This document shows positions 1 through 64,000 of a stretch of DNA of 64,000 nt, one piece after another. The stretch lies in assembly GCF_007753095.1 (NCBI RefSeq), contig NZ_CP036348.1, forward strand, positions 1,984,001 to 2,048,000, given 5' to 3'. Positions within the stretch are counted from its first letter, which is position 1; each line of letters starts with the position of its first letter. Origin of the DNA: Rosistilla carotiformis. GTDB lineage: Bacteria; Planctomycetota; Planctomycetia; Pirellulales; Pirellulaceae. The notes beneath the pieces were generated by a model. That model had not been told where the DNA came from. It did no database searches and worked only from the letters and a program-made list of their open reading frames with translations. A program made the position numbers and the translations under genes.

Positions 1-394
1 GCTGCGACTGCAGGTCGGCTTCGGGATTGATTCCCGCATCGGCATCGACTCCAGCAGGTCGATTGCCGTTCTCATCGACGCCTACACCTAGCGGAGTGTT
101 CGTGCCGGTCTGCACATCCGCAGCGGTCGGCCAATCGCCTTGGACCTGAACGTTGGCGTCGGCATTTGCATTCGCCGGCGTATCGACGCCCAGCTCCGCC
201 TGCGCTTCGGCCGCTGGCTGATTCGGCACCGCCGCTTCGGCAGCTTCACCGATCTCCTGCCCCACTTCGGCCGCCGCCTCTCCGGTCGCATTCAACGCCC
301 CGTCGACGGCATCGCCAACATCCTGAGCCTTCGCGGCTTGGAATCCAAATAAACTTGCAGCCAATGCAGCGGTGCAAAATGTCGTTCGTCTCAT
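1..394 (-). CDS. Secreted Ala/Asn-rich hypothetical protein (3' end outside window)
   Basis: An open frame runs from ATG at 394 off the left edge, so about 131 codons are visible and the C-terminus is missing. An SD-like GGAGAA lies 7-12 bases upstream. The N-terminus (MRRTTFCTAALAASLFGFQA, then AKAQD) looks like a Sec signal peptide cut after AKA. The mature part is very rich in Ala, Glu, Asn and Asp, with small acidic repeats such as GEAAAEVGQEIGEAAEAA and then DANVQVQGDW. I recognise no catalytic domain. Low-complexity exported proteins of this kind are common in planctomycetes; the function is unknown. Confidence 0.7.
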   Translation of the reverse strand, partial: MRRTTFCTAALAASLFGFQAAKAQDVGDAVDGALNATGEAAAEVGQEIGEAAEAAVPNQPAAEAQAELGVDTPANANADANVQVQGDWPTAADVQTGTNTPLGVGVDENGNRPAGVDADAGINPEADLQSQ

Positions 395-669
395 CGTTCG
401 TTTCTCCGTTCTGAAAGAATCGTGGGGGGAGGGCCGCGGATCCGATCAGAAAACGGGATCCGTTCGCGCGCCATCGGTATGATGGCTACATAGGCAGATT
501 GCGTGCCAATTCGTCCGAGATGCCAAGCGAACGACGATCCGCCACGATGACGGAAAATCGGATTCATTTCGCAGGCGTGGAATCAGCCAACGTGGATGCC
601 CAGCTGCCAACCTGGGGCGGTGCTGAACACGTGGCGCGATGCAAGACGACGCCCAAGGCAATCACGCGG

Positions 670-2355
670 TTACTTCTTCTTGCGGCGTTGCGTGATCAGT
701 GCATGAACGATGTCGCTGCGACGAACGACTCCCATCAGTTCATGCGGTGCCGCGTTTGTGACGACCGGAATGCAGTCGTCGGTTTCGGCTTGAAAGAGCT
801 CGAAGGCACGCGAGGCGGGATCATCGGGATAGAGGACGACGTTGGTTTCACTGACCAAATCTTCTGCTCGGACCAGTTGTGACGCACTGAGATCGAACAT
901 GACATCACTCAAAAGCGGGTAGCGAATCACTCCCACGACACTCATCTTATCGTCGACGACCGGATACGTATTGTCGTGGCTGTGTTCGATGTGGTCGATC
1001 ACGTCGTCAAAGCGAGCCGATTGATGGATCCCTTTCGTCTTGCGAACCAGCTTATTTACACTCACTCCACTCATGGACCCGTTGGGCGTCGCCGTTCCCC
1101 AAACCGCCGATCGAAAGCGGTCGCCAACACTGCGAACCTGTTCCAGTGGGGACCGGGGGGCGTGGTTGATTGCTTGCGCCAACGGGACCTCGCCTGTTTC
1201 CAGCAACGATTTGCGAATGAACAGCGGGCCGATGATTTCGAACAGCACGACCGAACCCAAGATGATGTCTTGGACCGGTTTTCCCAATTCAGGGCTACGG
1301 GCCACTGCGATCGTCGATAGGGCAATGGCGGCTCCCGCTTGGGCGAACAGGCAACTGCCCAGCCAATGCCGCACCTCCAATGACTGATGCGTCAGCCGCG
1401 CGGCGATATAAACACCGGCGTATTTTCCGACAATCCGAAAGATTACGTAGACCGCCCCCAACGTTCCCGCTGCAAAGAAGGCGTTCAGGTCCAGTTCGGT
1501 TCCATGCACGGCGAAGAACAACACCGCCAGCAGGCCCGACAGGTGATCCAGTTCGTCCCGAATCTTTGATTTTGAGTCGGACGTATTGGCAACCGTCACT
1601 CCCATCACAAAGAAGGTCAACATATAAGGGACCTGGAGCGATTCGTTGACGCCTAACAGAAAGGTCGCCGTCGCCACCAACAGCACCAACCAGCGTTTGA
1701 TGTTCAACAGGCCACAGCCGAAGCTGACAACGACTCCGCCGAGCACGCCCAAGGCAATCGATCCGGCGATGTTCATCAGCACATTGCCGACTTGCATTCC
1801 AAGCGATGTTTCCAACCGGCCCTGCGTCAGTTGGATCGCGAGAAAGCCGAATTCAAATAAAACGATACAGGCAAAATTGTTGATCGCGACCAGAAATCCG
1901 GTGCTTTCGGTGACTGGACCTTCGGAACGAAACTCTTTCAGCACCAAAATTGTGGTCGCAGGGGCCGTCGCGACCGCCAAACAGGCCAGCAGCAGCGCCA
2001 TGCTCCCGCCACAGCCAAACAGCATCAGACCGACCAAAACCAAACCAAATGTGGCGCTGATTTCCGCTGCCGACAGGACCAAACAGTGCCCGGCGATGCG
2101 GCGAAACTTAGTGAACGTGAACTCGCTGCCAAGGTTGAACAGGACGACCGCCATCGCCAATTTCAGCATCGGGTCGAAGTGCTCAAGGTGTTCTTGGGGA
2201 ACCCAGTCCAGCAAACTAGGGCCGACAAGCAGCCCCACAAGGAGGTAGGCTGTCACCTTGGGGAGGTGCAGCACGTCGGCAAAAACCCCCGCAGCAAGGC
2301 ATGCGCCCAGCAATAGTCCCAGCGTACCGGTGATGTGGAGATGAAAGTCTGCCAT
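670..2355 (-). CDS. Kef-type cation/proton antiporter with C-terminal CBS pair
   Basis: A 561-aa inner-membrane protein of the CPA2 (KefB/KefC/YbaL-like) family, expected to exchange K+ or Na+ for protons. Residues 1 to about 380 form many hydrophobic helices, including the family-type stretches LLVGLLVGPSLLDWVP near the start and AVVLFNLGSEFTF, where an acidic helix residue sits in the ion pathway. After residue about 430 there are two CBS-like segments (SARFDDVIDHIEHSHDNTYP...VVGVIR and DDCIPVVTN...LMGVVRRSDIV). These suggest control by an adenine nucleotide. No TrkA-N/RCK domain is visible, unlike classical KefC. The start at 2355 has AAAGG a few bases upstream. The family call is firm; the ion is not determined. 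Confidence 0.88.
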   Translation of the reverse strand: MADFHLHITGTLGLLLGACLAAGVFADVLHLPKVTAYLLVGLLVGPSLLDWVPQEHLEHFDPMLKLAMAVVLFNLGSEFTFTKFRRIAGHCLVLSAAEISATFGLVLVGLMLFGCGGSMALLLACLAVATAPATTILVLKEFRSEGPVTESTGFLVAINNFACIVLFEFGFLAIQLTQGRLETSLGMQVGNVLMNIAGSIALGVLGGVVVSFGCGLLNIKRWLVLLVATATFLLGVNESLQVPYMLTFFVMGVTVANTSDSKSKIRDELDHLSGLLAVLFFAVHGTELDLNAFFAAGTLGAVYVIFRIVGKYAGVYIAARLTHQSLEVRHWLGSCLFAQAGAAIALSTIAVARSPELGKPVQDIILGSVVLFEIIGPLFIRKSLLETGEVPLAQAINHAPRSPLEQVRSVGDRFRSAVWGTATPNGSMSGVSVNKLVRKTKGIHQSARFDDVIDHIEHSHDNTYPVVDDKMSVVGVIRYPLLSDVMFDLSASQLVRAEDLVSETNVVLYPDDPASRAFELFQAETDDCIPVVTNAAPHELMGVVRRSDIVHALITQRRKKK

Positions 2356-2598
2356 CGAGCCTTTTTGACTTGCAGGAAGTCCGTTCCCACCTGCGTCGAC
2401 GAATGCGTCAACGTTTCTTCAGATCAGATAGTAACTCAGGCGTCCGGCAATGGACAGCTGAGAATTTCAAATCGTTCTCCAACGCCCCCAATTTGTCGAC
2501 GCCGATTCGCGTTTCGTGAATGTTTAGATAAATCTCCGCTTGCGGCGCATCAACGATCGGACAAGCGACTGGTTCTCCTCTTTCGATAGCTCCATGCG

Positions 2599-3642
2599 AT
2601 GCCCGACGACCCGCTGACGAAGATCGTTGAATTCCACAAAGAACTACTCTCGCTGCAGCGGTTGGGGCTGCCAATGGAGTTGGGATTTGTCGGGTCGCCG
2701 CAATCCTTGGCGATGCAGTTGGATCAGATTCAACGCCGGCTCGCCCTGCAGATCGAACGGCAAGGAGATGTGGCGCAGGCGATCGCTAGTGATCCCGATC
2801 TTCCCAAGCCGTATCGGTCGGCGATCAGTACGTGGGTGCAGTGCGAACATCCGACGGAGGTTCTCGATCAATTGTCGGCAACGGCAACCGCGCGGCGCGA
2901 TCTGCATGGCCAGATGGGAATTGCTTTGGTCGGTCCGTTGATCCTGCTGGTGGTCGTCTATTTTGGTCTGATCTCGCTCTGCCTGGTCGTCGCGCCGCGG
3001 TTGGAAGATCTGTATGCCCAGCTGTGGTTGCCCGTTAGCGGCAGTCTGCGTCTGATTGCGATGCTCCGCGACGCGATGCCGATCTGGGTGCCAGGGTGCC
3101 CGGTCGTCATGATCCTTGCAGCTGGATGGTGGAGCCTGCGGCGGGGGCGTTCGCGATTTGGATGGTTGTTCGGCGGGCGACGCTATTTTAAGTCGCTTCA
3201 GACGGCAGCTTATGCTCGCCATGTCGCTGCACTACTGGACGTCGGTTGCAGCACTGGCAAAGCATTGTCCAGCGTCGGGCCGCTGCCGTTGCAGAGTCCG
3301 GACCTGGGAGGCGAATTGGCGACAGCCAACGTCTACCTGAGCACCGCCGAAGAGATCGGCCAACAAGTTCCTCCGGACGATCCTACCATCGCCGCACTAC
3401 CGCCGATGCTGCGATGGGCACTGGTCGGAAAGATGGAAAGTTATTCGCGTTCCCAAGTCCTCCGAGAAGTTGCTGCGGTTTACAGCGACGCCGCAACCAG
3501 CCAATCGCGTCGCTGGCGTGTTGTGTTGCCGATGTTTCTGAGCGGGGGCATCGGCGGTCTGCTGGTGCTCGCCTATGCATTGGGCCTGATGCTTCCCTAC
3601 ATCGATTTGTTGTCAAAAATCGCGACCCAGATAACGGAGTAG
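2599..3642 (+). CDS. GspF/PilC-like inner-membrane protein, copy 1
   Basis: A 347-aa protein with the layout of the T2SF (GspF/PilC) platform protein: a cytoplasmic helical domain (about 1-105), a hydrophobic hairpin (about 112-190, including MGIALVGPLILLVVVYFGLI), a second helical domain (about 195-310) and a C-terminal membrane helix ending in LALGLMLPYIDLLSKIA-type sequence. Such proteins connect the assembly ATPase to pseudopilin polymerisation. It is the first of three adjacent GspF-like genes and starts a co-directional run to 8351, with 4 bases to the next gene. Similarity to canonical GspF is distant and rests mainly on topology and context. Confidence 0.65.
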   Translation: MPDDPLTKIVEFHKELLSLQRLGLPMELGFVGSPQSLAMQLDQIQRRLALQIERQGDVAQAIASDPDLPKPYRSAISTWVQCEHPTEVLDQLSATATARRDLHGQMGIALVGPLILLVVVYFGLISLCLVVAPRLEDLYAQLWLPVSGSLRLIAMLRDAMPIWVPGCPVVMILAAGWWSLRRGRSRFGWLFGGRRYFKSLQTAAYARHVAALLDVGCSTGKALSSVGPLPLQSPDLGGELATANVYLSTAEEIGQQVPPDDPTIAALPPMLRWALVGKMESYSRSQVLREVAAVYSDAATSQSRRWRVVLPMFLSGGIGGLLVLAYALGLMLPYIDLLSKIATQITE

Positions 3643-3646
3643 ATCG

Positions 3647-4645
3647 ATGTCAACATTTCATAACCAAATCCGAGCGACGCTGGAACAACGCGATCTCCTG
3701 ATTCCGCCATTGACCGCATTGGCTGCCGAAATGCCAAACAGCTGGGGACAACGCGACGTTCAAGAGTTGATCGACCTGTTGCGAAACGAAACCGACGTCC
3801 AGGCATGGCTGCAACATCCGCGAGCTGCCGCTTGGCTGCCAGTGATCGTCGGCGGGTTTAGCCCCGCCGAAACGCCACATCGGATCCATTTATTGTTCGC
3901 TCAAACGATGAGGCAACAACAACGTCAGCAAGGAGGCGGAGCGAGTTTGTTGTATCCGTTTTTGATCTTGGCGTTGACGGGAGTCGTTGGACTGGGATTG
4001 AGCTGGGCGATCGTCCCAACGTTTGCGGCGATGTACCGCGACTTTGACCTCCAACTTCCCCTGCCAACACGGTTCGCCGTGTCGATCTCCGATCGTATGA
4101 TTCAATCGCCGCTGCGACAATTGATGCTTGCCGCAGGAATGATCGTGTTGGGCTTTGCGATCTACCGCTGGTGGCTCGATAGTCCGCTCTGTTCTCAAAT
4201 ATTGAGTCCCAAAGGAAGCACGCGGAAGGTACAAGCGATGGCGCAAGCGGTCGGATCGGTTGCGGAACTGATAAACGTTGGCGCGTCAATTCCTGAAGCG
4301 TTGCGGATCAGCGGACGTGGCTGCGGGCATCCGTTGTACAAACGCGAACTCGAATCGCTGGCCACCGCGGCGGAAAACTCCACTGGCGCACTGAACCAGC
4401 GCAGCGAAGCTACCTATTTCCCCGCCAACTTGTTGCTGGCTCTGCAACCCAACGACGCGGGACTCCCCAACATCCACCTGCTGCGCGAGTTGTCGCTGCT
4501 GTATCACGAACGCGGTGCGCAGCGCATCGATTGGTTGCGATGGCTGGTTGGCCCGCTGGCGTTGGTTGCGGTCGCGTTGGTTGTCGGTTTTGTTGTGATC
4601 GCTCTGTTTATGCCTTTGATCTCGCTAGTCACGTCGTTGGGATAA
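3647..4645 (+). CDS. GspF/PilC-like inner-membrane protein, copy 2
   Basis: A 332-aa protein. The N-terminal ~90 residues are soluble. Membrane segments lie at about 98-125 (SLLYPFLILALTGVVGLGLS) and 158-180, followed by a soluble domain and a last helix ending FMPLISLVTSLG, which resembles GspF C-termini. The start is ATG at 3647, four bases after the previous stop, so translational coupling is likely. Its first soluble domain is shorter and more divergent than in canonical GspF. It may form a heteromeric platform with the flanking GspF-like proteins; this is inferred from the gene order only. Confidence 0.65.
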   Translation: MSTFHNQIRATLEQRDLLIPPLTALAAEMPNSWGQRDVQELIDLLRNETDVQAWLQHPRAAAWLPVIVGGFSPAETPHRIHLLFAQTMRQQQRQQGGGASLLYPFLILALTGVVGLGLSWAIVPTFAAMYRDFDLQLPLPTRFAVSISDRMIQSPLRQLMLAAGMIVLGFAIYRWWLDSPLCSQILSPKGSTRKVQAMAQAVGSVAELINVGASIPEALRISGRGCGHPLYKRELESLATAAENSTGALNQRSEATYFPANLLLALQPNDAGLPNIHLLRELSLLYHERGAQRIDWLRWLVGPLALVAVALVVGFVVIALFMPLISLVTSLG

Positions 4646-4724
4646 CGTCGTCCGAACGTTGGTGCCCCAATATTGTTTATCCAAGTCCTCCATCAGGTCA
4701 TGCAACCCCCAAGTACGTGTGCAG

Positions 4725-5888
4725 ATGAAATTTCCATTCAACCAGCAGAACTTTCCAACCGCATACCGATTGGGCCGCGCCTTGGCTCGGGGCGTGCGCA
4801 GTGCAGGTCGCTTGGAAATCACTGGTCACCTTCCCCACCAGCGTTGGCGGCTGTCGTCGCGAATCGCCAACGAACCGTTGGCGGCAAAGCAACGCTCGCT
4901 GCTTCGCATCTTGGCGGTCGCACACCGCGAAGGACTTCCGACTGCCCAATGGGTCGCAAATCTGGCCGATGAACATCACGGTCGCTATCGTCGCCGTCTG
5001 CTGCGACTCGCACGCCGTCTTCAATCGGGATCGTCGCTTGTCGAAGCATTGGAACAGACCCCCGATGCGCTCAGCGACGAAATGGTCCTCGCCATTCGCT
5101 TTGGCCATCAATCGGGAACGCTTAGGGCGACTTTTGATCAACTACTAGCAACGCCTGTCGACGATGTTGGAGAAGCATCCCCCACGGCTCGATACAGCAT
5201 GTTTTATTTGGTGGGCATGATGCTGCTGTATTTCTTGGTGCTCAGTTTTTTGGCGTTGCGGATCCTTCCGACATTGATGCATATCGCGGAGGAATTCGAA
5301 TGGAATCCCTCCACGGCGATACGCACATTGATGGCGGTCAGTCGGTTTTTGGAAGGGACGTTTTTGCTGTGGGTGCTGTTGGGATTTGCCATTCTGCGGT
5401 TGGTCACCTCCGGCATGATGCGGCGATTTTATCGACGCGTCTGGGCCTCGCGGCTACTGCGTCCGGTCGTTCGTTTGCGATCAGCAGAGCTGTTGCGGTT
5501 GCTGTCGCCGGCGGTTGCCGCGGGACGCCCCTTGGGAAGTGCGTTGTCGACGCTGGCACGCCATCACTACGACCGCAACGTGCGAGCCAAACTGTTGTTC
5601 GCCAGGAACGAAGTCGAACAAGGATCCGACCCGTGGAGTGCGTTGTCGGTGGCTGGGCTGTTGCAACGCGATGAGTCTCAGGCGTTGGCCGGTTCGACAT
5701 CCAATGGAACGCGTGCCTGGTTGATGCATCGTCTTGCCGATCGACATCAGCGCCAGTTCGGAGGTCGTGTCGCGTTGCTGTTGTCGCTGTTGCAACCGGC
5801 GATCGTGCTCGCGCTTGCCGGGATCGTGGCTTGGATTGGATTTGCGTTTTTTGGCTTCCTCAGCGGAATCATCCTGATGTTGGCGTGA
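4725..5888 (+). CDS. GspF/PilC-like inner-membrane protein, copy 3
   Basis: A protein of about 387 aa and the most GspF-like of the three. Residues about 55-130 match the first T2SF helical bundle (LLRILAVAHREGLP, then LARRLQSGSSLVEALEQTP and MVLAIRFGHQSGTL). Two membrane segments (FYLVGMMLLYFLVLSFLALR and FLLWVLLGFAILRLV) follow, then a second bundle and a terminal helix (LAGIVAWIGFAFFGFLSGII). An in-frame TTG at 4659 could extend it by 22 residues. ATG 4725 (MKFPFNQQ) is preferred because the extra residues look non-coding, although no strong SD precedes it. The expected role is the inner-membrane platform of a pilus or type II secretion-like apparatus. Confidence 0.75.
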   Translation: MKFPFNQQNFPTAYRLGRALARGVRSAGRLEITGHLPHQRWRLSSRIANEPLAAKQRSLLRILAVAHREGLPTAQWVANLADEHHGRYRRRLLRLARRLQSGSSLVEALEQTPDALSDEMVLAIRFGHQSGTLRATFDQLLATPVDDVGEASPTARYSMFYLVGMMLLYFLVLSFLALRILPTLMHIAEEFEWNPSTAIRTLMAVSRFLEGTFLLWVLLGFAILRLVTSGMMRRFYRRVWASRLLRPVVRLRSAELLRLLSPAVAAGRPLGSALSTLARHHYDRNVRAKLLFARNEVEQGSDPWSALSVAGLLQRDESQALAGSTSNGTRAWLMHRLADRHQRQFGGRVALLLSLLQPAIVLALAGIVAWIGFAFFGFLSGIILMLA

Positions 5889-5956
5889 GCGCACCTTGGG
5901 GTGCCACCGTTTTATCGATTGCAAAGCGAAGACTTGATTTGGGAGTTACGACGATC

Positions 5957-6388
5957 ATGCGTTTCCGCAACACATTAGCTGACTGCTCCTCGCCGCCGCG
6001 GCGAGGTTGTCGACGCGGCGGCGGTTCGATGATCGAGCTTGTCGTCTCCGCGACGCTGCTTGTCGCATTGATCGGTACGTTTGCGCCGATGTCGCTGAGC
6101 TCCGGACGGATGTGGCAACAGACACGCCATCATCAACTGGCCCTCGACGAACTTTCGAATCAGATGGATCGCTTGCTCGCACTCCCCGAAGACCAACGCG
6201 GCGCGGAGCTCGATTTGCTGGAGCCATCGGCTGCTGTTCAAGCCGCGTTGCCCGAAGCCAGCTTGACCGCAGCGGAAGTGAGCGATGAAGACGGCACACG
6301 CCTGACGGTCGCAATCGACTGGCAGCGTCCGACGCCCTCGCAACCACTCTCGCTAACAGGATGGATCCGGGGGACCGACGATGAATAA
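5957..6388 (+). CDS. Pseudopilin-like protein (GspH/I type)
   Basis: A 143-aa protein with a prepilin-type N-terminus. A basic leader (MRFRNTLADCSSPPRRGCRR) ends in GGGS, followed by MIELVVSATLLVALIGTFAP, with the Glu expected at position 5 of the mature pilin and one hydrophobic helix. Cleavage by a prepilin peptidase after Gly is predicted. ATG 5957 is chosen over upstream in-frame starts because GGGAG lies 13-17 bases upstream and the leader length is normal. The C-terminal half (WQRPTPSQPLSLTGWIRG) is short and uncharacterised. It overlaps the next gene by 8 bases, so it is part of the same operon. Confidence 0.7.
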   Translation: MRFRNTLADCSSPPRRGCRRGGGSMIELVVSATLLVALIGTFAPMSLSSGRMWQQTRHHQLALDELSNQMDRLLALPEDQRGAELDLLEPSAAVQAALPEASLTAAEVSDEDGTRLTVAIDWQRPTPSQPLSLTGWIRGTDDE

Positions 6389-6980
6389 TTCAACAGGCCT
6401 ACCGGAACAAACCGCTCCGATCTACCGAAACAGAGCTCGCGTTTGCACAGGTTTCACGTTGGTCGAATTGGTTGTCGCGATGTCGTTTGGAAGCGTCTTG
6501 ATGCTGCTGGCGATCGGAATCGTCCACCAATCACTGACGTTTTCGCAGCTGGGACAAGCGAGAGCCGATCAAGACCGAGCGTTGGTTCGCTTGGACCGCC
6601 AATTTCGCCAAGACGTCCATCGCAGCGAAGGGTTCGAACAATCTGATCCGCAGACGCTGCAACTGACCATCGACGACAGCCGCGTTGTCTATACGTTCGG
6701 AACCCACACGATCCAACGCCAGACGGAGGTCAACGACAAACAGCAAGACCGCGAGCTGTTTGAATTGAACGATCGATCACAGATCGAACTGTTGACGCTC
6801 GACGCGCCCCAGCGATTGGGAATCGTCGTCCGCAGCGATCCCCAACTGCATGGTGTCGCACCGCGAACCGACCGGCAAATCATCGCAGTTCCTGGACTGC
6901 TGCGAAAACGGATGCCTTCGCCCAAAGAAAGCCCAGCCGAGTCGGCGGATTCCGCCGTGACAGGAGACGACGCCCAATGA
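6381..6980 (+). CDS. Pseudopilin-like protein (GspJ type)
   Basis: A 199-aa protein with the prepilin motif CTGFTLVELVVAMSFGSVLM at about residues 22-41: cleavage after the Gly before FTLVEL, the conserved Glu5 and a hydrophobic stalk helix. The following region (RADQDRALVRLDRQFRQDVHRSEGFE) resembles GspJ-type minor pseudopilins, in which a helix packs against a beta-sheet head. The start overlaps the end of the preceding gene and the stop overlaps the next start by four bases (ATGA), which indicates translational coupling. The expected role is the pseudopilus tip. Assignment to GspJ rather than another minor pilin is tentative. Confidence 0.7.
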   Translation: MNNSTGLPEQTAPIYRNRARVCTGFTLVELVVAMSFGSVLMLLAIGIVHQSLTFSQLGQARADQDRALVRLDRQFRQDVHRSEGFEQSDPQTLQLTIDDSRVVYTFGTHTIQRQTEVNDKQQDRELFELNDRSQIELLTLDAPQRLGIVVRSDPQLHGVAPRTDRQIIAVPGLLRKRMPSPKESPAESADSAVTGDDAQ

Positions 6981-7363
6981 ACCGTTTGCATCGAAATCGC
7001 CGCGGCGCGATCACCGTCGCGGTCTTGGTCTGCATGTTGATCGCAACCGCTTTGGCAGCAAGCACCTTGCACAGCGCACTGCGCGGACGACGCGAGACGC
7101 AACGATTGCGGCAACTGCGGCAGACCGATCTGCTGCTGGATGCCGGAGCACTGCGCGCTGCGGAGCGGTTGCAGCGCGACGACGCCTATCGCGGCGAAAC
7201 GTGGCGGCCTCGCGACCTGATGCCGGGCGAGGGAACTGCCGTCGTGAAGATCGACATTTCGGGCGACGCCACACCGCGGCAGATCGATGTCGTTGCAAGC
7301 ATCCAACCACACGACGACGCGGCGGCACGAACGCAGCGATCGATGCGGTTTCAATTTCCCTAA
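6977..7363 (+). CDS. Small pilin-operon membrane protein (GspK/PilX-like)
   Basis: A 128-aa protein with a short basic leader and one hydrophobic helix (RRGAITVAVLVCMLIATALAA), then an Arg/Leu-rich helical stretch (RGRRETQRLRQLRQTDLLLD). The RGAITVAVLVCML junction resembles GspK/PilX N-termini, which lack the Glu5 of major pseudopilins. It is much shorter than GspK (about 300 aa), so it would be a minimal version. The start codon overlaps the previous stop (ATGA at 6977-6980). The function is inferred from position at the end of a pseudopilin run. Confidence 0.6.
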   Translation: MNRLHRNRRGAITVAVLVCMLIATALAASTLHSALRGRRETQRLRQLRQTDLLLDAGALRAAERLQRDDAYRGETWRPRDLMPGEGTAVVKIDISGDATPRQIDVVASIQPHDDAAARTQRSMRFQFP

Positions 7364-7457
7364 ATGAGCAGCCGGTTTCGGCTGCACACAGCTCTCCGAT
7401 CCCATGCTCAATCTAACTTGCTTTTCTCAGAAATTCCCTTCAACCCCGAGAACACCC

Positions 7458-8351
7458 ATGAACCAAGCGTCATCTATTTATCGCGATGGCCGGTGCCGAC
7501 GCGGATTCACCCTCGTGGAACTACTTGTTGTGATCGCGATCATCGGCATCTTGGTCGGGCTGTTATTGCCCGCGGTGCAAGCAGCTCGCGAAGCGGCGCG
7601 GCGATGCCAATGCATGAACAACATCACGCAATTGGGATTGGCGATGCATCATCATGAATTCAGCACCGAACACCTTCCCGCCGGTGTGATCAATCCCGAC
7701 GGACCGATCCGCAGCGCCGAATCGGGAGAACATATCAGCTGGGTCGTGCAGATCCTGCCCTTTATCGAACAGAACGCGTTGTACAACCACTTCGATCAGG
7801 CAGCCGGTGCGTACGCAGCGGTCAATCGCGAAGCGCGGCAACAGACCATTCCCACGATGCATTGCCCTTCGTATCCGGGCAACTATCGCGGCAGAAATAA
7901 CGAGGCAGGAATTGTCAGCGGCAATTACGCCGGATGCCATCACGACGTCGAAGCCCCGATCGACGCCGATAACAACGGCCTGCTGTTCCTCAACAGCGAC
8001 ATCCGCTACAGCCAGATTCCCGATGGCAGCACCCAGACAATCCTCTTGGGCGAATCGTTACCGTTTGCCAACGATCTCGGCTGGGCCTCTGGCACACGGG
8101 CGACGTTGCGGAACACGGGAACGCCCATGGCCGCATTTCACATACTGTACCAGTTGCCCGAGCAAGCGGAGCCAGATCCGTCGGAAGAGCCTTTGTATGT
8201 TGGCGGCTTTGGCAGCAGCCATCCCGGTGGCGCGTTGTTTTCCTTCGCCGACGGTTCGACGCGGTTCTTGAGCCAAGCGATCGATCCCGAACTATTCCGT
8301 CGCTATGGAAACCGACGCGATGGCGAATTGACGGGGTGGGAAACTCGCTAA
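7458..8351 (+). CDS. DUF1559 domain protein with prepilin-type N-terminus
   Basis: A 297-aa protein of the DUF1559 family, which is heavily expanded in planctomycetes. It has a prepilin leader cleaved before FTLVELLVVIAIIGILVGLL and the typical LLPAVQAAREAARRCQC motif. The DUF1559 body contains WVVQILPFIEQNALYNHFD, the NYAGCHHD region, a GSTQTILLGES element and the C-terminal HPGGALFSFADGSTRFLSQAID. ATG 7458 gives the short leader usual for the family. An in-frame ATG at 7404 would give an atypical 18-residue extension without an SD. Members are thought to be pilin-like surface or cell-envelope components. It lies about 95 bases after the pseudopilin genes. Confidence 0.9.
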   Translation: MNQASSIYRDGRCRRGFTLVELLVVIAIIGILVGLLLPAVQAAREAARRCQCMNNITQLGLAMHHHEFSTEHLPAGVINPDGPIRSAESGEHISWVVQILPFIEQNALYNHFDQAAGAYAAVNREARQQTIPTMHCPSYPGNYRGRNNEAGIVSGNYAGCHHDVEAPIDADNNGLLFLNSDIRYSQIPDGSTQTILLGESLPFANDLGWASGTRATLRNTGTPMAAFHILYQLPEQAEPDPSEEPLYVGGFGSSHPGGALFSFADGSTRFLSQAIDPELFRRYGNRRDGELTGWETR

Positions 8352-8541
8352 GTAGCCCCTGGTATGGCCTGGAGCGGCCGAAAGGTTTGCGGAGATTTGC
8401 CCCGCCACGCGTGGATGCCGGACGTGCAAGCGGGAGCCGTTTGGCTTAAACTGGCAAATCGGTCGGCGGCCTACGATTTCTGGTCCGCGTCGACCGTCGA
8501 ACCATTTTCCGCCCGATCGAATTCCGTTTCGTAAGAGTCGA

Positions 8542-9636
8542 ATGTCCAATCCGCTGACCGTTGTTATTTCACAGGGGCAGAGTCGCAATCCTGAAAAACG
8601 AGGACTCGAACAAGCGGTTGCTGAGCAGGCGGCGGCGATCGACGGGGTTAGCGTGCTGTTGATCCCGCATCTGTACGATCTTACGGCAACCGGCGAAAGC
8701 CTGGCAACGTTGCGATCGGTCCGCGGCGATATGGTGATCCTCGCTTGGGTTTTCGAACGCGCGACGCACTGGATCTTGGATCGCGGGGGTGTTCGCGGCC
8801 AAGTTGGCGAGGTTTTGCTGGTTCGCGACGAAGAGGATGATGATCCAGAGGACCAGGCAGAGGAGTCGCAGATCGAGGAGAAGGAGCGCGTTGCCGAACA
8901 GGCACCACGCCCCAATCGGATCATCTATAGCCTGGATTTCCGCGTCACCGAAGCTGCCGATCGGATCGTCACCGAACTGCAACGGATCGCTGCTTTGCCA
9001 CGGTCCGTTTCGGATTCGGCTGCCGCGCGTTTCGCGGAACCGACCAACACGACGTCGTTGCGATTAGCGGGGAATTCCGACGCCGATGACGACGCGTTGG
9101 AAACGGTCCCGCAAACCAATGGCCGCGCGTCCGAACCGGTCCTGTTTGGGATCGGTGCGGTGACCAAGATCGACGAAACGCCCAGTCGCCGTTGGTACCC
9201 GGTGATCGATTTCAGCCGCTGCACCAATTGCATGGAATGCATCGATTTCTGTTTGTTTGGCGTTTACGGCGTGGATACCGTCGAGACGATCCTTGTCGAA
9301 CAGCCGGACAATTGCCGCAAGGGGTGTCCCGCCTGCAGCCGTGTTTGCCCCGAGAATGCGATTATCTTCCCGCAGCACAAGTCGCCGGGAATCGCCGGCG
9401 CGCCTGTGGAAGCGGGAGGCCTGAAGATCGACCTGTCGAAGCTGTTTGGTGCTCCCGACGCCGATGAAGATCCGATTGCCACGGCAGCACGCGAACGGGA
9501 CGAACAACTGTTGCTGGCCGGCCGCGCGACGGTTGGCTTAGAAGTTGGAATCCCGAAGCGTCAATCGGCAGCGTCGGATCAACCGAAGGACGATCTCGAC
9601 AACCTGCTGGACGAACTGGACGAATTGGATCTGTAA
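8542..9636 (+). CDS. 2x[4Fe-4S] ferredoxin-domain protein
   Basis: A 364-aa protein. Residues 1 to about 155 form an unrecognised alpha/beta-type domain with an acidic linker (EEDDDPEDQAEESQIEEKER). Residues about 215-275 hold a bacterial-type ferredoxin module with two complete cysteine sets: C227/C230/C233/C237 (CTNCMECIDFC) and C258/C262/C265/C269 (CRKGCPACSRVCP). It can therefore bind two [4Fe-4S] clusters. The last ~80 residues are acidic and end LDNLLDELDELDL. It is expected to be a cytoplasmic electron-transfer protein; the partner is unknown and no redox enzyme is adjacent. AAGAG lies upstream of ATG 8542. Confidence 0.82.
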   Translation: MSNPLTVVISQGQSRNPEKRGLEQAVAEQAAAIDGVSVLLIPHLYDLTATGESLATLRSVRGDMVILAWVFERATHWILDRGGVRGQVGEVLLVRDEEDDDPEDQAEESQIEEKERVAEQAPRPNRIIYSLDFRVTEAADRIVTELQRIAALPRSVSDSAAARFAEPTNTTSLRLAGNSDADDDALETVPQTNGRASEPVLFGIGAVTKIDETPSRRWYPVIDFSRCTNCMECIDFCLFGVYGVDTVETILVEQPDNCRKGCPACSRVCPENAIIFPQHKSPGIAGAPVEAGGLKIDLSKLFGAPDADEDPIATAARERDEQLLLAGRATVGLEVGIPKRQSAASDQPKDDLDNLLDELDELDL

Positions 9637-9670
9637 TTCCGATCCGACCTCTCCGATCGGTGCGCAGGAA

Positions 9671-9698
9671 AAAAGCCCCAAGCGAACCTGGAGCTTTT
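9671..9698. terminator. Bidirectional hairpin between convergent genes
   Basis: The segment AAAAGCCCCAAG...CTGGAGCTTTT can fold into a stem of about 10 pairs with one mismatch, with an A-run on one side and a T-run on the other. It lies 35 bases after the ferredoxin gene stop and 29 bases before the stop of the convergent minus-strand gene, so it could end both transcripts. It is recognised by eye; no energy was calculated. Confidence 0.55.
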
Positions 9699-9726
9699 GT
9701 TGCGTTGTGTTGACAGCATGCGCCGG

Positions 9727-10284
9727 TTAGTTGGTACCGGTGTTATCCGATTGCAGCTTGGGCGCGACCATCTGTTCGCGACGCTTGCGGCTGAGTTGCG
9801 CGTTCCATTCGCCCGAGCCCATGGTCGGCACTTTCGCCGTCACGAACACCTGAGGTGGAGCGCCGGCGACGACCAAGCTGCCCAACGCCTCTTCGACCGA
9901 CGCGACGCGACGCTGGGTCTCGTCGGGAGTCGGCGCTTCCAAGACATAGATATGTCGATGGTGTTGAGGGGTTTGGGTCGCGATCCAATGGACGCGGTTG
10001 CGGCCCACCGCGGTTAGCACGGAATCGTCGGGGCGGAAAACTTCGTGGCTCAGCGTATTGTGCAACCGCCAGCCGTTGTTGGCCATCGTTTGAAACGGGC
10101 TGCGCGCTTGATAGGCATCGTGTTCGAGGAACGGTTGTGGCCAGGATTGATTGCGCAAATAGTCGATCTTGCAATCATGCATCGCAACTTTTTTGTGATA
10201 CCAAAAGGAATCCCAATCAGCGGTTGCGGTGTTGGCCAAACCAACGATGATGGTTGCCAACAAGAATTTTCGCGACGCTTGCAT
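9727..10284 (-). CDS. Small secreted protein of unknown function
   Basis: A 185-aa protein with an N-terminal signal peptide (MQASRKFLLATIIVGLANTA, then TADWDSFW). AGGAG lies 10 bases upstream of the ATG. The mature part is basic to neutral and contains the phrases HKKVAMHDCKIDYLRNQSWP and NGWRLHNTLSHEVF. The second half (RVHWIATQTPQHHRHIYVLEA, then RRVASVEEAL) resembles small planctomycete proteins annotated only as hypothetical. No enzyme motif is visible. A periplasmic or envelope location is predicted from the leader alone. Confidence 0.65.
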   Translation of the reverse strand: MQASRKFLLATIIVGLANTATADWDSFWYHKKVAMHDCKIDYLRNQSWPQPFLEHDAYQARSPFQTMANNGWRLHNTLSHEVFRPDDSVLTAVGRNRVHWIATQTPQHHRHIYVLEAPTPDETQRRVASVEEALGSLVVAGAPPQVFVTAKVPTMGSGEWNAQLSRKRREQMVAPKLQSDNTGTN

Positions 10285-10540
10285 GATGGGAAGGCTCCTA
10301 GCCTAGAGAGTTTCAGGTTCTGCAGGCACGTTTTTTATTGGAACGGTCGTGGGAACTTGGAATCCCAGAATCCGTTTTCTGCGTTCGTATCGATCCCCCA
10401 CGATTAGACTTAGGTATGCGTGGTATCGATGCGGTATTCTCAGGTATCGGTCATTGCAACCGCTTAGCTTTGCAACAGAAACGGTTCGCGATATCCGCGA
10501 CCTGATTGGCACAATCGCTACTATTTGCCGGGTCGACATC

Positions 10541-11134
10541 GTGTCAACGCTGAATCAAACTATCGAGCCTTCCCCCGCCCCTTCCGCCGCTGCTTGGTAC
10601 CTTCGCATGCATCGTTACGCGAAACGACAATCCTTTCGGATATGGATTCGGATTCGGCGCTATGTCATGCACAACATCCTGCATGCTGACGATCCGCCGC
10701 ATCCGCTGGCACTCGGCGTGGCGATCGGCCTGTTTGTCACATTCACGCCAACGATCGGGCTGCAGATGCTGCTGGTGATGCTGCTGGCCTGGGCCTTACG
10801 AGCCAATAAAGTGGTCGGAATCCCGATCGTTTGGCTCAGCAATCCGGCCACCTTCGTGCCGATTTATTTGCCCTGCTACCAGGTCGGTCGCTTGATCCTG
10901 GGCAGCGAACCCAAAGGCCGAGCGTGGTGGCACAGCCTGCAGCATCCGCCGAAAGGCTTCCTGAACAAAACCGAATTCTATTGGACCAGTATCTGGGAGA
11001 TCATCGGCCCCCTGACGATCGGTTGCTTGGTCGTGGCCAGCGTGGTCGCCGTGATCGGTTATTGCGTCACGTATTCTGTGATCTACACCTATCGCATGAA
11101 ACGTTTTGGAGCGGCGACGCCACCGCAAGATTAG
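10541..11134 (+). CDS. DUF2062 domain membrane protein
   Basis: About 197 aa from GTG 10541; an in-frame ATG at 10349 would add 64 residues of Arg-rich, non-family sequence. The DUF2062 signature is clear: DPPHPLALGVAIGLFVTFTP, the following TIGLQMLLVMLLAWALRANK helix, WLSNPATFVPIYLPCYQVGR and a last membrane segment (IIGPLTIGCLVVASVVAVIG). DUF2062 proteins are small inner-membrane proteins, sometimes fused to glycosyltransferases; their biochemical role is not established. The family call is confident and the start is uncertain. Confidence 0.82.
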   Translation: MSTLNQTIEPSPAPSAAAWYLRMHRYAKRQSFRIWIRIRRYVMHNILHADDPPHPLALGVAIGLFVTFTPTIGLQMLLVMLLAWALRANKVVGIPIVWLSNPATFVPIYLPCYQVGRLILGSEPKGRAWWHSLQHPPKGFLNKTEFYWTSIWEIIGPLTIGCLVVASVVAVIGYCVTYSVIYTYRMKRFGAATPPQD

Positions 11135-11285
11135 GACACGTTCCTGCTTTGCGAATCTTGTCGCCCCTGGGCGATCGGTGTCAATCTGCCACTCCCCACC
11201 TCGTCCGCCATCTTGTCCAGCGAAAATCGGGGCCAGTTGTTCTCGCGGCCACGTCGATCGCGGCTGTGTAACGTTGCTCGCATGG

Positions 11286-11891
11286 TTAGGATCGACCGCG
11301 GCCAGCATAAACCGCCGCTTCGGTGACAACAAAATCCATCGCGATATCGTGCGCGGCAACCGGAATTTCGGGGAACATTTGGCATTCAAAGGCCAGCGAA
11401 ACGAGCGATGTTTTGGCCTGCGCATGTTCCAGCAGTTTGTCGTAATAGCCTTTGCCTTGCCCGGTTCGGCCTCCGCTGCGGTCAAACGCAACTCCCGGCA
11501 CGACGACCAGGTCCAGCTCGGCAACCGCAACGCGTTTGGCGGCCCGATCTCGCAGATCGGCTCGCGGTTCCAGGATCTTGTACATTCCGGTCTCCAGTTC
11601 CGCCATCGATTCGAGATGGAACAACTGCAGTTCGCCATCGACACAAAATGGGACGACGATCCTTTGCTCCGACGCCAACGCTGCAGACAACGCGTGCCGG
11701 GTGCGGACTTCATCGCGAACGTCGACGTAATACATCACCGTCGCGGCGGATTGGTACTGCGGCATCCGATGTAAGCGGTCGGTGATCCGTTGGCTGACCG
11801 CGTCTTTGTCGGCTTGGGCCTGACGGTTGGCATGGGCTTGGGCGCGAATCGCGTTCTTGCGTTCAGCGATTTCGTCGTCATGCAGAGCCAT
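11286..11891 (-). CDS. 5-formyltetrahydrofolate cyclo-ligase
   Basis: A 201-aa enzyme that converts 5-formyl-THF to 5,10-methenyl-THF using ATP, returning folate to one-carbon metabolism. The family signature is present: LDLVVVPGVAFDRSGGRTGQ followed by GKGYYDKLL, which is the ATP/phosphate loop. The N-terminal Lys/Arg-rich helix and the DEVRTRHAL segment fit the fold. ATG 11891 is chosen because GAGGA lies just upstream and the length then matches the family (about 190 aa); the 52-codon upstream extension looks non-coding. It is related in theme to metH elsewhere in the window but is not linked to it. Confidence 0.9.
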   Translation of the reverse strand: MALHDDEIAERKNAIRAQAHANRQAQADKDAVSQRITDRLHRMPQYQSAATVMYYVDVRDEVRTRHALSAALASEQRIVVPFCVDGELQLFHLESMAELETGMYKILEPRADLRDRAAKRVAVAELDLVVVPGVAFDRSGGRTGQGKGYYDKLLEHAQAKTSLVSLAFECQMFPEIPVAAHDIAMDFVVTEAAVYAGRGRS

Positions 11892-12170
11892 TTCCTCAAC
11901 CCTTGGAGGTTTGATTGCGCGGAACCGAAGCATCACTGTAAGGAAATGCCTCGATCTGAAACAGGAGCCCCTTTGGCGGGCCGAGACAAGTCCCAATCGG
12001 CATCTGAAAAAATTGCGATCCATGCCGCATTGAACTAGAATTGACATCGTTCCAACGGAATTTCGGTCCGATTTTCGCTCGACGCATTCGCGAAATCCGT
12101 ACGCCGATGGCTCGGGGGCGACCTCCCCGATTTCCCCTTCTCACGTTTTCGAAGTACTGGCGAATTTGCA

Positions 12171-12446
12171 ATGATGTGGTTTTACGGTTGGTGTGCTTTT
12201 ATCGCTTCGATCGTGCTGGCAGTTCCGGTCGCGGCCCTTCTGGAAAAGCGAGCCGAAGCGGGGCCGTCGACGCGTCGCGGCAAAGAGACGGCAGCCGAGG
12301 AGGAGGGGATCGACGAGGCGGAATCGATCGACGAGGCGGAAGAGGCGGAATTCGTTGACGATGCGGAAGTCGCGGAGTTTGCCGAGGAAGCCGAAGTGGT
12401 CATGGACTTGGGCGATCCCGCGGACGACTTTGAAGAGCTTCGCTGA
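12171..12446 (+). CDS. Small single-span membrane protein with acidic tail
   Basis: A 91-aa protein: one N-terminal hydrophobic helix (WFYGWCAFIASIVLAVPVAA), a short basic stretch, then an almost purely acidic/Ala tail (for example EEEGIDEAESIDEAEEAEF). It lies 95 bases before carA on the same strand. No family is recognised. The tail is encoded by GAN/GCG-rich DNA, so the frame could be fortuitous, but the well-placed helix and the strand bias favour a real small gene. Confidence 0.5.
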   Translation: MMWFYGWCAFIASIVLAVPVAALLEKRAEAGPSTRRGKETAAEEEGIDEAESIDEAEEAEFVDDAEVAEFAEEAEVVMDLGDPADDFEELR

Positions 12447-12541
12447 TCGGCAACCCGGCTCGCCACCTTGTCGCAGTGCGGAAAAGGCTATACGTTTCAT
12501 TGAGAACGCAGCCGCATAAACCTCACCCCCTATCAAGCTTT

Positions 12542-13672
12542 ATGAACACGCGAGCCCCCGCCAAATTGGCACTGGAAGATGGCACCGTTTACACCGGCAT
12601 TTCAGTCGGCGCCGACGGCGAAGTCGACGGCGAAGTCGTCTTCAACACCGCGATGACCGGTTATCAAGAAATCTTGACCGATCCGAGCTATCGCGGACAG
12701 ATCGTGACGATGACCAGCCCGGAGATCGGCAATTACGGCATCAACGACGACGACCGCGAACATCTGGTGCCGCGGTTGTCGGGATTTGTGATCCGTGAAT
12801 CGAGCCGCGTCTACAGCAATTACCGCGCGCAAGGTAGCCTCACCGAATACCTTCGGAAGCATGGGATCGTCGCGATTGCTGAAATCGATACCCGTGCGCT
12901 CGTCCGCCGGATTCGCGACCTCGGTGCGATGAAAGGCATTCTGTCGACGACGGATCTGAACGATGAAAGTCTGGTCGCTAAAGCGAAGGCTTCGCCCGGT
13001 TTGGTCGGCCGCGATCTGACCTGCGAAGTGATGCCCAAGTCGGTCGAGACCTGGTCGGTTCGATTGGACCAGTGGACCGATTCGCAAACGCCCGATTCGG
13101 GTGCCCATATCGTCTGCCTCGACTTTGGCATGAAATGGAACATCCCGCGGCACCTGCACTCCCGTGGTAACCGCGTAACGATCGTTCCCGGTTCGACAAG
13201 CGCCGACGAAATCTTGGCGCTGGAACCCGATGGAATCTTCTTGTCCAATGGACCTGGCGATCCCGAGCCCTTGGAACACGCGCAGCAAACGATCCGCCAA
13301 TTGGTCGGCAAGAAACCGATCTTCGGGATCTGTCTGGGGCACCAACTGCTGTCGCTGGCTTGTGGCGCGAAGGCGTTTAAGCTGAAGTTCGGTCACCGAG
13401 GTGTCAACCAACCGGTGTTGGATTTAACCACGGGGAAGATCGAGATCACCACGCAGAATCATGGCTTTGCGATCGAGCAATCGTCGCTGCCCGACTGCTT
13501 GGAAGTGACACATATGAATTTGAACGACGATACCGTCGCGGGCGTTCGGCACCGTGAACACGATGCGTTTAGCGTTCAATATCATCCCGAGGCCTCTTCG
13601 GGCCCTCACGACAGCCACTATCTCTTTGATCGTTTCCAAGACTCGATCACCCCTCAACCCGCCGGTTCATAA
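12542..13672 (+). CDS. carA: Carbamoyl-phosphate synthase small (glutaminase) subunit
   Basis: A 376-aa subunit that hydrolyses glutamine and channels ammonia to CarB for arginine and pyrimidine synthesis. The N-terminal CPSase small-chain domain (LALEDGTVYTGISVGADGE, then FNTAMTGYQEILTDPSYRGQ) is followed by a class I glutamine amidotransferase domain. The catalytic Cys is near residue 264 in GICLGHQ, with the TTQNHGFAIE segment and the His/Glu pair in QYHPEAS. ATG 12542 fits the family start. carB is not in the window. The 3' end overlaps the convergent gene at 13654 by 19 bases. Confidence 0.96.
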   Translation: MNTRAPAKLALEDGTVYTGISVGADGEVDGEVVFNTAMTGYQEILTDPSYRGQIVTMTSPEIGNYGINDDDREHLVPRLSGFVIRESSRVYSNYRAQGSLTEYLRKHGIVAIAEIDTRALVRRIRDLGAMKGILSTTDLNDESLVAKAKASPGLVGRDLTCEVMPKSVETWSVRLDQWTDSQTPDSGAHIVCLDFGMKWNIPRHLHSRGNRVTIVPGSTSADEILALEPDGIFLSNGPGDPEPLEHAQQTIRQLVGKKPIFGICLGHQLLSLACGAKAFKLKFGHRGVNQPVLDLTTGKIEITTQNHGFAIEQSSLPDCLEVTHMNLNDDTVAGVRHREHDAFSVQYHPEASSGPHDSHYLFDRFQDSITPQPAGS

Positions 13673-14364
13673 ACAAAGAACCGTTTCCGCGGACGTGGTT
13701 GCGGCGGAGGCGTCGCTTGGTAATTCTGCGTCGGTTCTGCCGACGCGGCTTGTGGGATCGATGGTTGCGTTTCGCTCGGATTGCGCGATCGCGCTTGCTG
13801 GGCTCGCATGCCGTTCTCGCTCATCGGACGCTCGCCCGGCGAAGCGGCCCACGAGAGCGAACCGCTGGTCGCCTGAGCGGGAGTTTGTAGTGGTTGTCGG
13901 GCGACCGCTTCGACCTGCAGGCCGGTTTGTGGTTGCGCGTATTTCAGCGGTAGGTCGATGTTCCAGTCTTGCGCGCGGTTCGCAATGTCCAACCGGTCCG
14001 GAGTGTCGCTGGGAGGGCTGTCGGGCAGCAACGGCGTCGGCTGAACCAATGCTTCGGCAAAGGGCCGCCGCGTCGTCGGGAGCTTTGGGAAAGAAGCAAG
14101 TTCGCCGCTGGAATCCTCTCGCGATGGGATCCCATCGATGGCATAAGGCATCTCGGAAAGCTGCAATTCCGATAGATCAGACCCGCCCACGTCGATCTCT
14201 TCAAGCGGCGAGATCAAGGACGCCACTTGAGACCGATCCAACGTGGGAGGCTCAAGCGTTTCTTGGCTGGTTTTACGAAACGGCAGAGCGGCGAGGATGC
14301 CGAGCGATAAGACGAATAGTGAAGCCAGTAGAGATCGCACAAGTTTTCCAAGGATTCGAAGCAA
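13654..14364 (-). CDS. Membrane-anchored Pro-rich protein of unknown function
   Basis: About 236 aa with one N-terminal hydrophobic helix (VRSLLASLFVLSLGILAALP) and a long Pro/Ser/Gln-rich extracytoplasmic region ending PPPQPRPRKRFFVYEPAG. No domain is recognised. The first in-frame start is TTG at 14364, and a GTG eight codons later is equally possible. Its last 19 bases overlap the end of carA on the opposite strand, so the two genes share coding sequence tail-to-tail. Confidence 0.55.
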   Translation of the reverse strand: MLRILGKLVRSLLASLFVLSLGILAALPFRKTSQETLEPPTLDRSQVASLISPLEEIDVGGSDLSELQLSEMPYAIDGIPSREDSSGELASFPKLPTTRRPFAEALVQPTPLLPDSPPSDTPDRLDIANRAQDWNIDLPLKYAQPQTGLQVEAVARQPLQTPAQATSGSLSWAASPGERPMSENGMRAQQARSRNPSETQPSIPQAASAEPTQNYQATPPPQPRPRKRFFVYEPAG

Positions 14365-14711
14365 TGCCTGAGTCGAGACAGGCTCGGATTTGCCATTTCA
14401 TCCATGAAACGTTGGGGGCTTCCCGCGATAAGAACAGATCGAACAGCAAACCGGTCAAGCTTCAGCGGTGGCGGGAAAAAGTTCACGATTCGACCGCGCG
14501 CCGCGCCGCTTGTCCGGTTTGGGGGATTTGGGGGATTTGGGGAACGATTTGCTGCCATCGCCCTCCGGTAGGAATCGCCTCTGTCGAATGAAAACGAAAT
14601 TTGACCGCCAACAGGGCCGCAGGTGGGTTGCATGAAATGGGTAGATTCGCCAGAATTACGCCACTGTTGGAACGGCGATCGACCGATACAAAGTTCCAGC
14701 ATTGGTTAGCA
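14365..14711. other. Intergenic region before tRNA-Ser
   Basis: This is a stretch of about 350 bases with no convincing gene. It carries the promoter side of the minus-strand Pro-rich gene and the upstream side of the tRNA. A short G-rich tandem (three GGGG(G)ATTT-like units, 14516-14542) is the only visible structure. Frames crossing it on the minus strand also run through the tRNA and are not accepted. Confidence 0.5.
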
Positions 14712-14800
14712 GGAGCGGTGGCTGAGTGGTCGAAAGCGCCGGTTTGCTAAATCGGTGATCCGGGCAACTGGATCCGCAGGTTCGAATCCTGTCCGCTCCG
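14712..14800 (+). tRNA. tRNA-Ser (anticodon GCU)
   Basis: An 89-base class II tRNA. The acceptor arm GGAGCGG pairs with CCGCTCC, with discriminator G. The D arm is GGCTGAGTGGTCGAAAGC. The anticodon loop TTTGCTAAA sits between CCGG and TCGG, giving anticodon GCU for AGC/AGU serine codons. The long variable arm GATCCGGGCAACTGGATC forms a stem, as in serine tRNAs, and the T arm is CAGGTTCGAATCCTG. The CCA end is not encoded. Confidence 0.97.
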
Positions 14801-15064
14801 CTTCTAACCAACTTCTTTGAAATGCCCGTTGCCGCAAAATTTGATGTGGCGGCACATTCGGCATAATTGATACTTTTTGCTGAAGAAGTAGCACCCGAAC
14901 CGCCGAATACCCACAGTGGCGTCGGAATTTCCACAGCGATTTGCTGTGTTGTGCTTCGCCGAACCACACCTAATGTTGCCTTGAGTGAGTGGTTAATTGC
15001 GCCGCAATTTGCCATGCAGGATTGTTCCTGATTCGCCCGGGGCGACGAAACGCGAGGGATCGCG

Positions 15065-16270
15065 ATGCGTATCGCATTATCATTAGCTGCACTGTTAGTA
15101 ATCGCTTCGGGCCTACGAGCGGAAATTCCTTGGAATGCCGACCTCAAGGTTGCGCACCAGCAGGCGCAGGCCGAAGGCAAGCTGTTGTTGGTCCACTTCG
15201 AAAGCGACAACTGCGTCTGGTGTGACCGCTTGGAAGCGGGCGCGTTCCAAAGCCCCGACGTTGCCGCAGTGATCGGCCAGGCCTATGTGCCGGTAAAGAT
15301 CAATGCCAGCAAAAATAAGAAGCTCGCGGAGTATTTTAAGGTCAACCGATTCCCGACCGATGTCGTCGTCGACGCTTCCGGTGCGGTGCATGCCCACAAC
15401 GTCAGCCCTCAAGCGCCGTTGCAATACATCACGATGCTCCAAGAGGCCGCAGCCAAGGGCGGTCGACCTATCGGCCCCGCCGGTGCGAACATCGCTCAAC
15501 AAGCGCCCAGCCCGTCGCAATTGCAAACGCCCGTCGTCGCGCAACCACCTGCGGCACAGCCGCCGGCCGCTGCGATGGCTCATCAACCGATGCCTGCTGC
15601 GGAAAATCCTCCAACGGCTGCCAACGCTGCCGGTGGATTTGGTATGCCGCCTGCCGCAGCGGGAAACTTCGCAGCCAACGCTCCTGCTGGCCAGTTCCAA
15701 TTGCCTAGCCATTCGCCATTGCAAGCGCCTTCGGTCAGCCCGGTTTCGGCAGCAATCACGATGCCACCGTCGAAACCGATCCAACAAAATGACGGCGGCG
15801 CCGCCACGATGGCAGCAAACGAATTTGCGATCGCTCCGCAACCCAAAGCTCCGGCGGCGGATCCGACATCCGAGGCCGTGAGCCCACCTGCGACACCACC
15901 GTTGGCGATGGATGGGTACTGCCCCGTTGCAATCCTTGACGAATCGCGTTGGGTGAGTGGCGACAAACAGTTTGGTGCGATCCATCTGGGCAAGCTTTAT
16001 CTGTTTGGCAGTGCCCAATCGCAAGCCAAATTTCTAGCGGACCCCGAAAAATACACCCCAGCCCTCGGCGGGATGGACGTTGTGAAGTTCTTCGAAAATC
16101 AGGAACAGGTCGAAGGTAACCGTGAATTTGGTCTGCATCATCAAGGCCAGCTGTTCTTCTTCACCAGCGAAGACTCGCTGAAACGATTCTTTCAGTCGCC
16201 CGAATCGTACAGCGTCAAAGCACAGGACGTGATGCACCAAGCAGTCAGCCAAGTTCGACAACTGCACTAG
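15065..16270 (+). CDS. Secreted thioredoxin-fold protein with Pro/Ala linker and C-terminal YHS-like region
   Basis: A 401-aa protein. A signal peptide (MRIALSLAALLVIASGLRA) precedes a thioredoxin_7/DUF255-like domain (about 20-130) with the motif C50-V-W-C53, close to the CxWC of DsbD-gamma/thioredoxin-like proteins, and a NRFPTDVVVD strand with the cis-Pro. Residues about 135-275 are a Pro/Ala/Gln-rich linker. The C-terminus (about 280-395) contains MDGYCPVAILDESRWVSGD followed by YLFGSAQSQAKFLADPEKYT, which resembles YHS-type modules, then a second similar half (FFFTSEDSLKRFFQSPE). It may act in periplasmic thiol or metal chemistry. GAGGGA precedes the start. Confidence 0.72.
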   Translation: MRIALSLAALLVIASGLRAEIPWNADLKVAHQQAQAEGKLLLVHFESDNCVWCDRLEAGAFQSPDVAAVIGQAYVPVKINASKNKKLAEYFKVNRFPTDVVVDASGAVHAHNVSPQAPLQYITMLQEAAAKGGRPIGPAGANIAQQAPSPSQLQTPVVAQPPAAQPPAAAMAHQPMPAAENPPTAANAAGGFGMPPAAAGNFAANAPAGQFQLPSHSPLQAPSVSPVSAAITMPPSKPIQQNDGGAATMAANEFAIAPQPKAPAADPTSEAVSPPATPPLAMDGYCPVAILDESRWVSGDKQFGAIHLGKLYLFGSAQSQAKFLADPEKYTPALGGMDVVKFFENQEQVEGNREFGLHHQGQLFFFTSEDSLKRFFQSPESYSVKAQDVMHQAVSQVRQLH

Positions 16271-16363
16271 CAAAAGATACGGCTGGCAAACGACTCTCCC
16301 GCACTTGGGGAGAGTCTGCGATCTCGCCGGAATCAGCGGCCCGCGTTGATGGGCCTTGGTTGG

Positions 16364-16636
16364 CTAGGACGAGACATCGGCCGACCGTTCGCTGCGGTCG
16401 GACTCGGGGATCGCGAACGAAGGCCGCACCCCACAAAGGATCGCCACTCCTAGCACGAGCATCACAAGCGACAGTGCAAGGTAGAAACCACGGGCCCCAC
16501 GCTCGCCAAACCGTTGGCGAAGCTTCTTGGCCAAAGTCAGCTCGTACGCCGCAGGCCATAGTCCCAACGCGGCAACGAAGGTGACAATCGACAAGACAAT
16601 CGTTGTCGATCCAACAAAGATCTGGTCTCGGGGCAT
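16364..16636 (-). CDS. Small membrane protein of unknown function
   Basis: About 90 aa from ATG 16636, with two hydrophobic helices (TTIVLSIVTFVAALGLWPAA and FYLALSLVMLVLGVAILCGV) separated by a basic loop (LAKKLRQRFGERGARG). A GGAAG lies just upstream of this ATG. The frame extends upstream to 16786, but the added 50 residues show no membrane or signal character, so the shorter start is preferred. No family is recognised; the topology suggests an inner-membrane protein. Confidence 0.5.
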   Translation of the reverse strand: MPRDQIFVGSTTIVLSIVTFVAALGLWPAAYELTLAKKLRQRFGERGARGFYLALSLVMLVLGVAILCGVRPSFAIPESDRSERSADVSS

Positions 16637-16980
16637 ACTTCCAGCTCGATTCTCGTTTCTCGTGTTCAGTCCCCAGGGACGAACGAACGCCGGGGAACCC
16701 TGCTTGCCCAAAATAGTATGTCCGCCGCTGCTTGGCGACCAGATGTCCGGTGTCTCCGTCGATTTGACCTGCCCCGAGTCTTGCATCCCACATCCCTGGC
16801 GTTTTCTGCGCTAGCCACGAATCACTCGAACGATTGGCGGACCACCGCTTGGGTGTGGTCAAAACGGAGAGGCCGTTTTTTTTCGACCCGTTCGCTGATC
16901 TAGCGGGGTGTTTGCATTAGAATGGGCGTCACCCCCCACCGCTTGACCTGTCCCACCTCTCTAATTGTGATGCCACTGCC

Positions 16981-19900
16981 ATGCGTTTTGTCCCGCATCT
17001 TGTCGTGCCGTTGCTGGCTGTTCTGTTTCTCACTCCCCCTGCCCTCGCTCAACCGGCTGCTGAATCCTCGGCCTGGAAAGTCCAACAGGTGCCAGCGATT
17101 TGGAAGAAGGCGGCCGGTGGTCGCGATGCCTATTCTTGGTATCGCTGTGCCGTCGAAGTCCCCGAATCGTGGGCCGACCAAGAATTGACGCTCTTTATCG
17201 AAGGCGTCGACGACGCCCGCGAGGTCTTCTTCAACGGAACTTCGATCGGTCTGGTCGGTACGCTGCCGCCGGAATATCGCAGCGGATTGGGAGCGACGAT
17301 GCGATTCCCGATCCAACCGAATCTGGTTTCGCCGGGAGCCGCAAACGTCGTGGCTGTTCGCGTTTACCAGAACCAGGGACGCGGCGGGTTCAACGTCGCC
17401 GCTCCTGTGTTGTTCGGCAACGACGAAGCGATTCGGATGGCGGGCGACTGGGAGACACGCGAAGGCGATGACCTCAGCTGGGGCAAGCTGTCGACGCGCG
17501 ATGAGATCGCCAAAACCGCGCGGTTCGCAAAACTGGAATCGGCCGCCGACGTCGAAGCTTCGCTGAAGAAGCTGGATGACGACGCAGGGCGTCAATCGAT
17601 CGCCGACACGCTCAAGCAACTGACCTATCCCGACGATCTCGCCTTAAATGTCGCTGTGGGTGAACCGAATATCGGCCAACCGCTTTCGATCAAGTGGGAC
17701 GCCCGCGGGCGGATGTGGGTGATTCAGTATCTTCAGTATCCGACGATCGCCGGACTGAAGATGATCAGCCGCGACAAGTTTTTGCGAAGCGTGTACGACA
17801 AGGTTCCGCCGCCGCCACCGCATCACTTCATCGGTGCCGACAAGATCACGATCCATGAAGATACCGACGGCGACGGAGTCTACGACAAACACAAGCCGTT
17901 TATCGAAGGGCTTAACCTCGCCTCGTCGGTCGCGATCGGCCGCGGTGGCGTCTATGTGCTCAACCCGCCTTACCTTCTGTTTTACCCCGATGCCGATGGC
18001 GACGATCTGCCCGATGGCGATCCCGAGGTGCTGTTGGAAGGTTTTGGTTTAGAGGATTCGCACTCGGTCGCCAACAGCTTGCGTTGGGGCCCCGATGGCT
18101 GGCTCTATTCGACTCAGGGAAGCACCGTCACCGGGCATGTTCGCAAGCCGGGATCGGCGGAAGAACCGATCCACTCGATGGGCCAAGTGGTCTGGCGTTA
18201 TCATCCCGAATCGGCTCGCTACGAGATCTTTGCCGAGGGGGGCGGAAACTCGTTTGGCGTCGAATTCGACTCGCAAGGACGGCTCTACTCCGGCCACAAC
18301 GGCGGCGACACTCGCGGCTTCCATTACGTCCAAGGCGGTTATTACCGCAAGGGATTTGGCAAGCACGGATCGCTCTCCAACCCCTACACCTACGGCTATT
18401 TCGAAGCGATGGGGCACGCAAAAGTCGCCCGCTTCACGCACACCTTCGTGATCTACGAAGGGGATGGATTGCCCGCGAAATATCAAGGCAATCTGTTTGG
18501 ATGTGGGCCGTTGCAGAGTCATATCGTCCGCAGCGAAGTCCAGCCCGATCGATCGAGCGTACAGACGGTCGACCTTGGTTTTGCCTTGGAAAGCGAAGAT
18601 AAATGGGTTCGCCCTGTCGACATTCAAGCCGGCCCCGACGGCGGGCTTTACGTGGTCGACATGTATGAACAACGGATCGATCACGCCAGCCATTACCAAG
18701 GCCGGATCGATCGCGAGAGTGGCCGTGTGTATCGGCTGCAGGATCCCGATGCGAAGCCGTTCAAGATGGGAGACCTCAGCAAGTTGTCGACGGCTGAATT
18801 GGTCGACCTGCTGAAACATCCTAACAAGTGGCATCGGCAGACCGCTCTGCGACTGTTGGGCGATCGCCGCGATGCAGCCGCCCTGCCGCTGCTGAATCAG
18901 ATGTTGAAGCAATCCGAAGGCTTGGACGCGCTGAATGCTCTCTGGGGCCTGAATCTGTCGGGCGGATTTGACGATGCGACCGCGTCGCAGTTGTTGGGAC
19001 ATTCCGAACCGCTGGTTCGCGAGTGGACTGTTCGTTTGTTGGGGGACCGGTTGGTGCTGAGCGACGCGTTGGCGAAGCAACTCGCTTCGTTGGCGGCAAG
19101 CGAATCGGACGTCCGCGTTCGCAGCCAATTGGCCGCGTCGGCGCGTCGAATGCCCGCCGCCCAATCGCTGCCGGTGATCGCAGGGTTGCTGACTCACGAT
19201 GAAGACGTAGACGACATCCATGTGCCGCTGTTGGTTTGGTGGGCGTTGGAGGCGCATTGTGAAGCCGACGGCCAGCAGGTGTTGGCGATGTTCAACGATT
19301 CCAAGATCTGGACGCGCCCGATCGTTCAACAGCATCTGTTGGAACGATTGATGCGACGGTTTGCATCGACGGGAACGCGAGGCGATCTGCTGAAGTGCGC
19401 CACGCTGTTGAATCAAGCTCCCGCAGCCGACCAGAGGGCGACGCTGTTGGTTGGATTCGAGAGTGCCTTCGAAGGCCGTTCGCTCTCCGGCTTGCCAAGC
19501 GAATTGTTGGATGCGTTGGCAAAATCGGGAGGTGGTTCGCTGGCGCTGCGACTGCGCCAAGGGAATGCCGAAGCGATCGAAGAGGCGTTGGCAGATATCG
19601 CCAACAAAAAGGTTCCCGCTGCGAAACGGATCGAATTGATTCGCATCTTCGGCGATATTCGCAACCCCGCGGCGCTGCCGGTGCTGTTGAAAATGGCGAA
19701 CCAGGAGAGCGACGAAGCGTTGGTCGGTGCGGTCTTGGCGACGTTGCAGTCGTACGATGCTGCGGAGATCGGCGAAACGATCGTCGCCGGATTGAATAAG
19801 TATTCCGACGCCGCGACCGAAGTAGCGTTGTCGACCTTGGCCTCGCGAGCGATCTGGTCGCAACAGCTGTTGTCGGCGGTCGCGTCGAAGCAGATCGAAA

Positions 19901-20475
19901 AGGATCAGATTCCAACGGCGATCTTGCGGAAGATGTTGTTGCATCAAAACGCGGAGATTTCCGAAGCGATCGGCAGCACCTGGGGCGAGATCTCTGGCGC
20001 GTCGACCGCGAACATGTTGGCTGAAATCACCCGGATCAGCGAAGTCTTGTCGCACGGGACCGGCAATCCTTATGACGGCAAGCTGCTGTACAAAGAGAGC
20101 TGTGGGAAGTGCCATCAATTGTTCGAGCAGGGAGGGGAGATCGGTCCCGATCTGACCGCCTACAAGCGCGACGATGTCCGGCAATTGTTGGTCAACGTGG
20201 CGAATCCTAACTTGGAGATCCGCGAGGGCTTTGAGAACATGATGGTGCTGACCTTCGACGGCCGGGCCCTCAACGGATTTGTTGAGGATCAAGACAATCA
20301 AGTTGTCGTGATCAAAGGTGCCGACGGCCAGCGAACGGTGATCGAGAAAGAGAACATCGATCTGATGCAGGCGAGCAAAAATTCGCTGATGCCCGAAGAT
20401 CTGTTGGCCAAGCTGAGCGATCAACAGCTGCGCGATCTATTCGCCTACCTGCGATCGACTCAGCCGTTGCCATAG
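16981..20475 (+). CDS. PVC-type c-type cytochrome/dehydrogenase with jelly-roll N-terminus and HEAT-like repeats
   Basis: An 1164-aa exported protein. A signal peptide (to about residue 24) is followed by a GH2-like sugar-binding/jelly-roll segment (about 30-140; SWYRCAVEVPESWADQELTL, then FNGTSIGLVG). A membrane-bound-dehydrogenase beta-propeller (about 215-590) contains IHEDTDGDGVYDKHKPF and GPDGGLYVVDMYEQRIDH. Helical HEAT-like repeats follow (about 600-1010; NKWHRQTALRLLGDRRDAA). The C-terminal class I heme site is C1041-G-K-C1044-H1045, followed by GGEIGPDLT and the planctomycete heme-domain tail (LNGFVEDQDNQVVV). The family is expanded in planctomycetes and is thought to oxidise sugars or alcohols in the periplasm; the substrate is unknown. 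Confidence 0.88.
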   Translation: MRFVPHLVVPLLAVLFLTPPALAQPAAESSAWKVQQVPAIWKKAAGGRDAYSWYRCAVEVPESWADQELTLFIEGVDDAREVFFNGTSIGLVGTLPPEYRSGLGATMRFPIQPNLVSPGAANVVAVRVYQNQGRGGFNVAAPVLFGNDEAIRMAGDWETREGDDLSWGKLSTRDEIAKTARFAKLESAADVEASLKKLDDDAGRQSIADTLKQLTYPDDLALNVAVGEPNIGQPLSIKWDARGRMWVIQYLQYPTIAGLKMISRDKFLRSVYDKVPPPPPHHFIGADKITIHEDTDGDGVYDKHKPFIEGLNLASSVAIGRGGVYVLNPPYLLFYPDADGDDLPDGDPEVLLEGFGLEDSHSVANSLRWGPDGWLYSTQGSTVTGHVRKPGSAEEPIHSMGQVVWRYHPESARYEIFAEGGGNSFGVEFDSQGRLYSGHNGGDTRGFHYVQGGYYRKGFGKHGSLSNPYTYGYFEAMGHAKVARFTHTFVIYEGDGLPAKYQGNLFGCGPLQSHIVRSEVQPDRSSVQTVDLGFALESEDKWVRPVDIQAGPDGGLYVVDMYEQRIDHASHYQGRIDRESGRVYRLQDPDAKPFKMGDLSKLSTAELVDLLKHPNKWHRQTALRLLGDRRDAAALPLLNQMLKQSEGLDALNALWGLNLSGGFDDATASQLLGHSEPLVREWTVRLLGDRLVLSDALAKQLASLAASESDVRVRSQLAASARRMPAAQSLPVIAGLLTHDEDVDDIHVPLLVWWALEAHCEADGQQVLAMFNDSKIWTRPIVQQHLLERLMRRFASTGTRGDLLKCATLLNQAPAADQRATLLVGFESAFEGRSLSGLPSELLDALAKSGGGSLALRLRQGNAEAIEEALADIANKKVPAAKRIELIRIFGDIRNPAALPVLLKMANQESDEALVGAVLATLQSYDAAEIGETIVAGLNKYSDAATEVALSTLASRAIWSQQLLSAVASKQIEKDQIPTAILRKMLLHQNAEISEAIGSTWGEISGASTANMLAEITRISEVLSHGTGNPYDGKLLYKESCGKCHQLFEQGGEIGPDLTAYKRDDVRQLLVNVANPNLEIREGFENMMVLTFDGRALNGFVEDQDNQVVVIKGADGQRTVIEKENIDLMQASKNSLMPEDLLAKLSDQQLRDLFAYLRSTQPLP

Positions 20476-20665
20476 TTAGGACGCACGGTGGATCGATGGA
20501 AACACTGGGTCGCTGAGTTGAACTTGCTCAGCTCTCTTCGCTCTCCATTGGGGATGTGCCAAATCGAATCGACGCTAGCCACGGTTTCGCAATGAACATC
20601 GGGGCTAGCGTCTCTTCTTCAACCATTGCAGTTTTCAGGAGACGCGTCGCGCTCGCTGGCTCTGA

Positions 20666-22390
20666 TTAGAAGTAGCGGTTCCAAACGACTCGCAACTGGC
20701 CGTCGAACATCTGATCGGAACTGTTGCCGATGGGAACGGCGTAGCCCAGCGAAATGGCTTCGTTCGGGCAGACTTCGAACGTGCTGCCGAAGACCATGTT
20801 CAGGTTCGATTGGTAGTCGGCGTTGGGAGTTCCCAACACAAACAGGCCGTCGGTCAGGGTGCTGCTGCGTTGCAACTGGCGTTCAAAGTGCAGTTCCACG
20901 GTGGGGATGATCGCATCGAAGATCGCATCCTTCTTCTCGCCGCGTTTACGCAAAAAGTATCCCAACCCCCCGTCGGTATACATCCGCGTTGTATCGCGAA
21001 TCCGGCTCTCGAGTCCGCGATTCGTAATCACCTGGTTGCCGGTGGTGTCGACATCAATTTGGAAGAAGCCTTGATAGAACAGGCGGTCGGTCAAGTTAGC
21101 GATGCTCGCGAAAAATGGCATCACGTGAACCGCTTGATTTTCAACCAGCACGGCGGTCGAACCATCGGCCAATTGAATCTTCAAGTCATTAGTCGACGGC
21201 AACGTCAACGAGACACCACCCGAAACGACGACGTCGGTTGATTGATACAGGACTTGTTTATAAGCCAAAAACAGGTCGCCTACTTGGATATCGCTCGATT
21301 CGGTTTGCCCGCTGACGAGCACATCCGAAGAGAGGGTCGAAGCGTAGGGGACGCGGAATTCGATCGAGGCGCCATCGTTGTGGCCAAACGCATATTCAAA
21401 GCCCGGTGTGAACCGGTTGACGGCAACGCCCGATGCATTCAGAGGCACGTCGCTCATGTAGTCGTAGTTGAAGAACATCCGTGTCCGAGGCAGCGGACTG
21501 TTGTTCGTCGCGATCTTCGATCTACCGACAACCGCCGCCCCCGCGTTGGCTGCGTCGGGAACGATGAGATTGAAGGTCTGCTCGCCATTGACGACGATGT
21601 TCCATAAGTCACCGTTGTTGATCCCACCGGCCACTTGTGCGGTCGCTGTTGCGTCCAAGAATTGGGTATTGGCGGGCAAGCCTAAATTGGTGCCACCCAC
21701 GCTCTCTTCAACGGAAAAGACATACTGACCACTGCCGTTCTGTTGCCCTACGCCGACCGATACGAAGTCGGGATTGGCGACGCTTCCGAAGACATCATAC
21801 AGCAGTGAACTGTTCGCTGGATTTGCGGGGATCGTTCCGGTTCCGGTCGCGACAAAGGTCGGTCCTTGAACCACCTGAGTTCCTCGGAGGTTGGTCCGTC
21901 CCGAGCCGCCAAACCCACCACCGATCATCACGGGCGCTTGGCGAATATTCAGTGCTGGCATCGGACCACAGGTATTCAGGCAAGCCAAATTGCCAAAGGC
22001 ATTCAGCAACGACTCACATCGGCTGGGGGGCGCTGCGTTACAACATTCCGCTGGCGTTCCATAGTGCATCGGTTCACCATAAACCGGCGGTTGTTCGCTG
22101 TACGATGGATCGGCGTATTGGTGCGTGTGCTGGTAAGCAACGCTAGCAATGTCCGCACCATTTCCGGTGGGCGGTTCGGGCAACGGTTGCCCACATCCGC
22201 TGCAGCCTCTGGGGCCCCCGACATAATTTTCGTTCACGTGCCCGCAAGTGCAGGTGACCTGTTCCGATAGCACGTAAGCAATGGGGGGCTGCCCCGATTG
22301 CTGCATCGGACCGCTGGGGGCGACCTGTGCCAGCAGCCCCGAATTTCCTACCAACAATGCGATTAAACCTGCGAGGCCCGCCCGAACCAT
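20666..22390 (-). CDS. Putative outer-membrane beta-barrel protein with Cys-rich N-terminal segment
   Basis: About 574 aa from ATG 22390; AAGGGTGG lies upstream, and a longer TTG start at 22411 would include that SD. A signal peptide (MVRAGLAGLIALLVGNSGLL) is followed by two CxC/CxxC pairs (CTCGHVNENY, then GCSGCG) that look like a zinc-ribbon remnant, and more Cys residues (ECCNAAPPSRC). The second half alternates short beta-like strands (FTPGFEYAFGHNDGASIEFR, LFLAYKQVLYQSTDVVVSGG) and ends VVWNRYF, with the C-terminal Phe typical of outer-membrane barrels. No named family is recognised; the barrel is an inference from pattern. Confidence 0.6.
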   Translation of the reverse strand: MVRAGLAGLIALLVGNSGLLAQVAPSGPMQQSGQPPIAYVLSEQVTCTCGHVNENYVGGPRGCSGCGQPLPEPPTGNGADIASVAYQHTHQYADPSYSEQPPVYGEPMHYGTPAECCNAAPPSRCESLLNAFGNLACLNTCGPMPALNIRQAPVMIGGGFGGSGRTNLRGTQVVQGPTFVATGTGTIPANPANSSLLYDVFGSVANPDFVSVGVGQQNGSGQYVFSVEESVGGTNLGLPANTQFLDATATAQVAGGINNGDLWNIVVNGEQTFNLIVPDAANAGAAVVGRSKIATNNSPLPRTRMFFNYDYMSDVPLNASGVAVNRFTPGFEYAFGHNDGASIEFRVPYASTLSSDVLVSGQTESSDIQVGDLFLAYKQVLYQSTDVVVSGGVSLTLPSTNDLKIQLADGSTAVLVENQAVHVMPFFASIANLTDRLFYQGFFQIDVDTTGNQVITNRGLESRIRDTTRMYTDGGLGYFLRKRGEKKDAIFDAIIPTVELHFERQLQRSSTLTDGLFVLGTPNADYQSNLNMVFGSTFEVCPNEAISLGYAVPIGNSSDQMFDGQLRVVWNRYF

Positions 22391-22694
22391 AGTGCCACCC
22401 TTTTCAACCAAGCCAATATCTGATGCAGACGTGCCCTTCGATAGACCCCCGTCTTCTAGCTACGTCAACAGCATCGTCCAATGGGTTAAACGCAATAAAG
22501 CGAATATCCGCTATTGCCTCAGGTATTGGAAAAAAAGCTAGGATCGCCACAACCTTCATAAAGCGACCGAGCGGCAATCTAGGGCGTCAATGCTGGCGAA
22601 CACGTGTTGCCAGATAGCGTCAGACCCTTGCAACCGCTTAAAATTTGAAGCGATATGGTCGCTCTTGTCCCGGTTCGAACGCTGCACAGGCAAC

Positions 22695-25229
22695 ATGCCC
22701 GAAGATCTCACTCCACGACCGAACCCCGATGTCACGCAAGATCTTGATGCGGCGAGTGCGCACGACCCGCGCGAATCGGATTTTTCGGTCGTCGATGACG
22801 ATCAAGATCTGCCGCTGCCGACCGAAATCGGCGATTACACGCTCACTCGATTGATCGGTGCCGGCGGCATGGGGCGGGTTTATCATGCCGTCCACCGACC
22901 GATGGACCGAACTGTCGCGCTGAAGACGCTCCCTCCAAGTCGGATGCGGAATACCAAAGCGGTCGAGCGGTTTTATGCCGAAGTCCGCGCCGCGGCGCGG
23001 CTGATGCATCCCAATATCGTGACCGCGTTTGATGCCGGCCACAAAGGCGATCTGCATTATTTGGCGATGGAATTTGTCGAGGGAAGCACGCTCACCGAGA
23101 CCGTTCGCGAAACGGGGCCATTAGAACTTTCCAGGGCCGTCGATCTGATCCGACAATCGGCCACCGGGCTGCAACACGCCCATCGCGCGGGAATTGTTCA
23201 CCGGGATGTCAAACCGAGCAACCTGATGCTGACACCCGACGGGATCGTGAAAGTCCTGGACCTTGGGCTTGCGACGATTGGTTCGGAACCTGACAGTCAA
23301 CGTAAGCGAGGTCGATTGATTGGCACGATCGAATACATGCCTCCCGAGCAGATCGAAGATCCATCGAATCCCGATCGCCGTAACGATATCTACAGCCTCG
23401 GGGCAACCTTCTTTTTCCTGCTGACCGGCCGCACCTTGTATCAAGGCGGGATTCTGGATCAGGCACGGGCCCATCGCGACGAACCCATTCCGGATCTCTT
23501 TACCTTGCGACCGGATGTTGATGTTCGCTTGGATCAAGTGATCCGCCGCATGTTGGCCAAACGAATCGAAGGCCGCTACAGTTCACTGGCTGAAGTGCTG
23601 GAAGATCTTGATGAATGGAAGGCTGGCGCGACGTTATCGGATTGGACCGAAGCCGGTTCGCGTTGGATGCTTCCCGGCGACCATTTAACCGATGGCGTCG
23701 AACCGACCACCGCGGTTGGCCGGTCGAGCGTGTTGGGGCTCGATGTAGGGATGTTTTATGTCGCCGCTGCGATGGCCGAAGCGGGCCAACCGATACGGCT
23801 GGGCAATGCGGGCAGCAACGACCAGCCGTTGCTACAATCCGCCGTTGCGACCACCCGTGAGGAACAAACCATCTTCGGCGGCGATGCGATCCAATTGCGG
23901 ACCAAAACCCCGCAACGGCTGGCCCACTGCGTGCAACTGTATTTAGGGACGACTAAACTGGATCGGCATATCGGCGATCGGCAGTGTCCACCCGAAGTCG
24001 CAATTGGCATGATCATGCGGCACGCCGCCCGCAACGCTTGGCAATTGAAAGGACGTCCCGCCGTCGTGGCGGTGACGGTTCCCGCCTGTTACGACCAAGC
24101 TCGTCGCCGCAGCACGATGCAAGCGGCGCAGGTTGCTGGATTCGATTCGATTCGCTTGATCGATCGACCGCTTGCCGCTGCACAAAGCCAGTTGATCGAA
24201 GAGCACGCGGCGCTGCCGCCTCCGAAGCCTTCGGAGGTCTGTTATTGGTTGGTCGCTTCGCTAACGGGACTTGCGATGGAGATCTCCGTCGTTCGGCATG
24301 TGGGGGGGCGATTGCAATTGTTATCCAGCGTAGGCGACTGGAATCTTGGGCTGCTGACCTGGCAGCAACGAGTGGTCGATCTGGCGGCCACCGATTGCTT
24401 GCGGCGTTTGCGACTCGATCCGCGCAGAGATCTCAAGGATGCGGTCGGTTTGCAATTGGCGTGTGAAAAGGCGCTGCGACAGTTGTCGATCAAGCCGCAG
24501 GCCGATCTCGACTTCCGCCTACACGGTCGCGATGCGACGGTGACGCTCAAGCGGGCCACGTTTGGAGCCGCGTGCAGCGATCTGTTGGTCCATCTCAACG
24601 GAATGATCGGCCAAGCGATTCAGGATTCAGGAGTCGAGGCTGGTCAGTTGAGCAATTGTTTAACGGTTGGCATGTTGACCCGGATGCCTCAAGTTAGCGA
24701 CGTATTGCGGGGACGAATCGGCGCGCACGTTCCGATTATCGCCGTCGATCGCCCTGCTTTGGCCGCGGGAGCTGCGTCGGCGGTGATGGGCGAATTACCA
24801 GGCCAAACGCATATCTTCCCAGCCCCTCACTCCTGCACTTCGCACGATCTGGGCCTCTTGGTACGCGATGGCAAACAAAAACGACCGCGCACCGTTCCCG
24901 TGGTACCACGGACGACCAAGCTCCCCGCGCGGAAGACGCGTCGCTTGCTGCAATCACACCCCGGCCAACACCCTTCGTTAACGTTGATCGAATCGGCGGG
25001 ATGGCAGGGAGATGCCTGGCGATCTTTAGGAAACTTTCATCTCCCCGATCACGATGGCGACACCCCGCTGGAAGCCGTTCTGGAAGTCGATGCCAACGGC
25101 CTGCTGAAAGTAGGCGTTCACGACCCCAACACGGGACACGTCCAAAGGGTTCCACCTCTGCCGACACCGATGATCGACGAAGCCGATTTGCCAATCTGGC
25201 GGGCCTGGATCGAAAAAACGATGCGCTAG
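22695..25229 (+). CDS. Ser/Thr protein kinase fused to Hsp70 (DnaK)-like module
   Basis: About 844 aa from ATG 22695. The kinase domain (about 46-305) is complete: glycine loop IGAGGMGRVY, Lys77 in VALKTL, catalytic loop HRDVKPSN with Asp170, DLG at 189-191 in place of DFG, and the GTIEYMPPEQ segment. From about residue 347 an Hsp70-like nucleotide-binding fold begins (GLDVGMFYVAAAM), with VAVTVPACYDQARR (about 457-470) and TVGMLTRMPQ (656-665) in place of VGGSTRMP. Residues about 765-820 look like an Hsp70 substrate-binding segment (SLGNFHLPDHDGD, then EVDANGLLKVGVHD). The phosphate-1 Thr and the phosphate-2 DLGGGT signature are lost, so the chaperone part may bind without hydrolysing ATP. 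No membrane helix is seen. Confidence 0.9.
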   Translation: MPEDLTPRPNPDVTQDLDAASAHDPRESDFSVVDDDQDLPLPTEIGDYTLTRLIGAGGMGRVYHAVHRPMDRTVALKTLPPSRMRNTKAVERFYAEVRAAARLMHPNIVTAFDAGHKGDLHYLAMEFVEGSTLTETVRETGPLELSRAVDLIRQSATGLQHAHRAGIVHRDVKPSNLMLTPDGIVKVLDLGLATIGSEPDSQRKRGRLIGTIEYMPPEQIEDPSNPDRRNDIYSLGATFFFLLTGRTLYQGGILDQARAHRDEPIPDLFTLRPDVDVRLDQVIRRMLAKRIEGRYSSLAEVLEDLDEWKAGATLSDWTEAGSRWMLPGDHLTDGVEPTTAVGRSSVLGLDVGMFYVAAAMAEAGQPIRLGNAGSNDQPLLQSAVATTREEQTIFGGDAIQLRTKTPQRLAHCVQLYLGTTKLDRHIGDRQCPPEVAIGMIMRHAARNAWQLKGRPAVVAVTVPACYDQARRRSTMQAAQVAGFDSIRLIDRPLAAAQSQLIEEHAALPPPKPSEVCYWLVASLTGLAMEISVVRHVGGRLQLLSSVGDWNLGLLTWQQRVVDLAATDCLRRLRLDPRRDLKDAVGLQLACEKALRQLSIKPQADLDFRLHGRDATVTLKRATFGAACSDLLVHLNGMIGQAIQDSGVEAGQLSNCLTVGMLTRMPQVSDVLRGRIGAHVPIIAVDRPALAAGAASAVMGELPGQTHIFPAPHSCTSHDLGLLVRDGKQKRPRTVPVVPRTTKLPARKTRRLLQSHPGQHPSLTLIESAGWQGDAWRSLGNFHLPDHDGDTPLEAVLEVDANGLLKVGVHDPNTGHVQRVPPLPTPMIDEADLPIWRAWIEKTMR

Positions 25230-25783
25230 ACCGCCATCTCTCTCTCTTTTTTAATCGATGCGTCTTCACGCCGCTTGTTCGGCGGGCTTTTATCATCGTG
25301 TCCTCGGACGCTGCTGGATTGCCGTTGTCCGATTGATTGTCGTTCGAGTCATCGATTGTTATCAACCGCTTAAACCAAGTCCTCGGCGTTGGCAGATTCC
25401 TGCGTACCAGCGGCGGGCGCATTCGAAGAACGCGCCTCCTCAAACGAGAGCCCCGGACTTTACGACGCCGCGGTGGATGCGTTCCTGACAGGCAGTAAGT
25501 CGGCGAAAGCGGCGCATTTCAATTCGTCCAACTCCGTCGCATCCAGGCATCTGGCAGCCGCAGAGATCGGCTGGAACAAGCCGCAAAGTCCACAGACGAC
25601 TATCACGGATGCTGCGGCCCTCGTCTTCTTGGAAGCGTATTGAGCCGTGCAGATTCTCAAACTATCAGCGTTGTTTTGAGATGAGGGGGCAACCAGCCGG
25701 CCAACGATGTCGGTCCGAGAACCGGCACCCTGTTCGTATGTCGGCTTAGACCTCGACAAGATCCATCGGTTTTGCACCGGTGG
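25230..25783. other. Gene-poor stretch with overlapping open frames on both strands
   Basis: There are 554 bases between the kinase stop and the convergent outer-membrane protein gene. Frames of 84 codons (25389-25643, plus) and 105 codons (25460-25777, minus) overlap each other. Neither has an SD or a recognised domain. The minus frame contains SVIVVCGLCGLFQPISAAAR. The segment 25480-25640 could be a dispersed genomic repeat or a degraded gene, but the window contains no second copy. Nothing else is visible. Confidence 0.35.
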
Positions 25784-26755
25784 TTAATAGTGATATTCCA
25801 GTCCCACAGTTGCTCCGTGGTAGAAGACACTGTCGGAGGCGTCGACGCCGTGCGGAACGAAGAAGTTCGCACTCACAAGTTCGTCCGACGCGACGGCCAC
25901 CGATGTGACCCACATGACTTGGTAGCCCGCCACAAGATCCAGTTGGCTGGTCAGACTTCTGCGTGCATTTAGCCCCAGTTCTGCCAGGAAAGAAAGCTTC
26001 CCACGGTCCCCTGTGTCGCGAAGCTGAGCGATTCCCGTGTCGTACAATGTCGATTGTTTCGCGGCATTGCCGAAAAGACCGACCTGACTGAAGCCGTCAA
26101 GCGACCAGTTCCCTTTACGAAACAGGTTCGATTCCAGGCCAACCTGTCCGCCGTACAATCGGTTTTGCGCCGCGGTATCGATCGTTGTTGGCGTCCCTCC
26201 CGATTCAAAACCAAAGCCGATCCGATCGTCGATCTCCAGATATCGGAAACCCGTCGTAAATCGGATCGCTTCGGTCAACCGCCGACTGATGCCGAGTTCC
26301 AGGCTATGCAAGTCGGACGTGTGAACACCATCGATCGACGTGATGTCGGGAAAGCTGAACGGTGTGGTGGCATTCAGCGTTGCAGCACTTGCCAGTCCGA
26401 TCAGATCACGATGGCTTTCACTCCAATGATCGACACTCATCCATCGCACGGTCAACGCATGGCAAGCATCGAGGTTGTAGCGGCCATAGAGTTCGTAGCC
26501 TGCCTGAAAACCCAAATCGAATTCGTCGGAATCAAAGTTGCCGTTGGGGCCCCAAAAAATTCGATTGTTGTCGTCGACTCGCTCCAAAAACAAAGCCTTG
26601 GCACCAAAGCTCCATCTCGCCGGCGCACGGCATTCAACGGCGTCACAACCACTTGAGGCATCACATTCAAATTGTCCCTGCGCGATGGAAGTGAGCCCCA
26701 TCGACAAGAGGAACCATGCGGCTACTTGAAATCGTTTACGATGGAACTTCAGCAT
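25784..26755 (-). CDS. Putative outer-membrane beta-barrel (BBP7-like) protein
   Basis: A 323-aa protein with a signal peptide (about 1-27, ending SIAQGQ), a short Cys-rich spacer (FECDASSGCDAVECRAP) and a barrel-like body. The body has alternating strands such as WSFGAKALFLERVDDNNRIF, FQAGYELYGRYNLDACHALT, RYLEIDDRIGFGFES and LDLVAGYQVMWVTSVAVASD, and the C-terminus is FYHGATVGLEYHY. The layout resembles BBP7-type planctomycete outer-membrane proteins, in which an N-terminal phrase (W..GAKALFLER) is followed by Asp/Gly-rich turns. The function is unknown; a porin or structural role is plausible. Confidence 0.65.
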   Translation of the reverse strand: MLKFHRKRFQVAAWFLLSMGLTSIAQGQFECDASSGCDAVECRAPARWSFGAKALFLERVDDNNRIFWGPNGNFDSDEFDLGFQAGYELYGRYNLDACHALTVRWMSVDHWSESHRDLIGLASAATLNATTPFSFPDITSIDGVHTSDLHSLELGISRRLTEAIRFTTGFRYLEIDDRIGFGFESGGTPTTIDTAAQNRLYGGQVGLESNLFRKGNWSLDGFSQVGLFGNAAKQSTLYDTGIAQLRDTGDRGKLSFLAELGLNARRSLTSQLDLVAGYQVMWVTSVAVASDELVSANFFVPHGVDASDSVFYHGATVGLEYHY

Positions 26756-27065
26756 GATTATCGATTCCGTTCGTTAGCATTCGTCTGAATGTTCTTTGCG
26801 TTCCCGTTGGGATGGCTATCGAGTATTTCGTTGCCGAATTCCTTCCATTATTCCGCCAACGGTCAAAGACTTGAGAAAAGCTCCCTCAACTGGAGGGGGA
26901 ACCCACATAAACCGCAAGGACTAACTCGGCAGCCCGGCGGTAATTCCTTGCGGAGGCATGGTTTAGCGATGCGTGTTGGCACGTGTGCTCGGTCGGCATG
27001 CGTTGCAAGAAGTGTTCGGATTCGTCGCGATAGCGAGAGGGGAATTTTGCGTCACGCGGCCGAGA
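26756..27065. other. Intergenic region with hairpin at 26912-26953
   Basis: This lies between the end of the PafA-like gene and the start of the outer-membrane protein gene (both minus). A perfect 9-bp inverted repeat (CCGCAAGGA at 26912-26920, TCCTTGCGG at 26945-26953) encloses a 24-base loop that is itself GC-rich. It lacks a T-run on the minus strand, so a factor-independent terminator is not proven. The rest holds no supported gene. Confidence 0.45.
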
Positions 27066-28748
27066 TCACAGTCGGACGCGGCGGTTGCCGAAGGCTTTGC
27101 CCAGGCGGATGCTGTTCCAGGTGGCGTGGACGGGAGTCTCGGTGCCGGAGAATTCACGGATAAAGCTGCCACGCCGCATCGCCCGCGGCGTCGGTGGCGG
27201 CTGGCGCATCGCCCGCTGAATCTCCTGCTCGCTGACAATCTGCTCGGTCTCACCCGCCGATTCCAGCAGCGAATAATATCCGTCGGCCGACAACTCGTGG
27301 TACTTGATGTCCAGCTTGCGGTTGGCGGGCAAAGGCAGGTTCTGGCCCGCTTGTTTCAACAGCATCCTCTTGGTCACCCAGTCGATGCGGCCGACAAGGA
27401 TCGTGCGATCACCAGCCAATCCGTCCAGCACATCGCTCCACCGCTGTAGCACTTCGTACGCTTCATCGGGCCGATTCTGATTGGCTTCCACAAATCGGCG
27501 ACAAGCGGCTTGGTACCATCGCTGGACGTCGAGTGCTGTCATCGGTCGGCCGTTGTGGACGGCGATCGCACGCTCGATCGGTTCATCCCGAACCACAGCT
27601 TGCAATGCGCGCAGCGGTCGCCGAACGCGCGGTGGATTTTTGATCGCTCCGGCTTCGATCGCATCGATCATCAAGGTGGTTGTCGCGAGCCTCAGGTATT
27701 CCGCCTCTTCCGCCATGTTGCAGTCTCCCAAGCAGACTTGCATCCGTTGGCGCGCCCCGAGGTTGCTGAAGAGGTCCATCGGATTGAACCATCCGATCAG
27801 GCAAGCATCCATCAGATGGGCGACGCTGAACAAAGGATAGGCGTGGTTTCCCAGCGGTCCAAATATAAATCGCAGCACGGGGGCTTTCTGAGCCAACAAA
27901 AAATCACCGCGATCGGAAACCCAACCGCTCCCCGAAAGGATCGATCGGCTGACCAAAAACGGCGTCAACATTCGGACATGGCGACGATACAGACAGATCC
28001 TTGAAGCGACGATAATCGTCAACAGCATCGGGCTCAGCGAGATCATCGCCACACGATTCAGCGCCCGCTCGACCCACCGCGGGATCGGCGTGGCATCTTC
28101 GGAGGTGTCGAATCCGTCGCCGAAGAACTTGCGGAATAATTCACCACGGCGCGCCTTCTCGGTTCGCATCATAGCAAACGGATAGACCGCCACTGCGATC
28201 AACAGATACGCTGGGATGGCGACGATCACCAACGGAATCATGATCACCCAAAACAGCAAGCAGACCGTCGCCGCTAACAACAAAACGACACGCCAACACG
28301 CAAGGCCTAGCATGCCGGTGACTTGGATCTCGTAGTTCTCGTGAGTGCCGTAGGCGTTCCCTTGGCTGTCACGACTGTTTTTGATCAGGACCAATTCCCC
28401 ATCGTCGCGGCAACTGGACGCCGATTCGCGGAGTAAACGATCTTGCGCTCGCTGCCAGACCAAGGCATCGCGAGGACTCTGACACTCTGGCGTCGCTGCT
28501 TCGATCAGCCCAAAACCGCCCGAATGCAAAACGCGTTCGAAGCCGATCGTGCCGCCGTTGGCCGTGAAATGCTTCTCTTCCAAGACGCTACCGGTTGCGG
28601 TCGGCAAACGCTCCCGGAACTTCTCCAACAGCGAGCGGTAGAGTTCGATCTGTTTGACGGGCGGCCCGTCTTGATAAGGCCGAAAGCGGATCGCGTATTC
28701 GGTCTCCAGCCCCAGTAAGCGTTGAAAGATTGGAGCGTTGGTTTTCAA
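27066..28748 (-). CDS. PafA/Dop-family (Pup ligase/deamidase-like) enzyme with inserted transmembrane segment
   Basis: A 560-aa member of the glutamine-synthetase-like carboxylate-amine ligase family that attaches or removes Pup. Family marks: LGLETEYAIRF (12-22), EAATPEC (83-89), NSRDSQGNAYGTHENYEI (124-141), LTPFLVSRSILSGSG (261-275), ARQRMQVCLGDCNMAEEAEY (about 330-350) and IDWVTKRMLL. Between THENYEI and LTPFLVSR, where actinobacterial PafA/Dop continue directly, about 105 residues are inserted. They hold two strong hydrophobic helices (about 146-193) and a third (about 234-254). The only in-frame start after the upstream TGA is TTG 28748. It lies downstream of a 51-codon Pup-like gene. 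No proteasome subunit or ARC/Mpa gene is in the window. Ligase versus deamidase is not decided. Confidence 0.85.
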   Translation of the reverse strand: MKTNAPIFQRLLGLETEYAIRFRPYQDGPPVKQIELYRSLLEKFRERLPTATGSVLEEKHFTANGGTIGFERVLHSGGFGLIEAATPECQSPRDALVWQRAQDRLLRESASSCRDDGELVLIKNSRDSQGNAYGTHENYEIQVTGMLGLACWRVVLLLAATVCLLFWVIMIPLVIVAIPAYLLIAVAVYPFAMMRTEKARRGELFRKFFGDGFDTSEDATPIPRWVERALNRVAMISLSPMLLTIIVASRICLYRRHVRMLTPFLVSRSILSGSGWVSDRGDFLLAQKAPVLRFIFGPLGNHAYPLFSVAHLMDACLIGWFNPMDLFSNLGARQRMQVCLGDCNMAEEAEYLRLATTTLMIDAIEAGAIKNPPRVRRPLRALQAVVRDEPIERAIAVHNGRPMTALDVQRWYQAACRRFVEANQNRPDEAYEVLQRWSDVLDGLAGDRTILVGRIDWVTKRMLLKQAGQNLPLPANRKLDIKYHELSADGYYSLLESAGETEQIVSEQEIQRAMRQPPPTPRAMRRGSFIREFSGTETPVHATWNSIRLGKAFGNRRVRL

Positions 28749-28857
28749 GAGCTTCGCCTGCCGGGGTGCGCAAATTCAAACAGCACGCCCCGACGGGATG
28801 ATTCGGTCGGGCGGTGATCGATCGCCGCCCCACCCTCTAAAAGATTCGCCGATCGAT

Positions 28858-29013
28858 TTATTCGCCGCCGTCGGGAACGACAACCTCGTCCAGATATCGC
28901 TGCGGTTGATCTTGGGCATCGACGGCGACTCGGTCGATGATCTGTTCCAAGGTTTGCGGTTGAGGCAACGTTTCGCTGGTCTGCGGTGCTTCGAGAATGG
29001 TTTCCGTCTTCAC
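28858..29013 (-). CDS. Candidate Pup/UBact-like protein modifier ending in Gly-Gly-Glu
   Basis: A 51-aa protein from GTG 29013, with a strong SD (AGGAG) 7 bases upstream. It is acidic and predicted flexible, without Cys or Trp. Its C-terminal part is IIDRVAVDAQDQPQRY followed by LDEVVVPDGGE, so the chain ends in GGE, the form needed for ligation by PafA. Known Pups are about 60-70 aa, disordered, acidic and end GGQ or GGE; UBact proteins of other phyla are similar in size. The gene ends 109 bases before the PafA/Dop-like gene on the same strand. No similarity search was possible. The case rests on size, composition, SD, C-terminus and neighbour. Confidence 0.72.
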   Translation of the reverse strand: MKTETILEAPQTSETLPQPQTLEQIIDRVAVDAQDQPQRYLDEVVVPDGGE

Positions 29014-29381
29014 TGGGGCGCTCCTGAATCGATAGGTGATCGGATACAATGGGCGATGCGGAATCGTTCCCACTCCATTCGCTTGATTATAGAAGAAAGA
29101 TTTGCGGGTCACAATCAAGTGATTTCGCACTGTGGGGCGTTGGGCGAACTGGGCAAAACTTGCCAGCAGGCTCTCCCCCATCGAGCAACGCCGCAACGCG
29201 TTTTTCGTTATAGAGGATGCCGGTTCTCGGCCGTAGCGGAAGTCGTCAAGACTTTCGATCCACGGCGGTTATCCGCTCCTCCCGAAACTCTTGACGAGTT
29301 CCGCGACGCAATGGTTCACCAACTTCATATCTGATCTTCCAACCACCACTCCTGTTCACGCAATCCGATCTCCTTTTATTT
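29014..29381. other. Divergent intergenic region
   Basis: There are 368 bases between the Pup-like gene (minus) and the methyltransferase gene (plus), so promoters for both directions are expected here. The minus-strand frame of the Pup-like gene stays open to 29196, but there is no SD for a longer start. No further gene, repeat or RNA structure is recognised. Confidence 0.4.
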
Positions 29382-30266
29382 ATGTCCGCTGAATCCCTGC
29401 TGCAGAATTACCAACTGATCGACTTTGGCGACGGTCGCAAACTCGAATCGATCGACGGCTACAAGCTCGACCGCCCCAGTCCCGCGGCGGAATGGGATGC
29501 TCCTGCGCAGGCCGACGCCTGGCAACAAGCCGATGCCGTCTACGATGGTTCGTCCTGGACGATCTTCAACGAGTGGCCCGAGTCGCTGGAACTCGACACC
29601 GGTGCGTTCCGGTTGGCGGCGGAACCGAAGCCGTTTGGGCATGTCGGATTCTTCCCCGAACAGGCGGCGAACTGGCAGTGGCTGGCGAGTTTGGCCGATC
29701 GGTTGCCAGCCGACTGTCGCGACGCGATGAATCTGTTTGGGTATACCGGCGGCAGCACGCTGGCTCTTGCTCGCGTCGGATTCCGCGTCGCCCATATCGA
29801 TGCATCCAAGCCGAGCGTCGCGCGGACCGGCGACAACGCACGCCGCAGCGAACTGGGCGACGCGGCGATTCGCTACATCGTCGAAGACGCCCGCCGGTTT
29901 GCCGCTCGCGAGATTCGCCGCGGCCGAAAGCACAGCGTGATCGTGCTGGATCCGCCGGCCTACGGTCACGGAACCAAAGGCGATTCGTGGCGGATCCAAC
30001 GCGACCTCTGGCCGCTGTTGGAAGATTGTCTGTCGCTGCTGACGCCTCGCGCGGCGATGTTGATCACCGGCCATTCCGATACGATCTGCGATTCGGATAT
30101 CAGCGACTGGTTGCGACAGAACCAACCGGCGGGACTCGAGATCGAGGAAGGGCGTTGCAAGATCCCCGACAGCTCGGGGCGCTCGCTCGACGCCGGCTAT
30201 TTCGTTCGCGCGACCTGGCACTTGGACAGTCCCTCCACCATGGACTTAAGTGATGATGCAAACTGA
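29382..30266 (+). CDS. Class I SAM-dependent methyltransferase (RlmI-like fold)
   Basis: A 294-aa protein. The Rossmann core begins near residue 115: AMNLFGYTGGSTLALARVGF (motif I, where GYTGG replaces GxGxG), AHIDASKPSVARTGDNARRS (acidic end of strand 2), YIVEDARRFA and the DPPAYGHG catalytic/ligand loop (motif IV). The FNLF.YTG..T..A and DPP arrangement is shared with RlmI/RlmK-type rRNA methyltransferases, but the N-terminal PUA domain is replaced by about 100 unrecognised residues. An RNA substrate is therefore possible but not shown. The last 17 bases overlap larE-like sequence, so the two are probably co-translated. Confidence 0.78.
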   Translation: MSAESLLQNYQLIDFGDGRKLESIDGYKLDRPSPAAEWDAPAQADAWQQADAVYDGSSWTIFNEWPESLELDTGAFRLAAEPKPFGHVGFFPEQAANWQWLASLADRLPADCRDAMNLFGYTGGSTLALARVGFRVAHIDASKPSVARTGDNARRSELGDAAIRYIVEDARRFAAREIRRGRKHSVIVLDPPAYGHGTKGDSWRIQRDLWPLLEDCLSLLTPRAAMLITGHSDTICDSDISDWLRQNQPAGLEIEEGRCKIPDSSGRSLDAGYFVRATWHLDSPSTMDLSDDAN

Positions 30267-31074
30267 AGCGATCGCCCAACGTTTGATCGATGAACTGCAG
30301 CGGCATCCTCGCGTCGTCGTCGCTTTTTCAGGCGGAGTCGACAGCGCGGTGGTCGCCGCCGCTGCGCAGCGGGCCTTGGGCGACAAGGCGTTGGCCGTGA
30401 TGGCGCTCAGCCCCAGCGTACCGCAGCGGCAGAGCGAATTGGCGGCGCAGGTGGCTGCGGAAATTGGGATCAATCTACAAACGATCTCAACTCACGAAAC
30501 CGAACGTCCCGATTACCAACGCAACGATGGCCAACGTTGCTTCTATTGCAAACAGACGCTCTATCAAACGTTGGCGACGATCGCCGATGAGCACCGCGAC
30601 AGCGTGATCTGCAGCGGAACGAACGCCGACGATCTGGGCGATCACCGGCCGGGAATCCAAGCTGGCCGCGACGCAGCGGTTCAGACGCCGTTGGCCGATC
30701 TTGGGATCACCAAAACGATGGTCCGCCAGCTGGCAAAGCACTGGGAATTGTCGGTTTGGGATCTACCCGCGGGTCCCTGTTTGGCCAGCCGGATCGCGTA
30801 TGGCGAACCGGTCACCGTCGACAAGCTGCAACGGATCGATCGCGCGGAAAACTGGCTCCGCGACGAAGGCTTTGCCGAACTTCGCGTCCGATTGCATCCG
30901 GGGCAGCTGGCGCGGATCGAAGTCCCCGCCGCGCGGATCGCTGAATTGGTGCAACCGGAGTTTCGCCAACGGATGAGCCGACACTTCCGCTCGCTCGGCT
31001 TCCAGTTCATCACCGTCGATATCGAAGGCCTGCGCTCGGGCAACCTGAATCAATTGGTCTCGATCGGCAATTGA
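30253..31074 (+). CDS. larE: ATP-dependent sacrificial sulfur transferase LarE
   Basis: About 273 aa; GTG 30250, ATG 30253 and ATG 30256 are alternative starts. It is a PP-loop (N-type ATP pyrophosphatase) enzyme that activates and thiolates the nickel-pincer precursor used by lactate racemase-type enzymes. Visible marks are the PP-loop [24 protein letters not shown] (95-104), [13 protein letters not shown] (122-134) and the single Cys near residue 176 in [12 protein letters not shown], where the sacrificial cysteine of the Lactobacillus plantarum enzyme lies. larB, larC and larA are not in the window, so the acceptor is unknown. It overlaps the preceding methyltransferase gene. Confidence 0.9.
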
Positions 31075-31202
31075 TCGCCTGCGGCGGCCAAACCTTCTAG
31101 CTTGGCAGTTGCCCGATTTGCGAATTCCGTTCGCCCAGATTGCAATGCCCGCCGCAACGTCGGGCGTTATACTCCGCCCTACCGGCGTCGATCGACTGCT
31201 TG

Positions 31203-31263
31203 GTCGCCTTTCGCTCCGCGAAAGTGCGGACGCATCACGCACTTTTGCGGAGCAAAAGGCGAC
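31203..31263. repeat. Imperfect palindrome (26-bp arms), planctomycete intergenic repeat type
   Basis: The left arm starts GTCGCCTTTCGCTCCGCG and the right arm is its reverse complement with two mismatches; a 9-base spacer separates them. It lies in the leader of the DapA-like gene. Read on the plus strand it gives [19 protein letters not shown], a phrase I recall as a recurrent artefactual N-terminus in planctomycete gene models. It is probably a REP/MITE-like element or a structured leader. Confidence 0.65.
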
Positions 31264-31336
31264 AAACTTTAAACTGACCGTCTCGGAGCGATGCGTTATC
31301 CTGGACGACCTTCATAACGCGAAGAAAAGTAAAGAC

Positions 31337-32296
31337 ATGGATCCAACCACACTGCTGCGTCCGCGACGCAAGATCACTGGGATCTCGGCGATTCTGTTGC
31401 CGTTACTCGAGAACAACGAAGTCGATTGGGACGCGTTTCGTCAGCATGTATTGCGGACCGCCGACGCGGGGCTGACTCCCGCCGTGAACTTGGACACCGG
31501 CTATGTCAACTTGATCGACGAAGCGACTCGCCTGCAGGTCCTGGACGTGACGCGCGAGGTGCTGGGATCGGGACCGTTTGTCGCGGGAGCTTTTGTTGGC
31601 GACACGCCCGGCAGCACGTTGGCTCTCGATGCCTACAAGTCTCGGATCGACGAAATCACCGCGCGTGGAGCGACGCCCGTGATCTTCCAGTCCTACGGCC
31701 TGACCGACCAAGGGGACGCCGAGATCGTTGCCAGTTACGAGAAGATCGGTCAAGCGTGCGACCAGTTTATCGGTTTCGAACTGGGGCAATGTTTCCTGCC
31801 GTTTGGCAAGATCTATTCGACCGACGTCTATCGCCAATTGATGCTGTTGCCGCAGTGTATCGGTGCAAAACATTCGTCGCTCAGCCGCACGGCGGAATGG
31901 GAACGCTTGGCCCTTCGCGACCAGCTGCGTCCCGAATTCAAAGTCTTCACCGGCAACGATCTGGCGATCGACATGGTGATGTACGGCAGCGATTATCTGC
32001 TGGGACTCAGCACGTTCGCCCCCGACCTGTTCGCTCAACGCGATGCCTATTGGGCCGCGGGCGATCCGGCGTTTTATGAACTGAACGACGCGCTGCAGTA
32101 TCTGGGCTTCCTGACCTTCCGCCAACCGGTCCCGGGTTACAAACACTCCGCCGCGATGTTCCTGCATCTCCGCGGCTGGATCGCGACCAATAAAACCTAT
32201 CCCGGCAGCCCTCAGCGTCCCGACAGCGACCTGCCGATTCTGGAAGACGTCGCGCGGCAGCTAGGCATCTCGCTGCGCAAGGGAGGCAACGTATGA
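31337..32296 (+). CDS. DapA-like (dihydrodipicolinate synthase/NAL family) aldolase
   Basis: About 319 aa from ATG 31337; the frame is open upstream to 31109 only because it crosses a palindromic repeat. It is a class I Schiff-base aldolase/dehydratase: [20 protein letters not shown] at the N-terminus, the [15 protein letters not shown] loop corresponding to the usual GTTGE..L region, [13 protein letters not shown], and the Schiff-base Lys in [11 protein letters not shown]. True DapA has GTTGES and GIKE motifs; these differences suggest a 2-keto-3-deoxy sugar acid or other substrate, not lysine synthesis. It overlaps the next gene by four bases. Confidence 0.82.
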
Positions 32297-33723
32297 ACTA
32301 TCCAAAAATCAACAGCCTAAAAACCCTCGACGCTTTCCAATCGCGGCTCGATGAACTGGAGATCCAGATCCCCTTGGATGCCGCGATGCAAAGTGGCGAC
32401 GCGGCGCCGTTGGCCCAGTCGTGCGATTGGAACGGAGGCACGATTGGGAACCGATTTGCGATCCTGCCGATGGAAGGTTGGGACGGCACGACCGACGGGC
32501 GGCCGACCGATCTGACGCGTCGTCGTTGGAAGAACTTTGGACTCAGCGGAGCGAAGTTGATCTGGGGTGGCGAAGCGGTGGCGGTCCGACACGACGGCCG
32601 CGCCAATCCAAATCAACTGGTGATCAACTCGGACAACCTTGCCGAGATCGAATCCTTGCGGACGCTGTTGGTCGACACGCATCGCGAGCATTTTGGCACG
32701 GTCGACGATTTGTTAGTCGGTTTGCAGCTGACCCACTCCGGCCGCTTCGCCCGTCCCAACGACAAGAAGCAACTGGAACCGCGAGTCGCGTATCGGCATG
32801 CAGTGCTCGACGCGAAGTTTGGCGTCGACAGCGACGCGGCGATTTTGAGCGACGACGACCTCGATCGCTTAGTCGACGACTTCATCGCCGCCAGCAAGCT
32901 CGCTCAGCAGGCCGGATACGCGTTTGTCGATGTCAAACACTGCCACGGCTACTTGGGGCACGAACTCCTCTCGGGCTACGATCGCCCCGGAAAATATGGT
33001 GGCAGCTTCGAGAATCGGACTCGTTTTCTGCGATCGATCGTCGACGGAATCCGCAGCGAAGCGGCAGGTTTGCAGATCGGCACTCGGATCAGCATCTTCG
33101 ACTTCATCCCGTTTGAACCGGGCCCCGAGGGGCTGGGCAGGCCGAGTCGCACCGGCGAATACCGGAGCGCCTTCGGTGGCGATGGGACCGGCGTCGGATA
33201 CGATTTGACCGAACCATCGCGATTGATGCGATTGTTGGAAGAACTGGGGATCCAGCTTGTCTGTTCGACCGTTGGCAGTCCTTATTATTGTCCGCACATC
33301 CAGCGGCCAGCGATCTTCCCTCCCTCCGACGGATACGCTCCGCCAGAAGATCCCTTGGTCGGCGTGGCTCGTCAGATCAACGCGACGGCGATGCTGAAGC
33401 GAGCGCATCCGAATCTGCTGTTTGTCGGATCGGGTTACACCTACCTGCAAGATTGGCTGCCGAATGTTGGGCAGGCTGTCGTCCAGCAAGGGATGGCCGA
33501 CTTCATCGGACTGGGGCGAATGGTCCTTTCGTATCCCGAACTTCCGGCCGATGTGATCGCGGGGCGGACGATGCCGCGGAAGAAAATTTGTCGCACGTTC
33601 AGTGAATGCACAACCGGGCCGCGAAATGGTATGATCTCGGGTTGTTTCCCTCTCGATCCGTTTTATAAAGCGATGCCCGAGCGCCAACAGATCATGGCCT
33701 TGAAGCAGCAGACCAAAGCATGA
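32293..33723 (+). CDS. NADH:flavin oxidoreductase (old yellow enzyme family)
   Basis: A 476-aa FMN TIM-barrel enzyme. It shows [12 protein letters not shown] (strand 1, flavin contact), [36 protein letters not shown] with the active-site His region, [20 protein letters not shown] (the catalytic HCHGYL pattern of the OYE/2,4-dienoyl-CoA reductase group), [15 protein letters not shown], and [15 protein letters not shown] near the end. The C-terminus has four Cys ([10 protein letters not shown], then SGCFP), but there is no second Rossmann domain, so it is a single-domain enzyme. The ATGA overlap with the DapA-like gene suggests a shared catabolic pathway of unknown substrate. Confidence 0.88.
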
Positions 33724-33787
33724 TGCCATCGGTCGCTGTCGATCGGCCGAACCCACCTCGTGCAATTCAGATCAGCGATCAACACCT

Positions 33788-34993
33788 ATGCACTCCGATA
33801 ACGAATCCGACCACCCCGTCAACGAACCGATCGACTTGGAAATCAAAGATGCTCAAGTCATCTTCAAGTCGGTGTGGAAGGAATTGGAACAGGAGGTCGG
33901 CCACGAGAACCTGCGGTTCCCGAAAGAGCTGATTCTGCTGGGCGGTGCGCCGGGGGCGGGCAAGGGAACGCAAACGCAGTTCATCATGGCCGCTCGCGGT
34001 CTGACCTGCCCGCCGATCGTCGTCAGCGATCTGTTGGTCACTCCCGAAGCCCAGCGAATCAAAGATCAGGGGGGAATCGTCGGCGATGGCGAAGTGATCG
34101 GGATCTTGCTGCGGAAACTGCTGCAACCGATCTTTCGCGATGGAGCAGTCCTGGATGGCTTTCCGCGGACGCGTGTTCAAGTCGAATGCTTGAAGCTGTT
34201 GGTCGATAAGATCACGCAACTGCACGCCGAATTCCAAGGGACCGAACTGGCCGTCAACTTCCGCCGCCCGACGATCCACGCGATGCTGTTGTTCATCAGC
34301 GAAGCGACAAGCATCAGCCGCCAGCTGCAACGCGGCCGCGAGATCGAAGCGCACAATCAGGAAGTCGCCGAGACGGGAATCGGCCGCCCAATCGAATTGC
34401 GATCGACCGATCTGAGTCCGGAAAAGGCGAAGCGTCGCTACCGCGTCTTTAAAGAGATGACGTGGGACGCGCTGCAGTCGCTCAAAGAGATCTATCACTA
34501 CCACTTCATCAACGCCGAAGGACCGATCGCCGAAGTCGAAGCGAACATCATCGGCGAATTGGCGTACCAGAGCTCGCTGGAACTCGATCCCAGCACCTAC
34601 GATCGGCTGCGTGGTTTGCCGCTAGCGAGCGAGATCACCGTCCACGCGCGGCAGGAACTCGTTCGCCGGCTCGATTCTTACGAACTGGAACACCGCGAGT
34701 TGTTCATTCGCACCGTCGACACGATCGATCGGAAATTTATGCCGATCATCGAACGCCACGCCCTCTCGGGCCAAGCGATCGTCAATTCCGAAGACGAACT
34801 GTTCACCGATCCGCTGGCGCTGTGGATGCTTATCGATATCTTCTCCGAACGCGGCTACCACGCCGTCGTCGATAAACATATCCAAGCGACGCCCGAGCGA
34901 ATCGATTTGGGGACCGGGCAGATCCACAACCGCTTGAAGACGATCATCCGCACCAAGATCTCATTCAAGGGATCGGAGATCCGCCGCGGTTAA
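33788..34993 (+). CDS. Adenylate-kinase-like nucleoside monophosphate kinase with extra C-terminal domain
   Basis: A 401-aa protein. The P-loop ILLGGAPGAGKGTQTQF (about residues 49-65), SDLLVTPEAQRIKDQGG (NMP-binding region), VLDGFPRTRVQVECLKLL and a later Arg-rich lid-like part (GRPIELRSTDLSPEKAKRRY) follow adenylate kinase order. Adk is normally about 215 aa. Here an N-terminal acidic extension and a C-terminal domain of about 130 residues (DRLRGLPLASEITVHARQEL onward) are added. The C-terminal part contains KFMPIIERHALSGQAIVNSE and may be a separate fold. A true phosphotransferase activity is likely but unproven. Confidence 0.72.
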   Translation: MHSDNESDHPVNEPIDLEIKDAQVIFKSVWKELEQEVGHENLRFPKELILLGGAPGAGKGTQTQFIMAARGLTCPPIVVSDLLVTPEAQRIKDQGGIVGDGEVIGILLRKLLQPIFRDGAVLDGFPRTRVQVECLKLLVDKITQLHAEFQGTELAVNFRRPTIHAMLLFISEATSISRQLQRGREIEAHNQEVAETGIGRPIELRSTDLSPEKAKRRYRVFKEMTWDALQSLKEIYHYHFINAEGPIAEVEANIIGELAYQSSLELDPSTYDRLRGLPLASEITVHARQELVRRLDSYELEHRELFIRTVDTIDRKFMPIIERHALSGQAIVNSEDELFTDPLALWMLIDIFSERGYHAVVDKHIQATPERIDLGTGQIHNRLKTIIRTKISFKGSEIRRG

Positions 34994-35136
34994 GCTTTCC
35001 TGGCGAGGGCGGTCGATTTGCGAGCGTTTAAAGCTCTCGTTTTTTCTGAGTTTCTTTTCTGAGATTCCTCCGCGACGGCAATAATCGCTGTGAACCGACC
35101 GATTTCACACCTTTGTTGCTGGTAGACCGCGTGAGC

Positions 35137-35664
35137 ATGATCGCCGACGAGATCCACGAACTGCTGGACCGGCATCGCCCTTGGCTGCTGCGGGTGATCC
35201 AGGCGCGGACCACGCTAGCGAGTGCCGTCGAGGATGTTTATTCGGAGGTTCTGCTGGCGATCGCGAAGAGTGATCATCGGCCGCGCGACGACAGTTCGCT
35301 CGCTCCTTGGTTGTGCAAGATCGCCATCCGGCAGTCCGCATTGGCCAACCGCACGGCGATGCGTCGCGATCGATTGAACAAAGATTACGCCCATCAGTCG
35401 CCCGATAGCTCCGCCGCAAACGACCCGATCTTCTGGTTGATGGACCAGGAACGACGCGATCTGGTCCGCCAGGTGTTGCACGAAATGGAGCCCGAGGTCC
35501 GCGGCGTGCTGCTGGCGAAGTTCGTCGAGAAATTGACCTACCCGCAATTGGCTCAGCGCCTTGGCGTCGCCGAACATGTCGTTCAATACCGAGTCGCCCA
35601 AGCGAAAAAACGCTTGCGGCAAATGTTGACCCAGCGTGGAATCGACCAAGAGGATCTGTCATGA
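35137..35664 (+). CDS. ECF-type RNA polymerase sigma factor
   Basis: About 175 aa from ATG 35137; GTG 35131 and TTG 35113 are alternatives. The sigma-2 region (LRVIQARTTLASAVEDVYSE, then VLLAIAK) resembles ECF region 2.2, with the family's acidic turn. The sigma-4 helix-turn-helix is clear: VRGVLLAKFVEKLTYPQLAQ followed by RLGVAEHVVQYRVAQAKKRL. It overlaps the downstream gene by four bases (ATGA). That gene encodes a single-span protein, the usual place for an anti-sigma factor. The signal sensed is unknown. Confidence 0.85.
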   Translation: MIADEIHELLDRHRPWLLRVIQARTTLASAVEDVYSEVLLAIAKSDHRPRDDSSLAPWLCKIAIRQSALANRTAMRRDRLNKDYAHQSPDSSAANDPIFWLMDQERRDLVRQVLHEMEPEVRGVLLAKFVEKLTYPQLAQRLGVAEHVVQYRVAQAKKRLRQMLTQRGIDQEDLS

Positions 35665-36383
35665 ATCCCGAACACGAACAAACTTTGGAACGTTTTGCCG
35701 CCGGCGAGATGAGTGTTGCCGAGGAGAACGATTTTCTGGCTCGCTGCGAAATCGAACCGACTCGCTACCGAGCTGCCGCGTTGGCGCTGGTTGAACACCG
35801 CCGGATCAGCGATGCGTTGGCTCAGTTTTCGTTTCCCGAAAGCCAACCGACGCCAGCCGCTCAAGTCGCTTCGCACCCGCCGCGGGCGAAGTCCCGTGGT
35901 GCGGCGTTTGCCATGGCGGCGGCGATCGCAGCGGTCGCCGTCGGCGGCTACTTTTTGGGAGCGATCGGTCGCGACGATGCGGTGAACCGTGAGTTTGCCG
36001 AATCGCAACCGACAGCGACCGAGGTGATCGCACCAGCGCAGGCCCCACCGCAGACCGGCGGCAACACGCAGATCGCGCTGCAGCAGGACGGCGGCCCCGC
36101 CGCTCCTGCGGCCAGCCCCAAACATGATCCACGGTTTGTGGAGCTGCCTCCCGAATCGGAAACTCCCGAAAACCAAGCCGCTCGCCAATTGGGAAGCCTG
36201 TTGGCTGAACTGTTCCGCGGCGCCCAACGCGAACCGATCTTCAGCGACCAAGCCAAATCGAAGCTCCGCAGCGATGGCTGGGAAGTCGAAGAGAAGCCGC
36301 TGATCTATGTCTTCAGCACCGACGACGGTGAGCAGTACGCCGTACCGACACACAACGCGAACCTGCGTTACGTCAAACCCTAG
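35661..36383 (+). CDS. Putative membrane anti-sigma factor
   Basis: A 240-aa protein. The N-terminal ~70 residues are cytoplasmic and helical (QTLERFAAGEMSVAEENDFL, then ARCEIEPTRYRAAALALVEH), resembling anti-sigma/zinc-finger-like domains but without the HxxxCxxC motif. One transmembrane helix (about 74-98, AAFAMAAAIAAVAVGGYFLG) follows. The extracytoplasmic part is Pro/Ala/Gln-rich and ends in a small basic/aromatic domain (VEEKPLIYVFSTDDGEQYAV). The start overlaps the sigma gene stop, which supports the regulatory pairing. The role is inferred from topology and context. Confidence 0.65.
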   Translation: MNPEHEQTLERFAAGEMSVAEENDFLARCEIEPTRYRAAALALVEHRRISDALAQFSFPESQPTPAAQVASHPPRAKSRGAAFAMAAAIAAVAVGGYFLGAIGRDDAVNREFAESQPTATEVIAPAQAPPQTGGNTQIALQQDGGPAAPAASPKHDPRFVELPPESETPENQAARQLGSLLAELFRGAQREPIFSDQAKSKLRSDGWEVEEKPLIYVFSTDDGEQYAVPTHNANLRYVKP

Positions 36384-36514
36384 CTGCGGTGCAGCGTCCT
36401 GAACTCGAACGATCCACCGCTTGCGGTGTGGTCTCCCGGTTGGATGCTGCGCACCGACCGCGACCACGTTTTACCGAATTGAATTTGCTAACCAACTTCC
36501 TTGGGAGAATTGAA

Positions 36515-37378
36515 ATGAAATCGATGTACTCTTTGACGATCGCCGCCTTGCTGTTTACGGCATCGCTTCCTACAGCAAACGCCGACGACGGTGCGGCTCC
36601 AGCGATTCCTGTCCCTCCGGCTCCCGCGGCAAGCGACACCGAAGAGGCCCCCGACGCCGACGCCCCAGCAGAAGCGGAGGCAGATGCGGCGGCCAAACCG
36701 GCCGACGCTGAGACTCGCAAGCCAGGCACCCATGTGAAGGTCGAATCGAAGGATGGCGAGACGACGATCGTCGTTCGCAGTTTCGGCAAAGTGATCCACG
36801 TCGGTCCCGGTGGCCAGGTCGATGTCAGCGACCTGCCTGGCGTCGAAGTGGCGGAGGGGGAAGAGGTCGACGGCGATTCGCCGCGTCGTGGCATCAAGCG
36901 TCGCCGCGTTTTGAATCTCAGCAAGATCATGCAACTGGGTGACGACGGAATCCTGAAGGAACTCGACGCGTTGCCGGTCACGATCAGCACGCTGATCGGC
37001 AAGAGCATCACTTCAGATGCCGGCGTCGAAGGAGAGATCCAAGTGATCGGTCCCGACGGCAAGGAGTTCAACTTCGACTTCGAGGAACTCGCTCCCGCCG
37101 GTCAGGAACTGGCGAAATCGATCGAACAAGCGATCATCGAATCGGGCGTCGAAATTCCGGCCGACGTCGCTGTCGAACTGATGAAAGCGAAACAGCGGAT
37201 CGAAAAACAGGTCCAGACGCTGCGAAACCGAGCCCAACAGCAGGTCCGCTTGCCCGCCGCCGCTCAAGCGATGGCAGCCGAGCAAAAGACGATGCACGAG
37301 AAACTCGATCGGATCCTGAATCGGCTGGACAAGCTGGAAACCGAAGTTGCCGCGATGAAGAAGCAGGCTGAACTGTAG
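36515..37378 (+). CDS. Exported acidic coiled-coil protein
   Basis: About 287 aa from ATG 36515; GGGAG lies 8 bases upstream, and an earlier in-frame ATG at 36389 lacks signal character. The signal peptide MKSMYSLTIAALLFTASLPT is cut after ANA. An Asp/Glu/Ala/Pro-rich stretch comes next, then a compact region (HVKVESKDGETTIVVRSFGK, then VIHVGPGGQVDVSDLPG). The C-terminus is a coiled coil (AEQKTMHEKLDRILNRLDKL, then ETEVAAMKKQAEL). It follows the sigma/anti-sigma pair by about 130 bases on the same strand and may belong to that regulon. No family is recognised. Confidence 0.6.
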   Translation: MKSMYSLTIAALLFTASLPTANADDGAAPAIPVPPAPAASDTEEAPDADAPAEAEADAAAKPADAETRKPGTHVKVESKDGETTIVVRSFGKVIHVGPGGQVDVSDLPGVEVAEGEEVDGDSPRRGIKRRRVLNLSKIMQLGDDGILKELDALPVTISTLIGKSITSDAGVEGEIQVIGPDGKEFNFDFEELAPAGQELAKSIEQAIIESGVEIPADVAVELMKAKQRIEKQVQTLRNRAQQQVRLPAAAQAMAAEQKTMHEKLDRILNRLDKLETEVAAMKKQAEL

Positions 37379-37546
37379 GTCCACGGCCGGGAAGAATTCG
37401 AGGAACCGCGTGATTTGCAGCGGAATCGCCCCGCAAATCACGCGACCTCACCCCAGGCCCTTCGCGTCGTGCAGCTTTTCTTTACAATGCTGGCCTCTAT
37501 GGTTGTTCGCCATCCATTTCGCCAGCAAACTGCACTTGAACTTAAA

Positions 37547-39592
37547 ATGACGCGACAGATCCTGGTCACCGCCGCCTTGCCGTACGCCAACGGGCCGATT
37601 CACATCGGGCATTTGGTCGAATACATCCAAACCGACATCTGGACTCGTTTCCAGAAGCTCCGCGGCAACCGCTGCATCTACGTCTGTGCCGACGATACGC
37701 ACGGCACCGCGATCATGATGCGAGCCCGTCGCGAAGGCCGCAGCGAAGAGGAATTGATCGCGGCGATGCAGGAATCGCATCAACGCGACTTCGCCGGCTT
37801 CGATGTCCAATTCGATCATTACGGCAGCACCCACAGCGATGAAAATCGTCAGCTGTGCGGTCGGTTCTGGCAAGCGATGCGAGACGCCAACCTGATCGTC
37901 GAGCGTCCGGTGCAACAGCTGTTCGATCCGCAAGAGCAGACGTTTTTGGCCGATCGATTTGTTCGCGGCACCTGCCCAAAGTGTAATGCCCCCAACCAGC
38001 CGGGCGATAATTGCTCGGCCTGCGGTCACACCTACAGCCCCGCCGATCTGATCGATCCCGTCAGCACGCTCAGCGGCGCGGCACCGGAGCTGCGCGAAGC
38101 GACCCATCTGTTCGTCGAACTGGAACAACTGCACAGCTTCCTGGCCGAGTGGGTCAAGGAATCGGGAGCGTTGCAGAGCGAGACGGCGAACTACTTGTTA
38201 GGCCACTTCCTCAGCGATGCCCTTCGCGACTGGGACATCTCTCGCCCGGCTCCCTATTTCGGATTCGAGATCCCCGACAGCCCCGGCAACTACTGGTACG
38301 TCTGGTTCGACGCGCCGATCGGCTACGTCGCCAGCACCCAGCAATGGTGCAACGCCAACGGCGAAAAGCTGGAGGATTGGTGGCAGAACCCGAACACCGA
38401 GATCCATCACTTCATCGGCAAAGACATCACCTATTTCCATACGCTCTTCTGGCCGGGGATGCTGAAGACGGCTGGCTTCACGCTGCCGACGAAGGTTCAC
38501 ATCCACGGCTTCTTGACGGTCGACGGCCATAAGATGAGCAAGAGTGTCGGGACGTTGGTTTCGGCCGAAAAGTACCTGGAACATTTTGATCCGACCTACC
38601 TGCGTTACTTCTACGCATCGAAGCTGACCTCGCGCGTCGAAGACCTCGACCTGGGGCTGGAAGAGTTTGCTGAGAAGGTGAATTCGGATCTGGTCGGCAA
38701 AGTTGTCAACCTTGCGTCGCGAGTCGCCAAGTTCGCGCATCAACTGGGCCTGTCGGAAGCTTATCCCGACGACGGCGGTCTGTTCCAACGGGCGGCCGAT
38801 GCGGGAGACGAGATTGCCGCGGCGTACGAAGCGTGCGACTACAGCAAGGCGATGCGATTGATCTTGGAATTGGCCGATCGGGCCAATCCGTATGTCGAAC
38901 ACGCCAAGCCGTGGGAGATGAAAAAGGATCCCGCGCGGGAAGCCGAACTGCGCGACGTCTGCACCGTCGGGCTGAACCTGTTCCGCCAGCTGTGCGTCTA
39001 CCTGGCGCCGGTCTTGCCATCGCTGGCCGAGAAGTGTGGCGAACTGTTGGGCGATCCGATCACCGGTTGGCAGCAGAGCCAATCGCCGCTGCTGGGAACT
39101 CCGGTGGCGAAGTTCAAACACATGTTAAAACGTATCGAAGTTAAGGACCTGCAAAAAATGATCGACGAGAGCAAAGACGAATCCGCCGCAACCGAATCCG
39201 AAGCCCCCGCCGCGAACCAATGGAACGACAGCGATCAACCGCTGAAGGACGAACCGCTGGCCGACGAGATCACGATCGACGACTTCGCCAAGGTCGATCT
39301 GCGGGTCGCCCGCGTGATCAAAGCTGAACACGTGCCTGAAGCCAACAAACTGCTGCACCTGACGCTAAGCCTCGGCGGCGACGAGACCCGCAGCGTCTTC
39401 GCGGGCATCAAAGCGGCTTACACGCCCGAGCAACTGGTCGGCCGATTGGTCGTGATGGTCGCCAACTTGAAGCCACGCAAGATGCGGTTTGGACTCAGCG
39501 AAGGGATGGTCACCGCCGCTGGTCCCGGCGGCGCCGAAGTCTTTGTGCTCGGCGTCGACGAAGGAGCTCTCCCTGGCCAACGCGTCCACTGA
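37547..39592 (+). CDS. metG: Methionyl-tRNA synthetase with C-terminal tRNA-binding domain
   Basis: A 681-aa class I synthetase that charges tRNA-Met. It has the [21 protein letters not shown]-terminus with HIGH, a zinc knuckle [18 protein letters not shown] and KMSKSVGT (KMSKS loop). Following the anticodon-binding helices is an EMAP/Trbp111-type OB-fold (about 575-681; [20 protein letters not shown], then [15 protein letters not shown]). This is the MetG1 type with four zinc Cys and the dimerising C-terminal domain. ATG 37547 is chosen because it gives the canonical N-terminus; the frame is open 44 codons further upstream. It converges with metH. Confidence 0.96.
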
Positions 39593-39654
39593 TTGCGAGC
39601 TGAATAAGTTCCCAATCCACCGCTTTGCATACCTCTCCGCAAACGGAGGCTTCA

Positions 39655-39677
39655 CCCGCCCGGCGGAGCCGGGAGGG
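39655..39677. terminator. Strong hairpin between convergent metG and metH
   Basis: CCCGCCCGGC (39655-39664) and GCCGGGAGGG (39668-39677) pair over 10 positions with one mismatch around a 3-base loop. A smaller CTCCG/CGGAG stem lies just upstream and an A/T-flanked stem (GAAAA...TTTTC) just downstream. The 135-base convergent spacer is thus highly structured and could block both transcripts. There is no clean U-run. Confidence 0.5.
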
Positions 39678-39727
39678 TCGGAAAACGAGCCTTCAGCGAG
39701 CTTTTCGGGGAGGACTTACCCTCGAGA

Positions 39728-42700
39728 TCAGGAGGGTTCATACGCCAGGTTTGGCGACAACCAGCGTTCGACTTCCGACAACGGCTTTCCTTTCCGTGCC
39801 GTGTAGGCTTCGATCTGGTCCTTGGTGACTCGATCGACAGCAAAATACCGCGACTCCGGATGGGCAAAGTAGAGTCCGCTGACACTCGAACCGGGCGTCA
39901 TCGCGTAGCTTTCGGTCAGCTCCACGCCGGTCTGCTTCTCGGCGTCCAACAGATCGAACAGCGTTCGCTTCTCGGTGTGGTCGGGGCTGGCGGGATAACC
40001 TGCCGCCGGACGGATTCCGCGGTACTTCTCGGCGATCAACTCCTCGGTCGAAAGGCCTTCGGTTTTGCCGAAGCCCCAATCCTCGCGAGCCCGTTGGTGC
40101 ATCAGTTCGGCAAACGCTTCGGCCAACCGGTCGGCAACCGCTGAAACCATGATCGCTTTGTAATCGTCCAGTTCCTCCCGGTACTTCGCCGCCAACGCTT
40201 CGGCCCCCAAGCCGCCGGTGACCACAAAGCCGCCGATGTAGTCTTCGCGTCCCGAATCGATCGGCGCGATGTAATCGGCCAACGAACGGAAGTCCGATTG
40301 TCCCTTGCGTTCCCATTGCTGACGCAAGAAATGGAAGCGAGTCAATTCCGCCGAACGCGATTCATCGGTGTACAGGATCACGTCGTCGCCATCGCTGGCG
40401 GCTGGCCAGAAGCCGTAGACGGCGTTGGCTCGCAGCGAACCGGCCGCGATCACTTCGTCCAACACGCGGTTGGCATCTTCGTACAGCTCCTTCGCCTGCG
40501 CCCCAACCGACGGATCGTCGAAGATCTTGGGGAACTTGCCTTTCAGTTCCCAAGTCATGAAAAACGGCGACCAATCGATAAACGGGCGGATCTCCTCCAG
40601 CGGGAAATCGGTAAGCGTCTTGGTCCCCGTAAACGCGGGCTTATCGATTTGTACCGTCTGCCAATCGGTGGCGAAACGCTTTTCCAACGCTTCGGCGTAG
40701 GGGACCAGCTTCTGTTGGCGGTCGCGGTAACTGGCGACCAACTTCTTCTGCAGCTCGACATTTTCAGCCATGTAGGCGTCGCGATGCTCGGCGCTGATCA
40801 ACTTCTCGACCACGTTGACGCTGCGGCTGGCATCCAATACGTGGAACACCGAACCATCGTACGCCGGGGCGACGCGAACCGCTGTATGCTTGGCACTCGT
40901 GGTCGCTCCGCCGATCAACAGCGGTAAGGTCATCTTCTTTCGTTTCATCTCGCGAGCGACGTGGACCATCTCGTCCAAGCTCGGCGTGATCAGCCCACTC
41001 AAGCCGATCATGTCGACGTTGTGCTTGACCGCCTCTTCAAGAATCGTCTCGCTGGAGACCATCACGCCAAGGTCGATCACCTTGTAGTTGTTGCACTGCA
41101 ACACCACGCCAACGATGTTCTTGCCGATATCGTGAACGTCTCCCTTGACCGTAGCGATCAGGAACGTACCCCGCGCCGCGTGGCTCTCGATCCCCGCTTC
41201 TCGCTTTTCCTGCTCCATGAATGGTTCCAGATAAGCGACTGCTTTTTTCATCACCCGAGCACTTTTGACGACCTGCGGCAGGAACATTTTGCCTTCGCCA
41301 AACAGATCCCCGACGACCGACATACCGGCCATCAGAGGCCCTTCGATGACGTGCAGGCAGCGATCGAAGTGCTGCCGCGCCTCTTCGGTATCCTCGACGA
41401 TGTACTTATCGATTCCCTTGATCAACGCATGCTTCATCCGTTCGATGACAGGAGCGTCGCGCCACGCGAGGTCTTCGCCCGCCTTCTGCTTGCCATCTCC
41501 CTTGACCGTCTCGGCGAACTCCAGCATGCGGTCGGTCGCATCGGGGCGGCGGTTCCACAACACGTCTTCGACATGTTCCAGCAGGTCCTTGGGAATCTCT
41601 TCGTAGACCTCCAACTGCCCCGCGTTGACGATCCCCATGTCCAAACCGGCTTTGACAGCCTTATATAAGAAGGCGCTGTGGATCGCTTCGCGGACGCGGT
41701 CGTTGCCGCGGAAACTGAAGCTGATGTTGCTCACGCCGCCGCTGGTCTTGGCTCCCGGGCATTCCTTCTTGATCCGAGACACCGCGTTGACGAAATCGAC
41801 GGCATAGTTGTTGTGCTCGTCCATCCCCGTCGCGACGGTCAAAATGTTGGGGTCGAAGATGATGTCTTCGGGTGGGAAACCGATCTTGGTGGTTAACAGA
41901 TCGTAAGCCCGTTTGCAGATCCGGACTTTGTTGTCTTCATCGGCCGCTTGGCCCTCTTCGTCGAAAGCCATCACGACCGCGGCGGCACCATATTGGCGAA
42001 CCAATCGCGCCCGACGCAGGAACTCCTCTTCGCCATCTTTCAGCGAGATCGAGTTGACGATCGCCTTGCCCTGCGTGTTCCGCAGTCCCGCTTCGATGAC
42101 TTCCCATTTGCTGCTGTCGATCATCACGGGCACCGACGCCACGACGTCGTCACCGGAGATCAAACGCAGGAACCGCGTCATCGCTTCGGCACCATCCAAC
42201 AGGGCATCATCGAAGTTGATGTCGATGATCGTGGCACCGTTTTGAACCTGTTCGCGAGCGACCTCGACCGCCTCGTCGAACTGATCGCCTCGGATCAGTC
42301 GAGCGAACTTCTTGCTGCCGGTCACATTGGTCCGCTCGCCGATCATCGTGAACGGAATTTCGGGACGCATCACCATCGGCAACTGGCCCGACAGTCGTGT
42401 GTAGATCGGCCCGGTCTGTTCCTGCTTGGGCCGTTTGCCCTCGACGCGCTGAGCCATCGCGCGGATGTGATCGGGAGTCGTACCGCAGCAGCCACCCAAA
42501 ATGTTGATCCAGCCGTTGTCGGCGTATTCGCCCACGATCTCCGCCATTTTGGGCGGATCGAGGTCGAATTGCCCCATCTCGTTGGGCAGCCCCGCGTTGG
42601 GGTGACAGCTGACCGGAATCCCTGTCGCGTGCGACATCTCTTCGACGTGGGGACGCATCACATCGGGGCCGAGGGCACAGTTCATGCCGACCGATAGCAA

Positions 42701-43420
42701 AGGAAAGTGAGCCAGCGAAGTCACAAAGGCTTCGACCGTCTGGCCACTAACAAATGTCCGGCCTCCCTTGTCGAACGTTCCGCTGACCATCACAGGCACG
42801 CGGCGTCCACCGCCGTCGAAGTAATCTTGGATCGCAAACAGGCACGATTTCAGGTTCAACGTGTCGATCGCCGTCTCGGGCAACAGGATGTCGACTCCCG
42901 CTTCGACCAACGATTTCACTTGGGCCTTGTAACTGGCGACCATCGCTTCGAAGGTCGTGCTGCGAAACGCCGGGTCATCGACTTGGGTGCTGATCGCCAA
43001 CTGCTGCGTCGTCGGCCCGATCGAACCGGCGACAAACCGCGGCTTGCCCGGCGTCCGTTCGGTCCATTCGTCGGCAGCTTTGCGAGCACATGCAACGGCG
43101 GCGTGGTTGATCTCGTCGACCAATTCCAACGGCAGGTCGAATTCGACCATGCCGACGGGGGAAGCGCCAAAGGAGTTGGTTTCAACGATATCGCTTCCCG
43201 CTTCATAATAAGCGCGGTGGATATCGGTGATCTTCTCCGGGTGGGTCAGGCATAAGATATCGGAGAAGTTCTTGAGATCTTTGTGGTGATCGGCAAACCG
43301 GTCGCCACGCACCCCCGCTTCGTCCAGACCCAACCGCTGAATCATTGTTCCCATCGCACCGTCGAGGATCAGGATACGTTCTCGAATCAGGTGAGGCAGT
43401 AGATCGATAGGGTTGGTCAT
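39728..43420 (-). CDS. metH: Cobalamin-dependent methionine synthase
   Basis: A 1230-aa enzyme that transfers methyl from 5-methyl-THF to homocysteine through cobalamin. Domain order is complete. The homocysteine/zinc domain starts [20 protein letters not shown] and has the zinc Cys pair in [14 protein letters not shown] (about 306-320). The pterin domain has [20 protein letters not shown] and [10 protein letters not shown]. The B12 cap and B12-binding Rossmann domain carry the axial-His motif [18 protein letters not shown] (about 755). The AdoMet activation domain contains [18 protein letters not shown] 43420 gives the family start. No cobalamin or SAM riboswitch was recognised in the leader. 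Confidence 0.97.
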
Positions 43421-43807
43421 GGAAAGTATTTGCTATCTCTGAGTAGTTTTAGTTCTTGCCCATCCGCCGGACGCCGCTGTGTCGGCATCATCGGGCGCCG
43501 CATTGTACGGCATTTGTGGGGGGAGGTTCAGCCGTGGCAAAATGCACGCCTACAGTCTGAGGGACGCGAGGCATTCTGTCATTACGGCAATGCATGCAAA
43601 CGAGAACAATTCGACGAGTCGCGCCAACCGGCAAAATCGATCGATCTTGCCTTGTCTTTCTCGATTGACTATTCGTTAAATCGCTCAAGATCGTTGTAAC
43701 CGGTACCGATACCGATACATAGAGGAGCTTGTGCGGCGATTAGGTTCGCAGAGCGCGGCCAGAAAATCCCCAGGCTGGCAAAACGCCACGTGTCAAGGAA
43801 TGACCAG
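43421..43807. other. Divergent intergenic region upstream of metH
   Basis: This is 387 bases of non-coding sequence containing the metH leader (minus strand) and the promoter side of the Gln-rich protein gene (plus). I looked for cobalamin-box and SAM-riboswitch cores on the minus strand and found no convincing match. A short direct repeat (ACCGATACCGATAC, about 43706-43719) is visible. No supported gene. Confidence 0.4.
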
Positions 43808-45379
43808 ATGTCGTCAACGTCCACCCCACCGACGGTTCACCGACCACGCCCATCGTCTCGACCGACGGGTGGCGGATTGCCAACGCTATTCCGCATCCCC
43901 GACTTGAACGATCGCCCGCAACCGGTCGAGCCTGTCGACGCTGCGCCGAGCGTTGCACCAAGCATCGATTTTTCCGACGCCCCCCCTCCCACAACGCCTG
44001 CTACTGAACCGGCACCGGCTCCCGAGCCAGTCTACCAACGGATCGATCCCAGCCATGTGTATGGCGAACTGCCGGAGCTGCCTCCGTTAAACGAACCTGC
44101 GGATGCCACGTGGATGGAAACGGTCGGATCGCGTCTCGTGCTGATCCTGCTGTTCCTGGCGGTTGCCACCGTGGCGATCATTGCCACTCGCGACGTGCCG
44201 CCGGCATCGCAAGCCCAATACCTGGCCGAGGATCCTCAAGAAGCAACCTCGGACGAACCGGTTCACGTTGCAGAAGCCAATCCTTTGCAAACGGAACCGG
44301 CTGAACCCGACCACCCCAGCATCGACCAAAGCAGCGACTCGCAAGCGGCGGTTATCGATGTGATCTCGCCCACGATGTCCTCTTTGGAGCCTTCGCCAAT
44401 CGATTCTCCACCGGTACAGACAGCGCAGCGCGATGCGGCCGATTCCGACGAAGGTGAATCGCTGCACGAACACGATCTGCCTAGCTTGGGAGAGATCGAA
44501 GACGAACCGTCGACCGAACTGCCGGCCTTCCCGATCCCCAACCTCGCCCTCACCGGGCCGCAAGACGCGACCGAACCGGACGCGACCGAAGAAGAGGAAG
44601 CTAGCGATCCGACCGACAGCCAAGCGGCTCTTGAAACAACGGCGACGGAAGAACCGCGCGTTGCCAGCCTTGCGCTGCCCGAGACAAAGCCATCGCCGGT
44701 CTACAAACCGACCAGCACACCCGACATGATCACCGACTGGCAGCAATTTGTTCAGCCTGTAGGTCACTCGGACGAACCAACCAACGTTGCGATGCTGCCC
44801 GAGCATTCAGGGCAAACGGTTAGTCCTGGCAACCAATTCAATTACCCAACCACTGCTGTCGCACCAAGTTCGTTGAATCCGCCGCAATATCCACCTTATG
44901 CTGCAGCGCCTCCCTACGCTCCTCAGCAACAGCCACAGCAAGAATTGGCTCCTCAGCAACAGCAACAGCAACAGCAATGGGCTCAACAACAGCAGCTAGC
45001 TCAACAACAGCAGCTAGCTCAACAACAGCAGCTAGCTCAACAACAGCAGCTAGCTCAACAACAGCAGCTAGCTCAACAGCAAATGGCACAACATCAACTG
45101 GCATTACAACAGCAGCAACAGTTCGCGCAACAGCAGTTGCAACAACCGCAAATGCCTACTCAGACATACATTCCAGGCCAGGGCTATGTGAATCAACCGG
45201 CGGCCCCACAGTATCCCAACCCGGCTCCACAACCTAACGGATACGCACCCCACGACGCCGCTGCACAGAACCATTACGGACAGCCTGGCTATCCAACGCA
45301 GCCGCAAGCTGCAAACGGATACGTCCATCCCAACCAACCACCGTACGCTGGCCAACAGTCCTACGTTCCCAGCCGTTGA
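43808..45379 (+). CDS. Membrane protein with Gln-rich tandem-repeat C-terminus
   Basis: About 523 aa from ATG 43808 (AAGGA 8 bases upstream); GTG 43790 is an alternative. A Pro-rich cytoplasmic N-terminus (about 100 residues) precedes one transmembrane helix (LVLILLFLAVATVAIIATRD). An acidic Pro/Glu/Ser-rich extracytoplasmic region follows, and then a low-complexity Gln-rich part with five exact AQQQQL units (bases 44981-45070) and a Pro/Tyr/Asn-rich end (YIPGQGYVNQPAAPQYPNPA). No catalytic domain. Its neighbours are a CpsD-like and an ExeA-like ATPase, 22 bases and about 1.4 kb downstream. This suggests a scaffold in a surface-polymer or secretion complex, although this is only inferred. Confidence 0.7.
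   Translation: MSSTSTPPTVHRPRPSSRPTGGGLPTLFRIPDLNDRPQPVEPVDAAPSVAPSIDFSDAPPPTTPATEPAPAPEPVYQRIDPSHVYGELPELPPLNEPADATWMETVGSRLVLILLFLAVATVAIIATRDVPPASQAQYLAEDPQEATSDEPVHVAEANPLQTEPAEPDHPSIDQSSDSQAAVIDVISPTMSSLEPSPIDSPPVQTAQRDAADSDEGESLHEHDLPSLGEIEDEPSTELPAFPIPNLALTGPQDATEPDATEEEEASDPTDSQAALETTATEEPRVASLALPETKPSPVYKPTSTPDMITDWQQFVQPVGHSDEPTNVAMLPEHSGQTVSPGNQFNYPTTAVAPSSLNPPQYPPYAAAPPYAPQQQPQQELAPQQQQQQQQWAQQQQLAQQQQLAQQQQLAQQQQLAQQQQLAQQQMAQHQLALQQQQQFAQQQLQQPQMPTQTYIPGQGYVNQPAAPQYPNPAPQPNGYAPHDAAAQNHYGQPGYPTQPQAANGYVHPNQPPYAGQQSYVPSR
44982..45071 (+). repeat. Five perfect 18-bp tandem units
   Basis: The unit CTCAACAACAGCAGCTAG occurs five times without a mismatch (starts at 44982, 45000, 45018, 45036 and 45054), then degenerates. 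It lies in frame and encodes AQQQQL repeats. The unit contains the palindrome AGCTAGCT across its junctions. Perfect identity suggests recent slippage, so copy number may vary among strains. Confidence 0.9.
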
Positions 45380-45401
45380 ACCTGTTCTTGAGTACCAAGC
45401 T

Positions 45402-46682
45402 ATGACCACGAGTATCGATCAGGCATTTCGCAAAGCGTATGCCAAACGCACGGGAACGTCGGGTGCCACCAGCGAATCGACCAACGGTACGATTGCTGTC
45501 TGGATCGACGAACCCTCGGGAAAGACCTTTCGAAACGAATCGGCGCAAGCCGTGGGGGCGCCCCATTTCGAACCCGGCCCTGCGAACCCAAAGGTTGCTG
45601 TCGACGCCCCTGCTGCTCCAAGCGTCGCGGACGAATCGTTGGAGCCCACGATCGATCTTCCGACGGCGACCGTCGAATCTGCAGTGGCTGAGCCATCGGA
45701 GCCGATCGCCGTTGCCCCAACCGCAGCTCCGGCGGAACCCGCCGTTGTTAGCGAGCCGGTAGTCGTGGCGGCCGAACCGACTTCGCCTCCACCCGCCGTG
45801 GTGGCGCCCACGCTCCCCGAATCCTCCGCTGTCGCACCGATCGCAGAGGCGAGCAAGCTAAAGATCGATGTCCGCCCGGGAACAACCGCCTACGATGCCT
45901 GGGCGGCCAAGCTGCAAACGCTGGACTTGGCTCCCAAAATGGAAGCCTCGAAGGCGATGGAACCCACGATCGCAAAACCGTCACCTGCCCTGACTCGTGA
46001 CGCGCTGCCCGCGTTCGCGCCGGTCTGGGAAGTGGACGAGTTCTTGTTGCCGGAAGTGGCAAAGAACTTGGTCGCCGAACATCTGCATGCCATGGGTACG
46101 CAATTGGAACGTGCCAGTCGTGAAGGGTTGCAAACTATGGCCGTCTCCAGCCAGAACCGTCAAACCGGTCGCTCGACGGTGGCGATTGCGATTGCCCAAG
46201 TCGCTGCCAACAACGGTCTTCGCGTGGCATTGGTCGATGCCGATGCCGAAAGTCCGTCGTTACTGGAAAAATTGCAGCTGGAAATGACCAACGACTGGGT
46301 CGACGCGATCTCTCAAGACGTATCGATTGAAGAAGTGGCGGTAACATCGCTGGCGAACAATTTCTGCTTCCTGCCGCTGCTGGAAAAAACGCCAGAGCAG
46401 CTCAAGCAGATCGACCACTGTGCCGCTTCGCTGCTGGAACGCCTGAAGTTGCACTTCGATTTCATCGTTGTCGATTTTGGACCGCTACAACACGCCAGCT
46501 TTGGTCTCTCGATTCCGCTGAGCGATGAACTGTTCGATGCCGTCGTCCTGATCGAAGACATGCGGCGGATCGATCCCGAAACGCTCGAATCGTACGCGCG
46601 TCGAATTCGCGCCGTCGGTATCGATAACATTGGCCTGATTGAAAACTACGTCGACGCTGACACCGCGGATGCCGCCGCGTAG
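45402..46682 (+). CDS. CpsD/BY-kinase-like P-loop protein with atypical Walker A
   Basis: A 426-aa protein. Residues 1 to about 200 are Pro/Ala/Glu-rich and low-complexity. From about 215 there is a MinD/CpsD-type ATPase domain: LVAEHLHAMGTQLERA, then MAVSSQNRQTGRSTVAIAIA (Walker A position), VALVDADAESPSLLEKL (Walker A' DxD), LHFDFIVVDFGPL (Walker B) and VVLIEDMRRIDPETL. Bacterial tyrosine kinases and XrtA-associated autokinases carry GKST in Walker A; here it reads GRST, so ATP hydrolysis may be weak or lost. There is no C-terminal Tyr cluster. It follows the Gln-rich membrane protein and precedes an ExeA-like ATPase, the same pair seen in exosortase-linked EPS clusters. Confidence 0.78.
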   Translation: MTTSIDQAFRKAYAKRTGTSGATSESTNGTIAVWIDEPSGKTFRNESAQAVGAPHFEPGPANPKVAVDAPAAPSVADESLEPTIDLPTATVESAVAEPSEPIAVAPTAAPAEPAVVSEPVVVAAEPTSPPPAVVAPTLPESSAVAPIAEASKLKIDVRPGTTAYDAWAAKLQTLDLAPKMEASKAMEPTIAKPSPALTRDALPAFAPVWEVDEFLLPEVAKNLVAEHLHAMGTQLERASREGLQTMAVSSQNRQTGRSTVAIAIAQVAANNGLRVALVDADAESPSLLEKLQLEMTNDWVDAISQDVSIEEVAVTSLANNFCFLPLLEKTPEQLKQIDHCAASLLERLKLHFDFIVVDFGPLQHASFGLSIPLSDELFDAVVLIEDMRRIDPETLESYARRIRAVGIDNIGLIENYVDADTADAAA

Positions 46683-46746
46683 TCTGTTGCATCGACGCCT
46701 GAGATCGATCGCGAAACGTTGAATCAACTGCCCGGGGATTTTCAAA

Positions 46747-47574
46747 ATGTATAAAAGCCACTGGAATCTGACCGAACGCCCGTTCGAAAACTGGTCCAAC
46801 GAACAGTTCTATTATCCTTCGGAAGTCCATCAGACGGCGCTGCTGAAACTGCGATACGGCGTCGAAAATCGCCGCAGTGCGGCGGTCCTGTGCGGCGAGA
46901 GTGGGATGGGTAAGACGATCCTGTTGGACAGCTTCGCCCGCCAACTTTCAGACGATTTCGGCCCCGTTGCCCAAGTCGTCTTCCCTTCGTTGCCGGGCGA
47001 ACAACTGCTCTCCTACATCGCTGACCAGTGGACCGGCAGCACCGGCGACGATAACGAATCGATGCGTGGCGCGTTGGGGCGGATTCAAACGTTTCTAAAG
47101 GATAATGTTGCCGCCGGTAAGCACGCGGTATTGATCGTCGACGAAGCGCATCTGCTCAGCGATTCCCAACAGCTCGAAACACTGCGGCTGTTGCTGAACA
47201 TCAACGCCGGCGCCGAAGGCTCCGAATCGGCGTGGACCTTGATTCTGGTAGGCCATCCGACGTTGATCAGCACGATCGAACGCAACCGCGCTTTGGACGG
47301 ACGCGTGTCGGTCAAATGTGTTCTGCAACGGTTGTCGATGGAACAGACCGCCGGATACATCCAACATCGCTTGGCCGCCGTTGGTGGCGAGATCGACAAG
47401 ATCTTCAGCCTGGCAGCCCTCGAAGCGATCCAGCTGCGCAGCTCCGGGATCCCTCGCCGGATCAACCGCCTGTGCGATCTCGGTTTGATGGTCGCCTACG
47501 CCGAAGACCAACCGCAGGTCGACGCACACCACATCGAAGGCGTCTATAACGAACTCGTTTCGATTCCCGCCTAA
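46747..47574 (+). CDS. ExeA/GspA-like AAA ATPase
   Basis: A 275-aa protein of the ExeA family. It has the typical N-terminus MYKSHWNLTERPFENWSNEQ, Walker A CGESGMGKTILLD (about 56-68), Walker B AVLIVDEAHLL, a sensor region LILVGHPTL and the C-terminal VYNELVSIPA. Such ATPases aid secretin assembly or, in exosortase (XrtA) clusters, serve EPS export. Unlike Aeromonas ExeA it lacks a peptidoglycan-binding C-terminal extension and a membrane helix, so it would be cytoplasmic. GGGGA precedes ATG 46747. The 64-base gap from the CpsD-like gene suggests one operon. Confidence 0.87.
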   Translation: MYKSHWNLTERPFENWSNEQFYYPSEVHQTALLKLRYGVENRRSAAVLCGESGMGKTILLDSFARQLSDDFGPVAQVVFPSLPGEQLLSYIADQWTGSTGDDNESMRGALGRIQTFLKDNVAAGKHAVLIVDEAHLLSDSQQLETLRLLLNINAGAEGSESAWTLILVGHPTLISTIERNRALDGRVSVKCVLQRLSMEQTAGYIQHRLAAVGGEIDKIFSLAALEAIQLRSSGIPRRINRLCDLGLMVAYAEDQPQVDAHHIEGVYNELVSIPA

Positions 47575-47783
47575 GCCAGCGCTCTTCCTGCGCTGGAATT
47601 GAGACCTCAGTCGAACGACAGCGGAGTCTCCCCTGCTTTCCACAGGGGAATTCGCCATGCTACTCGCCGCGATCCTCCACCGAATGGAGGTGCTCGCAAT
47701 CCCCACTGGAGTCTATTAGAATCGGGCCGATTGCAACTCGGCAATCGTGTTCGATTACAAGGCTTTGGGGAGGGAAATTGGTC

Positions 47784-50700
47784 ATGAGACCGGCAAGGCG
47801 AGCCGTCACAACGGCAAAGCGTCGCTGCCTGCTTGAGCAGCTGGAAACACGGCAACTGTTAGCGGCCGTTCCCTTCGGACAAAATCCGCTTCAGGTGTTG
47901 GACGTCAACCGCGACGGGGTCGTTGCACCGGTAGACGCGTTGCGGATCATCAATGCGATCAATCGATCGGGTTCGAGTGCCGTCGATCCACGGACGGAGC
48001 CTGGCAACTTTGTCGACGTGTCAGGGGATGGGGCCGCGACAGCTTTAGATGCCCTGCGGGTAATCAATGCGTTAAACCGCAACACGCCAATCCTCGCCGC
48101 AACGCTTCCCAACGATTCGGGCCCCATAGGGGATCCAACCGCCACGCTGGATCTGCTGACCCAAGATTATCGCATCGATCTGGGAATCAGCATTGGCCCC
48201 GCTGGCGACGCGCGGATCGCTCTGCAGGTTGGCGACACCGGACTGCCAGTCGATATCACCGACCGATTTGCCGACAACCGAGCGAGCCTTTCGATCGCGG
48301 AACTCGATTCCATCTTCGGCAGCCCATTGCCCGACGGCGACCACGCCGTGACGGGTTTTCTAGATGATCACGCCGCGTTTTCGTTCGTTCTGACGGTCGA
48401 CCGGACCGCACCAGCGGTCGAGATCCCATCGCTGCCTCAGGATGCGGATGTCAGTCCCACGATTCGCGTGGTAGGAAATCAGATCGATGCCAATCCGAGC
48501 GACTCCGCAACGCTATCGATCGATGGAGCGACACGCCCATTGATCGTCGGGGCCGACGGGCGATTCAACATGCCGGTCACCGAGACCCCTTCATCGGGAT
48601 CGAAACAGGTTCTCGTAAGCTTTAGCGACCAAGCGGGCAACGTGACCGAGATCGATCGTGCCATCAACATCGTTCCCTCCATGGTTGTCGGAGCGACGGG
48701 AGCCGAGGGTTGGGTGGCGCAGAGTGCCGACGAGATCGTCTTTGGCAGCCGCGATAGCTTTGTCGTGCAAGCCGACCATTTGATTCAACGCGGCTCGGGC
48801 ACCTCGCCACGGTTGGAGTTCGATATCGAACAACTCAGCGAACCGACGTCCACGCTGCTGGTATCGATCCTCGATCCTAACAATGTTTCGCAATCGGCGC
48901 TGGATACGGTGCCCGATGGCGAAACGATCTTCTCGCTGCATCCTGGTGGCGATGCCGATTATCGGCTTGGTTTAGTTCAGTTTGATGGGACACGGGTGTC
49001 GATCGATCTGACGGAATTGCAACTGTCTCAAGCCTTGGTCCGCTTCCAAAGCGTCGCGGCCCAATCGTCCTCCGAAGCCTTGCTGCGCGTCAACGCCTTG
49101 CGAGTGCAAACACCTCAGGAAAGTGCCCCACGGCCACGTCCGCGAACCTCAGCATCGCGTCTTGCGATGCCAGGCCCAGCGATCGATTTAGAAACCTTCG
49201 CTGCAACCGACGAACTCATTGTGCACCTGCTCAGCGACCGGCTGGACCCGCAAACCGGGCAGTATGTTGCCACGGTCCAGGTCGAGAGTTCGTCGGGGAT
49301 GTCGCGACGGCCGGCGGTGGTCAAGCTGCCAAACGTGCCGGTCGGCGTTGAGATCTCGAACGCCAGCGGAACCGATGACAATGGCGTTCCCTACATCAAT
49401 CTGACTCCAGCGATTCCGGAAACGGGTCTCGGCCCAGGTCAATGGTCGCTTCCAATCGAAATCGAAATCGAAAACCCAAGCCTGCTGCTCACGACGCTAC
49501 AAACCGAGGTCCTGATTGGACCGGCGAACCAGCCGCCGGTGTTGCCAGCGATTGCGGCGCAAACGATGATGCCCGGTGGCGTGCTGAATATGGACCTCCG
49601 AGCCAGCGATGCCGATGGAGATCGCATCACCTACCGGCTGGCACCGGTCGGTCCCGCCGTATTGCCCAGCGGCGGCATCGATGCGCAAGGCATACTACGA
49701 TTGTCGCCGACGCCGAACGAAATCGGCCGCTACGAATTCGAAGTCATCGCCTCCGACGGCGCATCGGAAACGCGACGTTCGTTTGTGCTGGATGTCGTTG
49801 CGGATCCCAACACCGACACGCGTGTTAGCGGCACCGTTCTCGACGTCGACGGTACGCCAATCGCTGGGATGCAGGTGGATCTTGGACAGGTCAGCGTGTT
49901 AACCGACGCGTCGGGGCGTTTTACGCTGAACCTGGGTAACGGAACGCTAGTCAGCGACACGCTGAAGATCCGCGGAGAACTTTATTCGGGCGCAGCCACC
50001 TACCCTTACATTGCCGAAAAGCTGCCGCTCGTCCTCGATCGCCCTCCAATCGTTGGCGTCAACAACGTCATTGGGCGACCAATCTATCTGCCTAAATTGG
50101 ATCTGGCCAACGGCCAAACCATCGACCCGCTGAACGATACGACAGTCACGACAGCGGCGGTCCCCGACACGTCGGTGGAGATCATCGCCGGCACGCTATT
50201 GAACCAGCAGGGGACTTCGTTTGATGGCACGTTGAGCATCACTGAAGTCCCGATGACGTTGACCCCCGCGGCGTTGCCGCCCGGTCTGCAACCCGATATC
50301 GTCCTGACGATCCAGCCGGGCGAGATGGTCTTTACGGCCCCCGCTCCATTGACATTCCCCAACCGCTCCGGCTGGGCACCGGGAACGAACATGGATCTGT
50401 GGTCGATCAATCCCGTGACGGGGCAGTTCGACGACGTGGGAGACATGCGAGTCAGCAGCGACGGTCAACGGATCGAAACGATCTCCGGCGGCGTCCGCAA
50501 CAGCAGCTGGCATTTCCCCTCGCCACCGCCACCAACGCCGCGTGCTCCCGAAGCTCAGCCGGCTAACCAAGATAAAGCGTGTCCTCCGTCGAGTTGCGGC
50601 ACCAGCAAACCACTGCAGTCGCGCGGTTCGGGCTGCCCGGAGGATTGTACGGCGACGGTGAAAGCGAACTCGGAAGTTGAATTACACAGCGGTGCGCTAC

Positions 50701-53700
50701 TAGAAATGCATTCGTTGATCCCCTACACCTCGTTGGGGACCTCGCGTGGTCTGACCCTGCACTACGATTCTGAAACAGCCGATCCACGGCCCATCGTGCA
50801 TTTTGGATTCGACGACGCGGTTGGTGGCGACGACCAGCGTTTGGTCGGGTCGCTGTCGGTCTCACGCGGCGATTTCACCAGCCAAATCGACGGCGCCGCC
50901 AACGGCCAAGGTGTTTTGTCGGGGCAACATTATTGGACGCTCCCCGACGACGGAGGCGATATCACCGCGGCGATTCAAGGGGATATGCGTGGTCTGCCAT
51001 CGGGAATCTATCAATACCAATTGACCCAAGGTTTGATGCAGTTCGCCGATGGCGGCGTGACCGGTTCGACCGTTACGCAATCCGGCGAGATCGTACATGT
51101 CGACGCGTCCAACAGTCCGCTGGGCGCCGGTTGGCAATTGGGCGGCATCCAACAATTGATCGAAAACCCCGACGGTTCGCTGTTGCTGGTCGACGGGGAT
51201 GGCACGACGATACGTTATTCGAATACCGACATCGCGGGACAATACGATTCGCCTCCAGGCGACTTCTCTCAAGTAGTAAAGCTGGCCGATGGCAGCTTCG
51301 TGCGGACGCTAACCGACCAGACAACGTACGCTTTTGATTCCTCCGGACGAATGACGTCGGTCACCGATCGCAACGCAAATGCCACCTCGTTGCAATACGA
51401 TGGCGAGGGGCGGTTGACGAAGATCGTCGACCCCGTCGGTCTGGCAACCACGTTGACCTACAACGCGCTGGGGAAGGTCGATGCGATCACCGACCCGGCC
51501 GCGCGGCAAACCCTGTTGCAATACGATGCTGCCGGCAATTTGATTCGCATCACCGATCCCGATGGCACGTCGCGTAATTTTGGCTACGACAGCCAGCACC
51601 ACTTGGTCCAAGAGATCGATCAACGTGGCAATGTCGAGCAGACGTTCTACGGTTTCCATGGGCGTGTGGAGCGGTCGATCCGCAAGGACGGGACCGAGAT
51701 GTTTTTCGAACCGCTGCAGACTCAGCACTTGCAATCGGTCACCGCAACGTTGGACCCGACGTCGCCCCCCCCCGCAGCGATCCAATTCGATCCCGTGGCC
51801 CGCGTGGTCGACAGCAACGGCAACGTGACCGAAACGCGATTGAATCGTCTGGGCCAAGCGGTCGCATCGATCGATTTCGAGGGCGCTTCGACCACCGTCG
51901 ATCGCAACGATGACAATTTGATCACCGTCGAGACCGATACGCGCGGTTTCAGCACCCGGTTTGGCTACGACGATCGCGGCAATTTGATCCTTTTGGACCG
52001 ACCGGCATCCACCGATGGGCCCGCCGCAACGATGCGTTTAACCAGCGGTCAGACCGTGTTTGCGACACTGAACGATCTGCCGCAGGGTGCCTCTGCCGCG
52101 CCCCCTTTGGACTACGACCTGTTTACGATCGATGCTACCGCCGGATCGGAACTGTTTGTCTCGATCAGCCGCACGTCATCGTCGTCATTAGAAGCGATTT
52201 TGCTGAGCCCTTCGGGTGCGGTCGTCGCCCAACAGACCTTTGGCCGCTTTGCTGAAGATCTGGACCGCAGCGGACCGCTGACCGAATCGGGCAATTACAC
52301 CATCCTGGTCCGCGACCCAGGCATTGCGCGGTTTGGTCAGCAGGAATTCTACCTGACCGCAACGGTGATCGATGACCAGCCCGACGCCGATACCGTAGAA
52401 ATTGCAAGCGGAGAAACGATCAGTGGTTCGATCGATCTTCGCGGTGACATCGATACCTACACCATTGCGGTCGATGCCGGCGACGATCTGTTTATCACCT
52501 TCCGCGAAGTCCTCAGCAGCTTTAGCAACCTGCAAACGATCGTCTTCGATCCCGCGGGCAACGAGATCGATCAAGCCACCGTATCTGCCGGTGGAAATCT
52601 GTTGCTGACCGACATCGCCGACGCGGGTATTTATACGATCTTGGTCCGCGACGCCGATGGAGCCAATACCGGCGATTACCGATTAACGGCGACGGTGATC
52701 GACACGCAAACCGATGACGACACCATTGCGTTGGTCAGCGGCCGCACGGTGAATGCCAACCTCGGCGCTGGAGACATCGATACCTACACCATCGCCCTAG
52801 AGGCTGGTGACGATCTGTTTGTCGCTTTCCGCGAAGCCAACTTCAGTTTCAACAACCTGCAAACGATCGTCTTCGATCCGGCAGGCGATGAGATCGATCG
52901 GGCGACCGTATCGGCAGGAGGTCATCTGTCGCTGACCGACATCGCGACTGCGGGCACTTATACGATCCTGGTCCGCGACGCCGATTTCGCCAACTTCGGC
53001 GATTACCGGTTAACCGCGACGGTGATCGATCTTCAAACGGACGACGATACCGCTGCATTGGTTAGCGGTCGTACGGTCAATGGGAATTTGGACTTTGGCG
53101 ACATCGACACCTACACCATCGCTGTCGACGCCGGCGATGACTTGTACGTCGCGTTCCGCGAAGTTAGCTTTAGTTTCAGCAACCTGCAAACGATCGTCTT
53201 CGATCCGGCCGGCAATGAAATCGAGCGAGCGACGGTTTCTATTGGAGGCAATCTTACTTTCGATGAGGTCGCTGCCGGAGGCCTCTATACGATTCTGGTT
53301 CGCGACGCCGATGGAGTGAACGCGGGCGACTACCGGTTGACTGCGACGGTGCTCGACGCTCAAGCGGACGACGATACCGTCGCATTGGTCAGCGGTCGGA
53401 CGGTCAATGGAAATTTGGACGTTGGCGACATCGACACCTACAGCATCGCTGTCGACGCCGGCGACGATCTATACATCGCGTTCCGCGAGGTCGTCAATGA
53501 TTTCAGTAACCTGCAAGCGATCGTCTTTGATCCGGCGGGCAACGCGATCGACGAGACGACCGTTTCGATAGGGCATAATTTTACTTTCAGCAGTATTTCC
53601 ACCGCAGGTCTTTACACGATTCTGGTTCGCGATGTCGATGCACGCTACACCGGCGACTACCGCCTGACGGCCACGGTGATCGATGCGGACGCCGGCGACG

Positions 53701-56700
53701 ATGCTGTCGCGCTGGTCAGCGGACGCACCACAAGCGGACGCCTGGAAAGTGGCGACATCGACACCTACACCGTTGCCGTCGACGCAGGGGACGATCTTTA
53801 TGTCGCGTTCCGCGAGGTCGTCAATGATTTCAGCAACCTGCAAACGATCGTCTTCGATCCGGCGGGCAACGAGATCGATCGGGCGACCGTTTCGGAAGGA
53901 GGCAACCTTTCGCTGGACAGTGTTTCCACCGCCGGTCTTTACACGATCATGGTTCGCGATGCCGATGCACGCTACACCGGGGATTACCGCCTGACGGCCA
54001 CAGTCGTCGACGCCCAAGCCGATGCTGACACGGTCGCATTGGTCAGTGGCCGCACGGTCAATGCGAACTTGGGATCTGGAGATATCGACACCTACACCAT
54101 CGTCGTCGACGCCGGGGATGATCTGTTTGTCGCGTTCCGCGAGGTCGTCAATGACTTCAGCAATTTGCAAACGATCATCTACGATCCGGCGGGCAACGAG
54201 ATCGATCAAGCGACCGTTTCACTTGGCGGCAACTTTTCATTTAGCGATGTTTCAGTCGCAGGCACCTACACGATTCTGGTCCGGGATGCCGATGGGCAAT
54301 ACGCTGGCGACTACCGCCTGACGGCCACGGTGATCGATGCCCAAGCCGATGACGACGCGGTCGCGCTGGTCAGCGGACGCACCGCAAGCGGGCGGCTCGA
54401 CAGCGGCGATGTCGATACCTACACGATCGATGTCGACGCGGGCGACGACCTGTATCTCGCATTCCGCGAGGTCGTCAACGATTTCAGCAACCTGCAAGCA
54501 ATCGTCTTCGATCCGGCAGGCGTCCCAATCGACCAAGCGACAGCATCCATTGGCGCCAACCTTGACTTCCGCGACCTGGCGACCGGGGGGACCTACACGA
54601 TTCTGATTCGCGACGCCGATGCCGTGAACAGGGGCGAATACCGATTGACCGCGACGGTAATCGACGGGGAATCCGATGCAAACGTTCTGGCACTTGAGAA
54701 CGCTGAACAGGTCGTCGCTGCGCTTGATGTTGGCGACATCGATACCTTTACAATTAACGCCCAAGCAGGCGATGCGATTTCGATCGCGTTTGAAGAGGTG
54801 GTGAATCGATTTTCGAATTTGCAGGCCGTCCTCTATTCGCCCAACGGCAGTTTGATCGATTCGGCAGTGACCGCGACGTCGGGAACGATCACCGCCGCTG
54901 CGCTTTCGGCGACGGGCGACTATACAATTTTGATCCGCGACCTCGACGGTCAGAGCAGCGGCGAATATCGCGTCCGGGGCACGCGCAATGGCGCTCCTGA
55001 TGGGGGTGATCGTCAAGCGGACGAGGAAACGATTGCCGTCGTCACCGACGAAATACTGGCGGATGCCGTCACGGAAACCTTAGCGGAGAATGCCGAATCC
55101 GCGCCGACGCCAGTTGCCGAACGGGTGCCACAGCCGACGTTGGAATTTTTCAGCAACATCGATGAGCGTGCCCCACGCCAAATATCCGAACCTTTGCTCA
55201 GCATCATTTCCGAACAGATTGCAAGTGATGATGACCTAGGTCACCGGACGATTGACGAAGCGGGAGCGGTGGACGAAATCGAGTTTATTGCAGACGCTTC
55301 GGGCGCGTTTTTCGCAACCATCGATTCCGACACACTCACACTGCGTATCCGCGTTGTGGGCCCCGATGGAAGTGAATTGATTTCCACAACCAATTTCGCC
55401 GATGGCAACGACGGACGCGTCGACATCGATTTGATCGATCTCGAACGGGCGGGAGCGTATTCATTGCAGATCGCGGCCGATGACGGGGTCTCGATCGGTG
55501 ATTACCGGGTAATCAGCAGTGTGATCGATGTCAGCACAACAGCTCAGGTCGGATCGCCGCGGCGGATGACGTACGATGCAACCTTTAACCAATTGACCTC
55601 GGTCACCGATGAACTGGGGCGACAGACGCTCTATACCCTTGATCCGGCAACCGGAAATACGACGGCGATTCGAGAGGTCGTGGGGCAAATCGACGATGCG
55701 ATCAATGGACAGACCGACGATCTGGTCACGGCAATCACCTACGCCGCTCACGGGCTGATCGACACGATCACCGATCCTCTGGGCCGGGTAACCGACTACG
55801 ACTACAACGCGGCCGGACTGCCGATATCCATCACCTTTGCCGTCGGCACCGTCGACGCAGCGACGCGGCGGTTTGAATACGACGACCGCGGAAATCAAAC
55901 CGCCATCGTCGATGAAAACGGCAATCGAACGACAATGCAGTACGACGCGATGAACCGTTTGACAATGGTCATCGAAGCGGATCCCGATGGTGTGGGACCC
56001 TTGGAATCTCCGGTCAGCCGGTTTGTCTACGACGCGGCCGGCAATCCGATCGAAACGATCGATGCCGCCAATAGCGTCACGACGGTTGTTTTCGATCCAA
56101 TGGACCGCCCAACAACGGTTCGCGACGAACTGGGGAACGAAACAACAACCAAGTACGATCGCTTTGGCAACGTCGCATCGATCACCGATCCCAATGGAAA
56201 TACAACCCGTTTCGTTTACGACGCGCGAAATCGCCGGATCGCCACGATCGATCCCGATGGCGGCGTGACCGAGTTTGCGTATGACACCGACAACAACTTG
56301 ATCGCCATCACCGACTCGGTCGGCAATCGCACGGAGTTCGTCTACGACGGACGCGATCGCATGATTGCCGAAACCGATCCGCTGGGAGCCGTCACCCGTT
56401 TCCACTTCGACCCGGTCGACAATCTGATTCGCAAGCTCGACCGCAATGGCCGATCGATACGACTGCAATACGATGAACTCGATCGCTTGGTCACCGAAGA
56501 TTGGTTCGCTGCTGGAGTCGAGCCTTTAGGCGACGCGCCCGCCGAAGATCGGCTAAAGCCTACACTCCAGCAGACCATCACCTACACCTACGACAAGCCC
56601 GGCAACCTCCTCTCCATCGAAGACAACTTCAGCCGCTACGACTACACCTACGACGCCCGCAACCGCGTCACGCAAGTCGACGCATTCTTGAGCGCCAACG

Positions 56701-58502
56701 TAGGCGTCCAGGCGTTTGCTGCCATCGACGCGGGGAATCCAAATCATCGGCTGCCTTCGCTGCAACATTCCCTCACGTACACCTACGACGATGTGGGGAA
56801 TGTGCTGAGCGTCACCGACGGCTTGGGGGCCACAACGACAACTGCCTACGATCCGCTGAACCGCCCGATCGCGATGGATCAATCGGGGGGCGGGGCAACG
56901 GAAAAAGCGGTCGACATGGCGTTCGACCAAATCGGGCAGTACGAGTCGATCGAGCGCTATGCGGACGTCGCTCGCACCTTGTCGGTTGCCAACACGCGTT
57001 ACACCTACGACGAAATCAATCGGTTGACCGATCTAGTCCACACGGACGCGACCGATAGCGTCCTGGCCTTCTACGACTTCGCTTACGATTCGGCCAGTCG
57101 CATCACTCGCATCGGGGACATCTCCGGCGTGACCAACTACAGTTACGATGATCGCGACCAATTGACCGGAGCCACGCGTGGAGCTTCCGACATCCGCGGC
57201 AACGAGAACTACGAATACGACGCCAACGGCAACCGACTCGATTCCCACCTCCACGGCGCGAACTACCAAACCGGCGACGCGAACCGATTGCTTTCCGATG
57301 GGACGTACACCTACCAGTACGACGCCGAAGGCAACATGATTCGTCGGACGGAGGATGCGACGGGAGACTATCGAACGTTTGAGTTTGATCATCGGAATCG
57401 CTTGTTCCGCGTCACCGATTTCTCATCGGGCGATGTGATCGTTCAAGAGGTCACGTACACCTACGACGCGTTGGATCGGCGGATTGCACGCACCGTCGAT
57501 GAAAACGGCGACGCCGCCGGCGGCGAATCGACCGAGATGTTCGTCTACGACCGTGAAGACGTCTTATTGGACTTTGTCGATGCCGATGGATCGATCGCGA
57601 CACAGGCACCGGCGCTAGCCGTTCGGTATTTCCATGGCCCGGGAATCGACCAGGTGTTGGCGCAAGAGGCTGTTGGTTCCGCTGGCAGCCAGTGGTACTT
57701 GACCGATCACCTGGGCACCACTCGCGAATTGATCGGCGACGATGGCCGTCTGCTGAATCGTTTGAGCTACGATTCGTTTGGAAATTTGGTTGCGGAGTCC
57801 GATGCGAGTGTGACGACGCGATATCAGTTCACCGGACGAGAGTTCGATGAGGCGGTTGGGCTCTCCTACTATCGAGCACGCTTCTACGACGCGGTGATTG
57901 GCAGGTTTGTTAGCGAGGATCCGATCGGTTTTGCTGGTGGAGACGGGAATCTTACTAGATATGTGGCGAATACACCTCTTGTGAACATTGACCCCAGCGG
58001 CCATAAATCCAAGACTTACGACTATTCACTTCTTGCCTACGACTCCACACCTTTGCCGAAGGATGGAAGTTCTCGCATCCCGCGTCCTCCAACTCAGGCG
58101 TATACGTATGTAGGTGTTTCAACAAGTTTTACGGCCTTAGGTGCCATCGCAATACAACGCGGCACGTTGACGAACCAGTCGACAGGTGTCGCATATCCAG
58201 TTGCAACGTATTCACTAGGAGTGGGGGTGTTGGTTGATGGTTCCTTCGAAGTTGAAGCTGGGACATTCCACTTAAGCTTTCCGAATGAAATTGCGGGACG
58301 AGGCAAGACCATCAACTTGAGCGCAGGCGAGGTTGTCGTGGGTTCGGGCAGCTTGGTATACGACTCATACGGCAATTTACTCGGGACGACAAACGGCATT
58401 GGAATAGGCGCAGGATCTTACTTTGGCGCAAACCGGTTTCAGTCGTATACGATTGTTGGTAAACCTCAAATGGTCGGTGGTCGAACAATAAACTGTCCGT
58501 GA
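47784..58502 (+). CDS. Giant RHS/YD-repeat surface protein with dockerin-like and PPC-type repeats
   Basis: 3572 aa from ATG 47784 (GGGGAGGG upstream; TTG 47778 is possible). A planctomycete export leader (RCLLEQLETRQLLAAVPFG) precedes two dockerin-like Ca-binding repeats (LDVNRDGVVAPVDALRIINA and VDVSGDGAATALDALRVINA). Ig/cadherin-like domains and a carboxypeptidase-regulatory-like domain (RVSGTVLDVDGTPIAGMQVD) follow. A first set of YD repeats (about 1150-1420) is followed by eight PPC-type repeats of 109 aa (about 1541-2413), then a second long YD-repeat block (about 2590-3370) and the RHS core YQFTGREFDEAVGLSYYRAR with DPIGFAGGDGNLTRY. After DPSGH a tip of about 165 residues differs. It contains an in-frame copy of the local palindromic repeat at 56511-56571. 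It probably forms a shell-like extracellular or surface protein. Confidence 0.9.
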   Translation: MRPARRAVTTAKRRCLLEQLETRQLLAAVPFGQNPLQVLDVNRDGVVAPVDALRIINAINRSGSSAVDPRTEPGNFVDVSGDGAATALDALRVINALNRNTPILAATLPNDSGPIGDPTATLDLLTQDYRIDLGISIGPAGDARIALQVGDTGLPVDITDRFADNRASLSIAELDSIFGSPLPDGDHAVTGFLDDHAAFSFVLTVDRTAPAVEIPSLPQDADVSPTIRVVGNQIDANPSDSATLSIDGATRPLIVGADGRFNMPVTETPSSGSKQVLVSFSDQAGNVTEIDRAINIVPSMVVGATGAEGWVAQSADEIVFGSRDSFVVQADHLIQRGSGTSPRLEFDIEQLSEPTSTLLVSILDPNNVSQSALDTVPDGETIFSLHPGGDADYRLGLVQFDGTRVSIDLTELQLSQALVRFQSVAAQSSSEALLRVNALRVQTPQESAPRPRPRTSASRLAMPGPAIDLETFAATDELIVHLLSDRLDPQTGQYVATVQVESSSGMSRRPAVVKLPNVPVGVEISNASGTDDNGVPYINLTPAIPETGLGPGQWSLPIEIEIENPSLLLTTLQTEVLIGPANQPPVLPAIAAQTMMPGGVLNMDLRASDADGDRITYRLAPVGPAVLPSGGIDAQGILRLSPTPNEIGRYEFEVIASDGASETRRSFVLDVVADPNTDTRVSGTVLDVDGTPIAGMQVDLGQVSVLTDASGRFTLNLGNGTLVSDTLKIRGELYSGAATYPYIAEKLPLVLDRPPIVGVNNVIGRPIYLPKLDLANGQTIDPLNDTTVTTAAVPDTSVEIIAGTLLNQQGTSFDGTLSITEVPMTLTPAALPPGLQPDIVLTIQPGEMVFTAPAPLTFPNRSGWAPGTNMDLWSINPVTGQFDDVGDMRVSSDGQRIETISGGVRNSSWHFPSPPPPTPRAPEAQPANQDKACPPSSCGTSKPLQSRGSGCPEDCTATVKANSEVELHSGALLEMHSLIPYTSLGTSRGLTLHYDSETADPRPIVHFGFDDAVGGDDQRLVGSLSVSRGDFTSQIDGAANGQGVLSGQHYWTLPDDGGDITAAIQGDMRGLPSGIYQYQLTQGLMQFADGGVTGSTVTQSGEIVHVDASNSPLGAGWQLGGIQQLIENPDGSLLLVDGDGTTIRYSNTDIAGQYDSPPGDFSQVVKLADGSFVRTLTDQTTYAFDSSGRMTSVTDRNANATSLQYDGEGRLTKIVDPVGLATTLTYNALGKVDAITDPAARQTLLQYDAAGNLIRITDPDGTSRNFGYDSQHHLVQEIDQRGNVEQTFYGFHGRVERSIRKDGTEMFFEPLQTQHLQSVTATLDPTSPPPAAIQFDPVARVVDSNGNVTETRLNRLGQAVASIDFEGASTTVDRNDDNLITVETDTRGFSTRFGYDDRGNLILLDRPASTDGPAATMRLTSGQTVFATLNDLPQGASAAPPLDYDLFTIDATAGSELFVSISRTSSSSLEAILLSPSGAVVAQQTFGRFAEDLDRSGPLTESGNYTILVRDPGIARFGQQEFYLTATVIDDQPDADTVEIASGETISGSIDLRGDIDTYTIAVDAGDDLFITFREVLSSFSNLQTIVFDPAGNEIDQATVSAGGNLLLTDIADAGIYTILVRDADGANTGDYRLTATVIDTQTDDDTIALVSGRTVNANLGAGDIDTYTIALEAGDDLFVAFREANFSFNNLQTIVFDPAGDEIDRATVSAGGHLSLTDIATAGTYTILVRDADFANFGDYRLTATVIDLQTDDDTAALVSGRTVNGNLDFGDIDTYTIAVDAGDDLYVAFREVSFSFSNLQTIVFDPAGNEIERATVSIGGNLTFDEVAAGGLYTILVRDADGVNAGDYRLTATVLDAQADDDTVALVSGRTVNGNLDVGDIDTYSIAVDAGDDLYIAFREVVNDFSNLQAIVFDPAGNAIDETTVSIGHNFTFSSISTAGLYTILVRDVDARYTGDYRLTATVIDADAGDDAVALVSGRTTSGRLESGDIDTYTVAVDAGDDLYVAFREVVNDFSNLQTIVFDPAGNEIDRATVSEGGNLSLDSVSTAGLYTIMVRDADARYTGDYRLTATVVDAQADADTVALVSGRTVNANLGSGDIDTYTIVVDAGDDLFVAFREVVNDFSNLQTIIYDPAGNEIDQATVSLGGNFSFSDVSVAGTYTILVRDADGQYAGDYRLTATVIDAQADDDAVALVSGRTASGRLDSGDVDTYTIDVDAGDDLYLAFREVVNDFSNLQAIVFDPAGVPIDQATASIGANLDFRDLATGGTYTILIRDADAVNRGEYRLTATVIDGESDANVLALENAEQVVAALDVGDIDTFTINAQAGDAISIAFEEVVNRFSNLQAVLYSPNGSLIDSAVTATSGTITAAALSATGDYTILIRDLDGQSSGEYRVRGTRNGAPDGGDRQADEETIAVVTDEILADAVTETLAENAESAPTPVAERVPQPTLEFFSNIDERAPRQISEPLLSIISEQIASDDDLGHRTIDEAGAVDEIEFIADASGAFFATIDSDTLTLRIRVVGPDGSELISTTNFADGNDGRVDIDLIDLERAGAYSLQIAADDGVSIGDYRVISSVIDVSTTAQVGSPRRMTYDATFNQLTSVTDELGRQTLYTLDPATGNTTAIREVVGQIDDAINGQTDDLVTAITYAAHGLIDTITDPLGRVTDYDYNAAGLPISITFAVGTVDAATRRFEYDDRGNQTAIVDENGNRTTMQYDAMNRLTMVIEADPDGVGPLESPVSRFVYDAAGNPIETIDAANSVTTVVFDPMDRPTTVRDELGNETTTKYDRFGNVASITDPNGNTTRFVYDARNRRIATIDPDGGVTEFAYDTDNNLIAITDSVGNRTEFVYDGRDRMIAETDPLGAVTRFHFDPVDNLIRKLDRNGRSIRLQYDELDRLVTEDWFAAGVEPLGDAPAEDRLKPTLQQTITYTYDKPGNLLSIEDNFSRYDYTYDARNRVTQVDAFLSANVGVQAFAAIDAGNPNHRLPSLQHSLTYTYDDVGNVLSVTDGLGATTTTAYDPLNRPIAMDQSGGGATEKAVDMAFDQIGQYESIERYADVARTLSVANTRYTYDEINRLTDLVHTDATDSVLAFYDFAYDSASRITRIGDISGVTNYSYDDRDQLTGATRGASDIRGNENYEYDANGNRLDSHLHGANYQTGDANRLLSDGTYTYQYDAEGNMIRRTEDATGDYRTFEFDHRNRLFRVTDFSSGDVIVQEVTYTYDALDRRIARTVDENGDAAGGESTEMFVYDREDVLLDFVDADGSIATQAPALAVRYFHGPGIDQVLAQEAVGSAGSQWYLTDHLGTTRELIGDDGRLLNRLSYDSFGNLVAESDASVTTRYQFTGREFDEAVGLSYYRARFYDAVIGRFVSEDPIGFAGGDGNLTRYVANTPLVNIDPSGHKSKTYDYSLLAYDSTPLPKDGSSRIPRPPTQAYTYVGVSTSFTALGAIAIQRGTLTNQSTGVAYPVATYSLGVGVLVDGSFEVEAGTFHLSFPNEIAGRGKTINLSAGEVVVGSGSLVYDSYGNLLGTTNGIGIGAGSYFGANRFQSYTIVGKPQMVGGRTINCP
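52404..55022 (+). repeat. Eight tandem 327-bp repeats encoding PPC-type domains
   Basis: Units begin at about 52404, 52734, 53061, 53388, 53715, 54042, 54369 and 54696 and encode about 109 aa each, with GDIDTYTIAVDAGDDL, FSNLQTIVFDPAGNEI and AGLYTILVRDADARYTGDYR as shared phrases. Units 3-8 keep an exact 327-base period. The first unit is one codon longer, and the eighth is the most diverged. A weaker unit precedes (52030-52403) and another follows (about 55200-55540). The pattern fits recent tandem duplication of one bacterial pre-peptidase C-terminal-like beta-sandwich. Confidence 0.88.
56511..56571. repeat. Palindromic repeat pair inside the RHS gene
   Basis: GCTGGAGTCGAGCCTTTAGG...(56511-56534) is identical over 24 bases to the copies beside the RAYT gene. 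After 16 bases an inverted, imperfect copy (GGCTAAAGCCTACACTCCAGC, 56551-56571) follows. The pair is in frame and encodes AGVEPLGDAPAEDRLKPTLQ within a YD-repeat region. Confidence 0.8.
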
Positions 58503-58545
58503 ATACCTGACTTACATCGAGAACACCTGTCCGAGCAATACACCT

Positions 58546-60435
58546 ATGCCTCCGTTCGTGTCGACTCGAATTCAATCGAGCGTTCAAATTGTGCCGCTTC
58601 GCCTGAAGGCTCGACTCCAGCGTGGTCGGCGGAAGCCTCGACTCCAGCGGTTGGAACCGCGGCTTTGCATGGATTCGGCTTGGCAGAACCCGGTGCTGCC
58701 GTTGGATGTTAACGACAGCGGTACGGTGACCAATACCGATGTCGTCGTCCTTCTGAATCGCATCAACAGCGGCATTGAAAACCAGTTGCCGCTGGCCCGT
58801 CCGGCCGATGCTTTTTATCTCGACACCAACGGAGATATGCAGATCACGCCGATCGATGCACTGCGGATCCTGAATGCCCAGCACCGATATGCGAGCGAAC
58901 CGGCATTGGCCGTCGGAACCGATCCCGACTCGGATCCCGACGGGAACGGTGTGATTTTAAGCGACCACGTGACACTGGTGGGGCAGTCGGTTGCCGGAGC
59001 AAAGGTGCAGTTGACCGATGGAACCGGCGTCGTGCTTGAGTCTCTGGCGGTCGACGCGCAAACCGGAGCGTTCGAATTCACGACAACCCTATCGTCGGGC
59101 ATCCATGAATTGACCGTCACGGTCATCGATCCACTGGGGCAATCGACGACCACGACCCGACAGATTCGTCGCGGCAATCTGGCAACCAATTGGAACGCTA
59201 CCGCATTGAACGTCGTAAGAGAATGGACGACGACAAGCGACGATCCTTACGAAGGTCGTATCGTCACGTCCGAACCGCCGCGCGTCGCTCGCAATCTGGC
59301 GATGATCCAGACGGCGATGTTCGATGCGATCGCGGCAATCGAGGGAGGCTACGAAACCTATCTGCCGATCGCCAGCGCCCTGGCTGCCGGAGCATCCGCT
59401 GAAGCTGCTGCGATCGAGGCGGCGTACACGGTTTCGACGGCACTTTATCCCGACGCCGATTCGATGGCGATCTGGAATGCAGCGCGGAACGAATCGCTGA
59501 GCATGATCGCCGACGGCCCCGACAAAACAGCGGGGCTTGTCTTTGGCGAATCGGTCGGACTGCAGATGCTTGCCCTCCGCGACGACGATGGCTCGCTGGC
59601 AACGCGAGCGTACACTCACGGCGACGCTCCAGGAGATTGGCAGCGAACGTTCCCCGGCTACCTGCCGCCATTGCTGCCTCAATGGATCGATGTCGAGCCG
59701 TTTGTCGTCGACGATGTCGCAACCTTTCGTCCTGCGGAACCGCCAGCGCTTGCCAGCGATATCTATGCCACATCGGTCGACGAAGTCATGCGACTGGGCG
59801 GTGTCGACAGCGTCGATCGCACCGCGGACCAGACCGAGATCGCGATCTTTTGGGCCGATGGTGGCGGAACCTTTACGCCACCGGGACACTGGAATCAGAT
59901 CGCCTCCGACGTCCTGGTCGGGCAACAGCAACCGTTGCTTGAAACCGCCCGTACGCTGTCCTTGCTGAACCTCGCGATGGCCGACGCCGGGATCGCCGCC
60001 TGGGACACCAAGTACCATTACGATCTGTGGCGGCCAATCGATGCGATCCAGAGAGCCGATGAAGATGGAAACGCCGCGACGGTCCAAGACGCCGCCTGGC
60101 GACCGCTGTTGACCAGTCCACCCTTCCCGACCTACACCTCCGGCCACAGCACCTTTTCGGGCGCCGCCGATGCGGTCCTGACATCGCTGTTGGGGGAGAA
60201 CGTCCGCTTCACCAGCCAAACCGATGCGTTTGCATCGCCGGGGCAACGTCCGCTGGTTCCCAACCTGATCGTCACGCGGACCTTCGACAGCTTTACCGAA
60301 GCAGCCGAAGAAGCGGGGCTGAGCCGAATCTACGGCGGCATCCACTTCGACTTCGACAACACCGCCGGCCTCGACACTGGCCGCGCGATCGGCACGCAAG
60401 CCGCTGCGACGATGCTGCGTCCACTGGCTGGATGA
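58546..60435 (+). CDS. Vanadium-dependent haloperoxidase with dockerin-like N-terminus
   Basis: A 629-aa protein. An Arg-rich leader ends in RLQRLEPRLCMDSAWQ, a variant of the planctomycete LEPR export motif. Two dockerin-like repeats follow (LDVNDSGTVTNTDVVVLLNR and LDTNGDMQITPIDALRILNA), then an Ig-like segment to about 220. The helical vanadium haloperoxidase/PAP2 domain has the vanadate ligands K489 and R496 (KYHYDLWRPIDAI), S532-G-H534 in PTYTSGHSTFSGAA, R594 (RIYGGIHF) and the vanadium-bonding H600. It would oxidise halides with H2O2 outside the cytoplasm; the halide is not deducible. The leader contains two copies of the local repeat at 58600-58648. It starts 43 bases after the RHS gene. 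Confidence 0.88.
   Translation: MPPFVSTRIQSSVQIVPLRLKARLQRGRRKPRLQRLEPRLCMDSAWQNPVLPLDVNDSGTVTNTDVVVLLNRINSGIENQLPLARPADAFYLDTNGDMQITPIDALRILNAQHRYASEPALAVGTDPDSDPDGNGVILSDHVTLVGQSVAGAKVQLTDGTGVVLESLAVDAQTGAFEFTTTLSSGIHELTVTVIDPLGQSTTTTRQIRRGNLATNWNATALNVVREWTTTSDDPYEGRIVTSEPPRVARNLAMIQTAMFDAIAAIEGGYETYLPIASALAAGASAEAAAIEAAYTVSTALYPDADSMAIWNAARNESLSMIADGPDKTAGLVFGESVGLQMLALRDDDGSLATRAYTHGDAPGDWQRTFPGYLPPLLPQWIDVEPFVVDDVATFRPAEPPALASDIYATSVDEVMRLGGVDSVDRTADQTEIAIFWADGGGTFTPPGHWNQIASDVLVGQQQPLLETARTLSLLNLAMADAGIAAWDTKYHYDLWRPIDAIQRADEDGNAATVQDAAWRPLLTSPPFPTYTSGHSTFSGAADAVLTSLLGENVRFTSQTDAFASPGQRPLVPNLIVTRTFDSFTEAAEEAGLSRIYGGIHFDFDNTAGLDTGRAIGTQAAATMLRPLAG
58600..58648. repeat. Two direct copies of the palindromic repeat in the haloperoxidase leader
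   Basis: CGCCTGAAGGCTCGACTCC(AGCG) at 58600-58622 and CGGCGGAAGCCTCGACTCC(AGC) at 58627-58648 match the RAYT-flanking repeat with one to several changes. They are in frame and encode LKARLQRGRRKPRLQR, immediately before the LEPRL motif. Confidence 0.75.
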
Positions 60436-60442
60436 GCACGCG

Positions 60443-60490
60443 GTCGCCTAAAGGCTCGACTCCAGCGCTGGAGTCGAGCCTTTAGGCGAC
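60443..60490. repeat. Perfect 48-bp palindrome
   Basis: Two 24-base arms (left arm starting GTCGCCTAAAGGCTCGACTC) are exact reverse complements with no spacer. It starts 8 bases after the haloperoxidase stop codon, so it could also end transcription as an RNA hairpin. It is a head-to-head pair of the same unit found at 56511, 60601, 60628 and 61317-61451. Confidence 0.93.
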
Positions 60491-60600
60491 CTCTCCACCC
60501 GAGCACCAAGGCAAACGTCGCCCCATCGGCAGTTCCCTCCGATTCCCTGCGGTTTCCACGCAAGCGACATGTTAGAATCAGAGTTCCGCCGGGCGGCCGC

Positions 60601-60651
60601 GCTGGAGTCAAGGCTTTAGCCGACCGCGCTGGAGTCGAGCCTTTAGGCGAC
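60601..60651. repeat. Two direct palindromic-repeat units upstream of RAYT
   Basis: Units at 60601-60624 (three changes: GAGTCAAGGCTTTAGCCGAC at its right end) and 60628-60651 (exact) are in the same orientation and end 25 bases before the transposase start codon. Confidence 0.88.
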
Positions 60652-60675
60652 CACAAACCACTGGAGCCTTGTGCG

Positions 60676-61305
60676 ATGCCCACAATTCCAGAGACGATCT
60701 ATCGGTGGCGTAAGATGTCGCCAGAACAGCGACGTGAGGTTTTGGCCGAGCGACGGAGGTATGGCCGGCCCCCTCATAGCCCACCTCATATCGAAAGCGA
60801 CACGACCTCCTGCTATTTGATCACCGCAGCGTGTTTTGAGCATCGGCCGATCGTTGGGTATGCATCGCAGCGAATGAGCGAGTTTGAACAGGAACTTGTC
60901 GATCTGCTGGGCACACAATGCTCTCACGTCTACGCATGGACGATCCTCCCCAATCATTATCACTCGCTCGTCGATACGCCGTCGGTGAAAGGCCTGTTGA
61001 AAAGACTCGGGCAATTGCACGGTCGCAACTCATACCTCTGGAACCGTGTGGAAGATTGTCGCGGTCGGCAAGTGTGGTGCAATGCGGCGGAGACAGCGAT
61101 GAAGTCCGAAGGGCACTTCTATGCAACCTGGAACTACGTACTTAACAATGCCGTCCGGCACGGCTACGTGACGCAGTGGACCCAATGGCCGTATTGCAAT
61201 GCCGTGGAATACTTGCAGGCGATCGGACGAGATCTGGCGCTGAAGAGATGGCAAGCATATCCGCCCTACGATTTTGGGAAAGGTTGGGATCCGCCAGAGT
61301 TATAG
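60676..61305 (+). CDS. REP-associated tyrosine transposase (RAYT, Y1/HUH family)
   Basis: A 209-aa Y1 transposase. The HUH metal site is H94-Y-H96 in AWTILPNHYHSLVDTP, and the likely nucleophile is Tyr154 in TWNYVLNNAVRHGYV. The order (N-terminal strand CYLITAACFEHRPIVGYA, HUH, helix, Tyr helix) is that of RAYT/TnpA_REP. Family members cut and move REP palindromes and are single-copy domesticated genes. GGAG lies upstream of ATG 60676. Repeat units flank it on both sides (60443-60490, 60601-60651 and 61317-61451), as expected. No IS ends or target-site duplication are visible. Confidence 0.92.
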   Translation: MPTIPETIYRWRKMSPEQRREVLAERRRYGRPPHSPPHIESDTTSCYLITAACFEHRPIVGYASQRMSEFEQELVDLLGTQCSHVYAWTILPNHYHSLVDTPSVKGLLKRLGQLHGRNSYLWNRVEDCRGRQVWCNAAETAMKSEGHFYATWNYVLNNAVRHGYVTQWTQWPYCNAVEYLQAIGRDLALKRWQAYPPYDFGKGWDPPEL

Positions 61306-61316
61306 ATACTGAGTTC

Positions 61317-61451
61317 TTCGCCTAAAGGCTCGACTCTAGCGCTGTCGCCTAAAGGCGCGACTCTAGCGCTGTCGCCTAAAGGCTCGACTCCAGCGCTGTC
61401 GCCTAAAGGCTTGACTCCAGCGCTGTCGCCTAAAGGCTCGACTCCAGCGCT
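61317..61451. repeat. Five tandem 27-bp REP-like units
   Basis: Units start at 61317, 61344, 61371, 61398 and 61425. The consensus begins GTCGCCTAAAGGCTCGACTC and ends CAGCGCT. Differences are few: TT for GT at the first, GCGCG and GACTCT changes in the first two, and TTGACT in the fourth. They begin 12 bases after the transposase stop, and the last unit ends on the first base of the convergent DUF389 stop codon. The array is not a CRISPR: units are contiguous with no variable spacers. Confidence 0.93.
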
Positions 61452-62896
61452 TAGTGCTCGACCACCACGACCAGAACTAACGAGGTGAGGATCAGCAGCA
61501 GCATCAGGGCGCGGTTGGCCCAACGCTGCTTTTTGCCAAAGCGATGGTCGCCACGGATGCCGCTGAGCCACAAAATGAAAGACGATCCGACCATGATCGT
61601 CAGCACGTTGGCGATGAACAACAGCAGCGGACCGGTTACGGGCAGGCATCGCGTCGGCGTCGCGGCGATCGGCAGGAAAGCCAATTGCAAGCCAGCGGTT
61701 GCCACCGGCGGGACCAGCGCCGCGGCGATCGCCGCCCCGGCCAAGGCGCTCGACAGGTGCGACCGCGTTCGGGCGTAAGCGGCTGCCGAACCGCCGACCA
61801 GGCCAACGAGGAAGTCGAGGATCGATGGATTGCTGCGAGCCCACATCTCGGGCGTCACCTCGGCTCCTTGAACGATCCGCACCAACAACCCAAACAAAAA
61901 GCTGGTCGCCAACGCGCACAGGAATCCCACGCCGACCGTCATCCCAGCGCGGCCAAACAGCGGACGGTTTCCATAGGCCAGGGCCAGCCCGGCTCCCATG
62001 ATCGGCGTCATCAACGGTGCGACCAACATCGCCCCAATGATCACCGCGGCGGAATTCTGGACCAACCCGAACGCCGCCAGGCAGGTCGCGGCGCACATCA
62101 TCGCCACAAATTCGAACTGCAGTGACGAATTGTCAGCCAGGTTCTCGGCCAGCTCCATCCGTGCCTCCCGCTCCATCGGTGGCGACCATTCGAAGATCTT
62201 TTTCTCGATCGACGACCACGTATGCTCTACCCAGCTCATGCGATGTCGCAGGACCACGACCGTCGCGGGGATCCCCAGATCCAACAGCAGGCGGGCGACA
62301 GAAAAATCACCATTGGGTTTCGTCGTTCGCTCAACTGCCGTGACGACCAAGTCGTTCGATTGTAAGTCGAGTTCCTCCAGCCGGCCGCTCAACAGTTCAC
62401 GCCGCCGGGCGCTATCGGCTGAAGTTACCACCGAAACGTCTTCGAACAACAATTGACGTTCGGAGGGTGCGGGATTGGCGCGACAGATCCGGCCGATCGA
62501 ATCCGATTCGTCGTTGAGTAATTGAACGATCCGTCCAACGTCCCCCGAAAACTCCGCCCCCGGATCCAACAGCATCGTGCGGCAGGGAGACCGCTCGAAC
62601 AGATTGCAGAAAAAAGACTGCTGTTCGCCCGCGTAAGGGATCACAAACCAATCGACCTGCCGGCACTCCGACAACCGATGCAGCAGATCGGCCTCGTTTT
62701 CCGTGACACACTGCACGCGACTCTCGGCAGCCAATTGTTCGCTGCATCGCGCCGCATAGGCCGCCAGCGAACTCTTCGCTTCGGCGATCACCCAGATCGT
62801 GATCGTCGACGCAGGGCTGGAACCAAAATGCACCATCAGCGGCAGACAACGATCGAGCTGTTGGACGGAACTGGCAAGCAAAATCAATTGCGACAC
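61451..62896 (-). CDS. DUF389 integral membrane protein
   Basis: About 481 aa from GTG 62896, chosen because AGGGGAG lies about 8 bases upstream; a GTG at 62968 has no SD. The N-terminal ~260 residues are soluble, with two alpha/beta, USP-like halves (SQLILLASSVQQLDRCLPLM and SNDLVVTAVERTTKPNGDFS). The membrane part from about 265 carries the DUF389 signature: FEFVAMMCAATCLAAFGLVQ, then NSAAVIIGAMLVAPLMTPIM and LVGLVGGSAAAYARTRSHLS. DUF389 proteins are of unknown transport function; the USP-like N-terminus suggests sensing of a nucleotide. The stop codon touches the tandem repeat array. Confidence 0.82.
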   Translation of the reverse strand: MSQLILLASSVQQLDRCLPLMVHFGSSPASTITIWVIAEAKSSLAAYAARCSEQLAAESRVQCVTENEADLLHRLSECRQVDWFVIPYAGEQQSFFCNLFERSPCRTMLLDPGAEFSGDVGRIVQLLNDESDSIGRICRANPAPSERQLLFEDVSVVTSADSARRRELLSGRLEELDLQSNDLVVTAVERTTKPNGDFSVARLLLDLGIPATVVVLRHRMSWVEHTWSSIEKKIFEWSPPMEREARMELAENLADNSSLQFEFVAMMCAATCLAAFGLVQNSAAVIIGAMLVAPLMTPIMGAGLALAYGNRPLFGRAGMTVGVGFLCALATSFLFGLLVRIVQGAEVTPEMWARSNPSILDFLVGLVGGSAAAYARTRSHLSSALAGAAIAAALVPPVATAGLQLAFLPIAATPTRCLPVTGPLLLFIANVLTIMVGSSFILWLSGIRGDHRFGKKQRWANRALMLLLILTSLVLVVVVEH

Positions 62897-63128
62897 AAAG
62901 CAACTCCCCTGTAACGCGAGCCCGATGCTTGGCCCAATACCCCTAAAACGCCCAGCCAATCGCTTCACGAGTCGTTATTGACGCAAATTCTCCTTCGGTG
63001 AACAAGTGGCCTGGCCGATGAGATTTTCAACCGGTCTACCTGTTTTCTGTAAAGCGTCGTAGACTTGCGGACATTCGATAACCGTTCAACCTTCTTCAAA
63101 ACCTCATAATTGCCAGAGTCTAGCCGCC

Positions 63129-64000
63129 ATGATGCCAATGGAGAAACTCGTCGCGCTGTGTAAACGGCGTGGTTTCCTGTTCCAATCCAGTGAAATCTAC
63201 GGAGGGCTGCAAGGTTTTTGGGACTACGGTCCGCTTGGCGTCGAACTGAAGCGGAACGTCAAAGCCGCTTGGTGGCACGACATGGTCGGCGGCCACAACG
63301 AATTGGTCACGCCCCCCGGAGCCCCCAGCACGTATGAAATGACCGGCTTGGATTGCACGATCATCATGCATCCGCAGGTTTGGAAATGCTCGGGCCACTA
63401 CGATCTGTTCCACGATCACATGGTCGATTGCCGCGAGACGCGGAAACGCTATCGTTTCGACCAAGTCCGCGGTCGTTGGGTCGAGGCGAAAGATCAGAAG
63501 ATCTTTGTCACCACGACGGTGGAAGCCGACGAAGAGCAAGCCGATGTGCAGCGCCGGGCGTTGAAGTTCTTTAAGCTCCGCCCCAAAGATGCTGAATCGC
63601 TGAAGTACGATGGCGATTTCACAACGCTTGACAGCGTCCAAGAGCAGGAAAAGGTCTTGGGCCCCGACGCGAAGGAACTCGGCACGCTGACCGAGCCGCG
63701 GGAATTCAACCTGATGTTCAAGACGACCATCGGGGCACTCGGTGGCGAAGCGGATGCGGCTTTCCTGCGTCCCGAAACCGCGCAAGGCATCTTCGTCAAC
63801 TTCAAGAACGTTCTCGACAGCAGCCGGATGCGGTTGCCGATGGGGATCGCTCAGATCGGCAAGAGCTTCCGCAACGAGATCACGCCGCGGAACTTCACCT
63901 TCCGTTCGCGCGAGTTCGAGCAGATGGAGATCGAGTTCTTCTGTCACCCCGACGAATCGCACAAGTGGTACAGCTACTGGCGCGATCGCCGTCTGCAGTG
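63129..64000 (+). CDS. glyS: Glycyl-tRNA synthetase, dimeric type (3' end outside window)
   Basis: The first ~290 codons are visible from ATG 63129; ATG 63132 also fits. This is the class II alpha2 (eukaryote/archaeal-like) enzyme, not the alpha2beta2 GlyQ/GlyS type. It shows KRRGFLFQSSEIYGGLQGFW at the N-terminus, DYGPLGVELKRNVKAAWW (motif 1 region), HPQVWKCSGHYDLFHDHMVD, EFNLMFKTTIGALGG, FLRPETAQGIFVNFK and IGKSFRNEITPRNFTFRSRE followed by FEQMEIEFF (motif 2). No obvious SD is seen. It runs off the right edge in frame. Confidence 0.96.
   Translation, partial: MMPMEKLVALCKRRGFLFQSSEIYGGLQGFWDYGPLGVELKRNVKAAWWHDMVGGHNELVTPPGAPSTYEMTGLDCTIIMHPQVWKCSGHYDLFHDHMVDCRETRKRYRFDQVRGRWVEAKDQKIFVTTTVEADEEQADVQRRALKFFKLRPKDAESLKYDGDFTTLDSVQEQEKVLGPDAKELGTLTEPREFNLMFKTTIGALGGEADAAFLRPETAQGIFVNFKNVLDSSRMRLPMGIAQIGKSFRNEITPRNFTFRSREFEQMEIEFFCHPDESHKWYSYWRDRRLQ

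Follow-up and report, generated by a model that had tools for sequence, protein, structure and literature searches.

A short gene and a longer one on the minus strand of the Rosistilla carotiformis genome, within the stretch of 64,000 nucleotides that we analysed as a whole (the window), are best explained as a two-gene, proteasome-independent tagging module acting at the membrane, a reading to which we assign a probability of about 0.7; the two genes form a real and conserved pair that is very probably functional. The small protein would be a modifier that is made with its C-terminal Glu in place, and its partner an amidoligase of the PafA/Dop family with glutamine-synthetase fold, whose inserted helices would hold it at the cytoplasmic face of the membrane. 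This enzyme would phosphorylate the terminal gamma-carboxylate of the modifier with ATP and pass it on to an amine, most likely that of a lysine in a protein in or near the membrane, Glu71 substituting for the Asp that is usual at this site; the tag would then probably alter the activity, the partners or the place of its targets. The first-pass annotation of this DNA had proposed a pupylation-like pair of modifier and enzyme, and the conservation of both the short frame and its C-terminus supports such a pair, conjugation itself being inferred. No experiment on a membrane-type Pup-like system was found in the open-access literature.

Both frames recognised at first pass exist on the same strand, 109 nt apart (Table 1), and the strong Shine-Dalgarno sequence ascribed to the short gene is likewise in place. 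The product had been described as small, acidic and ending in Gly-Gly-Glu, which agrees with its composition (11 Asp+Glu against 3 Lys/Arg, namely 1 Lys and 2 Arg) and with the end of the translation, VVPDGGE. Its N-terminal half is rich in Pro and Gln, the core contains the motif typical of the family, [IV]..D(A/S)......Y[LV], and the gamma-carboxylate of the last Glu is the predicted conjugation point.

Table 1. Positions, within the window, of the modifier gene, the enzyme gene and their main features.
Feature	Position	Strand	Remarks
AGGAG (modifier gene, probable Shine-Dalgarno element)	29021..29025	-	7 nt before GTG, read from the sequence
Modifier gene	28858..29013	-	51 aa, GTG start, stop included
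Codons for the C-terminal Gly-Gly-Glu of the modifier	28861..28869	-	last two residues conserved
Membrane-type Pup-ligase-family enzyme (PafA/Dop homologue)	27066..28748	-	560 aa, TTG start; PF03136
Glu71 codon	28536..28538	-	counterpart, by alignment, of the PafA/Dop catalytic Asp (D64 in C. glutamicum PafA)
Insertion with long, mostly hydrophobic helices, about residues 146-267	27948..28313	-	directly after core strand 4 (HENYE strand)

Two sets of genomes were searched: 392 of Planctomycetota, 38 of which have a PF03136 gene, and 241 of the host family Pirellulaceae, 120 of them (39 of 68 genera) with such a gene. A linked modifier was defined as a same-strand ORF ending in G(x)E, whose stop lies at most 400 nt before the homologous part of the enzyme, and it is present at 102 of 140 membrane-type loci. 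Position -2 is Gly in 97 and Ala in 5 of these 102 proteins and 54 of them end in GGE, although these tail counts are selection-biased, as a G(x)E end was the criterion by which linked modifiers were first chosen; as background, 137 of 12,893 closed frames of at least 30 aa at the 140 loci end in G(x)E, the modifiers themselves included. Outside the tail, Asp occupies position -20 in 94 of the same 102 sequences, Tyr or Phe position -12 in 96, and Ile or Val position -23 in 94, and the net charge over the last 40 residues is negative in 81. A model from which the last four residues had been cut, built from the same 102 linked sequences and run on 30,196 frames of 197 loci, retrieved at E < 0.05 only proteins ending in [GA]E, with Glu as the final residue of every match and the next match at E 0.98; least open to tail-selection bias are the whole-genome modifier searches given below. 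Of the GG(E/Q) end expected from the first-pass annotation, the final Gly-Glu is thus near-invariant, but the third-last residue varies, and Gln was never found in membrane-type modifiers, which end in G-E or A-E only. Loss of the 51-codon frame in relatives, named beforehand as an outcome speaking against the pair, was not what we saw: the frame is conserved and its tail stays.

A Shine-Dalgarno-like string precedes 72 of the 102 linked modifiers and is absent for the second modifier of the host, and the modifiers are not depleted of Lys (3.6% of the last 40 residues vs 2.9% in the enzymes). Searches for homology to Pup were negative: even with E values up to 10 allowed, none of 28 modifier members matched any Pup model of Pfam or NCBIfam, a PDB profile search with the modifier family matched no Pup chain, and hhalign found no significant link between six modifiers of soluble pairs and those of the membrane type. 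The Pfam Pup model also misses these six soluble-pair modifiers, so it must be regarded as narrow. As to codon usage, the window modifier differs from each of two host-genus relatives in 1 of 51 codons and the modifier of the host's second pair varies within the genus in 4 of 55, none of these changes being synonymous; wider pairs of modifiers have many synonymous changes by plain comparison, and the comparison within the genus is uninformative.

Linkage of modifier and enzyme, which the first-pass annotation had expected to be conserved, holds at the 102 loci mentioned but is lost in five genera of Pirellulaceae, to which 33 of the 38 loci without adjacent modifier are confined (of the other five, L031 and L081 are truncated by the end of a contig, and L039, L058 and L061 occur singly). 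When whole genomes of those five genera were searched with the modifier alignment, an unlinked modifier was found elsewhere in 14 of 14, 13 times at E 1.5e-10 to 2.3e-4 and once, in G592, at E 0.186, where the tail identified it; all these matches reach the last position and end in DGE, 12 of them as NT..DGE. Five control genomes lacking the enzyme contained no modifier (0/5), with nothing below E 0.43 and nothing reaching the tail. Among the 241 family genomes, 107 have both partners, 11 the membrane-type enzyme alone, one the modifier alone and 122 neither (Fisher p 2e-54, kinship ignored). In this table the modifier was counted at E <= 0.01, which leaves 11 of 118 enzyme genomes without one, and the enzyme type in 118 + 2 genomes was assigned by the score and position of the matches, which in some cases are fragments. 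The two latter genomes (G411, G579) have soluble homologues only, by score, and no modifier, and the one with the modifier alone (G571) is 86% complete and has no PF03136 match. On inspection, three of the 11 enzyme-alone genomes do possess a modifier, linked in G469 (L152) and unlinked in G592 and G593; eight are still without (G550, G562, G564, G565, G569, G573, G583, G598), four of which are less than 90% complete, and a renewed search of G550 and G598 at E <= 1 gave no match reaching the tail. Outside the family, no convincing modifier was found in G164 (L039) and G006 (L061), and G130 (L058) contains an unlinked one ending in GAE. Co-occurrence that persists without linkage is the strongest evidence that enzyme and modifier work together.

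A conserved third gene was looked for and the candidates rejected: the all-against-all comparison of neighbouring ORFs (31, then 95 loci), based on crude gene calls without annotation, returned nothing but antisense shadows of the enzyme, genus-level synteny and common families. As no gene besides the pair is conserved nearby, the context gives no target. The same result weighs on the idea that the peptide is no protein tag but gives rise, through maturation by the amidoligase, to a small bioactive product, which we consider extremely improbable. A small Pro/Gln-rich peptide next to a single modifying enzyme would fit such a role, and the cited part of PMC3511204 reports a proposal by which Pup itself evolved from such peptides, but neighbouring exporter, protease or biosynthetic genes are not conserved, and what is conserved in the peptide is the core motif together with its two final residues, the pattern one would predict if a tag is bound and joined there.

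The assignment of the long gene to the PafA/Dop family was well founded, its product matching PF03136 over practically the full length (E 3.5e-81; 273.9 bits vs a curated cut-off of 25; profile positions 1-440 of 441). Strictly speaking, it belongs neither to PafA nor to Dop proper, falling short of the cut-offs of the NCBIfam equivalogs for Dop (TIGR03688, 184 vs 492 bits) and PafA (TIGR03686, 177 vs 551 bits) and having Glu where these have the catalytic Asp. An AlphaFold2 model (pLDDT 89.4, pTM 0.91) has the glutamine-synthetase fold, and the nearest solved structures are Dop (4b0r, Z 48.3 over 409 residues), PafA (4bjr, Z 41.6 over 416 residues) and, third, YbdK (1r8g, Z 22.8); in predicted fold, Dop, a hydrolase, thus comes slightly closer than PafA, a ligase. 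The GxExE motif and further conserved acidic and Arg positions are present in nearly all of the 140 membrane-type enzymes. An NTRDEP-like motif, as in the PafA/Dop alpha-loop, was considered as a marker of ligase or hydrolase function and discarded: it is absent from all 140 membrane-type enzymes and also from 16 of 17 soluble relatives, which makes it unusable for this purpose.

The description of the enzyme as membrane-inserted proved correct in so far as a hydrophobic insertion follows the HENYE strand. Strongly hydrophobic stretches lie at about 141-197 and 229-255 (numbered from 9 codons earlier, at the preceding stop), the AlphaFold2 model places long helices at 146-194 and 224-253 in the insertion, and hydropathy suggests about three segments. 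At the insertion, mean hydropathy over 19 residues reaches at least 1.6 in all 138 membrane-type enzymes that could be scored, but also in 2 of 8 scorable soluble enzymes. The enzyme would be expected on the cytoplasmic side of the membrane.

The catalytic Asp of solved PafA and Dop structures aligns with Glu71 of the window enzyme, located on the model strand 67-72, and at this position 139 of the 140 membrane-type enzymes have Glu and a single one (L092) Asp, the residue also found in 16 of 17 soluble relatives. Judging from the alignment and the predicted strand, Glu71 would occupy exactly the place of the catalytic Asp (its C. glutamicum number, D64, was derived from a table in PMC7947786 together with our alignment); the distance from Glu71 to the next conserved Glu is six residues longer than in PafA. 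The passages of the literature cited here propose that this Asp acts as the base activating water or lysine, or as a direct nucleophile in Dop (PMC3511204), and that in Dop it activates water (PMC8599861). With the other conserved positions retained, the enzyme looks competent, its putative base having changed, and the replacement of Asp could alter the chemistry; the swap lends itself as a naturally occurring test of what the catalytic Asp does. Ahead of the catalytic position, the spacing in membrane-type enzymes has a median of 55, which leaves scant space for a Dop-loop; seven of the eight soluble pairs combine a spacing of 46-56 in one enzyme with 64-110 in the other, the eighth (L041) having 55 and 56.

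It might be argued that the enzyme is chiefly a Dop-like hydrolase that removes or trims the peptide, being closer to Dop than to PafA in structure and sequence. Against this stand the median spacing of 55, which is like that of the shorter-spaced enzyme in the soluble pairs (46-56), the tails that already end in Glu and make deamidation unneeded, and the fact that the two PF03136 genes of the host are of the same type, so that there would be no ligase to undo; we rate a hydrolase as highly improbable. The predicted ligase is favoured because the host has no PF03136 gene beyond the two of the membrane type and because a tail that already is Glu needs no deamidase (Dop).

Quite unlikely is a different acceptor for the same ligase: a membrane amine such as phosphatidylethanolamine, or a polyamine, which in the former case would give a lipid-anchored peptide, somewhat like Atg8 lipidation. 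The hydrophobic helices sit directly behind the active-site strand, the place of the general base is held by Glu and not Asp in all but one of the 140 enzymes, and the pair travels without a target gene. We know, however, of no precedent for a lipid acceptor in the PafA/Dop enzyme family, a direct pointer to a lipid is absent, and the small-amine ligases known with a glutamine-synthetase fold use soluble acceptors.

The known role of pupylation is to mark proteins for degradation by the proteasome. The first-pass annotation had noted the absence of proteasome and ARC genes from the window, which extends to the whole genome within the reach of the models: the sole PF00227 match of the host is HslV, no Dop, no 20S and no TIGR03691 alpha subunit were found, and 2 of 3 ARC matches, among the matches listed, comprise the generic AAA domain only, far below the cut-off. 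In the family, 20S beta exceeded its cut-off in 0 of 241 genomes, although the power of the models for remote subunits may be limited (in 14 control genomes the cut-off was passed by 20S beta in 0, by 20S alpha in 0 and by ARC in 1), and the 45 weak family matches of 20-30 bits look like HslV by score and length. As no 20S or ARC was found, the mark is probably regulatory, acting on activity, partners or place. The tag could still drive breakdown by FtsH, HslUV, Clp or Lon, a variant of the last step of the tagging module, with which its odds overlap, and one that we regard as unlikely. The host does have HslV and proteins with generic AAA domains, but any PF00227 match is missing in 20 of the 38 Planctomycetota genomes with a PF03136 gene, so that HslV at least is no constant partner, and neighbours of any kind are not conserved. 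In a family in which no 20S was found, the pair persists in nearly half of the genomes searched, and the purpose of Pup-like tagging without a proteasome becomes testable with two genes.

The host contains a second enzyme (9033-10808 of locus L003, minus strand; pair at about 554.0-555.9 kb of the host contig) with its own upstream ORF of 55 aa, which ends in QQQGE; this enzyme and that of the window, both of the membrane type, are the only PF03136 genes of the host. Two enzyme copies occur in all three genomes of the host genus; two membrane-type copies are also present in G487 (L131 and L160, both linked; a draft 77% complete) and in G595, where L148 is linked and L119 is not. In a quick tree of 96 enzymes, 79 of the membrane type and 17 soluble, a single branch separates the two types (SH-aLRT 97). 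The window enzyme falls in a GGE clade, and the clade of the second enzyme has linked modifiers ending in NT..GE in 4 of 5 rows. Tail types are grouped along the enzyme tree, requiring 17 changes vs a mean of 51.7 after shuffling, none of 200 shuffles being as low, which is what would be expected of matched partners, although near relatives inflate such counts. Each pair is probably specific for its own partner, and, with two of them coexisting in a cell, modifier specificity could be tested directly and membrane proteins perhaps be labelled. A more far-reaching idea, a self-contained membrane conjugation with two orthogonal pairs, different acceptors, a Glu-based site and perhaps a lipid amine, would make the system a bacterial counterpart of the Atg8 type on a glutamine-synthetase fold; we consider it very unlikely.

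With the actinobacterial system of Pup, PafA, Dop, ARC/Mpa and 20S the pair shares the enzyme fold, the GxExE motif and a small acidic modifier whose end is Gly-Glu (or, prior to deamidation, Gly-Gln); it differs from that system by the lack of a detectable Dop, ARC or 20S, by the membrane insertion, by Glu in the place of the catalytic Asp and by a modifier that Pup models miss. The soluble Dop/PafA-like pairs of L035-L037, L041 and L047-L050 (a single enzyme in L038), which we take to be comparable to UBact, have the same enzyme family and a small upstream protein ending in G[EQ], but eight of the nine loci contain two enzymes, and Asp is kept in all but one of the 17.

The window locus is the kind of system predicted by Iyer, Burroughs and Aravind (2008; PMC2588565), so the idea is not new. 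Their cited section describes Pup orthologues and a PafA with four transmembrane segments in Rhodopirellula and Plesiocystis without linked proteasome genes, places the segments after core strand 4, suggests regulatory tagging of membrane-associated proteins, and states that Pup adjoins the PafA gene in all lineages and that a membrane-protein gene is linked. In agreement with that section, we find a small protein with a G[EQ] end, an insertion after core strand 4 and no linked proteasome; unlike in that section, the Rhodopirellula-type loci studied here have no adjacent modifier, the searched genomes carrying it unlinked, and a conserved neighbour was not found (95 loci, crude gene calls). 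Measured against the same section, the scale and distribution, the pairing that is kept without linkage, the exchange of Asp for Glu, the tails ending in Glu only and the two pairs per cell are new. The cited part of Hecht et al. (2020; PMC7947786) roots a tree with a single-copy planctomycete relative of Dop and PafA, about 29-31% identical to either, which probably represents the same enzymes as our membrane type; that relative is described there as single-copy, in contrast to the host genus, where 3 of 3 genomes have two copies, each copy of the host with its own modifier.

An initial contig scan with the single window protein gave no match. A pattern scan of GTDB genomes with alignment A2 returned relatives of which the best 80 of 101 were considered, many of these loci belonging to the same public genomes as the Planctomycetota and family sets. 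Among these best 80 of 101, 57 have a modifier at E < 0.05 and L272 has an adjacent one at E 0.072; of the other 22, L229 and L257 lie at contig ends and 20 are mostly from Rhodopirellula, Rubripirellula or Stieleria. The pair reaches from Rhodopirellula to Uabimicrobium and the myxobacteria: within the best 80 of 101, an adjacent modifier together with Glu at the catalytic position occurs at eight loci of Myxococcales, Myxococcota, Deltaproteobacteria, Pseudobacteriovorax and other proteobacteria, the modifiers of L271 and L272 being weak by the model (E 0.04 and 0.07), and likewise at one locus of an unclassified bacterium. One further pair belongs to the engulfing planctomycete Candidatus Uabimicrobium amorphum (L298).

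Soluble pairs of Dop/PafA-like genes, accompanied by a modifier ending in GGQ or GGE, are found at three enzyme loci (L047 of genome G016, L048 of G013 and L049 of G050). A full-length ARC-like AAA protein adjoins each of these pairs, with profile matches of 291-313 bits, which lie below the cut-off, and no match to the proteasome-family profile PF00227 was obtained genome-wide in the three draft genomes. Judged from sequence, the three loci represent pupylation together with ARC in draft genomes without a recognisable 20S core. A single soluble homologue is encoded in a further genome (see table), which belongs to the same class as Rosistilla carotiformis; here, the enzyme is preceded by an ORF ending in SSGE.

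Soluble enzyme homologue encoded as a single gene
Feature	Length	Transmembrane insertion	Region	Genome
Single soluble enzyme homologue	472 aa	absent	L038:4450-6256	G238

In the modifier tail, Gly-Ala-Glu replaces Gly-Gly-Glu at L040, L042, L056, L057, L064 and L311. Upstream of the enzyme in L065 (G149) and L066 (G178), the GGE-ended ORF can be read as 99 aa, a reading which contains a hydrophobic, LPATLLALAGAAALVAW-like stretch; the modifier may therefore be membrane-anchored at these two loci, the start of the ORF being uncertain. Candidatus Uabimicrobium amorphum, an engulfing planctomycete, carries one linked modifier/enzyme pair (L046, L298), whose modifier comprises 45 aa and ends in VVPKGGE.

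No modifier was found adjacent to the enzyme of Rhodopirellula baltica (L274), whereas adjacency of the two genes is stated for Rhodopirellula by Iyer et al. (2008; PMC2588565). An unlinked modifier is present in G588, the likely genome match of this locus (E 5.2e-4). Concerning the surroundings of unlinked modifiers, a conserved gene starting with MLKKAIVAGG(A)VALLSSLAVGVPLASYT or similar lies nearby in genus g324 (L206, L209, L211, L213, L215), and in genus g317 (L203, L210, L212) the modifier has genes nearby that resemble, by eye, rpsL/rpsG and hisA.
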